A stretch of 46,251 nucleotides of DNA from Loigolactobacillus bifermentans DSM 20003 (GTDB lineage: Bacteria; Bacillota; Bacilli; Lactobacillales; Lactobacillaceae), in NCBI RefSeq assembly GCF_001434575.1, contig NZ_AZDA01000026.1, forward strand, positions 1-46,251, given 5' to 3'. Each line of letters opens with the position of its first letter. Position 1 is the stretch's first letter. The notes under the pieces were generated by a model that saw only the letters and a program-made list of their open reading frames with translations, ran no database searches and was not told the origin of the DNA. Below, one piece after another: positions 1 to 46,251 of the stretch. The translations under genes and the position numbers were made by a program.

Positions 1-604
1 GCCCATGATACCGGGGTGACACTGTACTTGGAGAACTTATGGTGAATAATTCAGGCTTATTTATCTTTTTTGCATTTAGACCAACTTTAAAAGCATCTTT
101 TCTTAAAATGGGACGAAACTGAATCAGTTCGTAGTCTTTTTCGTCTTTACCAATATTCCAAAAGTAATTGACATAGTCTGCTAATGACGAAACTGACAAG
201 CAAAAAATATTTTTTTGCAACATCAAACAATAATTAGATGAATCGAATAATGCAGATACATCTTCAGCAATGTATTCATTAGCCTTTAAGGAAACATCTG
301 TTAACTCTGGTGTAGAAAGAGTAGCTACTGCGGGCCTGGAACTGTCTCTTAACTTCGTGAAGTGTAATATTGTTACAGGATTTTTGTGCGGACTTTCAGT
401 AAAAATATTATCACATCTAATGATGTCCCCACTATATCTAATATTCCGCTTGTCTAAATTACTTTCACCTTTGATTTCCGAAGCAGGAAGATTTTCACAC
501 CAATCGTCAAAATCGAATGGAACTTCTTTTTTATCAGCACCAATTTTCCAGACCTGAAAAAAATCAAAATTAACATTTTTTGGTTGTGTTTTATCATTGC
601 TCAT
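1..604 (-). CDS. DUF6731-like protein, 3' part beyond the window
   Basis: An open frame of 201 codons runs without a stop to the left edge of the window, so the C-terminus is missing. It starts at an ATG preceded by AGGGG nine bases upstream. The N-terminus reads MSNDKTQPKNVNFDFFQVWK. The middle contains a TKLRDSSRPA segment, then NEYIAEDVSALFD, then LMLQKN. From memory this pattern (FxxFQV, KLRD, EYIGEDVxALYD, MxQRN) matches the DUF6731 family, found in prophages and genomic islands and without an assigned function. It lies beyond the late-regulator gene, where structural genes or cargo are expected. Family assignment is moderate; function unknown. Confidence 0.55.
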   Translation of the reverse strand, partial: MSNDKTQPKNVNFDFFQVWKIGADKKEVPFDFDDWCENLPASEIKGESNLDKRNIRYSGDIIRCDNIFTESPHKNPVTILHFTKLRDSSRPAVATLSTPELTDVSLKANEYIAEDVSALFDSSNYCLMLQKNIFCLSVSSLADYVNYFWNIGKDEKDYELIQFRPILRKDAFKVGLNAKKINKPELFTISSPSTVSPRYHG

Positions 605-721
605 TAAGCAAAACCCCTAACAATTATATTATTCATCTTAAGTAAACATCAAAAGAGACATAACATCAATAAGATATTATGCCCCGCTGAATAAAATAAT
701 TTTCTGAAAGGAGTCATCAAT

Positions 722-778
722 ATGACTAAAGGTAAAAGTATGTCTACTATCACATTACTATTATATAACACCAATTAG
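722..778 (+). other. 18-codon reading frame with strong ribosome site; possible toxin remnant
   Basis: A GAAAGGAG sequence sits eight bases before an ATG that opens a short frame, MTKGKSMSTITLLLYNTN, followed by TAG. The same frame continues after the stop as DIVLPTFGHII and ends at TGA next to the late-regulator gene. The hydrophobic core, then a proline about ten residues on, recalls the start of Fst-family type I toxins, so this may be a decayed copy. It could also be chance. The rest of 605-806 holds a TATAAT-like -10 on the minus strand (760-765) ahead of the DUF6731-like gene and nothing else I recognise. Confidence 0.2.
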
Positions 779-806
779 GACATTGTGTTGCCAACTTTTG
801 GACACA

Positions 807-1325
807 TCATTTGACCATTTCTTCAATGCTGACGATTCCGAATAAAAACGTTGAAAAATTTTCGATAGACTTTTTTAGATCGCGCCTAATCGTCCGATCC
901 GATGTACTAAAGTAATTGGCCAGTTCTCGAGCAGTCCATTTTCTCGCAGTAATAAAGGTGTGTTCTAAAACAAAATATTGCCGGCGGCCTTCTTCACCAC
1001 CTTTGTCAGCGCACTTCTTATAGGCTTCCAGCATTAAGTCGGTGTATTCCATCATCTTCTCTGATCTGGCCTTGTAGCCCGTAATGCTACGCAGTTTTAA
1101 ATCGTCCTCACCGAAGACATCTTTAAGATACATATCAATGTCGGTCTTAATGTCAATTGAGTGGTCTTTTAACACGTCATAATTTTTAAGCAGTAGTCTG
1201 GTGTTTTTTAAACGCCAAGTGTTTTCGTGCAAGAATTCTTTATGCCGCTGTTCCCTCGCGGCTTCCGCGCCAGCTTTAGCAGCTAACTTAGTAACTTCTT
1301 TAAGCGTTGCTTCGTCTAATGTCAT
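807..1325 (-). CDS. ArpU/RinA-like phage late transcription regulator
   Basis: The 172-residue protein begins after TTAGGAGGTGAATCG. Its N-terminal half is charged and helical. The C-terminal third carries a helix-turn-helix, ARELANYFSTSDRTIRRDLKKS, with the spacing seen in sigma-region-4-like phage activators of the ArpU/RinA type. It is the last gene of the leftward early operon, the usual place for the regulator that turns on packaging and structural genes in Lactobacillales phages. I infer activation of late genes left of the window. No catalytic residues are visible. The role rests on position and fold pattern rather than close recognition. Confidence 0.55.
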   Translation of the reverse strand: MTLDEATLKEVTKLAAKAGAEAAREQRHKEFLHENTWRLKNTRLLLKNYDVLKDHSIDIKTDIDMYLKDVFGEDDLKLRSITGYKARSEKMMEYTDLMLEAYKKCADKGGEEGRRQYFVLEHTFITARKWTARELANYFSTSDRTIRRDLKKSIENFSTFLFGIVSIEEMVK

Positions 1326-1336
1326 CGATTCACCTC

Positions 1337-1687
1337 CTAAAATGGCAGTGCCAATTCGTAAATAACTTGATTCTTTTCGGCATCACTTAAAGCTCTATAC
1401 GCTAGCTTAACGTCCACTGGCATGACATTAACGTGGTTACCACACCACACGAGTGTGCTTAGAATACTCTGGTTATGATCCTCAAGAATGTTAATTAAAT
1501 AGCGCAGAAATCTGTTTTGATTAGCCGTTAATGGCATCTTGATAATAGCTGCGGTATAGCGTTTGAGATAGTCGCGTTTATCACGTGGCGTTAATGCCGG
1601 CGTGTCTGTGGCCTCACCAAGTAATTCACTAGCGTGGTAATAGCCATTAAGCACTTCCTCAAAAATGTTTTGCTTGGTTTCAATCAT
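1337..1687 (-). CDS. Phage early-region protein, unknown function
   Basis: This 116-residue protein is not one I recognise. It is mostly helical, with a run of polar and hydrophobic residues (RYTAAIIKMPLTANQNRFLRYLINILEDHNQ) and no evident metal or nucleotide site. Its ATG overlaps the end of the upstream 58-codon gene (ATGATTGA), so translation is probably coupled. The downstream ArpU-like gene follows after 11 bases. Size, overlap and codon use fit the surrounding prophage operon. It is probably a small accessory protein of the replication or regulation module. Confidence 0.6.
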   Translation of the reverse strand: MIETKQNIFEEVLNGYYHASELLGEATDTPALTPRDKRDYLKRYTAAIIKMPLTANQNRFLRYLINILEDHNQSILSTLVWCGNHVNVMPVDVKLAYRALSDAEKNQVIYELALPF

Positions 1688-1856
1688 CTTCTAACACATC
1701 CGCGTTTAGTTTAATCATTGCTGTAACGCTGATTACAGCTACCATGTCGCATTCAAAACATGGTTCTGTGAATCGGTCTTCATCTACCAATTTGATAAAC
1801 GGATCTAATGTGTTTTTTGCCCCGCAATATGGGCAGGTCCATGAGCGAGTGTCCAT
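1680..1856 (-). CDS. Small zinc-ribbon phage protein (58 aa)
   Basis: A short frame starts at an ATG behind GGAAGGAG and overlaps both neighbours: TAATG with the nuclease gene upstream and ATGATTGA with the gene downstream. The protein begins MDTRSWTCPYCGAKNTLDP and later has CFEC, so two CxxC pairs about 24 residues apart could hold one zinc ion. Such mini-ribbons are common in phage early operons and may bind DNA, RNA or a host protein. No family is recognised. The tight packing and good ribosome site are the main evidence that it is real. Confidence 0.6.
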   Translation of the reverse strand: MDTRSWTCPYCGAKNTLDPFIKLVDEDRFTEPCFECDMVAVISVTAMIKLNADVLEDD

Positions 1857-2176
1857 TATGATGCTCCTTCCACAATTTTTAAGGCTTCTTCCACTGACCT
1901 TGCCACCCCATATAAAACTGGATATTTTTGAATGAATGTGGCAAATTGCTTTTGATCATCGCGAAGACGCCCTTTGGCATTTTTGACTTCGATAAAAAAC
2001 ATTTTTCCGTCACTGTGTCGAAACCCGCATAAGTCAGGAAAGCCTTTGGGTAATCCAGTATCAAACCACCCGCCGTTCTCCATTTTTACTTTGCCGACAT
2101 TGGCCCGGAAAATGGTGCAACCGTATTGTGATACGGCCACTCTAATTTGATTTTGAATAATGTGTTCTGCTGTCAT
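1856..2176 (-). CDS. VRR-NUC domain nuclease
   Basis: The 106-residue protein has the PD-(D/E)xK core of the VRR-NUC family: GLPKGFPDLCGF supplies the aspartate and FFIEVKNAKG the ExK, followed by LRDDQKQFATFIQK. VRR-NUC proteins are structure-selective nucleases; in phages they sit beside primase-helicase genes and probably act on replication or recombination intermediates. I chose the ATG at 2176 because it lies two bases after the stop of the upstream gene (TAATATG), which implies coupled translation; the frame stays open further upstream but without a better ribosome site. Stop and next start overlap as TAATG. Confidence 0.8.
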   Translation of the reverse strand: MTAEHIIQNQIRVAVSQYGCTIFRANVGKVKMENGGWFDTGLPKGFPDLCGFRHSDGKMFFIEVKNAKGRLRDDQKQFATFIQKYPVLYGVARSVEEALKIVEGAS

Positions 2177-2177
2177 A

Positions 2178-2333
2178 TTAATCACGATAAATAATAAGCG
2201 CCATGACGCGACCACCTACGTATTCAACTTTCATGTCAATCAGATCTTCTGGCCTGATTGAGTTTTTTTTAATGAATGTATTGACCTCATCGCCAAAGCC
2301 CCAACGATTATTGGCAATTAATTTAACTTTCAT
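2178..2333 (-). CDS. Cse60-like small protein (51 aa)
   Basis: A 51-residue frame starts behind AAAGGAGAACAAT. The protein starts MKVKLIANNRWGFGDEVN and has an alternating beta-alpha pattern (KVKLIA, a helix, MKVEYVGG, MALIIYRD). This resembles the tiny Cse60 family, named after a Bacillus sporulation protein but frequent in phages, with no known biochemical role. It is coupled to the VRR-NUC gene (stop TAA, then ATG after one base). It is the first gene downstream of the candidate origin, so its expression is probably affected by proteins bound there. Confidence 0.55.
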   Translation of the reverse strand: MKVKLIANNRWGFGDEVNTFIKKNSIRPEDLIDMKVEYVGGRVMALIIYRD

Positions 2334-2396
2334 ATTGTTCTCCTTTAATGGTTTGCAGTAGACACAACTGGTTTACAGCAAAAAAATACGCTGTGT

Positions 2397-2421
2397 CCTT
2401 ACTCTCCCAAGGGATCGAACG
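2397..2421 (+). repeat. Direct repeat, copy 1, in candidate origin
   Basis: The word CCTTACTCTCCCAAGGGAT, followed by CGA, recurs 128 bases away at 2525 in the same orientation. It contains the short inverted arms TCCC and GGGA. Confidence 0.75.
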
Positions 2422-2524
2422 GAAAATTTACGGTTTGCAGTAAACCCAATACTATAATATATACTATATATATTTAGTCTTTTATATTAAATAAATGTAA
2501 ACTTTAGGGTTAAAGAAGAAGTAG

Positions 2525-2547
2525 CCTTACTCTCCCAAGGGATTGAG
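2525..2547 (+). repeat. Direct repeat, copy 2, in candidate origin
   Basis: Same 19-base word as at 2397, followed by TGA instead of CGA. It is directly followed by the 22-bp palindrome. Confidence 0.75.
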
Positions 2548-2569
2548 GGTTTACACTTAAGTGTAAACC
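2548..2569. repeat. Perfect 22-bp palindrome in candidate origin
   Basis: Arms GGTTTACACTT and AAGTGTAAACC are perfect complements with no spacer. The GGTTTACA word recurs in part at 2350, 2370 and 2432. A dimeric initiator or regulator site, or a single-strand initiation hairpin, are both possible. Confidence 0.7.
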
Positions 2570-2587
2570 AGCTGTAAATCTTTGTAG

Positions 2588-3865
2588 TTACTGTAACCTT
2601 CTACGCCAGCCTCTTTGTGATGTTTTTCCTACTTTTTTGAACCCAGGCCGCCAATCCTCTTGATTATCCATCACATACTTAATCTTTTTAGCGGTAGTTT
2701 TGTTTTTGACAAGCTCGCCAGCTCCAATATTATCGCCGATCTGTTTAGAAGTAATAAAGTCAGCTGACCATGTCGCTAACACATGCTCTATTGATTCTTC
2801 TGTTGCGTCCACATACATAAATTGGCTACGATGCTCATTAAGCATGTCCTCTTGCTCTTGAGTTAAATCAAAAGTAAAGCCTGCCTTATAAAGATGCATC
2901 GCTTCACCGTATAACTGCAAAATATAATCATCGTCTAAATATTCAACTGGATGTTTCTGCTGCTGGTGCTTATTCACTAACAGTGGTAGAAAGCGCCGCT
3001 CACCCGTGCGATCTTTGAGGTAGGTTAGTTCATTGGTAGTTCTAGCAATAACAAACGACTTATCTCGACGGATAGTGGTGTGACCGTATGCTGGACGAAA
3101 AGCCAGCTTTCTAGCTGAAATAAATTTCTTTAATTCTTCAAAACTTGCGTTGGCGGTAGCAGTCATTTCATCATCATTGATGATAATCGCTCTTAACATG
3201 TTGCTATAACTGTCTTTGTCCGAATAATCCAGAAATTGATCTGTATACCAGTCGCCACCTAATTTTTCTAGCAAAGTGGTTTTCCCAGCTCCTTGGCCGC
3301 CTACTAAATCCAGTACATAGTCAAATTTTGCATCAGGTTCAAACGCCTTAGTACATAGCCCGACTAGCCATAGTTTAGTGATCAATGTGGTAATTTCCGA
3401 GTGTTCAACGCCTAAATAAATCGGCATAAAAGTTTCCAAACGCTCTTGCTTATCCCACTGCTTTTCAGCTTTGTTTAAGTAGTTTTGTACTGGATTGTAA
3501 CCATAATTTCTGCTAAGCGCTATTACACCATGCTCTAACGCCCTGTCACTGAAGGATACATCCCAAACTGTTTCCAATTCCGACAAAATCAATGATGTAT
3601 AAGCATCTAGCATTTGCCCTTTTTTGATGTGAAGCTGGGGTATATCACGTACTACCTCGACTTCCCAAGTAAATTCGTTATAAGCAAATGCGCCTTTCAA
3701 CAGTGGATCATACTCAATAGCTAGCTGAACATTTACCACGCTTGTTGTTTTTGGCTTGTCACCTTGGCCTTTTTTAAAAGGCGGGGTCATAGCAATGATT
3801 TTTTTGCGGTCGGCTTCTTGCTGTTCCGCTAACTCACGCATTAAGTTATCATTTACCATTGGCAC
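2588..3865 (-). CDS. VirE-family P-loop helicase/primase C-terminal protein
   Basis: This 425-residue protein belongs to the virulence-associated E (VirE, PF05272) family of phage and plasmid replication ATPases. Walker A is GGQGAGKTT at about residue 190; the Walker B-like acidic patch is IIINDDEM about 35 residues later; RTTNELTYLKDRTGERRFLPL is the conserved sensor/arginine-finger stretch of the family. It probably acts as the replicative helicase paired with the primase encoded just upstream, whose gene it overlaps by 17 bases. A GTG at 3865 or an ATG at 3859 could be the start. The candidate origin lies directly downstream. Confidence 0.9.
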   Translation of the reverse strand: MPMVNDNLMRELAEQQEADRKKIIAMTPPFKKGQGDKPKTTSVVNVQLAIEYDPLLKGAFAYNEFTWEVEVVRDIPQLHIKKGQMLDAYTSLILSELETVWDVSFSDRALEHGVIALSRNYGYNPVQNYLNKAEKQWDKQERLETFMPIYLGVEHSEITTLITKLWLVGLCTKAFEPDAKFDYVLDLVGGQGAGKTTLLEKLGGDWYTDQFLDYSDKDSYSNMLRAIIINDDEMTATANASFEELKKFISARKLAFRPAYGHTTIRRDKSFVIARTTNELTYLKDRTGERRFLPLLVNKHQQQKHPVEYLDDDYILQLYGEAMHLYKAGFTFDLTQEQEDMLNEHRSQFMYVDATEESIEHVLATWSADFITSKQIGDNIGAGELVKNKTTAKKIKYVMDNQEDWRPGFKKVGKTSQRGWRRRLQ

Positions 3866-4664
3866 GCCGCCTTAATTCTTTTTTGACCATGCTGTCAAAT
3901 GTTCGGTCAAACTCTCGCGTATCAAGTGCTTTAGCCGTGTTATTATTAGCGATTTCAGCCAGTTTCTTAACGACTTGGACATCTATATTGCGATAAAGCA
4001 ATCCGCCTACAAACGCCGCCAAGGCCATATTACGGCCACCGGTTTCACCGAGGCCATTAACAATCTGCTCAAATAGTTTTGCGGTTCTCGAGTGTTGACC
4101 TACTTTTTGATTCCAATTCATTTCTGTCAACGCTTGCGGATCAACTGGACTGTATTTGGTACTTTGCTTTTTGCAAATGCTATTGATTAATGCCTCAGGT
4201 GCTTTAACCATTGGCATTTTGTTTTGCCAAGTGTACCCAGTTGATGGTGCGACCAGGACATAGTTATTAGGATTAGCTTTAATGTCCACACCTGGCAGCC
4301 AACCAATAACTTGTGTCATATCAATCCCAGCTGGTTTTTCATAAAACAGTTGCTTACCGCCGTGCCCAGTGGTTTGGCATAGTGTATCAACGATGCACCC
4401 TGGATTTTTTTGGTTGAAAGTTTCAATTGATTTGAAACCGTCATCGCCGTCTTGATGCTCATCAATATCAACCACAAAAAATTCAATCGTTCTTAAAGCT
4501 AAACGCGCATTAGGATGCCTTTTCCATATCTTTTTAATCTGGCTTTCAGTCATAGGTGGCCGATCCGCAAACAAAACGAGAGGACGTTTTTCACCGGCGC
4601 TAATTGGTAAAACAGAAAATCCTTTTTTGGCGTATGCGAGTGCATAATTTACGATATTTTGCAC
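3849..4664 (-). CDS. Bifunctional DNA primase/polymerase (prim-pol)
   Basis: The 271-residue protein matches the N-terminal prim-pol domain (PF09250) of archaeo-eukaryotic-type primases: AYAKKGFSVLPI at the start, the catalytic acid motif VVDIDEH at about residue 64, TTGHGGKQLFYE with the expected histidine, and VDIKANPNNYVLVAPS. The last third (NGLGETGGRNMALAAFVGGLL) resembles a PriCT-type linker. It would lay primers for phage DNA synthesis with the VirE helicase. The start is GTG behind GGAGGACAGAAC. In many phages the two are one polypeptide; here they are separate overlapping genes. Confidence 0.88.
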   Translation of the reverse strand: MQNIVNYALAYAKKGFSVLPISAGEKRPLVLFADRPPMTESQIKKIWKRHPNARLALRTIEFFVVDIDEHQDGDDGFKSIETFNQKNPGCIVDTLCQTTGHGGKQLFYEKPAGIDMTQVIGWLPGVDIKANPNNYVLVAPSTGYTWQNKMPMVKAPEALINSICKKQSTKYSPVDPQALTEMNWNQKVGQHSRTAKLFEQIVNGLGETGGRNMALAAFVGGLLYRNIDVQVVKKLAEIANNNTAKALDTREFDRTFDSMVKKELRRRANGK

Positions 4665-4729
4665 GTTCTGTCCTCCTTTCTAATGGGCTTCTCACCCCAT
4701 TCGAGCGACTAACGCTGTTGTTTACCTGA

Positions 4730-5218
4730 CTAAAACGGCATGTCATCATCCTGAATATCAATTTCTTCTGGCTGTTCTGATGGTTCAAAATCATAATTAC
4801 GATATGGGTTGCTTGGGTCTTTTTTATTTTTGCTCTCAGTAATGTGGCATAAAATAACTTTGCCACGGCTATCCATAAACGCCTCTTGCAACGTGTCTAA
4901 GGCTTCCCAATCATCGTCGGTTAGTTCTAAGCCAACAGCATTTGCAAGGCGTGCAATTGTTTTTACGGCTGTGTCAGCAACATAATCATTGTCAGCATCC
5001 GGATTTAAATTGGTCGAATCTGTCCGCCCGGCATATTTGCCATCCATAACGCTCATCTTTACGCGAAAGGCTTCATAACCGCTTTTATAAACCGTGTCTT
5101 CAGCCGCTTCTAATACCATGTTGTAATCGCCTGCCGGAATGTTTTCATAACCATTTGATGATTCTTTTGTTGCATCAAAACTACCCATTACTTTTTTAGC
5201 GCGATCTCGTAAACTCAT
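4730..5218 (-). CDS. DUF669 phage protein with SSB-like acidic tail
   Basis: The 162-residue protein fits the DUF669 family: SLRDRAKKVMGSFDATK, then IPAGDYNMVLEAAE, then YEAFRVKMSVMDGKYAGR. These proteins always travel with phage recombination genes. The C-terminus ends in EEIDIQDDDMPF, closely resembling the acidic DDDIPF-type tip by which bacterial SSB recruits partner enzymes. I infer a single-strand DNA-binding or SSB-substitute role; no separate SSB gene is seen in this module. It lies two bases from the Sak4-like ATPase gene, consistent with annealase and SSB acting together. Confidence 0.8.
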   Translation of the reverse strand: MSLRDRAKKVMGSFDATKESSNGYENIPAGDYNMVLEAAEDTVYKSGYEAFRVKMSVMDGKYAGRTDSTNLNPDADNDYVADTAVKTIARLANAVGLELTDDDWEALDTLQEAFMDSRGKVILCHITESKNKKDPSNPYRNYDFEPSEQPEEIDIQDDDMPF

Positions 5219-5220
5219 AA

Positions 5221-5937
5221 TTATTTATCCCCTTTATCGGTTGTTTTTTGACGTGGAAAAACGCCAGGTACATTTTCTAAAATTCTTAAAATATTAGGGT
5301 CCTTTATCTGGTCCCGTTCATATTGCTTTCGTTTGTCTGTTGCAACGCGAGAATATCTGTGTCCAATTCGGCGTGTCTGAATAACTAGGTCACAATTGCC
5401 ATTTACCATGTTGTACCACTTGGTTTTTAGACTTGGTATCTCAGTAACAACGCCTGCATTATCACTTTTTTCACTGATACGGCTCACGTACACAACATTG
5501 AGCGGCAAGGCTTTAAGGTCTAATACAAGGCTTCTTAAAACTTGCTCATGTAATGCGTAGCCTTTGCCATAACCCATTTCAGACAGTGCTTTAACATCAT
5601 TTTCAAGCAATATAGCTTGCTCAATTAATGCCACCACATCGTCAATAACATCAATGACAACAGTCTGAAAGCCTTTATTAGCAGTGCTTAACTCTAAAAT
5701 TAATTGATCCAATTCATCAATGACTGACAGTTTTAAACTGCCATCAGCTTTTTGAATGTTTTTCAATTGATAATTTGGGAAGCCTGCTTTTTCGGCATTG
5801 TCATCTGTATTAATAAAAAATGGATTAGGAAAATGCTCAGCCAGATATGACTTACCACTCATGGTTGCACCCCAGATAAAAAATGTTCGTGGTGTGTCCA
5901 TTGGTGGTTTACGCTTATTATCTGGTAATAATCCCAC
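5221..5937 (-). CDS. Sak4-like AAA ATPase (phage recombinase family)
   Basis: This protein of about 238 residues has a phage nucleotide-binding (AAA_24) fold: Walker A GATMSGKSYL, hydrophobic-acid Walker B FQTVVIDVIDDVV, and VVYVSRISEK after it. Phage proteins of this type include Sak4, a RecA-core single-strand annealing recombinase that works with an SSB; the DUF669 neighbour fits. I place the start at GTG 5937, behind AAAGGGG, because it overlaps the helicase stop as TAGTG; a longer frame to 5976 lacks a ribosome site. Recombinase function is inferred from family and context. Confidence 0.75.
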   Translation of the reverse strand: MGLLPDNKRKPPMDTPRTFFIWGATMSGKSYLAEHFPNPFFINTDDNAEKAGFPNYQLKNIQKADGSLKLSVIDELDQLILELSTANKGFQTVVIDVIDDVVALIEQAILLENDVKALSEMGYGKGYALHEQVLRSLVLDLKALPLNVVYVSRISEKSDNAGVVTEIPSLKTKWYNMVNGNCDLVIQTRRIGHRYSRVATDKRKQYERDQIKDPNILRILENVPGVFPRQKTTDKGDK

Positions 5938-7328
5938 TAGATGATTCCCCTTTCTTTTGCTTGATAGTAAGCCCACCCTGGCTTGTAATGCCTGAGTTTG
6001 GCGTAAATTTGAAGTTCATTCATTGTTCTTAAATCATGAAATGATTTTCCACTGAGTTCCGACATCATACTTTGATTTTGAAGCCGGTGGACACGATCTA
6101 ATCGGCGTTCTGAAACACTTTTTTGACCGATTTTGACTAAATCGCCTTCCACTTGTTTTGGTTCCTCCGGTGCTTCTTTTGGTAAATCTGCACCGCATAA
6201 AGGACACTTACCATCTTTTACAGTATTGGTGTAGAAAGTCCCAAAACAGACTTTGCAAGTTTTGATAGCAGGCGCCTTAATTTTGCCTTTTGCCCGTTGC
6301 TTATTGGTTCCTTCCTGGTCAAGCGTCCATTCTCGATCATCAGTTGGTAACCCAAAACGTTTCCAGTTCTCAACATGGTCTAAAATGATGGCCGTCTTAC
6401 CCTTACGTGGATTCATGGCCCGCATCGAAAACTGTAAGTATAGGCTTAACGATTGTGTTGGCCTCAGTTGAATTACACAATCAACATTAGGCAAATCAAG
6501 GCCCTCAGTGAATAACTCAACGTTTGTTAAAACTGTAATATCACCGTTTTTAAAACGCTGTACGGCCCTGCTTCTTTCATCTTTTGGTGTTGTACCATCA
6601 ACTTCTAAAGCGGATATGCCAGACTTGTTAAATTCAGCTGCTAATCGTTTAGCGGACTGTACTGAGTGACAATAAGCAATTGCCTTCAGACCATCAGCAT
6701 GCAATTTATATTGATCTACTGCATTTCCAAAAACTCGCTTGCTCAAGGCATTGTCAATTGATGCGTCAGTATACTCGCCCCGTTGTCGTTTCAACAGTTT
6801 AGTATTAATATCCGGTGGCGCAAAATATTCCATATGGGCTAAAAATCCCATTTCAATCAGATCACTAACTTGTAAGCCAGGGATTAAATCGTCCGCCACT
6901 TCGGCCATGCCTTGCCCGCTTAATCGGTAAGGTGTAGCTGTAAACATCAGTACTATCGCTTTCGGATAGGCCGTAACAATCCGCTTATAGCTTGCTGCAA
7001 TCGCGTGGTGCGCCTCATCAATAATAATGACTTGCGGATTTTTTAAGTCTTTAACGTGGCGTGTCATGGTTTGCACCATACCTACCCGGCAGTAATCCAT
7101 ATCAACGCCCCAGCTCACAAACGTTTTTTGAGTTTGCTTAGTTAACTCTTGCCGATGGACAATTGTCAAAACTCGATTGTGCTTAGCTGTCGCTCGCTTT
7201 GCAATTTCGGCCATTATGACCGTTTTACCTGTGCGAGGTGGTTGCTGTATAACAATGGCATGATGACCTTTAGCAATGGATTGGTAGACGTTGGTTAATG
7301 TCTGATGTTGATACGATCTAAGCGGCAT
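5937..7328 (-). CDS. SF2 DEAD/DEAH-box helicase with C-terminal zinc finger
   Basis: The 463-residue protein is a superfamily 2 helicase. Motif I is PPRTGKTV, motif II IIIDEAHH, motif III MFTATPYR; the second RecA-like domain has TNVELFTEGLDLPNVD (motif V) and a QxxxRAMR-like LQFSMRAMNP (motif VI). Near the end CKVCFGTFY and CPLCGADLP form a four-cysteine zinc finger. It probably remodels DNA forks or recombination intermediates during phage replication. The ATG at 7328 lies one base past the DUF1351 stop; an in-frame TTG at 7340 is possible but poorly placed. Confidence 0.88.
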   Translation of the reverse strand: MPLRSYQHQTLTNVYQSIAKGHHAIVIQQPPRTGKTVIMAEIAKRATAKHNRVLTIVHRQELTKQTQKTFVSWGVDMDYCRVGMVQTMTRHVKDLKNPQVIIIDEAHHAIAASYKRIVTAYPKAIVLMFTATPYRLSGQGMAEVADDLIPGLQVSDLIEMGFLAHMEYFAPPDINTKLLKRQRGEYTDASIDNALSKRVFGNAVDQYKLHADGLKAIAYCHSVQSAKRLAAEFNKSGISALEVDGTTPKDERSRAVQRFKNGDITVLTNVELFTEGLDLPNVDCVIQLRPTQSLSLYLQFSMRAMNPRKGKTAIILDHVENWKRFGLPTDDREWTLDQEGTNKQRAKGKIKAPAIKTCKVCFGTFYTNTVKDGKCPLCGADLPKEAPEEPKQVEGDLVKIGQKSVSERRLDRVHRLQNQSMMSELSGKSFHDLRTMNELQIYAKLRHYKPGWAYYQAKERGII

Positions 7329-7329
7329 A

Positions 7330-8196
7330 CTATGCGCCAACTCTCATATACTTAATACCATTACTATCCATAAAACTTTTTAGTAAGTTCATTTGTGGAA
7401 TCGTAGCCACAATTTTCAGTGTCACCGACTTAGAAACCACCTCACCGGTGTTGGTGTCCACAATGGCATTGCCTTTTGATTCTTGGTGTAGCGCTTCTTC
7501 AGCAGCTTTTGCCTCTTGTTCACGTTTACGGGCCGTTTGTTGTTCGACCTCGTTGTCAATGGCCTTCATAAGATACTCAACATCTTGGCCTTGTTTCAGT
7601 TGGTCAACCCAACCAGCCGGTTCGACTTTTTGGACCTTCGCATATTTTTCAATGGTCAAAATATCTGTGTCCAATTTGTCGCGCTTCGCTTTGATCAATT
7701 TCATAGCAGCAGCCACACCTTCAGTGACCGCCTTTTTTGAAGTGGATTTGTTTAGCCATTTCGAGTCAATCTCAATGTCATCAGGCGACACTTCATAATT
7801 TGGCGCCATCTCGATAATCAATTCTTCAACATGCTTTTGTCGCCGCTCACGTTGGTGCACAGTTAGCTCTTTTAAAGCCGTATCAAGTGGGTTGATACTT
7901 TCGGCTAGGGTTGCTTGCAGTGCTTTAATGTCGTTAGCAAACGCGTCATATGGCTCGTTATACTGCTTTTTGATTTCTTTGCGCCGGTCATCTAAGGCAT
8001 TGGATAATTTATTGAGCTTAGCCCGAATGTCCTTAGCTTCGCTTTCAGTGTCATCGGTTACCACAATGTCAGAATATCGATGTGAATAGGCTTGTACGGC
8101 CCGTTCTAGGTTTTCATAATCATGAATTTCTATTTTAGTTGGTGTGTACTCGACTGAAAATTCGGGTACTTCCAACGGTTGAATTGCGTTAGTCAT
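7330..8196 (-). CDS. DUF1351 phage protein
   Basis: A 288-residue protein of the DUF1351 type, standard at the start of the recombination module of Lactobacillales phages. It starts at an ATG behind AAAGGAGTCAGCAA. Residues 60-150 form a highly charged coiled coil (RAKLNKLSNALDDRRKEIKK). A second helical part follows, with a Lys/Glu/Gln-rich stretch near 240 and a short C-terminal globular end (TIPQMNLLKSFMDSNGIKYM). Biochemical function is not known; association with helicase, annealase and SSB-like genes suggests a DNA-metabolism scaffold. It overlaps neighbours at both ends. Confidence 0.82.
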   Translation of the reverse strand: MTNAIQPLEVPEFSVEYTPTKIEIHDYENLERAVQAYSHRYSDIVVTDDTESEAKDIRAKLNKLSNALDDRRKEIKKQYNEPYDAFANDIKALQATLAESINPLDTALKELTVHQRERRQKHVEELIIEMAPNYEVSPDDIEIDSKWLNKSTSKKAVTEGVAAAMKLIKAKRDKLDTDILTIEKYAKVQKVEPAGWVDQLKQGQDVEYLMKAIDNEVEQQTARKREQEAKAAEEALHQESKGNAIVDTNTGEVVSKSVTLKIVATIPQMNLLKSFMDSNGIKYMRVGA

Positions 8197-8302
8197 TTGC
8201 TGACTCCTTTCGATTTGTAGCTTTGTCCGCCGCGAGTAGCCGGTCAATGTCGTCTTCGGTCACTACTGGTTGTATTCCACATTGCCATACAAGTAGACCC
8301 AT
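8189..8302 (-). CDS. Short phage protein (37 aa)
   Basis: A small frame, MGLLVWQCGIQPVVTEDDID followed by RLLAADKATNRKESAND, fills the gap between the HTH gene and DUF1351 and overlaps the DUF1351 start by eight bases. The upstream ribosome site is weak. Tight packing favours a real gene or translational coupler, but with no recognised family and such a short length it stays tentative. Confidence 0.4.
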   Translation of the reverse strand: MGLLVWQCGIQPVVTEDDIDRLLAADKATNRKESAND

Positions 8303-8338
8303 TGGCTCAGGCCTGTGTGGTAGCGGCGTAGATAGTAG

Positions 8339-8899
8339 CTAGACATCCCGGACACGCTCCTTTAACGTCTTTTCTCGTAATAGCTTTTTATTGCGTTCCC
8401 ATGCCCGCATACCCTCAGCCAGCGCCTGCCGGACTTCAACATGATTGTCCCTTGCAAAAATCAGTGATGCAGGGTGTACATTCAGCTCAGCGCCGATTTT
8501 GTTCAGCGAATAGCCTTTACTGGCTAGCTGCTTGATCAAGCTGAGGTTCGGTAAGATGACAGCGCGATAGCTGTTCCTTCTGGTGCGTAGCACACCATGC
8601 TTTTTCAAAATCGTACTGATTCGAGGCGTTGACGTATGCAGGATTACGGCGGTGTCGGTTAGGTTGTGCGTCTTATAGATTTCTAAGACCTCTTCATCGA
8701 CTAGCACTGTGCGCTTGCGCCGTTTCCGCTGCTTGTCCGTCTCATGGGTTTTAGCTTTGATAGCCATGTCGGGATATAATGTTTTTCGCAGTCGGTACAG
8801 CTCAACCTCACTGACACCGCCTTTTTCGGCTAAAGACATCCCATAGTGCATTTCTAGGGCGACTAAAAAGTCCATGCCCTCTTTAGTTGCTTTGCTCAT
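8339..8899 (-). CDS. Phage protein with several helix-turn-helix segments
   Basis: The 186-residue protein is basic and contains at least two HTH-like segments: VLEIYKTHNLTDTAVILHTS with PRISTILKKHG, and LIKQLASKGYSLNKIGAELN with its recognition helix. A lysine/arginine-rich stretch (KQRKRRKR) lies at about residue 58. This suggests a site-specific DNA-binding or terminase-small-subunit-like fold, but its early-operon place argues for regulation of phage transcription or replication. The start follows AGGAGTGCGGTT and overlaps the upstream stop as ATGA. I know no named family. Confidence 0.6.
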   Translation of the reverse strand: MSKATKEGMDFLVALEMHYGMSLAEKGGVSEVELYRLRKTLYPDMAIKAKTHETDKQRKRRKRTVLVDEEVLEIYKTHNLTDTAVILHTSTPRISTILKKHGVLRTRRNSYRAVILPNLSLIKQLASKGYSLNKIGAELNVHPASLIFARDNHVEVRQALAEGMRAWERNKKLLREKTLKERVRDV

Positions 8900-9153
8900 A
8901 ACCGCACTCCTGTGGTACCATATTGGTGAATAATGATTTTGTTTTGGTCGCTAGGTGTGCCGGCACTTAGCGGCTTTTTTGGTGGTCCATAAAGCAAACG
9001 TAGTCGCTTTAGTTCGCTATCCACATGCTTGATAGCTGGTAGCACATCAGCTGTGTGTTTATGGGCGATACGGTCAAAAGTCCAGGCGTTGCGTTGTTTA
9101 AAAAGTAAGATCATACGGCGCTCGATTTGGTCAGTTGGTAGTAGTGTCTTCAT
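8896..9153 (-). CDS. Phage early protein, unknown function (85 aa)
   Basis: A small basic protein beginning MKTLLPTDQIERRMILLF. The start ATG at 9153 has AAAGGAGG eight bases ahead; a GTG nine bases further up would lie inside that ribosome site and is unlikely. Helical pattern, many Arg/Lys residues and PPKK near the end suggest nucleic-acid contact, but no family is recognised. It overlaps the next gene (ATGA) and the upstream one by about 20 bases. Confidence 0.55.
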   Translation of the reverse strand: MKTLLPTDQIERRMILLFKQRNAWTFDRIAHKHTADVLPAIKHVDSELKRLRLLYGPPKKPLSAGTPSDQNKIIIHQYGTTGVRL

Positions 9154-9340
9154 CGGTCTCACCTCCTTTCAACGGTTTTGATTCACTCAAAATTAAATTG
9201 ATGATATGCGTGTAGGCCTCAGCTTTACCCTGCCGGATATATTCCCGATTTGCCGACATCGACTTGTGATCAGACGTGATAGCTTCTTGTTCGGTTAGTA
9301 GTTGGCGGGCCAACTTAACTCCATCAATTGCTAGTGTCAT
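9131..9340 (-). CDS. Phage early protein, unknown function (69 aa)
   Basis: Begins MTLAIDGVKLARQLLTEQEA behind AAGGAGGTGAGGAAA. Predominantly helical, ending in a polar Asp/Thr-rich tail (GGETDEDTTTN). The gene overlaps both neighbours, and repeated use of GGAGGTGA-type ribosome sites binds it to the same operon as the genes on either side. No family recognised. Confidence 0.55.
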   Translation of the reverse strand: MTLAIDGVKLARQLLTEQEAITSDHKSMSANREYIRQGKAEAYTHIINLILSESKPLKGGETDEDTTTN

Positions 9341-9662
9341 TTTCCTCACCTCCTTTCAAGTTTTTAAGGGTCTTGATAGCCTCTTTCCAGGCTTTAGCAC
9401 GCCCGGCCATCTCATCTTTGCACCAGCCGCCCCGTGCCCAGTTTTCAAGATTCTCAAGTTGGAATTCGAGCATATCGAGTGTTTCTTTATACTCAATTTC
9501 GACTTGCCTTTTTGCCAGTACGCATAAAATAACCGTTTGACACTCAATCGTTTCACCCTCAGACTCCGCACCTAAAACGGTACAGGTGTCGATAAGGCGA
9601 ATAGCTTCCTGTTGCTGGTCTAGAATTGCTTTAATAAAGGTAAAAGTTCCGATTTTAGTCAT
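9324..9662 (-). CDS. Phage early protein, unknown function (112 aa)
   Basis: Starts MTKIGTFTFIKAILDQQQEA behind GAAAGGAGGTGAAACGC; an in-frame upstream extension has no ribosome site. The first half has a few cysteines (IDTCTV, ETIECQTVILCVL) without a clear zinc spacing. The second half is helical with a Trp/Lys-rich segment (LENWARGGWCKDEM). Function unknown. It overlaps the membrane-peptide gene upstream by eight bases. Confidence 0.55.
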   Translation of the reverse strand: MTKIGTFTFIKAILDQQQEAIRLIDTCTVLGAESEGETIECQTVILCVLAKRQVEIEYKETLDMLEFQLENLENWARGGWCKDEMAGRAKAWKEAIKTLKNLKGGEENDTSN

Positions 9663-9786
9663 GCGTTTCACCTCCTTTCTTATTAAAGAATTCCTCTCTA
9701 ACCTCTCTGACAAATTCTTTAAAAAGTTCCCAGCCGATAATGACCAGGCCTGCTTTAAACGACCATAGTAAAATGGTTGCTACCAT
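9655..9786 (-). CDS. Small single-span membrane peptide (43 aa)
   Basis: The frame starts MVATILLWSFKAGLVIIGWE and ends in a charged helix (FKEFVREVREEFFNKKGG). One hydrophobic segment of about 18 residues followed by a basic-acidic tail implies an inner-membrane peptide with a cytoplasmic C-terminus. Ribosome site: GAAAGGATGG ahead of the ATG; the leader carries an 18-base word repeated before the integrase gene (16413-16430). Small membrane peptides are common in phage early operons, but no family is identified. Confidence 0.5.
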   Translation of the reverse strand: MVATILLWSFKAGLVIIGWELFKEFVREVREEFFNKKGGETHD

Positions 9787-9796
9787 AAATATCCAT

Positions 9797-9814
9797 CCTT
9801 TCACGCCCCGCCAG
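9797..9814 (+). repeat. 18-bp word shared with the integrase leader, copy 1
   Basis: CCTTTCACGCCCCGCCAG occurs here and again, identical and in the same orientation, at 16413-16430. Here it is the leader of the 43-aa membrane peptide read on the minus strand. Confidence 0.75.
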
Positions 9815-9817
9815 AGA

Positions 9818-10117
9818 CTAACTGTGATAGATTTGATTTTCTGAGATCCATTTAAGGACCGCCCGACGACTAAAACGCGGCTTGCCTTCGCCCGGCATAA
9901 TCGGAAAGCCCGGCAGGTACATGTACCGGTCAACAACGCCAGGGTCAGAAAGGCCGAAAACCTCTTTGGCTAGCTCGCGCTTGTTGAGCACATCCACTTT
10001 GGTTTGCTGCTGCTTAAGCTCTTGCTGGACAATGCCCTTAACGGACTTCAGCAGCGGCTTAGCGATGATTTCAGCCAGGACACGCATTGAGCTAGCGCCT
10101 AATTTGATTTCGTCCAT
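9818..10117 (-). CDS. MerR/excisionase-type HTH phage protein
   Basis: The 99-residue protein has a helical N-terminus and a winged-helix-like C-terminus: LNKRELAKEVFGLSDPGVVDRY, then LPGFPIMPGEGKPRFSRRAV, then LKWISENQ. A helix-turn-helix, a P-G-FP turn, a basic wing and a closing W-I helix are typical of DUF771/excisionase-type small phage DNA-binding proteins. It could be the excisionase partner of the integrase, though it is far from it, or an early regulator. The start is behind AAAGGAGGTGTGATCT. Confidence 0.6.
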   Translation of the reverse strand: MDEIKLGASSMRVLAEIIAKPLLKSVKGIVQQELKQQQTKVDVLNKRELAKEVFGLSDPGVVDRYMYLPGFPIMPGEGKPRFSRRAVLKWISENQIYHS

Positions 10118-10120
10118 AGA

Positions 10121-10324
10121 TCACACCTCCTTTCCGTGGTCCTCAATTTCAGCATTCTCAATGCCGTATTCGATAAATTTATTGATGATTGCCGTAACGG
10201 TCTGACCCGTCTCGGCTTTGATGTCCATGAGGTACTGGTAATTTTGAGCATCAATGCTGATTAACCGTGATACACGTGCCTCGCGCGGCTGTTGCTTCTC
10301 AATTACTAAGCGCGGCTTTGCCAT
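10121..10324 (-). CDS. Ribbon-helix-helix (Arc-like) DNA-binding protein
   Basis: The 67-residue protein fits the ribbon-helix-helix pattern: a beta strand (ARVSRLISID), then helix 1 (AQNYQYLMDIKAETG), a turn, and helix 2 (TVTAIINKFIEYGIENA). Such dimers bind short palindromes and repress phage or plasmid promoters. It is the first gene of the long leftward early block, and a TTGAG-CTCAA inverted repeat lies 26 bases upstream of its start between it and a divergent gene, so autoregulation is plausible. Start behind AAAGGAAGCGATACCA. Confidence 0.7.
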   Translation of the reverse strand: MAKPRLVIEKQQPREARVSRLISIDAQNYQYLMDIKAETGQTVTAIINKFIEYGIENAEIEDHGKEV

Positions 10325-10349
10325 TGGTATCGCTTCCTTTCTGATATAC

Positions 10350-10363
10350 TTGAGCTATCTCAA
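10350..10363. promoter_or_regulatory. Candidate RHH operator between divergent genes
   Basis: TTGAG ctat CTCAA lies in the 58-base gap between the ribbon-helix-helix gene and the divergent zinc-ribbon gene. Position and symmetry suggest an operator; arms are only five bases, so chance is possible. Confidence 0.3.
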
Positions 10364-10382
10364 CTAAAGGTGGTGAAAGATA

Positions 10383-10592
10383 TTGACTAAATTCAAATTT
10401 AACGACAAGGGTATGGACGATTTCATGAAAAAGGTCCAAAAAGAAGTAAAAGAGACAGCCCTAAATGCTTCTTATGACTATACTTGTCCGAATTGTGGTA
10501 CTACATTCAAGGCGAAAGTCGGCGAAAACATTTGTCCTTCTTGTAGTACAAAAATCGATCTAGAACCAGATTCATCTTGGGATAAGCTCTAA
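10383..10592 (+). CDS. Zinc-ribbon protein encoded against the early operon (69 aa)
   Basis: The frame begins at TTG seven bases after GGTGGTG and is followed by a hairpin terminator. The product starts MTKFKFNDKGMDDFMKKVQK and has CPNCGTTF and CPSCSTKI, a clean four-cysteine zinc ribbon with the two knuckles 16 residues apart. It is the only plus-strand gene inside the leftward early region, so it must have its own promoter and may be expressed in the prophage state. Partner and function unknown. Confidence 0.65.
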   Translation: MTKFKFNDKGMDDFMKKVQKEVKETALNASYDYTCPNCGTTFKAKVGENICPSCSTKIDLEPDSSWDKL

Positions 10593-10599
10593 CATTCGA

Positions 10600-10633
10600 G
10601 AAAGCCAGCTTACTTTTATGAGTTGGCTTTTTC
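10600..10633 (+). terminator. Terminator after the zinc-ribbon gene
   Basis: AAAGCCA and TGGCTTT arms enclose a 16-base loop, followed by TTTTTCTT on the plus strand. It overlaps the end of the minus-strand 36-codon gene. Confidence 0.7.
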
Positions 10634-10726
10634 TTGTAAATCAAGTAACAGTTGTAATTTTTGGATTGCTTCATCAAGTTCTGAAGTATCAACACTTACA
10701 CGGACTGTGATACTAGGTTCTTCCAT
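10616..10726 (-). CDS. Short acidic helical phage protein (36 aa)
   Basis: A strong ribosome site (GAGAGGAGGG) precedes MEEPSITVRVSVDTSELDEA, then IQKLQLLLDLQEKANS and a stop. Strand-then-helix pattern with leucine spacing compatible with dimerisation. Comparable peptides occur between the antirepressor and early genes of lactobacillus phages; function unknown. Its stop codon lies within the opposing terminator. Confidence 0.55.
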   Translation of the reverse strand: MEEPSITVRVSVDTSELDEAIQKLQLLLDLQEKANS

Positions 10727-10741
10727 CAGAATCCCTCCTCT

Positions 10742-10825
10742 CTAGTCATTGCGCATTTTAAAAAGCAAAGCTAGCGTTAATAGATTGACCAGTAAAACCA
10801 ATCCACATAAAATTACTGTTGCCAA
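10742..10825 (-). CDS. Mini membrane peptide (27 aa)
   Basis: TTG start behind AGGAGGTGACCACA; product MATVILCGLVLLVNLLTLAL then LFKMRND. It is almost entirely one hydrophobic helix with a short basic end, so an inner-membrane peptide is likely. Good ribosome site but very short; not recognised. Confidence 0.45.
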   Translation of the reverse strand: MATVILCGLVLLVNLLTLALLFKMRND

Positions 10826-10855
10826 TGTGGTCACCTCCTAACTTGTTTTGCTCAT

Positions 10856-11650
10856 CTAAGACACCGCCTTTTGAATCGCCTGGTAGCCTTTTTCAAAGTA
10901 AAGCCATTGAGGTACTTCCTTATCGCTGTGCTGCGACTTGCTATTTGACCAACGACCAAATTCGTTTTGACCTGGTTGTTCAGTTTTTAGTCCTAAGCTA
11001 TTAGCAATTCGGCCAACCTTATTAGCGGTAATACCTAACTTACTGCCAATTTCAGTAGCCGAATATTCTTTTTGCTTCATGACTGGAATAGTCATCTCAC
11101 CAGTTAATTCTTTAGCGGCCGATGCTAGTAGCGTTTGGCTTGATGTCTCAGATTCGGTGGCCATAGCGATTTTGTAAAGCAAATTGGCCTTACGAGTAGC
11201 TGCATTCTTTTCCATAATTTCAAGCCGCTTGCCTGCAACTAATGCTGGCTGATTCTCACGGATTGCCTGGCGTTGATTGAAATAGTTATCAACCAACTGG
11301 TCATAAACTTCCCACGCTTTATCATCTTCAAGAATCTTTAAGAGTTTGGAATAGCCACGTTCAGATAAGATATAGACGTGTTCCGTTCGGTTACTACCGA
11401 TTAATCCATTTTGCTCAGCAAATTCTCTAAGTTCATCAGAAGAACTTAGAAGATCAATTACATCAACACCATCTTTAAATCGACGACGATTCTGATTAAT
11501 CAGTTTGTTGATGTATCGAACATCCTTGCTATGGATTTGAGCAATATCCTTAGCTGTCATCGCTTTTTTGTCTTCACCAAATCCGCCTTCAATACCGGTG
11601 AATTCAATTTGGCCGATTTTTTCACGGCCTATCACTTTAAGATTGTTCAT
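10856..11650 (-). CDS. ORF6N-domain phage antirepressor
   Basis: The 264-residue protein starts with a clear ORF6N domain: IGREKIGQIEFTGIEGGFGE, then AMTAKDIAQIHSKDVRYINKL, then NRRRFKDGVDVIDLL. The central part (YILSERGYSKLLKILEDDKAWEVY) is the usual antirepressor continuation. The C-terminal 80 residues hold a winged-helix-like segment (YSATEIGSKLGITANKVGRI). Such proteins relieve CI-type repression or bind DNA to favour lytic growth. It is the second gene leftward of the switch, behind the Cro-like gene, with start after GAGGAGGAACC. Confidence 0.9.
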   Translation of the reverse strand: MNNLKVIGREKIGQIEFTGIEGGFGEDKKAMTAKDIAQIHSKDVRYINKLINQNRRRFKDGVDVIDLLSSSDELREFAEQNGLIGSNRTEHVYILSERGYSKLLKILEDDKAWEVYDQLVDNYFNQRQAIRENQPALVAGKRLEIMEKNAATRKANLLYKIAMATESETSSQTLLASAAKELTGEMTIPVMKQKEYSATEIGSKLGITANKVGRIANSLGLKTEQPGQNEFGRWSNSKSQHSDKEVPQWLYFEKGYQAIQKAVS

Positions 11651-11668
11651 ATATGGTTCCTCCTCTTT

Positions 11669-11884
11669 CTATAAGCCGTACTTTTCATAGAGATATTCGT
11701 AAATCTCTGTGACTAACGTTTCGGCACCTTTGGTAGTCATTCGCTTATTGAGTGATAAATTAACGAATGTTGCTGATTTGCCGAAACGCTTGGCTAAACT
11801 GCCTTGTGTTTCAAAAGATCTATGATTCGCTAACCAGCCCTTAATGGCTTCGGCCTTGTTATTTGTTTCTGTGTGGACAAACAT
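11669..11884 (-). CDS. Cro-like repressor (71 aa)
   Basis: First gene leftward of the switch. The 71-residue protein contains a helix-turn-helix: FETQGSLAKRFGKSATFVNL, then SLNKRMTTKG. It faces the CI-like gene across a region with two matching operators, as cro and cI do in siphophages. It probably represses the lysogeny promoter once induced. Start behind AAAGGAGACGAAATT. Assignment rests on size, HTH and position. Confidence 0.72.
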   Translation of the reverse strand: MFVHTETNNKAEAIKGWLANHRSFETQGSLAKRFGKSATFVNLSLNKRMTTKGAETLVTEIYEYLYEKYGL

Positions 11885-11935
11885 AATTTCGTCTCCTTTC
11901 TTGTTTATATTTATTAAGAAAAATATTGCTTAATT

Positions 11936-11951
11936 GTATTCAATGGTATAC
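11936..11951. promoter_or_regulatory. Operator 1 of the prophage switch
   Basis: GTATTCAATGGTATAC, near-palindromic and flanked by ATT and AATT; extended arms AATTGTAT and ATACAATT. It lies about 50 bases upstream of the Cro-like start. Confidence 0.65.
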
Positions 11952-12065
11952 AATTATTACATAGTTAAATAAGCAAACAATTTCTTATCTATCGCCCGCC
12001 AAGTTGATTTATAAGTGATTTTTATTTGCTCTATTTCTTAATAACTTTTCTTAACAAAGATAATT

Positions 12066-12081
12066 GTATTCCATTGAATAC
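12066..12081. promoter_or_regulatory. Operator 2 of the prophage switch
   Basis: GTATTCCATTGAATAC, with perfect six-base arms. Its reverse complement matches operator 1 at 15 of 16 positions. It lies 66 bases upstream of the CI-like start. Confidence 0.65.
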
Positions 12082-12146
12082 TAAATATCAACTATTTTAT
12101 TCTATTAAATACAATTTCTTTTTAAGTATCTATGGAGATGCCTATT

Positions 12147-12455
12147 ATGACAACATTTGACCGCATAAATGAATTAGCAAAAAAACAGGGATTGAGTCTG
12201 CGATCACTTGCTCAAAAATCCGGATTAGGTGAAACTACAATTTATGGGTGGAAAAATAGAACGCCAGATTCATCTAAACTTGAATCAGTTGCTAAAACAT
12301 TGAACGTCACGGTCGATTATCTTTTGGGTAATAAGGAGAACGACAATCCTAAACAAGTCGATATTGAGGACAAGCACGTAATCATGACTTATCAGGGCAG
12401 ACCCATTCCTGAAGAGGACATGGAAATTATTAAACGATTGCTGCGGGGTAAGTAG
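12147..12455 (+). CDS. CI-like XRE-family repressor
   Basis: The 102-residue repressor has a classic XRE helix-turn-helix over residues 1-60: INELAKKQGLSLRSLAQKSG, then LGETTIYGWKNRTPDSSKLE and LNVTVDYLLG. The rest is a short acidic tail ending EEDMEIIKRLLRGK; no LexA-type peptidase domain is present. It should hold the prophage silent through the operators upstream. The metallopeptidase gene directly after it suggests induction by cleavage in trans rather than RecA self-cleavage. The ATG at 12147 has GGAG nine bases ahead; in-frame ATGs at 12132 and 12138 overlap that site. Confidence 0.85.
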   Translation: MTTFDRINELAKKQGLSLRSLAQKSGLGETTIYGWKNRTPDSSKLESVAKTLNVTVDYLLGNKENDNPKQVDIEDKHVIMTYQGRPIPEEDMEIIKRLLRGK

Positions 12456-12866
12456 ATGGATGATGTTATAACCTATCTTTTAAATTTAGCATTTGAAAAT
12501 AAAATTGCCTATGAATTAACAAGTGAATTAAGCCCATATACACCTTCACTTGCTGATTCCGAATCTCGAAAAGTAATCATCAATTTAAATTGGCATAACA
12601 AAAAAGAGCTACCTTTTCAGATAGCTCATGAAATCAGCCATTTATTAAACGGCGACGAGGGAATATCGTATTACAGTAGCTTCAGTAATAAATCGAAATA
12701 TGAATGCGGTGCTAACGTTACCGCAATTGATTTACTCATAAAATATTATGAAGACAATTTTATTTTCAATGAAATAAATCCAGTGCAATTCATGGAATGT
12801 TTTGGTATTCCCATAAATTTAGAATATCAAGTTACAGATTGTATTAACGAAACATTCGGCATATAA
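12456..12866 (+). CDS. ImmA/IrrE-type metallopeptidase
   Basis: The 136-residue protein carries the zinc peptidase motif FQIAHEISHLL (HExxH) at about residues 56-60 and a downstream KYECGAN supplying the third ligand. ImmA/IrrE proteases cleave partner repressors to induce mobile elements, as ImmA does to ImmR in ICEBs1. It begins immediately after the CI-like stop (TAGATG), so both are co-translated and probably form the induction pair. At 136 residues it is the short phage form. Confidence 0.85.
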   Translation: MDDVITYLLNLAFENKIAYELTSELSPYTPSLADSESRKVIINLNWHNKKELPFQIAHEISHLLNGDEGISYYSSFSNKSKYECGANVTAIDLLIKYYEDNFIFNEINPVQFMECFGIPINLEYQVTDCINETFGI

Positions 12867-12902
12867 AAAAGCCCCTCATTCGCCGGTAACGAATAAGAGG
12901 CT
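12865..12902 (-). terminator. Minus-strand-oriented hairpin after the ImmA gene
   Basis: On the minus strand AGCCTCTTATTCG pairs with CGAATGAGGGGCT, using two G-U pairs, and is followed by TTTTTTATA. On the plus strand the same positions are C-A mismatches and no T-tract follows. It therefore looks like a terminator for transcripts antisense to the lysogeny genes. Confidence 0.6.
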
Positions 12903-12906
12903 GACT

Positions 12907-12945
12907 CCATATGTGAAGTTTACAAAAATATCTTATCACATTTGG
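12907..12945 (+). promoter_or_regulatory. Inverted repeat ending in the Shine-Dalgarno sequence, copy 1
   Basis: CCA-T-ATGTGA (12907-12916) pairs with TCACAT-T-TGG (12936-12945) around a 19-base AT-rich loop. The last two G are the first bases of the GGAGG ribosome site of the gene at 12956. Similar elements with different arms precede 14036 and 14817. Confidence 0.55.
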
Positions 12946-12955
12946 AGGACGTATT

Positions 12956-13927
12956 ATGGATTGGGAGTATTTATTATCATGGACTTTTTTCTTAGGGTCA
13001 TTAGTGCTTATAGCTTGTGTCATAATTGCAGTTATTATTAAAGTTCGAAAGAAAAATAGCAAACCGTGGTGGATTGCTTGCGCTATCCTTTTTGGTATTA
13101 GTGCTGTGTCACTAGTCGTGGGTATGTCTATGGAATATCGTAAGGAACGTCGCGAGGCACAAAATTTCGTTAAAGTGAATGATACAGTTATCAAGCCTCT
13201 CAAAAATAGCACTTACAAAATCAACGTCAAAACTAAAACTAACGCCATTGTAACGATTAAAGACTCAGATGGTACCAATCGAATGGACAAACAAAAAGCA
13301 GTTGATGGCAAAGTACAGATCACCGGTCCTTTCATAGATGATCACATGACCATCGTTTCTAACTACAATGGCTCTATCGCTAAAGTAGGCGTAAGTTTCA
13401 CTAAAACAAAAGCTCAACGCGAAGCTGATTCTGAAAGTAAGGCTAAAGAAAAGTCAGAAAGCTTAGCAGAATCTCGATCTGAAAGTGCAGCTGATTCCGA
13501 ATCTGTTAGTCAAGAAAAAGCAGAGAGTAAGGCTTCAGAAAGTAAAGCCAAAGCTGAAGAAGCAAAAAAATATGATCCTAGTAATTATCAATCTGCATCA
13601 TACGATCAACTGGCTCGTAACCCTGACGATTTCGAAAATAAAAAAGTACAATTTAGTGGTCAAGTCATGCAGGTTCAAAATGACACTAGCGTCACCACCC
13701 TACTTGTTATGGAAAACGATGATTCCGACTCACTCATAATGGTATACGTTGATGACGATGATATGCCATCACATGGAAAGATTCTCGAAGATGATGAAGT
13801 TACCATCTACGGAACTGGTAGTGGTACACAAAAATATGAAACCACGATGGGCAATGACAATGAGGTTCCTTTAATCATGACAGATAGAACTGTTACAGAT
13901 AACGGCAAATCATCTAATGCCTATTAA
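12956..13927 (+). CDS. Prophage membrane protein with OB-like C-terminal domain
   Basis: The 323-residue protein has two membrane spans (about residues 8-30 and 40-58), then a beta-rich segment (TVIKPLKNSTYKINVKTKTN). A long Ser/Glu/Lys/Ala-rich low-complexity coil lies at about 155-205. The C-terminal domain of about 110 residues (NPDDFENKKVQFSGQVMQVQ, LIMVYVDDDD, LEDDEVTIYG) reads like an OB fold. Most of it would be outside the cell. Lysogeny-cargo position suggests expression in the lysogen and a role in superinfection exclusion or envelope change, which is inference. GGAGG lies seven bases before the ATG. Confidence 0.65.
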   Translation: MDWEYLLSWTFFLGSLVLIACVIIAVIIKVRKKNSKPWWIACAILFGISAVSLVVGMSMEYRKERREAQNFVKVNDTVIKPLKNSTYKINVKTKTNAIVTIKDSDGTNRMDKQKAVDGKVQITGPFIDDHMTIVSNYNGSIAKVGVSFTKTKAQREADSESKAKEKSESLAESRSESAADSESVSQEKAESKASESKAKAEEAKKYDPSNYQSASYDQLARNPDDFENKKVQFSGQVMQVQNDTSVTTLLVMENDDSDSLIMVYVDDDDMPSHGKILEDDEVTIYGTGSGTQKYETTMGNDNEVPLIMTDRTVTDNGKSSNAY

Positions 13928-13940
13928 TCAAACCAAATAA

Positions 13941-13974
13941 AAATAGCCCCATCCCACTGCAATGAGATAGAGCC
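13941..13974 (-). terminator. Minus-strand-oriented hairpin after the OB-like membrane gene
   Basis: On the minus strand GGCTCTATCTCAT pairs with GTGGGATGGGGCT through several G-U pairs, then ATTTTTATTT follows. On the plus strand those positions are C-A mismatches. Same orientation as the hairpins at 12865 and 14733. Confidence 0.5.
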
Positions 13975-13979
13975 AATAC

Positions 13980-14021
13980 CTAAGCATGTAAACCTTCACA
14001 AAAATATTTTACCATACTTGG
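13980..14021 (+). promoter_or_regulatory. Inverted repeat ending in the Shine-Dalgarno sequence, copy 2
   Basis: CTAAG-C-ATG-TAAA pairs with TTTA-c-CAT-A-CTTGG, with one mismatch, one bulge and a T-G pair; the loop is CCTTCACAAAAATAT. The 3' arm runs into GGAGGACG, the ribosome site of the lipoprotein gene at 14036. Loop and flank resemble copy 1 while the arms differ. Confidence 0.5.
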
Positions 14022-14035
14022 AGGACGTATTTATT

Positions 14036-14707
14036 ATGAAAAAAGGATTAATGATTGGTGCAACTTTACTCATGGGATTATCGCTGGCTGCATGTGGTAA
14101 TTCGAAAGTTGATAATGGTGACGGTGCAAGTAGTTCTTCTGCTGTATCAAAAAATAAAGCTTCTTCCAGCAAAGAGGTTACCAATGGCTCACCTGAAAAA
14201 GTTGGGCAATGGAAATACTTTGAAGACTTTGATGCAAACGGAACGTTGGAAAAGGTTAACACCTTTAATAAAGAAGTTAAGCAAGGCGACGTAACTGTCA
14301 CAATAAAAAATGTAAAAGTTTATAGCATGAAACCAAAAAATGATAATGCTAAGAAAATTGCTTCTGAATATTTCAATGCATCTGGCGTTAACAACCCCTA
14401 TTATGTCGTTCAAGTAAATTGGTCTGCTAAAAATGCGGGCTCTGAAGAATTGCAAACTAATGGGCTTGAAAATATTGTCACCAATAAAGGACAACAAATT
14501 GATACTGGCTCTGGCTTACAGGACGCTGGTACAGGCGCAACTGTTGCTTCCGGTGCTTCCTCAGAATTTGAAGCAAATGGCTTAATTAAGGGTGCAACGG
14601 CAAAAGATATCAATAAGTTAACCCTTAAGTTTGGAAGTATCTGTACTACTTCAGACTATACAGATGTTTCCCCAGAAGTCACAGGTATTGAACTTGATTT
14701 GAAATAA
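14036..14707 (+). CDS. Prophage-encoded lipoprotein
   Basis: The 223-residue protein begins MKKGLMIGATLLMGLSLAAC, a signal peptide with lipobox LAAC, so it should be lipid-anchored on the outer face of the membrane. A Ser/Lys-rich spacer follows (about 25-55), then a beta-rich domain (KQGDVTVTIKNVKVYSMK, NPYYVVQVNWSAKN, LTLKFGSICTTSDYTD) reminiscent of DUF4352-type immunoglobulin-like domains. Phage lipoproteins such as Ltp of a streptococcal phage block injection of related phages, so superinfection exclusion is possible. The ATG at 14036 with GGAGG upstream is the start. Confidence 0.75.
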   Translation: MKKGLMIGATLLMGLSLAACGNSKVDNGDGASSSSAVSKNKASSSKEVTNGSPEKVGQWKYFEDFDANGTLEKVNTFNKEVKQGDVTVTIKNVKVYSMKPKNDNAKKIASEYFNASGVNNPYYVVQVNWSAKNAGSEELQTNGLENIVTNKGQQIDTGSGLQDAGTGATVASGASSEFEANGLIKGATAKDINKLTLKFGSICTTSDYTDVSPEVTGIELDLK

Positions 14708-14732
14708 TTAACGGAAAATAAATCCGTTAACT

Positions 14733-14767
14733 AAAAAGCCCCACTCCGCTGCCACGGAATGAGGGCC
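14733..14767 (-). terminator. Minus-strand-oriented hairpin after the lipoprotein gene
   Basis: On the minus strand CCTCATTCCG pairs with CGGAGTGGGG, including G-U pairs, then CTTTTTAG follows. Just upstream, 14708-14730 holds a second hairpin, TTAACGG with CCGTTAA, without a T-tract. Confidence 0.5.
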
Positions 14768-14770
14768 AAG

Positions 14771-14808
14771 CCAAATATGGTTTTGCAAATATATTTTATC
14801 ATATTTGG
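14771..14808 (+). promoter_or_regulatory. Inverted repeat ending in the Shine-Dalgarno sequence, copy 3
   Basis: CCAAATATG (14771-14779) and CATATTTGG (14800-14808) are perfect nine-base complements around a 20-base AT-rich loop. The final GG begins the GGAGGG ribosome site of the gene at 14817. Confidence 0.6.
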
Positions 14809-14816
14809 AGGGTACT

Positions 14817-15563
14817 ATGAAAAAGCTGTTAGATAACGTTTCTATAGCTCCTATTGAATCTGATTTTTCTGACATAATTTCAAAACTACGCGCGGCTGAT
14901 GAGTTTCCTATTCAGTTTAGCGGACTAAACGATCAGGCTATTCTTGAAAAGTACAATCACGGTGAAACATTTCATGAAATTTCAGAAGTGCTTCGACCTG
15001 TGGAAATCAAGCAAATAGGTTCAGAATTATTAGTAAGCTATTTTTCAAACCTTGCTAATAAAACAATCAACCTTGGGCGTATTGAGTCAAAAAATACTGA
15101 GTATGTCAACGAGGCCAGCTACAAAAGTGAATGTCCTGAATACGCTGTTGTAATCACTGGGGGCAAGAAAAAATATGTTGGAATCATTGATCATGTTGAA
15201 AAGGTTTTGACTGATGCTGAAGATTATAAAATGAAACTGGTCGTCTTTGATAGTAGTGTTAAAGGTCGTGAAAACACTAGTCTCCGTTCAAGTTTGGGGC
15301 TTGAGCTAAGACATCAAGGTAGAAAAATTGTATGTCCCTACTGCAATAATATTTTGAAAGGCGAACGCTACTGTCGTTATTGTAATAACGGTCCCATCAA
15401 GTATCCTGGTGAGAAAGATAACTTAGACCGCCTTCAAAACGTTGCAGATGGCCTGGTAAAAAGTGGCGAAGCAATGAGTAAAACTGGCCATTCTATGACT
15501 ATGGGCTGCACTATCCCAATATTACTCATAATAATAATCGCAATCCTTATAGGCATCCTGTAA
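14817..15563 (+). CDS. Zinc-ribbon, C-tail-anchored prophage protein
   Basis: The 248-residue protein has an N-terminal mixed domain with a PH-like strand pattern (IGSELLVSYFSNLANKTINL), a central domain (PEYAVVITGGKKKYVGII), a zinc ribbon at about 182-201 (CPYCNNILKGERYCRYC) and a short helix. It ends in a single hydrophobic span (MGCTIPILLIIIIAILIGIL). This is the layout of a tail-anchored cytoplasmic protein. No family is recognised; lysogeny-cargo context suggests a membrane-surface defence or sensing role. The ATG at 14817 follows GGAGGGTACT. Confidence 0.6.
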   Translation: MKKLLDNVSIAPIESDFSDIISKLRAADEFPIQFSGLNDQAILEKYNHGETFHEISEVLRPVEIKQIGSELLVSYFSNLANKTINLGRIESKNTEYVNEASYKSECPEYAVVITGGKKKYVGIIDHVEKVLTDAEDYKMKLVVFDSSVKGRENTSLRSSLGLELRHQGRKIVCPYCNNILKGERYCRYCNNGPIKYPGEKDNLDRLQNVADGLVKSGEAMSKTGHSMTMGCTIPILLIIIIAILIGIL

Positions 15564-15578
15564 AATACGGAGGCATAA

Positions 15579-16292
15579 ATGACATCATATATGAATGGTT
15601 CGATAATTAATATCGACGCTGAACTTGCAGAACTGCGAAAGATCTCCATTCCAGATATGCAGGCCATACAAAAATATCTATCCGAAATGGATGGCATTCC
15701 CAAAATGATTGCTGATATGCAATCCCTTGCAAAGGGTAGCCTAGTAAACGACAAACAGTTGGTTAAGCTAGTTGATTCTTCGAATGCATCAGTCGCTAAA
15801 TCACTAAAATCGTTAACTGAAACCATGATGACATCCGATGGAATAGCTAAACAAATTCAAGAAGCTCTTCAACAAATGGACTCTGTTTCACATTCTTGGC
15901 CCTTTTATTTTAACAAAGCTGTTGAAGAAGTTCCCATTACTAATAACGATTCTAAGAAAACTATAGGACCAGTCACTTACGCAGAATTTGTTGGATCAGA
16001 AACCTTAATAACAGAAATTGAGTATAATGAAATTTTCCAAAAAATAGCTGATCAAGATGTGAATGTACTGGCCTCATACGAAGTAGATTCTTACGAAGAT
16101 TACACCGGATTTATTAGCTTTAGTCAAAAAACTATTGAACTAATACATACGTTGTACGACCATTGGGTGATACTTTATGCCTTCTTGCTACAATTTAAAA
16201 CTGCGGTTGAATTTGTTTTATTTTTTAGGCTTTTTGGTCAAGACTTAATCAACAGTATTGTCCATTTATGCCACTTGATTTATCTCAAATAA
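15579..16292 (+). CDS. Prophage cargo protein with coiled coil and hydrophobic C-terminus
   Basis: The 237-residue product starts MTSYMNGSIINIDAELAELR after CGGAGGCATAA, 15 bases past the preceding stop, so both genes are likely one transcript. Residues 15-110 are a helical, coiled-coil-like stretch (LAKGSLVNDKQLVKLV, LKSLTETMMTSDG). The last 45 residues are hydrophobic (WVILYAFLLQFKTAVEFVLF), likely one or two membrane spans. No family recognised. With the tail-anchored zinc-ribbon gene it may form a two-gene membrane unit; this is inferred from adjacency only. Confidence 0.55.
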   Translation: MTSYMNGSIINIDAELAELRKISIPDMQAIQKYLSEMDGIPKMIADMQSLAKGSLVNDKQLVKLVDSSNASVAKSLKSLTETMMTSDGIAKQIQEALQQMDSVSHSWPFYFNKAVEEVPITNNDSKKTIGPVTYAEFVGSETLITEIEYNEIFQKIADQDVNVLASYEVDSYEDYTGFISFSQKTIELIHTLYDHWVILYAFLLQFKTAVEFVLFFRLFGQDLINSIVHLCHLIYLK

Positions 16293-16333
16293 AAAAGACG
16301 CATCCCCTCCCGCCAAGAAGTTGGCTGCGTCAC
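16291..16333 (-). terminator. Minus-strand-oriented two-part hairpin before the integrase
   Basis: GACGCA and TGCGTC form an outer stem, GCCAA and TTGGC an inner one, and the T-tract (TTTTTT) follows only on the minus strand. Fourth such opposed hairpin in the lysogeny region. Confidence 0.5.
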
Positions 16334-16344
16334 CCATGAAATCA

Positions 16345-16366
16345 ACCACTGAGGTGGTCTCTTTTC
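16345..16366 (+). terminator. Weak plus-strand terminator before the integrase
   Basis: ACCAC TGAG GTGGT followed by CTCTTTTCT. The five-pair stem is short, so termination would be partial. Confidence 0.3.
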
Positions 16367-16412
16367 TACACTCTATTTTACCTGAAAGAAGGTGTTGCTG
16401 CAATCCCATGAA

Positions 16413-16430
16413 CCTTTCACGCCCCGCCAG
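16413..16430 (+). repeat. 18-bp word shared with the early operon, copy 2
   Basis: Identical to 9797-9814 and in the same orientation, 32 bases upstream of the integrase start. A shared protein-binding site or a leftover of recombination are possible. Confidence 0.75.
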
Positions 16431-16461
16431 GCTGTTTCAAAATTGAAAGGATAAAAATATC

Positions 16462-17694
16462 ATGGCTAAAATCACATATACAAAAACGAAAAAAGAAAGT
16501 GTCTACTCATACGAAACGGGCGCGGGTAAGAAGCTTTATCGCGTGCGCTTTAAAAAGTTGATGATCAACGGGAAATATAAGCAGATTACCAAAAATAGTT
16601 TTAAGACTATTGCCGAGGCTGTGGCTTATCGCGATAAGGCGTCTAAAGAGGCAGATAAGGCCTTGACTGGTAATTCTGACATAACTGTAGGCGAATACTA
16701 TAAACAGTACAGAGAGCGCAAAATAAAGGCTAATGAGTGGTCTGCCGACACACAACGTGGAACACAATATTATTTTGATTACCTTGTTTTGCCTCACTAT
16801 GCAAAAACAAAGATAAAAGCACTCAATCGTGCCGAGTATCAGACCTATATCAACTACTTACTTTATGACCGCGAAGACCCACTACGCCCTGGTAAGACAA
16901 AGCCTTTGTGTAATGCCACAGTTAAAGTCTTTAACAAGGTTTTCCAGGCCTTTGTCAAAAGTGCGATTGCTGATGAACTTATCGACCACAACCGATTAAT
17001 AAAAATCGCAATCAACAAAGATGAACCACGGGTTAAACGTGATCTAACAATGGACGAACTGGAACGGGCCTTAACCGATTTAAAGCAGCATAGCACCACT
17101 ATGAGCTTCATCATGTGTTACTTGCCTATCTTAGGGATGCGGCGTGGCGAAGTAATTGGTCTTCGCTATGGCGATATAACGCCAAGCGGCCCAGGGCTGT
17201 TAGCTAAAGTACATCGTGCACGAACAACATCAAAGCCCGATGGCACAAACGTTAAAACCGAATCCTCTTATCGAACAATCTATATAGATGGCGAACCGGC
17301 CAAACAGTTGAAAATCGCAGTAAAAGAATTCTTACGCATCAAAAAAATGCATAAGGCTATCCCACACCAAAAAGATTTTATTTTTATCTCTGAGCGTACT
17401 GGCAAGCCATATCATCCCAACACCATGACAGTTATGTATAATCGTTGTGGTAAGCGAATTGGAGTTTGGCCCTTACATCCCCACATGATGCGGCACACCT
17501 TTGCAACTCAATCCGCCATGGCATCAATTGACAGTGAACTTGTATCCCAATACATGGGCCACAAGAATCTACGTATGACTAATGCTTATAAGGAACCAAC
17601 GTTAGAAGGTAAAGCACGGGTTGCCTCTGTCATGAGCAAACAATTTGAAGCCGTCAATCGTACTGTGGAGAATTTAGGTGTAAACGAGGTGTAA
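16462..17694 (+). CDS. int: Phage tyrosine-type site-specific integrase
   Basis: The 410-residue protein has an AP2-like arm-binding N-terminus (SYETGAGKKLYRVRFKK, SFKTIAEAVAYRDKASKEAD), a core-binding SAM-like domain at about 70-190, and a catalytic domain. Box I is LGMRRGEVIGLR; box II is HPHMMRHTFATQ (HxxR); MGHKNLRMTNAY supplies the second histidine and the nucleophilic tyrosine. All catalytic residues are present, so the enzyme should be active. It is the last gene of the lysogeny block and marks the right end of the prophage. Start behind GAAAGGATAAAAATATC. Confidence 0.95.
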   Translation: MAKITYTKTKKESVYSYETGAGKKLYRVRFKKLMINGKYKQITKNSFKTIAEAVAYRDKASKEADKALTGNSDITVGEYYKQYRERKIKANEWSADTQRGTQYYFDYLVLPHYAKTKIKALNRAEYQTYINYLLYDREDPLRPGKTKPLCNATVKVFNKVFQAFVKSAIADELIDHNRLIKIAINKDEPRVKRDLTMDELERALTDLKQHSTTMSFIMCYLPILGMRRGEVIGLRYGDITPSGPGLLAKVHRARTTSKPDGTNVKTESSYRTIYIDGEPAKQLKIAVKEFLRIKKMHKAIPHQKDFIFISERTGKPYHPNTMTVMYNRCGKRIGVWPLHPHMMRHTFATQSAMASIDSELVSQYMGHKNLRMTNAYKEPTLEGKARVASVMSKQFEAVNRTVENLGVNEV

Positions 17695-17714
17695 ACTTCG
17701 TAAAAACGGCATAC

Positions 17715-17740
17715 AAAAAGCCCATGCCACGGGCTTTTTA
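17715..17740. terminator. Strong bidirectional terminator after the integrase
   Basis: AAAAAGCCC atgccac GGGCTTTTT, a perfect nine-pair stem with A- and T-tracts on both sides. Confidence 0.85.
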
Positions 17741-17818
17741 GGGCTAGTTATAAATACTAAAAGTAAGTAAAACAAGCATTCAGATTTTTAAAGATACTTC
17801 ACAAGTTTACAACAAAAT
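17741..17818. other. Prophage-chromosome junction zone (likely holds one att site)
   Basis: This gene-free stretch between the integrase terminator and the terminator of the HD-domain gene must contain or adjoin the right attachment site, because phage genes end before it and a conserved host gene begins after it. No tRNA gene is present. The other att copy is outside the window, so the core cannot be defined here. Confidence 0.4.
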
Positions 17819-17851
17819 AAAAAAAGTTGCAGACAAAGCTACAACTTTTTT
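17819..17851. terminator. Terminator of the HD-domain gene
   Basis: AAAAAAGTTG and CAACTTTTTT form a ten-pair stem overlapping the gene's stop codon; T-tracts on both strands. The 3' terminator of a host gene is also a common integration target. Confidence 0.75.
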
Positions 17852-18359
17852 ATTTTGCCATTAATAAGGCAACGCGAGCTTTCATAGAACGCCCCATTTT
17901 ACGTGTTTCTGGAATCACGAATTCGTCCATGGCACAATAATCATCCACCAGTGAAACGATCCAGCTTTCCAAGTACCGTGGCGGTGCTAATGTCGCACCC
18001 CACATGTGTTTAATAATAATATCTTGTTCTTTTTTAGTCAGTGTTGTAAGTTTCTCAGCATTCCGTAACGCGACGCGGGGATGGACATAAGCGTGCGTTC
18101 CTAAATTAAACTTCGTGACCCGCCAGTCATAATAAAATAGGTCGTGTAACAAACCACCGCGTGCAGTCGCCCGTGTGTCTAAATGTAATTGCTTGGCAAT
18201 TAAATAACTCCGATAAGAGACGTGCAAGGAGTGTTCTAACCGATTGGAGAAGTGGTGTTGCGGATAATCTGCCAAACGTTGAACGTCATCAGTTGCGAGT
18301 AAATCGTCTACCAATGCCACATAATCTGTGTCAGCTTGCCAATTCAAAGTTTTCGTCAT
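17850..18359 (-). CDS. HD-domain phosphohydrolase
   Basis: The 169-residue protein has an HD-superfamily metal site: NRLEHSLHVSYRSYLIAK gives the first histidine, RGGLLHDLFYYDW the HD pair, and a later IVSLVDDYCAMDE the distal aspartate. These enzymes hydrolyse phosphate esters or nucleotides; the substrate is unknown. In lactobacilli a gene of this type sits beside the TrmH-family methyltransferase, as here, 108 bases away. Its 3' end borders the prophage and appears intact. Confidence 0.8.
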   Translation of the reverse strand: MTKTLNWQADTDYVALVDDLLATDDVQRLADYPQHHFSNRLEHSLHVSYRSYLIAKQLHLDTRATARGGLLHDLFYYDWRVTKFNLGTHAYVHPRVALRNAEKLTTLTKKEQDIIIKHMWGATLAPPRYLESWIVSLVDDYCAMDEFVIPETRKMGRSMKARVALLMAK

Positions 18360-18467
18360 TCAAAGGCTGCCTTTCTTTTAAGTCTTTCATTGTGATTGTT
18401 TAATTGTCATTAGCATACCGCGTTTAATGGAAAATAACGAGCCTTTTGATTGATTCATTATAGATTT

Positions 18468-19232
18468 TTAATCTTTGTCAACCGCCTGTAATTGAAAAAG
18501 CAATACACCGGCCGCAATCGCCACATTTAAAGACTCAGCCGCACCTTGCATGGGAATGAATAAGTTCTGATCAGTCTGTTGTAACAGCGTGTCTGACATC
18601 CCTTGCCCTTCGTTTCCCATAATCAACGCAAAGTTATGCGCGGGTTGAATCTCCCGAAAACTAACGGCTTGTGGGTTTAACTCACTGCCGTATACCGGTG
18701 TGCCAATGGCCTTAAACTTGGCGATCCATTCGCTAAGCGCACCACTGAACACCTGAATGTGGAATTGACTACCTTGCATGGACCGAATCAGCTTAGGACT
18801 AAATTGATCCACACTGCCGGTCCCTAAAACGACGCCGGTTAACCCTGCAGCGTCTGCTGTGCGCACCATCGTCCCAATGTTGCCTGGATCTTGTACCCGA
18901 TCCAGCAACAACCAACTTCCAGTAAGCGTATCAGGCTGTACTTGAGCCGGTAATGGCATGGCTGCAAAGATGCCTTGGTTGGTCACTGTTTCGGCCAGGG
19001 CATGGGCCACTTCATCACTGATCCAAATCAGATCAGCTTGCCAATCTTGTAACCAATCAGCGGTTGCATAGGCCTGTGTTGCGAGTAAATATTGGGGCTT
19101 GGCCTGTTTCAATGCTTCTTGTACCACGTGGGCGCCTTCGATTAAATAAAGTTGTTGTTGCTCGCGCTCGCGTTTTCGTTGCAATTTGCGCAAAGATTTG
19201 ATTAATTTATTTTGGGGGGAATTAATTTCCAC
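18468..19232 (-). CDS. TrmH/SpoU-family RNA 2'-O-methyltransferase
   Basis: The 254-residue protein has an L30e-like substrate-binding N-terminus (residues 1-95) and a C-terminal SPOUT knot: LLLDRVQDPGNIGTMVRTAD (motif 1), LIMGNEGQGMS (motif 2) and PMQGAAESLNVAIAAGVLLF (motif 3). These bind S-adenosylmethionine and methylate a ribose in rRNA; Bacillus YsgA is the closest relative I know, but the target nucleotide is uncertain. Start GTG after GAGGTGATCGAAC. The acylphosphatase gene diverges from it, as in other lactobacilli. Confidence 0.9.
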   Translation of the reverse strand: MEINSPQNKLIKSLRKLQRKREREQQQLYLIEGAHVVQEALKQAKPQYLLATQAYATADWLQDWQADLIWISDEVAHALAETVTNQGIFAAMPLPAQVQPDTLTGSWLLLDRVQDPGNIGTMVRTADAAGLTGVVLGTGSVDQFSPKLIRSMQGSQFHIQVFSGALSEWIAKFKAIGTPVYGSELNPQAVSFREIQPAHNFALIMGNEGQGMSDTLLQQTDQNLFIPMQGAAESLNVAIAAGVLLFQLQAVDKD

Positions 19233-19323
19233 GTTCGATCACCTCATGTTTCATCTTATCGTGCTATCATTAGATTATCCACTCTCAACTTTGACAAATC
19301 AACTGATGATTGGAGGAAAATTT

Positions 19324-19596
19324 ATGCGAACTGTTGCATTAACAGTTTTTGGACGCGTCCAAGGTGTGGGCTTTCGCTACGCCACCAAAATTGCGGCTGA
19401 CCAATGTGACGTCAATGGGATTGTCCGCAACCTACTCAACGGTGCTGTTTACATTGAGGCCAGCGGTGCTAGCGCTAAAATTGCCAAATTTATTGGCAAG
19501 ATCAAACAATCGCCGACGCCTTACGGTAAAGTGACACGCATTGATTTAGTCGACTTACAACCCAAGCACTATACGGACTTTCGCATTACGAACTAA
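19324..19596 (+). CDS. acyP: Acylphosphatase
   Basis: The 90-residue protein is a standard acylphosphatase, hydrolysing carboxyl-phosphate bonds. The active-site loop is GRVQGVGFRYAT, with the phosphate-binding arginine, and the catalytic asparagine lies in NGIVRNLLNG. Length and N-terminus (MRTVALTVFGRV) fit the family. The ATG follows GGAGGAAAATTT; the frame stays open further upstream only by chance. A terminator hairpin follows 18 bases after the stop. Confidence 0.93.
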   Translation: MRTVALTVFGRVQGVGFRYATKIAADQCDVNGIVRNLLNGAVYIEASGASAKIAKFIGKIKQSPTPYGKVTRIDLVDLQPKHYTDFRITN

Positions 19597-19614
19597 AGTA
19601 AGCCCTTTTGTACC

Positions 19615-19643
19615 AGCTTACAGTTGCTTGTAAGCTGTTTTTT
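19615..19643 (+). terminator. Terminator after acyP
   Basis: AGCTTACA gttgct TGTAAGCT then GTTTTTTG. Confidence 0.85.
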
Positions 19644-19679
19644 GTGGCCTTAACAGACCCTCCCCCAACTAAAGTCGCA

Positions 19680-19708
19680 TTGAAAAATACGACGCCTTCA
19701 AGTATAGT
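19680..19708 (+). promoter_or_regulatory. SigA-type promoter of yidC
   Basis: TTGAAA, 17-base spacer, TATAGT, 36 bases before the start codon. Matches 5 of 6 at each hexamer. Confidence 0.75.
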
Positions 19709-19743
19709 ATTACAGAAAGACTTTTCCCGAAAGGAACGACAAT

Positions 19744-20700
19744 ATGATGCGTTTTAAACGTCCACTGATGTACGGTGGACTCTTCTCAATTTTAACTTTG
19801 TTTTTATCTGCTTGTAGCAATCGAAGCATTCATCGGCAACCACCAACGGGTTTCATTTACGGCCCGATTTACCACTATTTAGGGGAACCGATGTCGCATT
19901 TGATCACTTGGATGGCCAACACCGTTGGCAATGCGCAAACCAATGGTTATGGCTGGGCTATTTTGGTCATCACCTTGATCGTGCGTTTGATCTTAATGCC
20001 GCTGATGCTGTCCCAGTCTAAAAACGCCACGCGCCAACAGCACAAAATGGCTGCGATCAAGCCAGCGATGGATGATATTCAAAAACGTCAAAAAGCAGCG
20101 ACTTCACAAGAAGAAAAGGCTGCGATCAGCCAAGAAATGATGGCGTTATATAAGGATAACAATGTGAGTATGACTGGCGGGATCGGCTGTTTACCATTGA
20201 TCATTCAATTGCCGATCTTCTCAGCTTTGTACATGGCGATCCAGTACAACCAAGCGATTTTCCACAGTACCTTCTTTGGCATTAACCTAGGCCAAACAAA
20301 CATTATCGTCGCTTTGATTGCTGGGTTAACTTATGTTGGTCAAAGTTACTTATCCTTAGTTGGCGTCCCTGAATCACAACGGCAGCAAATGAAAACCATG
20401 ATGCTCATGAGTCCTGTGATGACCTTCTTTATTTCACTGGTCTCACCAGCCGGTTTGGGACTTTACTTTTTAGCAGGCGGCATCTTAGCCATTATTCAAA
20501 CGGCGATCACTAATTTCTACTATGTCCCTAAGATCAAAGCAGAAATTGCTGCTGATTTAAAGGAACATCCCATTAAGGTTGTCACCCCAAAACCAGCCGC
20601 ACCAGTAGCGCCTAAAAAAGCTGAACCAAAGGCTAAAATTGTTCAATCAGCACCAAAAAAGAATCATCAACCACGGAATGCTGGTAAACAGCACCGTTAA
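19744..20700 (+). CDS. yidC: YidC/OxaA membrane protein insertase (lipoprotein form)
   Basis: The 318-residue protein starts with a lipoprotein signal (LFLSAC) and then has the YidC core: TM1 with YGWAILVITLIVRLILMPLM and its conserved arginine in the hydrophilic groove, a charged coiled-coil hairpin (about 100-135), GCLPLIIQLPIFSALYMAIQ, and further spans near 185-205, 225-240 and 240-262. The C-terminus is Lys/Pro-rich. It inserts proteins with SecYEG or alone. Gram-positives usually have two copies, and this one lies apart from rnpA. GAAAGGAACGACAAT precedes the ATG. Confidence 0.95.
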   Translation: MMRFKRPLMYGGLFSILTLFLSACSNRSIHRQPPTGFIYGPIYHYLGEPMSHLITWMANTVGNAQTNGYGWAILVITLIVRLILMPLMLSQSKNATRQQHKMAAIKPAMDDIQKRQKAATSQEEKAAISQEMMALYKDNNVSMTGGIGCLPLIIQLPIFSALYMAIQYNQAIFHSTFFGINLGQTNIIVALIAGLTYVGQSYLSLVGVPESQRQQMKTMMLMSPVMTFFISLVSPAGLGLYFLAGGILAIIQTAITNFYYVPKIKAEIAADLKEHPIKVVTPKPAAPVAPKKAEPKAKIVQSAPKKNHQPRNAGKQHR

Positions 20701-20710
20701 CCGTTTAACG

Positions 20711-20739
20711 CCAACTCCTAGTGAGTTGGTATTTTTTTT
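20711..20739 (+). terminator. Terminator after yidC
   Basis: CCAACT cctagtg AGTTGG then TATTTTTTTT. Confidence 0.85.
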
Positions 20740-20753
20740 GCTTAAAAGCCATC

Positions 20754-20784
20754 AAAAAAACGCCTAACCGCAGTTAGACGTTTG
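20754..20784 (-). terminator. Terminator of the two-component operon
   Basis: On the minus strand AAACGTCTAAC tgcg GTTAGGCGTTT with one G-T pair, then TTTTG. Confidence 0.8.
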
Positions 20785-20788
20785 ATCA

Positions 20789-22345
20789 TTATTCAGTTGG
20801 TGTTTGCTCAGTTGGCGTTGTTTCCTCAGTTGCTTCAGGGTGATAAACCGGGAATAACATTCTGAAACTCGTGCCATTGCCCAGCACACTATCAACACTA
20901 ATACTGCCATGGTAGCTATCGACTAAGCGTTGGGCAATTGACAGGCCTAAGCCATTGCCGCCCTTGTCCCGGCTACGGGCCTTATCCACGCGATAGAAGC
21001 GGTTAAACACGCGTTTTAGGTCTTCTTCCGAGATACCCTCACCAAAGTCCTGTACGGCGATTTCAACGTTACGTTCGCTCCGTGAAATCGATAAATGCAC
21101 CTCTTGACGTTTTTGTGAGTATTTCACAGCATTATCCATTAAAATAATCAAGATCTGTTCAAAATGATCATGGAAAATCTTGACCAATGTGGCTTCACGT
21201 AAATCATCATCCAAGGTAAAGGTAAACTCAGGATGAATCAATTTAAAGTTGTTAAAGACCTGATTGGTCACAGCCTTCACATCTGTGGTGGCGTTTGGAT
21301 AATGAACTTCAACTTGTTCCGCCCGCGATAAATCTAGCATTTCCTGTACCAGACTCTTCATCCGCGTAATTTCTTGTAACGACGCACCAATCGATTCGTT
21401 TAAAATCTCTGGATCATCTTTCCCCCAGCGATTTAACATGGTTAAATGGCCTTCAATAATGGCCACCGGTGTGCGCAATTCATGAGAAACATCTTCCACA
21501 AATTCCTCTTGTTGCTCAATATAGCGTTGCATCCGATCTAACATGTCATTAAACAATTGCGTTAAGTCAGAAAATTCATCATTACCGCGTGTCATTGGAA
21601 TCCGTTTGGCGGCTTGGGGTTGAACATTGATGACATCAATGGTATCCGTCATTAATTGAATCGGCTTTAAAAAGTAACTGGCCAAAACATAACCCACTAT
21701 TCCGCTGACCACAAAGGCCAAAATTGCCAAGCCATAAAAGGCCAACAACAGTTGGTGCTGATCATGCTTTAACGTGCCCAGCTGTGTGGTCACCTGCACA
21801 TAGCCAATGATCTTACCGGTGGTGCGGGAATGAATTGGACGCCGGCCAACAAAACCGGCTGCTTGTCCAATCTGCTCTTTCATCACGGAAACATGATTGA
21901 GCCGTTTAAATTTCGTTGGCACTTTTCGTGACGCGTAAACCCGTTGACCCTTTGGGTTATAAATACTCACCGAAACATCTTCCCGGGCCAACTTCACAAT
22001 AATCGAATCCGTATAAATATTCTGCTTAGCATTTTGATCGACCTTCGGTACTTGATCGGAATCAGTGGCCAAATCAGGTCGTAAATAAGGTAACACGGTA
22101 TCATAGGTCAGGGGTTTTGATTGATTGACCAATCGTTCAACCACCAGGGTCATGGTATCATGTAAATTAGTTTTTTCTTGATCCATCATGATCGCCGTTA
22201 ATCGATTAAACAGCAAAATTGAAAAAATCGAAAAAACAATAAATATACCAAAAGCGGCGCCAAGCGCCCACTTCCATTTTAATGGAAAGCGCCGACCCCG
22301 CTTTACTGGTTGGTCCAGATTGTCAACTACGGTAGCGGATTTCAC
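20789..22345 (-). CDS. Membrane sensor histidine kinase (ArlS/CsrS-like)
   Basis: The 518-residue kinase has TM1 at about residues 28-50, an extracellular sensor domain (about 50-195), TM2 at about 200-222, a HAMP linker, then HisKA with the H-box [16 protein letters not shown]. The ATP-binding domain shows N-box DNAVKYS, G1 DFGEGI and G2 [10 protein letters not shown]; the tail is Thr/Glu/Pro-rich. It overlaps the regulator gene by four bases (ATGA), so they form one system. Domain layout resembles ArlS/CsrS/LisK of Firmicutes; the signal is unknown. Confidence 0.92.
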
Positions 22346-23028
22346 GAGCGCATCACATACCCAGTTCCACGAACGGTTTGAATATAACTATCTTCCCCTT
22401 CGCGGTCAATTTTATTTCGCAAATAACGAATATAAACGTCGACAACATTGGTTTCGACTTCACTTTCATAGCCCCAAACCTTATTTAATAAAATGTCTCG
22501 GCCTAATACCACGTTAATGTTTTCCATTAACGTTAATAATAATTCGTATTCACGCTTGGTTAAATCAATGGTTTCATTCCCACGTTTAACCACTCGATTT
22601 TCTTTTTCAATGGTTAAATCACGGTAAGAAACAGTGGTTTGTTTTGCGTTGTTTTGTTCGCCTTCAATATCGATCCGTCGTAATAAGGCGCGTAAGCGTG
22701 CTAAAAGTTCTTCGATTGCAAATGGCTTAACGATGTAATCATCAGCCCCATGATCTAAACCAGAAACGCGGTCGATGACAGAATCCCGTGCGGTCATCAT
22801 AATAATCGGTGTATTTTTCACTTGACGTACCCGCCGACAAACTTCCAAGCCGTTTAACTCTGGTAACATAAGATCGAGTAGGATGGCATCCCAATCATTT
22901 GCCAAAGCCGCATCCAAACCGGTTCGACCATTATAATGAACTGCTGTTTCATAGCCTTCGTGCTTTAGTTCCAGTTCGACGAACCGTGCGAGATTTTTTT
23001 CATCCTCAATGATTAGAATTTTACTCAT
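22342..23028 (-). CDS. OmpR/PhoB-family response regulator (ArlR/CsrR-like)
   Basis: The 228-residue regulator has a receiver domain with acidic pocket (IIEDEKN), phospho-acceptor ILLDLMLP at about residue 53, MMTARD and the lysine in [13 protein letters not shown]. The C-terminal winged helix (about 135-228) has [20 protein letters not shown] and [11 protein letters not shown]. It is phosphorylated by the kinase encoded downstream and controls transcription. First gene of the pair; 248 bases of upstream sequence contain the gnd terminator and presumably its promoter. Confidence 0.93.
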
Positions 23029-23234
23029 TCACCCGTCCAACTCCTTGAATTAATTTGATTAGATTTGTTTAAGAAAGCGCATTTATTGCGTTCATCATTT
23101 ACTCATACGAGAATATATTTTAACATTATTTTTGCAAAAAAGCTACCAATAAACATTAATCTAACGGCAATTTATCGCTTAACAACCATTATCGGCGATC
23201 TTGATTGTCGACTTCATCAAATTTTAAGTTAACA

Positions 23235-23266
23235 AAAAAGCCTTTAGCAAAAAGACTAAAGACTTT
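23235..23266 (-). terminator. Terminator of gnd
   Basis: On the minus strand AAAGTCTTTAG tctttttg CTAAAGGCTTT with one U-G pair, then TTTG. Confidence 0.75.
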
Positions 23267-23276
23267 AAACGAAAAA

Positions 23277-24701
23277 TTATTGTTCTTCATACCATGAAAA
23301 ATGGAAGTTACCGTCACGGTCAGTCCGTTCATAAGTATGTGCGCCAAAGTAATCCCGTTGTGCTTGGATCAAGTTGGCTGGCAATTGTGCTGCCCGGTAA
23401 GAATCAAAATACGTAATCGCAGATGTTAAAGCAGGAATGGCAATCCCAGATTTAACGGCTAACGCAACAACATCCCGGACTGCTTCTTGATAACGTGCTG
23501 TAATGTCGGTGAAATAATCATCTAACAACAAGTTTTGCAAGTTCGCATCCTTATCAAATGCATTGGTAATGTTTTGCAAGAATTGTGCCCGGATGATACA
23601 GCCTGCGCGCCAGATACTAGCGATTTTCCCAAAATCTAAGGTCCAATCATAATGTTGTGACGCGATCCGCATTTGTTCAAATCCTTGCGCATAGCTCATG
23701 ATTTTACTGAAGTATAATGCTTTACGAATCTTTTCAACGACTTCTTGTTTGTCAAATTCAACGTTACCAGCTGGCTTTGGTAAAACCTTGCTAGCAGCAA
23801 CACGTTCGTCTTTCATCATCGAAATATAACGTGCATAAACAGATTCTGTGATCAATGATTGTGGGATCTCAAGGTCAATGGCGTTGGCTGAACTCCACTT
23901 CCCAGTCCCTTTATTAGCAGTCCGATCTAAAATCTTGTCAACAATTGGTTCATTTGAACCTAAATCATCTTTACGCGTTAAAATATCAGCTGTGATTTCG
24001 ATCAAGTAGCTGTCTAATTCGCCTTTGTTCCAGTCTGCAAAAATGTCAGCAATTTCATCAACTGACAAGCCAACCATGTTACGTAACAAGTTATAGCTTT
24101 CAGCGATTAATTGTTCATCACCATATTCGATCCCGTTATGGATCATTTTGACATAATGACCGGCACCGTTCGGGCCAATGTAAGTGACACAAGGCTTGCC
24201 ATCTTGTGCTTTAGCAGCCATTTGTTCAAAAATAGGTGCGACTAAGTCGTATGCTTCTTTTTGACCACCAGGCATCATTGAAGGGCCTTGTAAGGCGCCT
24301 AATTCACCACCGGAAACCCCGGTACCAATAAAGTTAATGCCTGATTCGTCTAATTTTGCATTGCGACGCATTGTGTCTTTGAAGAAGGTATTCCCACCAT
24401 CGATCAACACATCCCCTTTATCCAATAAAGGTAATAATTCATCAATGACAGCATCTGTACCAGCCCCTGCTTTGACCATTAACATGATCCGCCGTGGCTT
24501 TTCCAAAGAAGCAACAAAATCTTCGATAGAATAACTTGGAACTAACTTTTTGTCAGCATGTTCCTTTGCAACTGTTTCTGTTTTAGAAGCAGTTCGGTTG
24601 TAAATCGCAACCGTGTAACCACGACTTTCAATATTTAATGCCAAGTTCTTGCCCATGACGGCCATTCCGATGACACCAATTTGAGGTTTTTCATTTTCCA
24701 T
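23277..24701 (-). CDS. gnd: 6-phosphogluconate dehydrogenase (decarboxylating)
   Basis: The 474-residue enzyme oxidises 6-phosphogluconate to ribulose 5-phosphate and CO2 with NAD(P)+. The Rossmann motif is [20 protein letters not shown], followed by YNRTASKT. Conserved segments include [19 protein letters not shown], the catalytic [14 protein letters not shown] (lysine) and NKGTGKWS, and the C-terminal tail ends FHFSWYEEQ. The ATG at 24701 matches the family N-terminus and has GGGGG upstream; a longer frame is not supported. A 6-phosphogluconate route fits heterofermentative or gluconate-using lactobacilli. Confidence 0.97.
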
Positions 24702-24785
24702 TAGGTTTAGAACCCCCTTCGTATTTAACAACCTTAATCCTATCAAAAAGTTTTCTGAAAAGAAAGGCTCTGGTAACGCATTCGT

Positions 24786-24822
24786 AAAAAAAGCTTTAGC
24801 GCCATGGCCGCTAAAGCTTTTT
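24786..24822. terminator. Strong bidirectional terminator after rpmF
   Basis: AAAAAGCTTTAGCG ccatggc CGCTAAAGCTTTTT, a long perfect stem. Confidence 0.9.
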
Positions 24823-24830
24823 AAACAGGT

Positions 24831-25013
24831 CTAGTTTTTACCTGTGTTGACAACTTGTTTGCCATCATAGTAACCACAACTTGGGCATACATGATGTGAT
24901 GCACGTAATTCACCGCAGTTTGGGCAAGCGCTCAAATTAGGTGTTGTTAATTTGATGTGTCCACGACGTAGACGCTTACGTGTCTTTGATGTTCTTCTTG
25001 CTGGTACAGCCAT
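24831..25013 (-). CDS. rpmF: 50S ribosomal protein L32
   Basis: Sixty residues: [19 protein letters not shown], then the zinc site [20 protein letters not shown], typical of the four-cysteine (C+) form of L32 and active with zinc. Start after AAGGAGGTGGCTTCA; three extra codons upstream would overlap the ribosome site. It follows the YceD gene, the normal arrangement in bacteria. Confidence 0.97.
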
Positions 25014-25055
25014 TGAAGCCACCTCCTTAAAAATGAGATATCTTGGCGCTTTGCT

Positions 25056-25610
25056 TTAATTCTGATCATCATCAGACTTAAGGAGTCCCTTAAGCTTTGC
25101 AAAACGTGGATCAACTTGATTTGCTTTTGCCGCTTGTTGTGCTTGATAGTCGGCTTCAGAAATAACTTGCCAATCATTTCCGTGCGGCATCTCTTGCTCA
25201 TTCGCAGCTTCAGCTGGTGTTAAAATCTTTGACGGGATCTGTAACAAAATATTATCTGTTAAGACCTGATCTAAATCTAAAACATCCTGTTCTAAGTAAA
25301 TCACTGTTTCAGCCGTTGTGTGTTCATCTAAGTCAGTCAGTTGCCGCGTATAAATCTCATCAACTGAGAAAGCTAGTGGCAAGGCAACTGGCACTAATGA
25401 ACGGGTCGAAGGCAGTGTTAACGTTACTTGAACATCAAGATGAGCAATAATTAATGCCTGGTCAAGTGTGATCAATCCTTGCACTTTGACCGGGGAAACA
25501 TCAGAAATGGTATGATCGCGGGCCTTTAAAACTGCCGTTAAATCAAGTGTCTCCTGCAGTTTTAAGGGTGACTCACGGTACTTTTCCAATTCCTGTAAAG
25601 ACCATTTCAT
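25056..25610 (-). CDS. YceD/DUF177 family protein
   Basis: The 184-residue protein begins MKWSLQELEKYRESPLKLQE and has the DUF177 core: SPVKVQGLITLDQALIIAHL, then TLTLPSTRSLVPVALPLAFS, without the cysteines found in some relatives, and an acidic C-terminus. YceD proteins accompany rpmF and are implicated in 23S rRNA or large-subunit processing; the biochemical role is not settled. Start after AGAGGAGGTCACTTCA. Confidence 0.88.
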   Translation of the reverse strand: MKWSLQELEKYRESPLKLQETLDLTAVLKARDHTISDVSPVKVQGLITLDQALIIAHLDVQVTLTLPSTRSLVPVALPLAFSVDEIYTRQLTDLDEHTTAETVIYLEQDVLDLDQVLTDNILLQIPSKILTPAEAANEQEMPHGNDWQVISEADYQAQQAAKANQVDPRFAKLKGLLKSDDDQN

Positions 25611-25679
25611 TGAAGTGACCTCCTCTTGCAACCCTAATGCAACGTCAACCATTATAACTGTCTAAAAAATCTTTGTCAA

Positions 25680-26843
25680 CTAAATTTCCTTGACAGGCCG
25701 TAACGGATACCGGCCATAAACTTGATTTTCACCGGTTAAATTTTGATACACCAAATCTGTCCGCACATCAGTCCCCATTAAACCTGATTCTTGGCCTAAT
25801 TTACGGTCAATCTTTGTAATCAACGGCCATGGCACTTGCTGCTTTATTTGATGTAAATAATGCTGACCTGCTGGGGTAAATCCTAATACGTGTAAGTAAG
25901 GTTGCTGTGCCTGAATCGCAGTTGTTTTCAGATTTAACACTGTATACAAACATAACCGTTGTAAGCGTGAATAGGTATACCGTTTGGTTTTTAACGCTTT
26001 TAAAAATGCTTCAAACGTTACCGCAGCTTGGATCTGCTGCTTCATGCGATATTCTAAGCCTTCGTTCATTTGATAAATCGCCTGTAAGTCGCCTAAATCC
26101 GCTTGTAAAATGCGATATTTCAAAAATGGAAACAACCTGGCCCAATTAACCAGTGGCCCTTGCTGCAACGTTTGAAACGTCACCTTAGGCACCACTTGTT
26201 GAACCTGATGCCATTGTGGCGGTACTTGCTGTAAAGCCTGCCGAATGGCTGTTGCACTGCCAATCAATCCTTTGGTCAGTTGTGTGTCGTGGTACTGTGC
26301 CCCTTGACGCTGTACGGGAACCAGGGTCATGGGCCGTGACAACTCAGCATTGGCCTGCGCATAACTGAGCCCTAATAGCTGGTTAGGATAGTCTAATGAC
26401 AAGCCAAGTTGCTGCTGATAAAACTGATTTAATTGGGTGGCGTAAGTTTGTCGATAATCCTTAAAATCTTGGTGATGTTCTGGTAACTGTGCCAGCTGAA
26501 CACCGATTTGCTGATAATCAAGCTGTGCATCCTCAGTGCCGAATACCACGGCTTGACATCCTAAAGCAGACAACATTTGAATCCCAGCACTGGCAAAACG
26601 ATCAGCAGGTTGGACCGCTTGGGTGGTTGGCAGTTCGACCACCAGATCCACACCATTGACCAATGCTTGTGCTGTTCGCTGCCATTTGTCCAAAACAGCA
26701 GGTGCGCCACGTTGCACAAAATTACCACTCATCACAGCAACCACCACATCTGCTTGGGTCAACTGGCGGGCTTGTTGCACATGGTAAGCATGTCCGTTAT
26801 GAAACGGATTATATTCGACAATCATACCGGTTGCTTGTAACAA
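25680..26843 (-). CDS. tmcAL: tRNA(Met) cytidine acetate ligase (TmcAL)
   Basis: The 387-residue protein is the YlbM/TmcAL family, which makes ac4C34 on elongator tRNA-Met from acetate and ATP. The nucleotidyltransferase signature is ATGMIVEYNPFHNGHAYHV, followed by VAVMSGNFVQRGAPAVLDK. LTKGLIGSATAIRQAL in the middle and TDVRTDLVYQNL near the end are conserved. It starts at TTG behind GTAGGTG; the ATG six codons later would cut the family motif, so TTG is preferred. Confidence 0.92.
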   Translation of the reverse strand: MLQATGMIVEYNPFHNGHAYHVQQARQLTQADVVVAVMSGNFVQRGAPAVLDKWQRTAQALVNGVDLVVELPTTQAVQPADRFASAGIQMLSALGCQAVVFGTEDAQLDYQQIGVQLAQLPEHHQDFKDYRQTYATQLNQFYQQQLGLSLDYPNQLLGLSYAQANAELSRPMTLVPVQRQGAQYHDTQLTKGLIGSATAIRQALQQVPPQWHQVQQVVPKVTFQTLQQGPLVNWARLFPFLKYRILQADLGDLQAIYQMNEGLEYRMKQQIQAAVTFEAFLKALKTKRYTYSRLQRLCLYTVLNLKTTAIQAQQPYLHVLGFTPAGQHYLHQIKQQVPWPLITKIDRKLGQESGLMGTDVRTDLVYQNLTGENQVYGRYPLRPVKEI

Positions 26844-26851
26844 ATCGTCAC

Positions 26852-27586
26852 CTACTTTTGGGCTTCAAAAAACCAACGGCCACTTTCCGACTGAATCGGT
26901 TGTGTGCCAAATTCGGCACTGGTGGTCACCGTTTGAAAGCCCACCGCTTTTAACGCTGCCACAATCTCCGCAAGTGGATACGTGCGTTCGTGATGTAATT
27001 CATTAATGGCCTGATAGCCTTGAATCGCGTCATCCCAAACAAAAAATGTTAAATCGTGTTCAACGCTATGCGGTTGGTCGCCAACGTAGCTGGTCCACAT
27101 AAAAGCTTGGTCTGCTGTACGATAATTGTACATATAGCCTGGGAAAAAGTCGTCAATTTGGTAAATTGAATGCATATCAAATAAAAATTGCCCTTGTGCT
27201 GGCAATAACTGATAAACCTGCTGAAAAACTTGTTTTAAATGCGCCAGATCTGGCATATAACATAAGGAATCATCTAAGCACGTTACCGTTTGAAAAGCAC
27301 CAATTTCAGTTAAATCAAGCATATCGCCTTCAATTAAAGGCAATGTCACTTGCGCTGCTTGGGCCCGATTGTTGGCCAAGGTTAACATTTCTGGTGACAA
27401 ATCCAAACCAGTCACCTGATAGCCCGCTTGGCATAACTTAACTGCCAATACCCCCGTCCCACAGGCCAGCTCTAGCAAAGGTGCTTGTTTATCAGTCACC
27501 CGCTGCATGACAAAATCCAGCCATTGATCATACAAGGCCGAATCCATCATTTCATCATATAACCCGGCAAACGTCTGATAAATCAT
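26852..27586 (-). CDS. SAM-dependent methyltransferase, substrate unknown
   Basis: The 244-residue class I methyltransferase begins MIYQTFAGLYDEMMDSALYD. Motif I is LLELACGTGVLAVKLCQAGY, motif II VTGLDLSPEML, then LIEGDMLDL and TCLDDSLCYM. This type usually sits between rsfS and tmcAL in lactobacilli; the substrate is unknown, and a link with ribosome or tRNA metabolism is only contextual. The ATG overlaps the rsfS stop (ATGA). Confidence 0.88.
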   Translation of the reverse strand: MIYQTFAGLYDEMMDSALYDQWLDFVMQRVTDKQAPLLELACGTGVLAVKLCQAGYQVTGLDLSPEMLTLANNRAQAAQVTLPLIEGDMLDLTEIGAFQTVTCLDDSLCYMPDLAHLKQVFQQVYQLLPAQGQFLFDMHSIYQIDDFFPGYMYNYRTADQAFMWTSYVGDQPHSVEHDLTFFVWDDAIQGYQAINELHHERTYPLAEIVAALKAVGFQTVTTSAEFGTQPIQSESGRWFFEAQK

Positions 27587-27939
27587 GCGTCGATCCAGTC
27601 AGCGATTTGAACATTTTTAGCATCTGACCATAATTTCTCCAAATTATAATAAGCGCGTTCTTCAGGGTTAAAGACGTTAACGACCACATCACCTAAGTCG
27701 ATCAAGATCCACTTACCAGAGTTTTTCCCTTCAACGTGCTTGGCAATCACACCTGCAAGTTCTTCTTTTTCTAAAATGTTATCTAAAATCGCATCCATTT
27801 GACGCTTTGAGGCCGCTTGTAACACGACAAAATAATCAGCTAATAAACTGACTTCACGAACATCTAATGCTGTAATTTCTTCAGCACGTTTTTCATCAGC
27901 GGCTTGTACCGCAATTTTTAAGATCTCTTGGCTATCCAC
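27583..27939 (-). CDS. rsfS: Ribosomal silencing factor RsfS
   Basis: The 118-residue protein (formerly YqeL/YbeB) binds L14 of the 50S subunit and blocks joining with 30S when nutrients fall. Recognised by VREVSLLADYFVVLQAASKR, the GKWILIDLGDVVVNVFNPEE segment and YNLEKLW near the end. GTG start after AGGAGGATTTCT. It overlaps the methyltransferase downstream and follows yqeK closely, as in Bacillus. Confidence 0.95.
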   Translation of the reverse strand: MDSQEILKIAVQAADEKRAEEITALDVREVSLLADYFVVLQAASKRQMDAILDNILEKEELAGVIAKHVEGKNSGKWILIDLGDVVVNVFNPEERAYYNLEKLWSDAKNVQIADWIDA

Positions 27940-27966
27940 AGAAATCCTCCTTTAAATTTTTAAGGG

Positions 27967-28563
27967 TTATTTTGCAACCCAAGCATTATAGGTTGCAATC
28001 GTTTTCGGGTAAATCTTTTGTTGCCGCGCTAATAAGAACTGCAACGTATTGGCAACTTCATAGCGTACCCCGGCGGCTAAACTCTCATCAGCCGCTTCAC
28101 GAGCCGCTTCAACACCTGGAAAATCACGGCCAGGCTCAATAAAGTCAGCTACAAATAAAATTTGGTCTAAGGTCGTCATTTCAGGTGCCCCAATGGTATG
28201 GCGCCGAACGGCATTTAAAATGGCCGCATCATGGATTTGTAATTCTTTTTCAATCAAATAAGCACCGACCACACCATGCCAAATGCCATTGCCATAATTC
28301 AACAAGTCTGGATCAAACTTTTCTTGTTGGATCAACTGGCGATATTCAGCATCTGGCCGCTGTTTGGCATAATCGTGGACCAAACCAGCAATGCTGGCGC
28401 GTTCCACATCAGCACCGTAATGTTCCGCCAAATCAATGGCTGTTTGTTCCACTCGCAACACGTGTTGGAACCGATGATCACTTAACTGTGCCTTGATTTT
28501 ATTGACTAATGTCGTCCGTGAATAAGGCACCAGACCCAGTTGATAATCAAGCGTTTTTGTCAT
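27967..28563 (-). CDS. yqeK: YqeK-type HD hydrolase (diadenosine tetraphosphatase)
   Basis: The 198-residue protein has HD-family metal ligands: HRFQHVLRVEQTAIDLAEHYG, then SIAGLVHDYAKQRP and NGIWHGVVGAYLIEKE, then LFVADFIEPGRDF. Bacterial YqeK enzymes cleave Ap4A symmetrically into two ADP. It lies between nadD and rsfS, the usual order. The ATG at 28563 lies inside the nadD 3' end (17-base overlap), so translation is probably coupled; the longer upstream frame is not conserved. Confidence 0.92.
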   Translation of the reverse strand: MTKTLDYQLGLVPYSRTTLVNKIKAQLSDHRFQHVLRVEQTAIDLAEHYGADVERASIAGLVHDYAKQRPDAEYRQLIQQEKFDPDLLNYGNGIWHGVVGAYLIEKELQIHDAAILNAVRRHTIGAPEMTTLDQILFVADFIEPGRDFPGVEAAREAADESLAAGVRYEVANTLQFLLARQQKIYPKTIATYNAWVAK

Positions 28564-29203
28564 TGCGATACAGCCCTTCTTCCTGAATATAGGTGCGTAC
28601 AGCATCTGGTACTAAGTAGCGCACAGAGCAACCTGCTTGCACCCGCTCACGAATCAAAGATGAGCTAATGGCTAAGCCCGGGGCATCCACCCACAAAATT
28701 GGGTATTGACTGTGTACGGCCACTTTAGGCCGTTTAACGCCAACAAACTGAACCAACTTTAAAAGCTTATCAATTTCGTGCCAAGTTGGCAGGTCATTCA
28801 CCATGTCAGCGCCGATAATAAAATAATAATCTGTATCAGGATGCCGTTGCTTTAAATCTAACAGTGTATCATAAGTATAACTTTTACCACCACGTTTAAT
28901 TTCAGCTAGTTCCAAGTCAAATAACGGATTGCCAGCAATCGCCCGCCGTACCATTTCCACGCGTTTTTCAGGGTCAATGGCCGTTTTAGGGGTTTGATGC
29001 GGTGGTTGCGCGTCAGGCATAAAGTAAACTTTTTCCAAGCCCAATTGTGTGCCTACGGTTTCTGCCATAATCAAATGCCCTAAATGCGGCGGATTAAACG
29101 TGCCGCCCAAAATCCCCACTTGATGTCGTTTGCGGGTATTTAAAGGCGCTTCATCTACTTCAACCGTCACCACGGACTGTTGTTGTGTCGTTACCTCTGT
29201 CAC
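28547..29203 (-). CDS. nadD: Nicotinate-nucleotide adenylyltransferase
   Basis: The 218-residue enzyme joins nicotinate mononucleotide and ATP to form deamido-NAD. The nucleotidyltransferase motif GILGGTFNPPHLGHLIMAE is near residue 28; FIIGADMVNDLPTWHEID and the SSxxR loop in AISSSLIRERVQAG complete the site. I chose the GTG at 29203 with AGAGGTGGCAAAA upstream; the frame is open further but would overlap the yhbY gene without need. About 25 N-terminal residues precede the core, slightly longer than in Bacillus. Confidence 0.94.
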   Translation of the reverse strand: MTEVTTQQQSVVTVEVDEAPLNTRKRHQVGILGGTFNPPHLGHLIMAETVGTQLGLEKVYFMPDAQPPHQTPKTAIDPEKRVEMVRRAIAGNPLFDLELAEIKRGGKSYTYDTLLDLKQRHPDTDYYFIIGADMVNDLPTWHEIDKLLKLVQFVGVKRPKVAVHSQYPILWVDAPGLAISSSLIRERVQAGCSVRYLVPDAVRTYIQEEGLYRNDKNA

Positions 29204-29216
29204 TTTTGCCACCTCT

Positions 29217-29531
29217 TTATAATGTTGCAATGCGGCGTGACAACCGCTGATACTTTTCTTTATCAGCTGGCCGGTAGAGTAAAATAACCCGACCAATTTT
29301 TTGCGCTACGGTGATACCTGGCAACGCTTCTTCAAGCGCTAATACCACTTGTTCCATGGTTACCTCAGCGTTTTGCAGTAAATTAATTTTAATCAATTCA
29401 TGCCGCGCTAAACTATCATCAACTTGTTGAATAAAAGTTGCTGTGACACCGTTTTTCCCAACATGAAATTCTGGCCGTAGCCGATTGGCTTGCGCCCGTA
29501 AAAATCGTTTTTGTTTGCCTGTTAATGGCAT
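29217..29531 (-). CDS. yhbY: YhbY/CRM-domain RNA-binding protein
   Basis: The 104-residue protein has a CRM domain: LTGKQKRFLRAQANRLRPEF, the HVGKNGVT GxxG loop, and HELIKINLLQNAE. YhbY (YqeI) associates with pre-50S ribosomal particles. It lies between yqeH and nadD, in the order typical of Firmicutes. Confidence 0.94.
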   Translation of the reverse strand: MPLTGKQKRFLRAQANRLRPEFHVGKNGVTATFIQQVDDSLARHELIKINLLQNAEVTMEQVVLALEEALPGITVAQKIGRVILLYRPADKEKYQRLSRRIATL

Positions 29532-29554
29532 TGAAGCACCTCTTTTAATTATTT

Positions 29555-30670
29555 TTAAATCAATGCAGGTCGTGTACTAACGGCAACACCCTTAGGCGCC
29601 CAGCCGCAGATCACTGCCCCTGCTGGTACGGTGATCCAACCTAAACCTGCAAAAACCAAGTCACTTTTTTGCTTCGATGTAAATTGGAAACGAACCAGTT
29701 CTGGAAAATCAGCCAATTCTTTGGCACGAGGGGGCTGTAAAAGTTTCCCCGCCTGACGGGCATAAAAATCCGTTGCATTGGCTAATTTTGTCCGGTGAAC
29801 CAGTAAATTATTATCTAAATAAACTGTAAAACTACGCCGTGGGCCACTCACGTAATCAAATCGGGCCAAGCCAGCCAAAAATAACGTTTGTTCAGCGTTG
29901 AGTTGGAATGTTTTAGGCTTAATTGGTTTTTGCGGCGTCACTAATTTTAAATCCTTTGGGCCAAGGTAATAAGCCATTTGTTCCCGATGAATGATCCCTG
30001 GTGTATCAATTAATTGCTGCCCATCTGCTAACGGAATCTGAATTTGATCCAAAGTTGTCCCTGGAAAACGAGACGTGGTAATTAAATCTTGGGTCCCATT
30101 TGCTTGTTTAATGATTTTGTTGATCAACGTCGACTTGCCAACATTGGTCACGCCCACCACATAAACGTCTTTCCCATCACGATAATGGTCAATTGCCGCC
30201 AGCAATTCATCTAGCGCATAACCACTTTTCGCACTGGTCAAACAAACATCAACTGGCCGCAAGCCAGCCTGATGTGCCTGTTGTCGCAACCACTGCTTTA
30301 CTTTTGAACGCTTCACTGAGGTTGGCAAAACATCAACTTTATTGCCCACCAATAAAACCGGATTATCACCCACAAAGCGGTGTAACCCTGGAATTAAACT
30401 TCCTGAAAAGTCAAAAATATCCACCACATTAACGATCAACGCGTCAGCATCACCAATTTGTGTCAATAATTTCAAAAAATCATCATCTGTTAATTTAACA
30501 TCTGAGATTTCATTATAATGCCGTAAACGGAAGCAACGTTGGCAATACAACTCAGTTTCATCTGTATCTTGCTTTAACGCAGCAGCCGGGGTATAACCAG
30601 GTTGCTTTGGATCAGTGGTTTGAATCTGGGCACCACAACCAATACAATACTGAGGTTCAGTTTCAGTCAT
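29555..30670 (-). CDS. yqeH: Ribosome-assembly GTPase YqeH
   Basis: The 371-residue circularly permuted GTPase has an N-terminal zinc finger (CIGCGAQI ... CQRCFRLRHYN), then G4 (VGNKVDVLP), G5 (LTSAKSGY), G1 (VVGVTNVGKSTLIN) and G3 (LIDTPGI) in permuted order, and a C-terminal domain. Bacillus YqeH is needed for 30S assembly. Its ATG overlaps the yqeG end by eight bases. Confidence 0.96.
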   Translation of the reverse strand: MTETEPQYCIGCGAQIQTTDPKQPGYTPAAALKQDTDETELYCQRCFRLRHYNEISDVKLTDDDFLKLLTQIGDADALIVNVVDIFDFSGSLIPGLHRFVGDNPVLLVGNKVDVLPTSVKRSKVKQWLRQQAHQAGLRPVDVCLTSAKSGYALDELLAAIDHYRDGKDVYVVGVTNVGKSTLINKIIKQANGTQDLITTSRFPGTTLDQIQIPLADGQQLIDTPGIIHREQMAYYLGPKDLKLVTPQKPIKPKTFQLNAEQTLFLAGLARFDYVSGPRRSFTVYLDNNLLVHRTKLANATDFYARQAGKLLQPPRAKELADFPELVRFQFTSKQKSDLVFAGLGWITVPAGAVICGWAPKGVAVSTRPALI

Positions 30671-31190
30671 TAAGGGAATTCCTCCATTTTAAGTCAGGAT
30701 ACTTACGTTTCAAATGATTTCTAAAAAAACGTTCAAAAAAACGTGTGATCCGCGTGTTCCAAGCATCGGTTTCAACCAACGGTTTCACTAAAACAGGCCG
30801 AATATGCACCCAGTTTGCCGCAATCATGTCGGTTAATAGCTGATCCCCAACCATTACCAGTTCATGATCTGCTAGACCCAGTTGCTTTTTAGCCCGCATT
30901 AAGCCAAATGGCAATGGCTTTAACGCACGCGCAATAAAAGGCAACCCAAGTGCCGTCACTGCACGATGAATACGCCGGGCATTGTTATTTGAAACCACCA
31001 CCACCTGAATTTGTGCATCAGCCATGGTTTGCAACCACGCTTTTAATTCAGGCGTACCTGTCGGGTGATTCCAAGCAATCAGTGTGTTGTCTAAATCCGT
31101 TAGCACAACTTTGATACCTTGGGCTTGTAAATCCGTGGGGGTTAACTGTGTAATTGAATTTAACATCCAAGTCGGTTTATATAACAGCAT
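30663..31190 (-). CDS. yqeG: YqeG-family HAD phosphatase
   Basis: The 175-residue HAD hydrolase belongs to the YqeG (HAD-IIIA) group: VVLTDLDNTLIAWNHPTGTP holds the nucleophile aspartate, VVVVSNNNARR motif II, and VMVGDQLLTDMIAAN motif III/IV. Its substrate is unknown, but the gene always precedes yqeH. The ATG at 31190 lies six bases after AGGAG; this ribosome site is the terminal part of the 95-bp tandem array upstream, so the array forms the immediate 5' leader of the gene. Confidence 0.93.
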   Translation of the reverse strand: MLLYKPTWMLNSITQLTPTDLQAQGIKVVLTDLDNTLIAWNHPTGTPELKAWLQTMADAQIQVVVVSNNNARRIHRAVTALGLPFIARALKPLPFGLMRAKKQLGLADHELVMVGDQLLTDMIAANWVHIRPVLVKPLVETDAWNTRITRFFERFFRNHLKRKYPDLKWRNSLND

Positions 31191-31192
31191 CT

Positions 31193-31620
31193 GCAACTCC
31201 TACATTAAGGTGGCTTTACACTCGTAAAGCCTTGATTACCGGAGCATGACCATTCCTGCGGGCGCAATCTCCCTCGCAGGAAACATGGCAACTCCTACAT
31301 TAAGGTGGCTTTACACTCGTAAAGTCTTGATTACCGGAGCATGACCATTCCTGCGGGCGCAATCTCCCTCGCAGGAAACATGGCAACTCCTACATTAAGA
31401 TGGCTTTACACTCGTAAAGCTTTGATTACCGGAGTATGACCATTCTTGTGGCAGCAGTTCTCACCGCAAGAAACATGGCAACTCCTACATTATGGTTGCT
31501 TTACACTCGTAAAGCTTCGATTACCGGAGCATGTCCATTCTTGTGGCGGCAGTTCTCACCGCAAGAAGCATGGCAACTCCTACATTAAGCTTGGTTTACC
31601 TTCACAAAGCTTAGCCGAAC
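31193..31620. repeat. Tandem array: four 95-bp units plus a degenerate fifth
   Basis: Units begin at 31193, 31288, 31383 and 31478; a degenerate fifth begins at 31573. Units 1 and 2 differ at one base (C or T in the right arm of the first hairpin). Units 3 and 4 differ more but keep two inverted repeats: GGCTTTAC actc GTAAAGCC, and TTCCTGCG...CGCAGGAA (units 1-2) or TTCTTGTGG...CCGCAAGAA (units 3-4). On the minus strand each boundary reads AGGAGTTGCCATG and opens a 16-codon frame ending CTCCGGTAA (starts 31286, 31381, 31476, 31571). On the plus strand an ATG frame of about 19 codons also recurs. The array fills the leader of yqeG. No known family recognised. Confidence 0.95.
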
Positions 31621-31668
31621 AATAGCTGCTCATGCATCCAGCTGTAAGCGATGGTACTTATCCGATTC

Positions 31669-31697
31669 ATTATAAGGGATTTCAGGTTAAATTGCAC
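31669..31697 (-). promoter_or_regulatory. Possible promoter upstream of the repeat array and yqeG
   Basis: A perfect TATAAT -10 (31669-31674 on the minus strand) follows the rplT terminator; the -35 (GTGCAA, 17-base spacer) is poor. If used, the transcript would carry the whole repeat array as leader before yqeG. Confidence 0.45.
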
Positions 31698-31730
31698 CCA
31701 TCCAACTTCTCCAAATGAATTGACGCTAAT

Positions 31731-31760
31731 AAAAAAAGTTGCGGCAAACGCCGCAACTTC
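31731..31760 (-). terminator. Terminator of the infC-rpmI-rplT operon
   Basis: On the minus strand AGTTGCGGC gttt GCCGCAACT then TTTTTTTATT. Confidence 0.92.
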
Positions 31761-31767
31761 TCATGCA

Positions 31768-32124
31768 TTAAGCTAATGCTTTTTTAGCTTGGTCAACTAA
31801 GGCCGTGAATGTTTCAGCATCATTAACGGCAAGATCAGCTAACATCTTACGGTTAATATCAATTTCAGCTAATTTCAAACCGTGCATTAATTTGCTGTAG
31901 CTAATATCGTTGATCCGTGCAGCTGCGTTGATCCGTGCAATCCATAGTTTACGGAAATCACGTTTAACTTGGCGACGATCACGGAACGCATAACGATATG
32001 AGTTCATGACTTGGGCATTGGCTGACTTAAACAGTAAATGTTTAGAACCGCGATAACCCTTAGCTAATTTTAAGACCTTTTTACGACGTTTGCGCGTCAC
32101 TGTTCCACCTTTAACACGTGGCAT
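31768..32124 (-). CDS. rplT: 50S ribosomal protein L20
   Basis: The 118-residue L20 begins [20 protein letters not shown] and has [20 protein letters not shown] and [17 protein letters not shown]20 binds 23S rRNA early in assembly and, in Firmicutes, its own operon leader, to repress infC-rpmI-rplT. It is the last gene of that operon here. Confidence 0.98.
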
Positions 32125-32189
32125 TTGAATTCCTCCTCAAGTTCCTTGTATTCAAGATACAAGCTCGTCAAAATTTCTGATTAAAATGC

Positions 32190-32390
32190 TTACTTCATTT
32201 GTGAAAGCATTTGTTTGATCCGCTTCATGTCGCTTGCGGATACCATGCCTGGTTTTGCTAAGAAACGACGTTGCTTCTTAGTTTTGCCGTGGAAACGGTG
32301 GCTTGTGTATGCGTGATGACGCAATAAACCGCCGTTACCGGTCTTTTTAAAACGCTTTGCGGAAGCGCGATGTGTTTTTTGTTTTGGCAT
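32190..32390 (-). CDS. rpmI: 50S ribosomal protein L35
   Basis: The 66-residue L35 ([39 protein letters not shown]) lies between infC and rplT as in most bacteria. Very basic, normal length. Confidence 0.98.
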
Positions 32391-32425
32391 AATAAAATCT
32401 TCCCTTCCAATTCCGTAAACTAGGT

Positions 32426-32941
32426 TTACTTTTCTGCATTTGGTTGAAGCATCATTGACATGCTTCGACCATCCATCTTAGGTTGGGCAATTACAGTTGA
32501 AATGTCAGCCGTTTCTTTTGCTAAACGCTGTAAAACGTCACGACCAATTTCTTTATGCGTAATTGCACGTCCCCGGAAGCGGATCGAAGCTTTGACTTTG
32601 TCACCTTTTTCTAAGAACTTCCGAGCGTTCTTCAATTTAGTATTGAAGTCGTTCTGATCGATGGTTGGGCTTAAGCGTACTTCTTTGATGCTGACAATTT
32701 TTTGTTTCTTACGAGCATCCCGTTGCTTCTTTTGCAATTCGAAACGGTACTTCCCATAATCCATAATCCGCGCAACTGGGGGTTTAGCGTTAGGTGCCAC
32801 TAAAACCACATCAAGGTTGGCTTGTTCAGCAATTTTCAGGGCATCTTGTTTGCTCTTAACGCCTAACTGATCCCCATTTTGAGCGATCAAACGCATCTCA
32901 CGAGCACGAATCCCCTCGTTGACCATCATGTCTCTAGCTAT
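32426..32941 (-). CDS. infC: Translation initiation factor IF-3
   Basis: IF-3 discriminates start codons on the 30S subunit. The protein has [13 protein letters not shown] and [15 protein letters not shown] in the N-domain, a lysine-rich linker, and [20 protein letters not shown] in the C-domain. I place the start at ATA (32941), giving 171 residues: GGAGG lies nine bases before it, whereas the first ATG (32929) is 21 bases from that site, and family members carry a few residues (ARDMMVN) before it. AUU/AUA-type starts are known for infC and allow IF-3 to control its own translation. Confidence 0.93.
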
Positions 32942-33096
32942 GGTGATTCACCTCCATAAAATTTCGAGAAATTGCAGAAAAAAGTGGCCGTGCTGAAAGC
33001 ACGCCCACTTTTAATATCCGTTCACTATTCTGCCCAGTGCGATGTGCAACTTAGGCGAGAAGCGGGCTGCTTCTGCTTTAATTCTCAACTTTATCT
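32942..33096 (-). promoter_or_regulatory. infC leader with attenuator (L20-leader type)
   Basis: The untranslated leader contains an intrinsic terminator at 32978-33013: on the minus strand AAAAGTGGGCGTGC tttca GCACGGCCACTTTT then TTC, just before the IF-3 ribosome site. In Bacillus, L20 binding to such a leader favours the terminator. Here the terminator and operon order match; the L20-binding fold cannot be verified by eye. Confidence 0.7.
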
Positions 33097-33125
33097 AGTT
33101 TAAAAGACAAACTAGTTCTTGTCAA
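33097..33125 (-). promoter_or_regulatory. SigA-type promoter of the infC operon
   Basis: On the minus strand TTGACA (33120-33125), 17-base spacer, TAAACT (33097-33102). The -35 lies in the last codons of thrS. Confidence 0.7.
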
Positions 33126-35100
33126 GCTGTTTCTGAACTTTTTCTTCTGTACCGCTCACTTTACCGGTGCGGCTGTAATTCTTCACTTCAGCAGCTAAAG
33201 CATCTACAAACATATTGGTATCCATGTTAACGGCCTTATCTTCACCATAATGACGAACAGAAATTGAAGCTTGTTCTAATTCTTGATCCCCAATCACCAA
33301 CGCATACGGAATCTTTTGGGTCTGGGCTTCACGAATCTTATAGCCCATCTTTTCATTGCGTTCGTCGACTTCAACCCGCAAACCAGCCTTCAACATCCGA
33401 TTCCGAACACCATAAGCGTAGTCCGCATGTAACTCGTTCTTCACTGGAATAATAACAGCTTGAACCGGTGCCAACCAAGTTGGAAAAGCGCCTTTGTAAA
33501 TTTCAGTTAAGTAAGCCACAAAACGTTCCATCGTTGAAACTAAACCACGATGAATCATCACTGGACGATGTTCTTCACCATCACTGCCAACATAAGTTAA
33601 GTTGAAGCGCTCTGGTAACATAAAGTCTAATTGGATCGTCGATAACGTTTCTTCATTGCCACCAGCTGTCTTCGTTTGAACATCTAACTTAGGACCGTAG
33701 AAAGCCGCTTCCCCTTCCGCTTCAACGTAGTCAAGGCCAAGATCATCCATGGCCCCTTTTAACATCGTTTGCGCACGGTTCCACATGGCATCATCGTTAA
33801 AGTACTTTTCAGTATTCTTAGGATCACGATAGCTTAACCGGAATGAGTAATCGTTGATATTAAAGTCAGCATAAACGGAGATCATCAATTGCAAGATTTT
33901 CTTAAATTCGTCTTGGATCTGATCTAAAGTCACAAACGTATGCCCATCATTTAACGTCATTTCGCGAACACGTTGTAAACCAGATAACGCGCCGGATTTT
34001 TCATAACGGTGCATCATCCCAAGTTCAGCGATTCGAACTGGTAATTCACGATATGAACGAATGTGATGCTTATAAATTTGGATATGACTTGGGCAATTCA
34101 TTGGCCGTAATTCTAATTGTTCGCCATCCCCCATATCCATTGGTGGGAACATATCTTCACGGTAATGATCCCAATGACCAGACGTTTTATAGGCATCTAA
34201 GTTCATTAAAACAGGGGTATAAACGTGTTGATAACCGTTTGAAACTTCCTTGTCAATAATGTAACGTTCGATGGTCCGACGAATGGTCGCCCCTTTTGGC
34301 ATCCAGTAAGGCAGACCAGCACCAACTTTAGGGTCCACGAAGAATAAGTCCAACTTATTCCCGATTACACGGTGGTCACGGTCATGTGCTTCTTGCCGCC
34401 GTTGGTCGTCAGCATCCATTTCTTTTTGGTTGAAGAAAGCTGTACCATAAACCCGTTGTAGCATTTGGTTTGATGACTTACCTTGCCAATAAGCACCGGC
34501 AACAGATAATAATTTAGAAACTTTCAATAACTTGGTATCTGGTAAAACGCCTGCTTCGCCAAAATCAACAAAGTCGCCTAAATGATACAAAACGACGTCA
34601 TCATCAGGACAAGCATTTAACAAGCTTGTTTTGTAAGGTTCATTAGCAAATGTCTTTAACGCGTCGGCTTTGCTAACCACTTCGCGGGTAATTTTACCGT
34701 CTTCTTTGACAAACTTCGCCATCGCCGCATTGATTTTATCTAAATCGTCTTCTGAAACCGGCTTTTCACTGTTGTCAGTATCATAGTAGAAACCGTGTTC
34801 CGTCAAGGCATGTTCCCCAAACGTCATAGTTGGGTATAATGCATGTAAGGCAGCCCCTAACGTTAGGGTTGCGGTGTTCCAAAGCACTTGCAAGGCTTCT
34901 GGATCTTTTGCCGTAATAATCGTGATTTTCCCATTTTTTGCCAAAGGCGCAGTTAAATCAACCAGTTGATCGTCTAACTTGCCGGCGATTGCTTTCTTCC
35001 CTAAACTTGTACTAATTGATTTTGCAACATCTGCCACACTGGCTGTTGCTGGAAAGTTTTGTTGCTTCCCATCTGGGAACGTCAAAGTGATCTCTGCCAT
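33112..35100 (-). CDS. thrS: Threonyl-tRNA synthetase
   Basis: The 662-residue class II synthetase attaches threonine to tRNA-Thr. It begins with a TGS domain ([20 protein letters not shown]), then an editing domain, though its HxxxH-type zinc-like motif looks altered ([11 protein letters not shown]). The catalytic core has [17 protein letters not shown] (motif 1), [19 protein letters not shown] (motif 2) and [14 protein letters not shown] (motif 3), with LRPMNCPSH bearing the active-site cysteine for zinc. The anticodon domain closes the protein. A T-box leader controls it. Confidence 0.97.
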
Positions 35101-35117
35101 ACCAAAATTCCTCCTTA

Positions 35118-35350
35118 AAATTAAAAAAGTCCCTAAGGCACAATAGCCTTAGGGACGAATTAACGTGGTTCCACCCAAAATTTGAATCAAAATTCGATTC
35201 CTCATTCACGGCTGTAACGTTGCCACCGATGCAACTTTGCATTGCATATCTCAAAAAGTGGTCAATCCAAGCCGTCCTTCGGAATTTTCAGCAAACATCC
35301 TTCTCTAGCAGACACGACTTGAACCGGTATCTTTTCTCGTTGATAAACTG
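35118..35350 (-). promoter_or_regulatory. T-box riboswitch of thrS
   Basis: The leader holds the T-box sequence GGGTGGAACCACG (35164-35176 region, minus strand) followed by the terminator GTCCCTAAGG...CCTTAGGGAC and TTTTTT. Upstream it has AGAGAAGGATG...GCTGAAA, resembling the stem I platform of T-boxes. A candidate specifier ACC (threonine) followed by A is at 35260-35262. Uncharged tRNA-Thr would stabilise the antiterminator and raise thrS expression. The specifier choice is tentative. Confidence 0.88.
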
Positions 35351-35379
35351 ATTAAACCACAAATCACATGATTATTCAA
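35351..35379 (-). promoter_or_regulatory. SigA-type promoter of thrS
   Basis: On the minus strand TTGAAT (35374-35379), 17-base spacer, TTTAAT (35351-35356), just upstream of the T-box. Confidence 0.65.
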
Positions 35380-35401
35380 GTTGTTTCACTGTTCCAAATG
35401 A

Positions 35402-36325
35402 TCAAGGTGCTTGACGGCGATTGCGCCCGACCAGTTTCACTTCTTGACTTAAGAAGCGAATCCGCTCCATGATCCGTTTGGCCTTAAGCGGTTCTGACGC
35501 CCCACGGGTCACGGTTAAATGTTCTTGTTCCAACTGCTGCATTGAAAAGTTAGACGAGAAAAAAGTGGCTAATTCTTCTTGCATGCGATACTGCAAGATC
35601 ACGCCTAAAATATCATCCCGTGACCAACTGGAAATCGAATCGGCGCCGATGTCATCCAACATCAAAATCGGTGCTTGTTTAATGGCCGCCAATTTTTCCG
35701 TTAAATTATTTTCCCCAATGGCCCCTTTCATTTCCACCGTAAAGCTTGGAAAATGGACCAAGGTTGATTGAAAGCCGTAGGTTGCCAATTCATTGGCAAT
35801 GGCCCCTAATAAATAGGTTTTCCCCACCCCAAAGCTACCGTATAAATACAAGCCTTGGTGGAAAGACTTTGGCTTTTGCACGTATGCCTGCACAAAGTCA
35901 GCAGCAAGCCGTAAAGCCGTCACGCGATTTTCAGGATAAAATTGATCCAACCGAGCTGAACGAATATTTTTCGGCATACTAATGGCCTGAACCCGATTTT
36001 TTAACGCCGCTGCCTGACGTTGTGCGACTAATTTTTCAGTTGGCACATACGTCACATCAACATAATGTTGATTCACGATTAGCTGCGGTTCATAACCTGG
36101 CGCTAATGTGGTTTCATGACGCTGTAATTTTTGGCGTTCTTGCACAAACTCATATAACTTGGCTGCTGAACGCGTCAATGCATCTGGCGCCAGTTCAGCC
36201 TGATGGGCTTGTAGAAACTGCTGGACTTCAGGATCCTGCCGAACCTGGGTCATTAAATCATCAAAGCGCTGGTTCAAATGACGGCGATTCATAATTTCTG
36301 ATAAATTGCGACTGAGATCTTCCAT
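35402..36325 (-). CDS. dnaI: Primosomal helicase loader DnaI
   Basis: The 307-residue AAA+ protein loads the replicative helicase in Firmicutes. The N-terminal part (1-100) is helical and binds the helicase; the ATPase core has Walker A LYGSFGVGKTYLLGAI, Walker B ILMLDDIGAD, and the sensor/arginine region near the end (RIRFLSQEV). It overlaps dnaB by TAATG, the normal dnaB-dnaI pair. Confidence 0.96.
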   Translation of the reverse strand: MEDLSRNLSEIMNRRHLNQRFDDLMTQVRQDPEVQQFLQAHQAELAPDALTRSAAKLYEFVQERQKLQRHETTLAPGYEPQLIVNQHYVDVTYVPTEKLVAQRQAAALKNRVQAISMPKNIRSARLDQFYPENRVTALRLAADFVQAYVQKPKSFHQGLYLYGSFGVGKTYLLGAIANELATYGFQSTLVHFPSFTVEMKGAIGENNLTEKLAAIKQAPILMLDDIGADSISSWSRDDILGVILQYRMQEELATFFSSNFSMQQLEQEHLTVTRGASEPLKAKRIMERIRFLSQEVKLVGRNRRQAP

Positions 36326-37686
36326 TAGGATTCCTGCCCCTTTCGTAATTTCTTCAAGCCGGCTAAGCTGGCTTGTAACGCTTGTTCATCAGACTGCGAT
36401 AATTTTTCGGGTTGCGCTTGATAATCAGCCTTAGCCCAGTCTGGCAACGTTTCTTTTTGAACCGGTTCTGCTGTTTTTCGACGGCGCTTGGTCACCGCAG
36501 GCTTCGGTTGATAATGGGCCTTCACCTCCGCCATTGCCGCTTCTGGTGTGGCAATCTTTGCTTTGGCCCAACTATTAGCCAGCGTATCCAAAAAGTTTTG
36601 GTTCAAGGTTGGCATTTGTCGCACGCTTAGCATGTAGTGGATCATAATGTTGATCACGCTATTGGGGAACAATTGTCGTGCAACCAGCCGCTCCAACAAC
36701 CGCTGCTCACCTTGCGTCACATAAGTCCCTTGTTGCTGCTTAAGCTGTTGCAAAAATTCATACGGCGCATACTGCCGGCTGACCTGGATCAGTTGTTGAT
36801 CTGCCTTGGAAAAGTCAGCCTTCGGTGTTGCCACTGCTGGTGCTTCAGCAACTTGTTGGGTGGTGATTTTAGTTTGCCCTTGATATTGCGCTAACACCAA
36901 CCGTTTAAAAGCCGCCACATCAAACTGATCCGTGGCGAGATCGACGCTATCTGCAACTAATTGGGCCAACTCCATTTCATTTAAACCATACAACTGATGA
37001 AATGTTAAAATTAACTGCCGTTGTTGGGTCACTGGACCAAGCGTCACAAAATGATGTTGTAATTGCTGCTTAAAAAAAGCCCAATCAAACTGTGTATTGG
37101 CCGTCACTTGCGGTTGAGGTGCAGCTTTAATTTGAAAGCTTTCATTGGCTTCAGCAATCGCCGCTGGCGTGGTGGCCACATGTTGCGGGTCAATGTGAAA
37201 AACGTCTAGAAAGTTATGGCTCACATCGACCAAGGCCGGCTTCGTAACGGGCTGGCGTTTAAATTGCGCAACCAACTGTTGAAACCGCTGTTCTCCTACT
37301 GTTTCGTACAATAAGACACTTAAGAGATCATCCTGAAAAAAACGAGTCGGTGACTGTGGGGCATATAATTCATAGACATAATAACGCGGGTCTGCCATTT
37401 TTGCCCAATACGTTTTAACCAATCCCAATGCTTCCAACTTTAACCGTGCCTGATAAAATGTTGGTAAATCAATATTTAGCGTGGTTAAAATCAAATCATG
37501 TCGGTGAGCCGTCTTTTCAGTTTGTTGCGCCTCAGTCCATAAAAAAGTCACCAAACTAAAGGCCACCGGTCCTAATAACGGCTGATACAGGTAAGTTAAT
37601 ACCTGCTGATCTAAATCAGAGTAAAACGTAGCCGCGGTCACCATCAATGGCTCACGTGGGCTTAATTCAGAAAAGGCTTCTTGCAC
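36325..37686 (-). CDS. dnaB: Helicase-loading initiation protein DnaB (Firmicutes type)
   Basis: The 453-residue protein is the DnaB/DnaD-family initiation and membrane-attachment protein, not the DnaB helicase of Gram-negatives. The N-terminal winged-helix DDBH1 (about 15-120) includes LSPREPLMVTAATFYSDLDQ and YLYQPLLGPVAFSLVTFLW; the DDBH2 domain near 305-385 has YAPYEFLQQLKQQQGTYVT and VINIMIHYMLSV. It recruits DnaI and the helicase at oriC and in restart. Confidence 0.95.
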   Translation of the reverse strand: MQEAFSELSPREPLMVTAATFYSDLDQQVLTYLYQPLLGPVAFSLVTFLWTEAQQTEKTAHRHDLILTTLNIDLPTFYQARLKLEALGLVKTYWAKMADPRYYVYELYAPQSPTRFFQDDLLSVLLYETVGEQRFQQLVAQFKRQPVTKPALVDVSHNFLDVFHIDPQHVATTPAAIAEANESFQIKAAPQPQVTANTQFDWAFFKQQLQHHFVTLGPVTQQRQLILTFHQLYGLNEMELAQLVADSVDLATDQFDVAAFKRLVLAQYQGQTKITTQQVAEAPAVATPKADFSKADQQLIQVSRQYAPYEFLQQLKQQQGTYVTQGEQRLLERLVARQLFPNSVINIMIHYMLSVRQMPTLNQNFLDTLANSWAKAKIATPEAAMAEVKAHYQPKPAVTKRRRKTAEPVQKETLPDWAKADYQAQPEKLSQSDEQALQASLAGLKKLRKGQES

Positions 37687-37713
37687 CAGTACCGCCTCCC
37701 TTGTCTCTTCAGA

Positions 37714-38187
37714 TTAATCTTTTGCTTTATGCTTATCGCGTTCAACGATTTCGTTTAATTCTTTTAAGAAAACATTCATGTCTTTAAATTGTCGGTAAAC
37801 ACTGGCAAACCGAATATAAGCAATTTCATCAACATCCGCTAAACGTTCCATGACGTACTCCCCAATCACTTGCGAAGCCACTTCATTTTCACCTAACGCT
37901 CGAATTTTATTTTCGACTTCATCGACGATCTGGGTCATTTGTTCCATGGTCACAGGTCGCTTTTCAGCAGACCGGATCAGCCCTCTCAGAATTTTTTCAC
38001 GATTAAATTCTTCGCGCGTTCCATTTTTCTTAATCACTAATAATGGTGTTTGCTCAACCCGTTCAAACGTGGTAAAACGAAACCCACAGCTTTCACATTC
38101 TCGACGGCGACGAATCACGCGCCCTTCGTCTGTTGGCCGCGAATCTACCACCCGCGAGCCATTATGATGACAACGTGGACAATGCAT
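37714..38187 (-). CDS. nrdR: Transcriptional repressor NrdR
   Basis: The 157-residue regulator of ribonucleotide reductase has an N-terminal zinc ribbon ([20 protein letters not shown] ... [18 protein letters not shown]) and an ATP-cone ([20 protein letters not shown]). It senses ATP/dATP and represses nrd genes. The ATG at 38187 behind GAGGTGTTAAAA is the start; a GTG three codons earlier would lie in the ribosome site. It precedes dnaB, as usual in Bacillales. Confidence 0.96.
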
Positions 38188-38224
38188 TTTTAACACCTCA
38201 ATTCATTTCTATTATAACATTGAA

Positions 38225-38842
38225 TCACTTTTTAGCCTGTTCTGGTACGAAGCCTAGCTGTGCTAACGCAGACCGTACTTGAGCCTGTGTTTCAGCTAAC
38301 GACCCATTATTGTCGATCACCACATCAGCAAGCTGACGTTTACGTGCAAGCGACCATTGGCTGTCGATCCGTGCATTTGCAGCAGCAGCCGTTAAGCCAT
38401 TCCGTTGCATCAAACGCTGTTGTTGCGTCACGCGATCAACCGACACCACCCAAGTGACATCGGTATATTGTTGATAATCCGTTTCAAATAACAGTGGAAT
38501 GTCTAACACCACCAGTGGTACCTGTCGATCAATGCCCGCTTGGCGTTGGGCTAAAATTTCCTTGTGAATTAACGGCGCCGTGATCTGCATCAAGCGCTGG
38601 CGTTGGGTCTCATCATGAAATACAAGTTGTCCTAACGCCCCGCGATCCAAACTGCCATCCGCTTGTAGGACCTGTTTGGAAAAAGCGGCGGTAATTTGCG
38701 CTAATCCAGGTGTACCGCTGGCAACAACTTGCCGCGCAATCACATCGGCGTCTACGATCAGATAACCCCAAGCCTTTAACCAAGCACTGACGGTGGACTT
38801 ACCTGTTGCAATCCCACCGGTTAAGCCTAATACCGTTGTCAT
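38225..38842 (-). CDS. coaE: Dephospho-CoA kinase
   Basis: The 205-residue enzyme makes the last step of CoA synthesis. P-loop: VLGLTGGIATGKSTVSAWL at the start; DADVIARQVV and VVLDIPLLFET are the CoA-binding and Walker-B-like motifs, and QRLMQRNGLTAAAANARIDS forms the lid. The ATG overlaps the mutM stop as ATGA, so they are co-translated. Confidence 0.96.
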   Translation of the reverse strand: MTTVLGLTGGIATGKSTVSAWLKAWGYLIVDADVIARQVVASGTPGLAQITAAFSKQVLQADGSLDRGALGQLVFHDETQRQRLMQITAPLIHKEILAQRQAGIDRQVPLVVLDIPLLFETDYQQYTDVTWVVSVDRVTQQQRLMQRNGLTAAAANARIDSQWSLARKRQLADVVIDNNGSLAETQAQVRSALAQLGFVPEQAKK

Positions 38843-39684
38843 TTTGCAACCCCCTTGGTCGTTAACAACTGGCAATGGGGGCAAAAATGCGTGCCTCGCT
38901 GGCCGACTTTGGTTTTAAGAATCGTCGTCCCACAACGCTGGCACGGTTCGCCTTCACGCCCATAAACGGCAAGTGCCAACTGAAAGCCACCGCTAGCACC
39001 ATACGCATCCGTATAGCTACGAATCGTCGTTCCTTTTGCTGCAATGGCCCGTTTCATTTCTGCAATAATCGCTTGATGGAGGGCTTTGATCTGCGTGTCG
39101 GTCAGCTGATTAGCTGGCTGTAAGGGATGAATCTGACTTTGCCACAACACTTCATCGACATAAATATTCCCCAAACCCGCCACCACATGTTGTTCCAATA
39201 ATACCGGTTTAATAGCCTTACGGTGACGTTGCAAAGCGGCTGCAAAAGCGGCTACCTTAAAATCAGCTGCTGTGGGTTCCGGTCCCAGCTGTTTAAGACC
39301 TGAAACAGTATTTTCAGCCCCAGTTGGAATCAGCTGCATGCGCCCAAATTTACGCACATCTAAATACCGCAACGCGGTGCCATCTGTAAAGTTAAAAATC
39401 ACGTGGGTATGCTTGGTTAACGGCTGTTCCTGTGGCACCATACGATACTTACCTTCCATCCGTAAATGTGAGACCAAGGTCAGTTGGTTGCTAAGCCGGA
39501 AAAGCAAATATTTACCACGACGATCAATTTCTTCAAACGTCTGGCCCGTTAAGGTTTGCTTAAAAAATAATTGGTCATTAACAATAATTTTAGGCCATAA
39601 AATATCAATATTTGCGATTGTTTTATTTAAAATCAAAGCGCGTAAGCCTTGACGTACAGTTTCAACTTCTGGTAATTCTGGCAT
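38839..39684 (-). CDS. mutM: Formamidopyrimidine-DNA glycosylase
   Basis: The 281-residue Fpg removes 8-oxoguanine and formamidopyrimidines and cuts the strand. The N-terminus MPELPEVETVRQGLR supplies the catalytic proline and glutamate; KYLLFRL holds the conserved lysine; the H2TH region has VAGLGNIYVDEVLWQ, and the C-terminal zinc finger reads CQRCG ... GTHFCPHCQ. It follows polA by eight bases and may share its transcript. Confidence 0.97.
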   Translation of the reverse strand: MPELPEVETVRQGLRALILNKTIANIDILWPKIIVNDQLFFKQTLTGQTFEEIDRRGKYLLFRLSNQLTLVSHLRMEGKYRMVPQEQPLTKHTHVIFNFTDGTALRYLDVRKFGRMQLIPTGAENTVSGLKQLGPEPTAADFKVAAFAAALQRHRKAIKPVLLEQHVVAGLGNIYVDEVLWQSQIHPLQPANQLTDTQIKALHQAIIAEMKRAIAAKGTTIRSYTDAYGASGGFQLALAVYGREGEPCQRCGTTILKTKVGQRGTHFCPHCQLLTTKGVAK

Positions 39685-39692
39685 TTGATCAC

Positions 39693-42356
39693 CTAATCTT
39701 TTACGTTATACCATGTGGCACCACTTCCTGTGCCAACTTTCATCGGCACAGCCAAGGATACCGCAGCGTCCATCACTTCTGGCACCAACTGCGCTAAAAT
39801 CGGAATTTCAGTTTTTGGTGCCTCAAAAATCAATTCATCATGTACTTGTAATAACATTGTGGCCTGCAATTTCTCAGCGGCTAATGCGTGTTGCATGTGT
39901 AACATGGCCACTTTAATAATATCCGCTGCACTCCCTTGAATAGGGGTGTTCATTGCCGTCCGCTCCGCAAACGAGCGCAAATTAAAGTTTTTCGCGTGAA
40001 TATCTGGTAAATAACGGCGCCGATGGAAAAGTGTTTCAACGTAACCTTGTTCACGCGCGGTTTTCACAATGGCTTCCGTATAAGCCTTAACTTGCGGATA
40101 TTCACGGAAATAGTTTTCAATATACGTTTTGGCCTGGGCCCGACTAATGCCTAAATTTTGGGATAATCCGTAATCACTGATACCATAAACGATGCCAAAG
40201 TTAACCGCTTTGGCCTCACGGCGCATGTTTGGCGTCACATCTTCGGGTTGCGCCAAGCCAAAGATCCGCATGGCCGTGCTGGCATGAATATCCAGCCCTT
40301 CTTTAAAAGCAGCCTGCAAATTTTGATCCCCTGAAATATGCGCCAACACCCGTAATTCAATTTGTGAATAATCGGCTGCAAAAATGGCCCAATCTTCCGA
40401 CCGTGGAATAAAGGCCTGCCGAATTTGTCGACCATCTTGATCCCGCACAGGAATATTTTGCAAGTTCGGCTCAATGGAAGATAAACGCCCGGTTTGCGTC
40501 AAGGTTTGTAAATAAGTGGTATGGATTTTTTGATCCTCAGGATGAACTACCTTAAGCAGTCCGGTAATATAGGTTGATTGTAACTTAGACAGGCCACGGT
40601 AATCCAAAATATCACTGGCAATTGGCGCAATACCTTTTAAAGCTTCCAACACACCAACCGCGGTGGAGTAACCTGTTTTGGTCCGCTTGATCACCGGCAA
40701 TTTCATATCTTCAAATAAAATTTTGCCGAGTTGTTGGGATGAGTTAATGTTAAACTCTTTCCCTGCCTCAGCGTAAATTTTTTGGATGATCGTGTCTAAT
40801 CGCTGTTGAAATTGACCTTTCAACTCATTTAATTTATCAATGTCAATTTTGACCCCTGCGATTTCCATATCCGCTAACACCAAGGCCAACGGTAATTCCA
40901 TCTCTGTAAACAACGCCAATTGATCATTATCCTGTAGTTTTTTCATTAAAACCGGTTGCAAATCAGAAATGGCTTGGGCCTTAGCTGCTAAATGCTTTTC
41001 AAAAACCGTTATATCTTCCGGTAAGCCTTTGCTGGCACCTTTGCCATAAACCGCTTCGTCTGTGGCCACATTTTGATAGCCGTGCAGCAAGGCTAATTTA
41101 CCAAGGTCGTTACTATTATCATTGGTATCCACTAAATAAGACGCCAATAACAGATCAAATGTGGTGCCTGCTAACGAAACCCCTAATCGTTGTAGCCCGA
41201 CGTAAGTCCGTTTAACATCAAAAACGTATTTTTCAATTGCACTATCCGCTAACAACTGCTTCAACGCAGGGGTTTGTAACAGTGCCGTATCCGTGGCCAC
41301 ATACCAAGTCCCCTGATGGCCAATGACAAAACCATTGCTCTCAGCGGTGTGATAATTATCCGCTAACATTTCTAAATAAAAGGTCACCGGACTGGTTAAT
41401 TGTGCTGCAATTGCAGCCACATTGTCGGCTGTTAAAACGTCATACTTCAATGCCGCCTGTTGTGCTTGAACAGCTGAATTCACAATGCTCAGCTTGCTTT
41501 TAAACGATTGGAAATCCATGGCATCATAAAAATCCAACAATTTGGTTTCATCTTTGCCTTGGCACACTAACGCATCCAACGTTAACGCCACTGGCGCATT
41601 GGTATTAATGGTGGCCAACGATTTACTTAAAAAGGCTTGTTCCCGATCAGCTTGAAGATGTTCCTTCATTTTGCTGGCTTTTAAGCTGTCCAGGTTATCA
41701 TAAATCCCTTCAACACTTCCAAATTGCTTTAACAACTTGATCGCCGTTTTTTCACCGACTTTGGTCACCCCAGGATAATTATCCGAAGTATCCCCTGCCA
41801 AACCTTTCATATCAATGATCTGCTTGGGTTCCAACTCATACTTTTCAAACACGTGAGCGGGGGTGTAAGCTTCTAGCGTATTGACCCCTTTCACCGTCAC
41901 ATTCACAGTAACTTGGTCTGTGGCCAATTGGGTCAAATCACGATCACCGGTGACAATATCAACTTTAAAACCGGCTGCTTCCGCTTGGCGCGCCATGGTC
42001 CCAATAATATCGTCTGCTTCATAGTTTTTGAGTTCATATGATTTGATGCCATAACCGACTAATAATTCCCGTAAGTGTGGCAATTGTTCTGACAATTCAG
42101 TGGGTGTTTTATCACGCTGGCCTTTGTAATCTGCAAATTTTTCGGTACGGAACGTGGTTTTACCAGCATCAAACGCAACCAACGCATGCGTCGGTTTAAA
42201 TTGGTCTAGTACCACATCCAGCATAGTATTAAACGCATAAATGGCGTTGGTATGGAGCCCATCGTGATTCACAAAGCGATTTAACTGGCTGTGCAAGGCA
42301 AAAAACGCCCGAAAGGCCACACTATTCCCATCAACTAATAATAAATGTTTATTCAT
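39693..42356 (-). CDS. polA: DNA polymerase I
   Basis: The 887-residue polymerase has an N-terminal 5' nuclease (LLVDGNSVAFRAFFAL, VTGDRDLTQL, GLAGDTSDNYPGV). The central 3'-5' exonuclease-like domain has lost the DxE metal residues (TFYLEMLADN), as in other Gram-positive PolA, so proofreading is unlikely. The polymerase domain shows motif A (FAADYSQIELRVLAHISGD), motif B (RREAKAVNFGIVYGISDYG) and motif C (LQVHDELIFE). It fills gaps in repair and removes RNA primers. Confidence 0.97.
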   Translation of the reverse strand: MNKHLLLVDGNSVAFRAFFALHSQLNRFVNHDGLHTNAIYAFNTMLDVVLDQFKPTHALVAFDAGKTTFRTEKFADYKGQRDKTPTELSEQLPHLRELLVGYGIKSYELKNYEADDIIGTMARQAEAAGFKVDIVTGDRDLTQLATDQVTVNVTVKGVNTLEAYTPAHVFEKYELEPKQIIDMKGLAGDTSDNYPGVTKVGEKTAIKLLKQFGSVEGIYDNLDSLKASKMKEHLQADREQAFLSKSLATINTNAPVALTLDALVCQGKDETKLLDFYDAMDFQSFKSKLSIVNSAVQAQQAALKYDVLTADNVAAIAAQLTSPVTFYLEMLADNYHTAESNGFVIGHQGTWYVATDTALLQTPALKQLLADSAIEKYVFDVKRTYVGLQRLGVSLAGTTFDLLLASYLVDTNDNSNDLGKLALLHGYQNVATDEAVYGKGASKGLPEDITVFEKHLAAKAQAISDLQPVLMKKLQDNDQLALFTEMELPLALVLADMEIAGVKIDIDKLNELKGQFQQRLDTIIQKIYAEAGKEFNINSSQQLGKILFEDMKLPVIKRTKTGYSTAVGVLEALKGIAPIASDILDYRGLSKLQSTYITGLLKVVHPEDQKIHTTYLQTLTQTGRLSSIEPNLQNIPVRDQDGRQIRQAFIPRSEDWAIFAADYSQIELRVLAHISGDQNLQAAFKEGLDIHASTAMRIFGLAQPEDVTPNMRREAKAVNFGIVYGISDYGLSQNLGISRAQAKTYIENYFREYPQVKAYTEAIVKTAREQGYVETLFHRRRYLPDIHAKNFNLRSFAERTAMNTPIQGSAADIIKVAMLHMQHALAAEKLQATMLLQVHDELIFEAPKTEIPILAQLVPEVMDAAVSLAVPMKVGTGSGATWYNVKD

Positions 42357-42477
42357 AATGACTCCTTAATTTGCTTATATTCGAATCCAGTTGCACTGGC
42401 ACCATTGCGCCAGTAAGCCCGTCCCTTATTGTAGCAAAAACAACGGCACAATGGGGCGTTTCAACGGCGATTTCATA

Positions 42478-42510
42478 AAGAAAAGAGGCCGTGTTTCCAC
42501 AACCTCTTGC
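42478..42510 (-). terminator. Terminator of the Bax-inhibitor-1 family gene
   Basis: On the minus strand AAGAGGTTGTG gaaa CACGGCCTCTT then TTCTTT, with imperfect middle pairs. Confidence 0.8.
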
Positions 42511-42517
42511 TACTTCC

Positions 42518-43228
42518 TTAATTATTGTCCGAACCGCCTACGCCAAAGATCCGTAAGAAGTATAAGAACAAGTTAATGAAATCCATATAAAGTTGAAGCG
42601 CGCCCATCACGGCTAAACCAGACGTGCTTGTTTGTTGACCATGTTGTAAATACATTTGCTTAATGCGTTGACTATCCCAAGCCGTTAAGCCGGTAAAAAT
42701 CAAAACACCAATAAATGAGAAAACATAATCAACCATTGGGTTCTGTAAAAACAAATTCACAATTGTTGCGACTAACAACCCGATCAAAGCGGCAAAAGCC
42801 ATTTGACCGATCCCGCTTAAATTACGCCGCGTAAACGTCCCGTAAAGGGCCATTCCGGCAAAGGTAGCCGCAGCTGCCACAAAGGCTGTGGTGATTTTTG
42901 CACCGGTGTAAACCGCGGCAATCAAGGCGAAAAATAACCCGTTAATCACCGCATACGCCATAAATAGTAAAAACGAGACTATGCCACCACGACTGGCCTT
43001 AAAGCTCGTCCCCATCACCAAACCTAATTCAACGATCATGAGGAGCCAGGTGATCCAGCTATGCGTCGCCACAAAGTTAAAGAAGCTGGCCCGGTAAACC
43101 GTCAGGACAAGATAGGCAACAATTGCGGAAACCGCAACGCCTAATGTCATGAAGCCGTAAACACGGGTCAAAAATTGACTGAGGCCACGTTCATCATTAA
43201 CAATAATTCGCTTTGGTTGTTCTTGCAT
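42518..43228 (-). CDS. Bax inhibitor-1 family membrane protein
   Basis: The 236-residue protein has seven hydrophobic spans and the BI-1/YccA/YetJ pattern: an N-terminal FLTRVYGFMTLGVAVSAIVA, a central span with VTLVLEMGTSFKASRGGI-like residues, and YLDFINLF-like ending (LYMDFINLFLYFLRIFGVGG). BI-1 relatives such as YetJ are pH-gated calcium leak channels; in lactobacilli the role is unproven. Single gene between polA and murC with its own terminator; start after GGAGGTTTTTAA. Confidence 0.9.
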   Translation of the reverse strand: MQEQPKRIIVNDERGLSQFLTRVYGFMTLGVAVSAIVAYLVLTVYRASFFNFVATHSWITWLLMIVELGLVMGTSFKASRGGIVSFLLFMAYAVINGLFFALIAAVYTGAKITTAFVAAAATFAGMALYGTFTRRNLSGIGQMAFAALIGLLVATIVNLFLQNPMVDYVFSFIGVLIFTGLTAWDSQRIKQMYLQHGQQTSTSGLAVMGALQLYMDFINLFLYFLRIFGVGGSDNN

Positions 43229-43308
43229 TTAAAAACCTCCATTAAAGTCTTTCGCATTCAGATTGGCTTTTATTTTAGCGAATCCAGTTCTAAAAAGCAA
43301 CTGGGTTG

Positions 43309-44640
43309 CTAGTTATTCTTAGGCGTACTCGCACTTAATAATTGTTCGTAAGCTTGTTCATACTTTTGAACATCCCCAGCACCCATGAAAACAACAACGG
43401 CATCATGGTAGTCTAACAAAGGTGACATATTATCTTGTTGTAAAACCGTACCGCCTTTACTGATCTTAGCGCCTAAATCAGCACTTGAGATCTTACCAGA
43501 TGTTTCCCGTGCGGAGCTGAAAATATCCGTTAAATAAACCACATCGGCTAAGCTTAAACTTTTGGCAAAATCATCTAAATAAGCAATGGTTCGTGAGAAC
43601 GTATGTGGTTGGAAAACGGCAACGATCTTTTTATCCGGGTATTTTTGCCGGGCAGCGTCCAATGTCGCCTTGATTTCAGAGGGATGATGCGCATAATCAT
43701 CAATAATGGTCATATCGGCCATTTTCCGTTCTGCAAAACGGCGTTTGACCCCTTGGAAAGTCAATAATTCTTGGGCCACTTCAGCCATTGGAATTTTTTC
43801 CATGTAGCTGACTGCAATCACTGCTAAGCTGTTTAAAATATTGTGTTCGCCAAACATTGGGATTTGGAAATGCCCTAATTTTTCAGTTTGATAATAAACG
43901 TCAAATTCAGAGCCCTTGACCGTCCGTAAAATATTTTTTGCTTGGAAATCATCTTTATCGCCAGTGCCATAATAATAAATTGGCACGTTGACTTGCAGTT
44001 TCCGTAATTCAGGATCGTCTCCCCAAGCAAAGATGCCTTTATGAACTTGGTTGGCTTCCGTTTGGAACGCATCAAAAACATCATCAATGCCGGTGTAGTA
44101 ATCTGGATGATCAAAATCAATGTTGGTCATGATCATATAATCTGGTGATTGGCCTAAGAAATGACGCCGATATTCATCCGCTTCAAAAACAAAGAATTGT
44201 GAGTTTTTGATGCCTTTCCCTGAGCCATCACCGATCAAATAACTGGTTGAGGCAATGCCACTTAAAACATGTGACAGTAAACCTGTGGTACTGGTTTTGC
44301 CGTGGGCCCCTGCTACACCAATGCTGGTGTGTTGTTTGATCACTTCTCCCAATAATTCAGGATAATGAATCACCTTCAAGCCTTGTTCCCGGGCTGCTTT
44401 TAATTCGGGATGATCCGCTGTAAATGCATTGCCAGCCACAATGGTTAAGCCAGCATGAATATTTTCAGCTGCAAAAGGATAAATCTTGATCCCAACTTTT
44501 TCTAAGTCACGTTGTGTAAAGGTATACTGCGTAATGTCAGAACCTTCAACTTTGTAACCTTCATCGTGTAAAATCATTGCTAAAGAGCTCATGCCTGAGC
44601 CTTTGATCCCAACAAAAAAATACGTCGTTTCTGTATCCAC
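43309..44640 (-). CDS. murC: UDP-N-acetylmuramate-L-alanine ligase
   Basis: The 443-residue Mur ligase adds L-alanine to UDP-MurNAc. [16 protein letters not shown] is the N-terminal UDP-binding motif; [15 protein letters not shown] the ATP loop; [20 protein letters not shown] and [10 protein letters not shown] the catalytic middle; [14 protein letters not shown] and [10 protein letters not shown] belong to the C-domain. GTG start behind AAGGAGCAAATAACA. In Firmicutes murC often follows a ftsK/spoIIIE gene, as here. Confidence 0.97.
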
Positions 44641-44739
44641 TGTTATTTGCTCCTTCTTGCTTCTCCTGAATTAAGCACTTCAAATGGCGCCTATAAAAGT
44701 TAGTGTAGCATAAATCGCCTATTTTACGAGGCTTAAATT

Positions 44740-46251
44740 TTAACGGTTTTCTAAAGCTATCAAATCGTCCGGCGTAAAGTAAACGTCCCGCGGTTTTGAA
44801 CCACTGGCAGGCGAAATAAACTTCCGTGTTTCAAGGTCGTCGATCAGGCTAGCTGCACGATTGTAGCCGATTTTAAATTCACGTTGCAATTTCGATGTGG
44901 AAATTTGCTTTTCTGCTGCTAAATAACGCAACACATCTGGGAATAATTCGTCTTGGTTCGCCTGCTCCGTTGCCTGTTGCAAAAGGCCATCTGGTTCAAA
45001 CAAATAATGCGGTGGCAATTGCTGCTTCACAAATGCCACGATCTCATCGATTTCTTGTTCCGCGTAAGTGCCTTGGATCCGCACTGGCTGACTTTGACCG
45101 TTACCCAGGTACAACATATCCCCTCGACCTAATAGCCGTTCGGCACCGCCTTGATCAATAATCGTGCGCGAATCAATTTGACTGGATACCATAAAGGCAA
45201 TTCGCGTTGGAATATTATTTTTAATGGTCCCGGTAATAATATCCACACTTGGCCGTTGGGTGGCGACAATCAAATGAATCCCCGCTGCCCGTGCCTTTTG
45301 TGTGATCCGCACAATGTAATCTTGAACTTCTGTTGACGCCACCATCATTAAGTCTGCTAATTCATCAATAATGATCACGATGTACGGTAATTTCAACCCA
45401 TAATCACCATGGTCTGCTGCCTTACGGTTAAACTGTTCTAAATTACGCACACCCGCTGCTGCTAACTTCTGATACCGTTCTTCCATTTCTTCAACAGCCC
45501 ACTTTAAAGCCGCCGAAGCCGCTTTAGGATCAGAGATCACCGGTGACAATAAATGTGGTAATTCATTATACGGCGCTAATTCCACCGCCTTTGGATCGAT
45601 CAACAATAATTTTACTTCAGATGGTTTGGCCTTAAATAAAATCGATAATAACAAACTGTTGATGAAGACACTCTTACCCGAACCGGTAGCGCCAGCAATT
45701 AAACCATGTGGCATTTTCGCAATATTGGTGACCATAGGCTGCCCAAATAAATCCACCCCTAGTGCAATCGTCAGTGGCGATTGACTTTGCGCAAATTTTT
45801 CTGAACGCACCACTTCCGATAACATCACAGGACGAGATTTTAAATTAGGAATCTCAATCCCCACCGTTGACTTACCAGGAATTGGGGCTTCAATTCGAAT
45901 ATCCTTGGCCGCTAATGCCAATTTCAAATCATCACTGAGATTGGTGATCTTATTGACCTTCACACCACGCGATAAGGTTAATTCAAATTGCGTGACGGCC
46001 GGGCCAATGCTCCAACGACTGACCACTGCCTTCACGTTAAAAGCGTTTAACGTTTCATTTAACACGGTGCGTTGGTGTTGGACCCAGGCCGCCATTTCAC
46101 TACTATTGGTGGTTAATGGGTCGGGTAACAGGCTAAGTGGGGGCATTTGATAGCCACTTTCATCCACCTGTGGCAAAGCCGTGGTTTTGGCCACTGTTGC
46201 GGGCTGTTCCGTTGCGGGCTGTTCCGTTGCGGGCTGTTCCGTTGCGGGCTG
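44740..46251 (-). CDS. ftsK: DNA translocase FtsK/SpoIIIE, 5' part beyond the window
   Basis: A frame of at least 503 residues runs off the right edge, so the N-terminal membrane domain is not seen. The visible part starts in a PATEQ-repeat linker, then the motor: alpha/beta domains with Walker A LIAGATGSGKSVFINSLLLS, Walker B YIVIIIDELADLMMVA, and IRITQKARAAGIHLIVATQR-like sequence, and the gamma winged helix at the end (LQREFKIGYNRAASLIDDLE). It pumps chromosome DNA at the septum. A GTG at 46194 is internal, not the start. Confidence 0.95.
   Translation of the reverse strand, partial: QPATEQPATEQPATEQPATVAKTTALPQVDESGYQMPPLSLLPDPLTTNSSEMAAWVQHQRTVLNETLNAFNVKAVVSRWSIGPAVTQFELTLSRGVKVNKITNLSDDLKLALAAKDIRIEAPIPGKSTVGIEIPNLKSRPVMLSEVVRSEKFAQSQSPLTIALGVDLFGQPMVTNIAKMPHGLIAGATGSGKSVFINSLLLSILFKAKPSEVKLLLIDPKAVELAPYNELPHLLSPVISDPKAASAALKWAVEEMEERYQKLAAAGVRNLEQFNRKAADHGDYGLKLPYIVIIIDELADLMMVASTEVQDYIVRITQKARAAGIHLIVATQRPSVDIITGTIKNNIPTRIAFMVSSQIDSRTIIDQGGAERLLGRGDMLYLGNGQSQPVRIQGTYAEQEIDEIVAFVKQQLPPHYLFEPDGLLQQATEQANQDELFPDVLRYLAAEKQISTSKLQREFKIGYNRAASLIDDLETRKFISPASGSKPRDVYFTPDDLIALENR
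46196..46251. repeat. 15-bp tandem repeat in the ftsK linker
   Basis: GTTGCGGGCTGTTCC repeats three times (46196, 46211, 46226) and a fourth copy is cut by the edge. In the ftsK frame it encodes Pro-Ala-Thr-Glu-Gln repeats. The copies are identical at the base level, so the number may vary between strains. Confidence 0.9.

Follow-up and report, generated by a model that had tools for sequence, protein, structure and literature searches.

A mobile-looking repeat found mainly at Shine-Dalgarno sequences probably forms the tandem array upstream of yqeG in Loigolactobacillus bifermentans

The pneumococcal BOX is a small, non-coding, structured and dispersed repeat, and the number of its tandem inner modules varies between strains (PMC3049150). 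Its authors judged it to be parasitic. It has TIRs and TSDs and is over-represented between convergent genes (Table 1 of PMC3049150), the kind of place where little is at stake and where small mobile repeats often persist. The REP or GTAG-tagged palindromes, described together with RAYTs, are short imperfect palindromes with a tag just before them, and they occur in many copies and in tandem groups (PMC3733652, PMC8266576). RAYTs are reported for GTAG families, and REPs lie mainly downstream of coding regions, often in mutually opposite orientation (PMC3733652); neither 'Lactobacillus' nor 'Firmicutes' occurs in the main text of that paper. In IS200/IS605 elements, each palindrome is preceded on its 5' side by a guide that base-pairs with the cleavage site, and a change of guide retargets the element (PMC8266576).

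We analysed a window of 46,251 nucleotides from L. bifermentans DSM 20003 (the whole stretch, positions 1 to 46,251 of contig NZ_AZDA01000026.1), in which a tandem array lies upstream of yqeG. Our results suggest that this array is probably built from stacked copies of a mobile-looking, non-coding repeat (about 95-110 bp); in its own genome, this repeat is found mainly at Shine-Dalgarno (SD) sequences. Such a genome-wide repeat would account for the array without calling for a role peculiar to yqeG. The repeat is like BOX in being small, non-coding, structured, dispersed and variable in tandem number, but its ends are direct rather than inverted. Compared by description, it also differs from BOX in preceding starts in one orientation and in ending in the SD of the gene (PMC3049150). 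It shares with the REPs the short imperfect palindrome, the high copy number, the grouping in tandem and a tag before the palindrome (AGGAGG here, GTAG or ATAG in relatives). Unlike REPs, it is arranged head-to-tail, lies before starts, has two hairpins per unit and coexists with a Y1 enzyme in 2 of 8 genomes. The unit ends form a direct repeat (AGGAGG) and, unlike in a classical MITE, no terminal inverted repeats were seen by inspection. No description of the repeat or of an SD-targeted element was found in the open-access literature at title and abstract level, and at that level an earlier note on this DNA was right to call it a structured repeat without previous description.

The tandem array between rplT and yqeG

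The array is located between rplT (L20; 31768-32124, NCBIfam) and yqeG (YqeG family HAD IIIA phosphatase; 30663-31190, NCBIfam TIGR01668), and both genes are on the same minus strand as the array. TRF reported a repeat at 31193-31589 with a period of 95, 4.2 copies, 92% matches and zero indels. Together with sequence and covariance searches it defined four 95-bp units of the dispersed element at 31193-31572 (31193-31287, 31288-31382, 31383-31477 and 31478-31572), whose identities to the first unit are 100, 99, 88 and 84% in coordinate order. The left edge of the array is a degenerate leading piece at 31573-31620 (minus strand; sequence match and inspection by eye), which holds a second hairpin and an SD without a first hairpin; its match, at 31573-31610, is limited to unit positions 58-95 with 82% identity. 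TRF and the unit alignment thus bore out the four units and degenerate fifth that the earlier note had described, and the alignment also agreed with its statement that units 1 and 2 are one base apart. The changed base, in unit 2, weakens the hairpin GGCTTTACGAGTGTAAAGCC.

In the yqeG-proximal unit, again on the minus strand, folding and covariation placed the first hairpin (hp1) at 31248-31289 (GCCATGTTTCCTGCG...CGCAGGAATGGTC, whose covarying stem is bulged at the foot) and the second hairpin (hp2, GGCTTTACGAGTGTAAAGCC) at 31212-31231. Covariation also marked an anti-SD, guide-like GCTCC at 31241-31245. The terminal TAGGAGT of the array (31196-31202) provides the SD of yqeG: on the transcribed minus strand, 6 nt separate its AGGAG (31201-31197) from the ATG (31190-31188), which is the ribosome-binding site that had been proposed. 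Single units folded with only mild extra stability compared with shuffled sequences (z -2.24, -1.29, -0.91 and -1.52), and it is the covariation among copies that carries the argument for structure. The earlier note's claim that both arms of one hairpin, the one other than GGCTTTACGAGTGTAAAGCC, had changed in a matching way was correct in that covarying changes are present, but units 3 and 4 retain a C.A mismatch on the transcribed strand. Within the own genome, the second-hairpin sequence TTTACGAGTGTAAA is confined to the four units of the yqeG array and is a feature particular to this copy. The rplT terminator is recognisable by eye (AGTTGCGGCGTTTGCCGCAACTTTTTTT); a consensus scan for terminators and promoters reported neither this terminator nor any promoter. 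At the far end of the window, a perfect 15-bp tandem repeat, GTTGCGGGCTGTTCC, occupies 46196-46251 in 3.7 copies and reaches the contig end.

Dispersal, architecture and covariation of the unit

When one unit was used as query, 27 matches were obtained in the own genome at E<=10, and 17 lay outside the array at E<0.03. The latter covered mostly the first half of the unit, and their loci proved to hold the whole plan, often in tandem. A covariance model, R1, was then built from 31 units. It gave at least 150 matches at E<=1 in the own genome (the best 150 of 1212 candidates); 150 is also the number of candidates scored, so the true number of matches may be higher. Grouping of 145 of these best 150 matches, with five weak partial ones left out, gave at least 78 arrays of 1-5 units. 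Among the listed matches, 34 arrays were single, 27 double and 12 triple, 4 had four units, the yqeG array being one of them, and 1 had five. A covariance search of the kind that the earlier note had proposed, run here on the own genome, found the unit in abundance, but dispersed and not bound to yqeG. No opposite-strand pair within 1 kb was seen among the 78 listed arrays, which were clustered by strand, and thus no inverted pairs of the REPIN/BIME kind. Rfam gave 0 matches in the window at the gathering cut-off, with the lower-scoring rows far below the family cut-offs, and at 17 loci of relatives it reported one SAM riboswitch and one SRP RNA and nothing else. A known Rfam element was rejected, as the repeat had no match in the window or at these 17 loci.

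The yqeG leaders of relatives are unit-free as far as they were scanned: a unit motif within 432 nt of the start was found in 0 of 20 leaders (from L. rennini and 19 genomes of other genera; 20 of 30 leaders were taken in). With at least 78 arrays in the own genome, the view of the array as a leader that belongs specifically to the yqeG operon is not supported; what was found is largely a scattered repeat with no special link to yqeG, and a yqeG-specific regulatory array was rejected. The same results bear on local tandem duplication (slippage, as in a minisatellite) of a native yqeG leader whose ribosome-binding site ended up at its end by chance. Such a duplication would fit the near-identity of units 1 and 2, the hp2 sequence private to this locus and the differing unit numbers at other loci of sister species (below). 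The same unit plan, however, is present in 77 other listed arrays, and the scanned leaders of relatives hold no units, which refutes slippage as the origin and makes it hardly credible in that role. It is the likely cause of changes in unit number.

In gene direction, the unit reads hp1 (GCCATG...hairpin...ATGGNC), CATCCTCC, hp2, TTTAGGAGG, or in short form hairpin 1, CCTCC, hairpin 2, AGGAGG. Read in the direction of yqeG, the segment between the hairpins is also given as CATGCTCC and the one after hp2 as AATGTAGGAG. hp1 forms an imperfect, bulged palindrome, and no guide was recognised by eye between AGGAGG and hp1. In the alignment of 31 units (A2), 95.9% of cells were paired versus 86.6% after shuffling, and 13 of 24 pairs had changed on both sides. 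For 95 distinct units (A3, an alignment fitted to model R1) the values were 94.8% versus 84.7%, with 18 of 24 pairs changed on both sides. The non-pairs of hp1 on the gene-sense strand were A.C in 55 cells versus G.T in 10; this excess, most of which lies in three or four columns, would hint at the antisense strand or at few founder changes.

The pairing of CCTCC was also quantified. In A2 (own genome), it paired with the downstream SD in 154 of 155 cells and with the upstream SD in 119 of 155, the latter figure including first units with a non-repeat left flank. The CCTCC-GGAGG helix showed 96.0% pairing in A3 (own genome only), which measures complementarity and not cleavage. CCTCC therefore tracks the SD downstream of it and not the one upstream. 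Arrays with unlike neighbours were the most telling, for example one with GCTGG upstream, CCTTC in the unit and GAAGG downstream. The ends of the repeat differ in other species, where GTGGAGTAG, GTGAAGTAG or GCGGAATAG takes the place of AGGAGG; there, no pairing between the end and the segment that follows hp1 was evident by eye. Covariation of this kind, together with that of hp1, would be expected of a cis-regulatory RNA in which CCTCC masks the SD, hp1 binds a factor, the downstream genes form a regulon and tandem copies tune the response. It includes GAAGG/CCTTC and GCTGG/CCAGC. Since pairing is maintained even at GCTGG, a sequence that has ceased to be an SD, masking of the SD is not the only reason for it.

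Each SD-GCC-ATG of the repeat could also open a short ORF whose translation frees the next SD. The ATG is invariant in 31 of 31 A2 units with an SD ahead of it, and in the yqeG-proximal units the ORF has, by eye, 16 codons and a stop just past the anti-SD. In other unit types, however, the frame (by eye) either closes with TGA at codon 5 or stays open, 12 of the 78 first units have no ATG at the expected place, and the ATG is also part of the conserved hairpin foot. As the frame is not kept (by eye), a set of leader peptides, which the earlier note had offered as an option, is disfavoured; we rejected it as very improbable.

Position at translation starts, and filled and empty sites

An ORF of at least 60 aa begins 2-14 nt past the array end in 61 of the 78 listed arrays. 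A loose random control gave 18%, because start codons occur inside ORFs. When an upstream in-frame stop was required, the count was 53 of 78 arrays versus 149 of 6366 random positions (2.3%), and the mirror test (antisense, other edge) gave 1 of 78. The observation of the earlier note was confirmed and its interpretation partly supported: the tie to translation is real as a link to translation starts, but it is general and not special to yqeG. The position before starts in the sense orientation, with 1 of 78 in the antisense test, is also in favour of the regulatory RNA. Nine downstream ORFs were named with NCBIfam (gyrB, gyrA, rpoC, plsX, serC, fabF, accC, manganese-dependent inorganic pyrophosphatase and aroD); they have no obvious common function, which argues against a regulon. 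Among the 17 arrays without an ORF start at their end, five are inside a composite element. This element, of about 320 bp, was seen in five copies in the own genome (L234, L251, L258, L271 and L281), each holding one unit; it has GGGCCATAAT-like and ATTATGGCCC-like ends, and its inner hairpin arms vary between copies and look complementary by eye.

The left edges were analysed for 66 of the 78 arrays, and 12 were left out as no ATG was found at the expected place in the first unit. The left flank was unlike the repeat in 41 of these 66. Taking a match of at least 5 of 7 positions to AAGGAGG as SD-like, such a flank had an SD-like end in 20 of 26 gene-linked arrays versus 2 of 15 others, and 6.8% of random positions were SD-like. 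Most simply, the array would separate the native SD on its left from the native spacer and start codon on its right, with the SD at the array's end now serving the gene. Survival may account for part of the SD bias. An SD-masking effect was looked for in the fold model and not seen: the predicted SD accessibility had a median of 0.38 with the unit (n=50) versus 0.39 with the flanks joined (n=20), and this unaltered accessibility is a further point against the regulatory RNA.

For the comparison of genomes (G000 being the own genome), the others were taken to be L. backii (G001), L. binensis (G002), L. iwatensis (G004), L. jiayinensis (G005), L. rennini (G006), L. zhaoyuanensis (G007), Lapidilactobacillus bayanensis (G160), Pediococcus damnosus (G177) and P. 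parvulus (G213); by elimination, G003 is presumably L. coryniformis. At rpoC, the own genome has TAGGAGG, the unit, TAGGAGG and TCAGCTAAGTG (TAGGAGG|unit...TAGGAGG|TCAGC). The unit is absent from the rpoC leader in all seven other Loigolactobacillus genomes, and alignments were made for 4 of these relatives. The junction is TAGGAGGTCAGC (TAGGAGGTCAGCTAAGTG), that is TAGGAGG|TCAGC, in G002, G003, G005 and G006, TAAGGAGGTCAGC (TAAGGAGGTCAGCTAAGTG) in G007, and TAGGAGGTCGGC (TAGGAGGTCGGCCAAGTG) in G001 and G004. rpoC is the sole clean empty SD site.

A second filled and empty site is nested in a longer dispersed element of L. backii and L. iwatensis, where TTCCTG[CT]G[CG]T|TAG was seen in 4 distinct empty and 14 distinct filled forms. 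The junction there is GGT|TAG and the unit ends in GCGGAATAG; target and unit end are alike again, but there is no SD. As for a candidate target site duplication, TAGGAGG flanks the unit on either side at rpoC, but about 1 nt is shared at the nested site. The longer element itself (e.g. L088, L099, L138 and L416) has the unit at two different inner positions, filled and empty.

L. backii and L. iwatensis have 14 of the 19 L. backii arrays in common, and the unit number, counted by R1, differs at 4 of these 14 (1/2, 5/3, 1/2 and 1/2). For 6 of 10 unpaired loci, the joined flanks were searched in both sister genomes. At hisB, asp23 and the L412 locus, where the own copy of L412 is truncated, the unit-free sister retains the R tail and the SD. 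This pattern, read from the sequence, would fit deletion between direct repeats as well as insertion. The partner of L382 is at contig ends, and L406 and L407 had no partner among the matches listed. L382, in L. backii, has 7 units with a period of 101 and is the longest array seen; its L. iwatensis partner lies at the ends of contigs C5 and C6.

Matches were found in 8 of 8 Loigolactobacillus genomes. Of 301 genomes of the family, 12 contained the core pattern GCCATGTTTCN{18,24}GAATGGNCA, and these belong to 3 of 40 genera (all 8 Loigolactobacillus, one genome taken as Lapidilactobacillus and three of a genus taken as Pediococcus), and the reversed control pattern gave zero matches across the 301 genomes. 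L. coryniformis has its own array set: 14 of 17 inspected loci were parsed, and all 14 have the start of an ORF (at least 50 aa) at a distance of 66-81 nt past hp1 (a raw count with no random control). Across 63 leader regions of relatives for 10 array-bearing genes, several of them short or offset from the start, a unit-like repeat was seen by eye only at gyrB and serC of L. coryniformis and at fabF of L. jiayinensis. The upstream copy at gyrB of L. coryniformis is antisense. The one before fabF of L. jiayinensis (L317) is a tandem repeat of different sequence and similar plan (hairpin, CATCC, hairpin TTTCTGGTAACAGAAA, GTAGGAG), located just ahead of the start codon; it is perhaps a further family. 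The presence in all eight genomes would suit the regulatory RNA. Its gene sets, however, vary by species (yqeG 0/20, rpoC 0/7, few of the 63 leaders), although the sister species nevertheless have most L. backii arrays in common, and Rfam offers no match for the window or for the repeats at the 17 relative loci. The RNA regulon is thus the main rival but a weakened one, and we consider it unlikely.

A putative route of spread and its enzyme

If the array is a stack of mobile-looking repeats, its units would move by insertion rather than by copying recombination. A unit would insert directly 3' of the gene's own AGGAGG, between the SD and the start codon, and, ending in AGGAGG itself, would regenerate the SD. 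With this second AGGAGG after the native one, the SD-to-start distance would be kept and the gene would still be translatable. The terminal SD would also be a fresh landing site, which would explain the head-to-tail arrays, and recombination between stacked units would then alter their number. yqeG may simply have acquired four units at little cost. Points against this reading are that a Y1 transposase was found in 2 of 8 element-bearing genomes, that rpoC is the one clean empty SD site, that 17 of the 78 listed arrays lack an ORF start at their end while the loose random control reached 18%, that the repeat has other ends and no evident end pairing in other species, and that the gyrB copy of L. 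coryniformis is antisense.

A more specific version, that of a transposable repeat targeting the SD itself, with the anti-SD CCTCC guiding it to AGGAGG, the ribosome-binding site rebuilt and the unit stacking on itself, is tentative, and we regard it as rather less than an even chance. If true, it would be a parasite that does little damage as it spreads via the translation starts of essential operons, rewriting dozens of 5' leaders, and relatives that end in other sequences would represent retargeted forms. The repeat may be filed as a miniature mobile-looking repeat and a putative guided, SD-targeted element. Its concentration at translation starts, with gyrB, gyrA and rpoC among the genes concerned, suggests a solution for mobile repeats, namely to carry a replacement SD. 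If right, this would be a new kind of target choice. Translation initiation could then be studied on naturally occurring 5' leaders with different numbers of units, and the search for the enzyme that moves the repeat would gain a starting point.

By analogy, the IS200/IS605 ends are the best model for how the repeat could work, and membership in that family fails on the enzyme. The likeness lies in two imperfect hairpins and in a short stretch, located 5' of a hairpin, with complementarity to the end, so that CCTCC may be a guide pairing with the target or cleavage site; beyond guide pairing and retargeting, the comparison draws on general background on the family. Unlike in IS200/IS605, no left guide was seen, no TnpA is consistently present and the target would be AGGAGG. 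AGGAGG as a target of this type was not found in the open-access literature at title and abstract level.

Within the preferred reading of a mobile-looking repeat, an enzyme acting in trans would move the unit. One specific mechanism is that a Y1 (HUH) transposase, present or past, mobilises the unit as a single-strand element of the IS200/IS605 or REP type, with CCTCC 5' of hp2 as right guide and AGGAGG as cleavage or target site. The pairing of CCTCC with the AGGAGG 3' of hp2, the bulged palindrome of hp1 and the guides and retargeting described for IS200/IS605 (PMC8266576) are consistent with it, and head-to-tail stacking follows if the unit end is the target. A search with PF01797 (Y1_Tnp), however, found the transposase in 2 of 8 element-bearing genomes. 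Of the matches in the own genome, one runs across two frames and another contains stops, and no unit was seen by eye in the flanks of the Y1 copy. The lack of a recognisable guide 5' of hp1 and of inverted pairs also argues against this mechanism, which we consider possible but unlikely. The Y1 transposase as a consistent partner was rejected on its occurrence in 2 of 8 genomes. The main Y1 transposase match of the own genome (L025/L027, G000 C119:54660-55017) gave its HMM match in two pieces, and the gene may be frameshifted.
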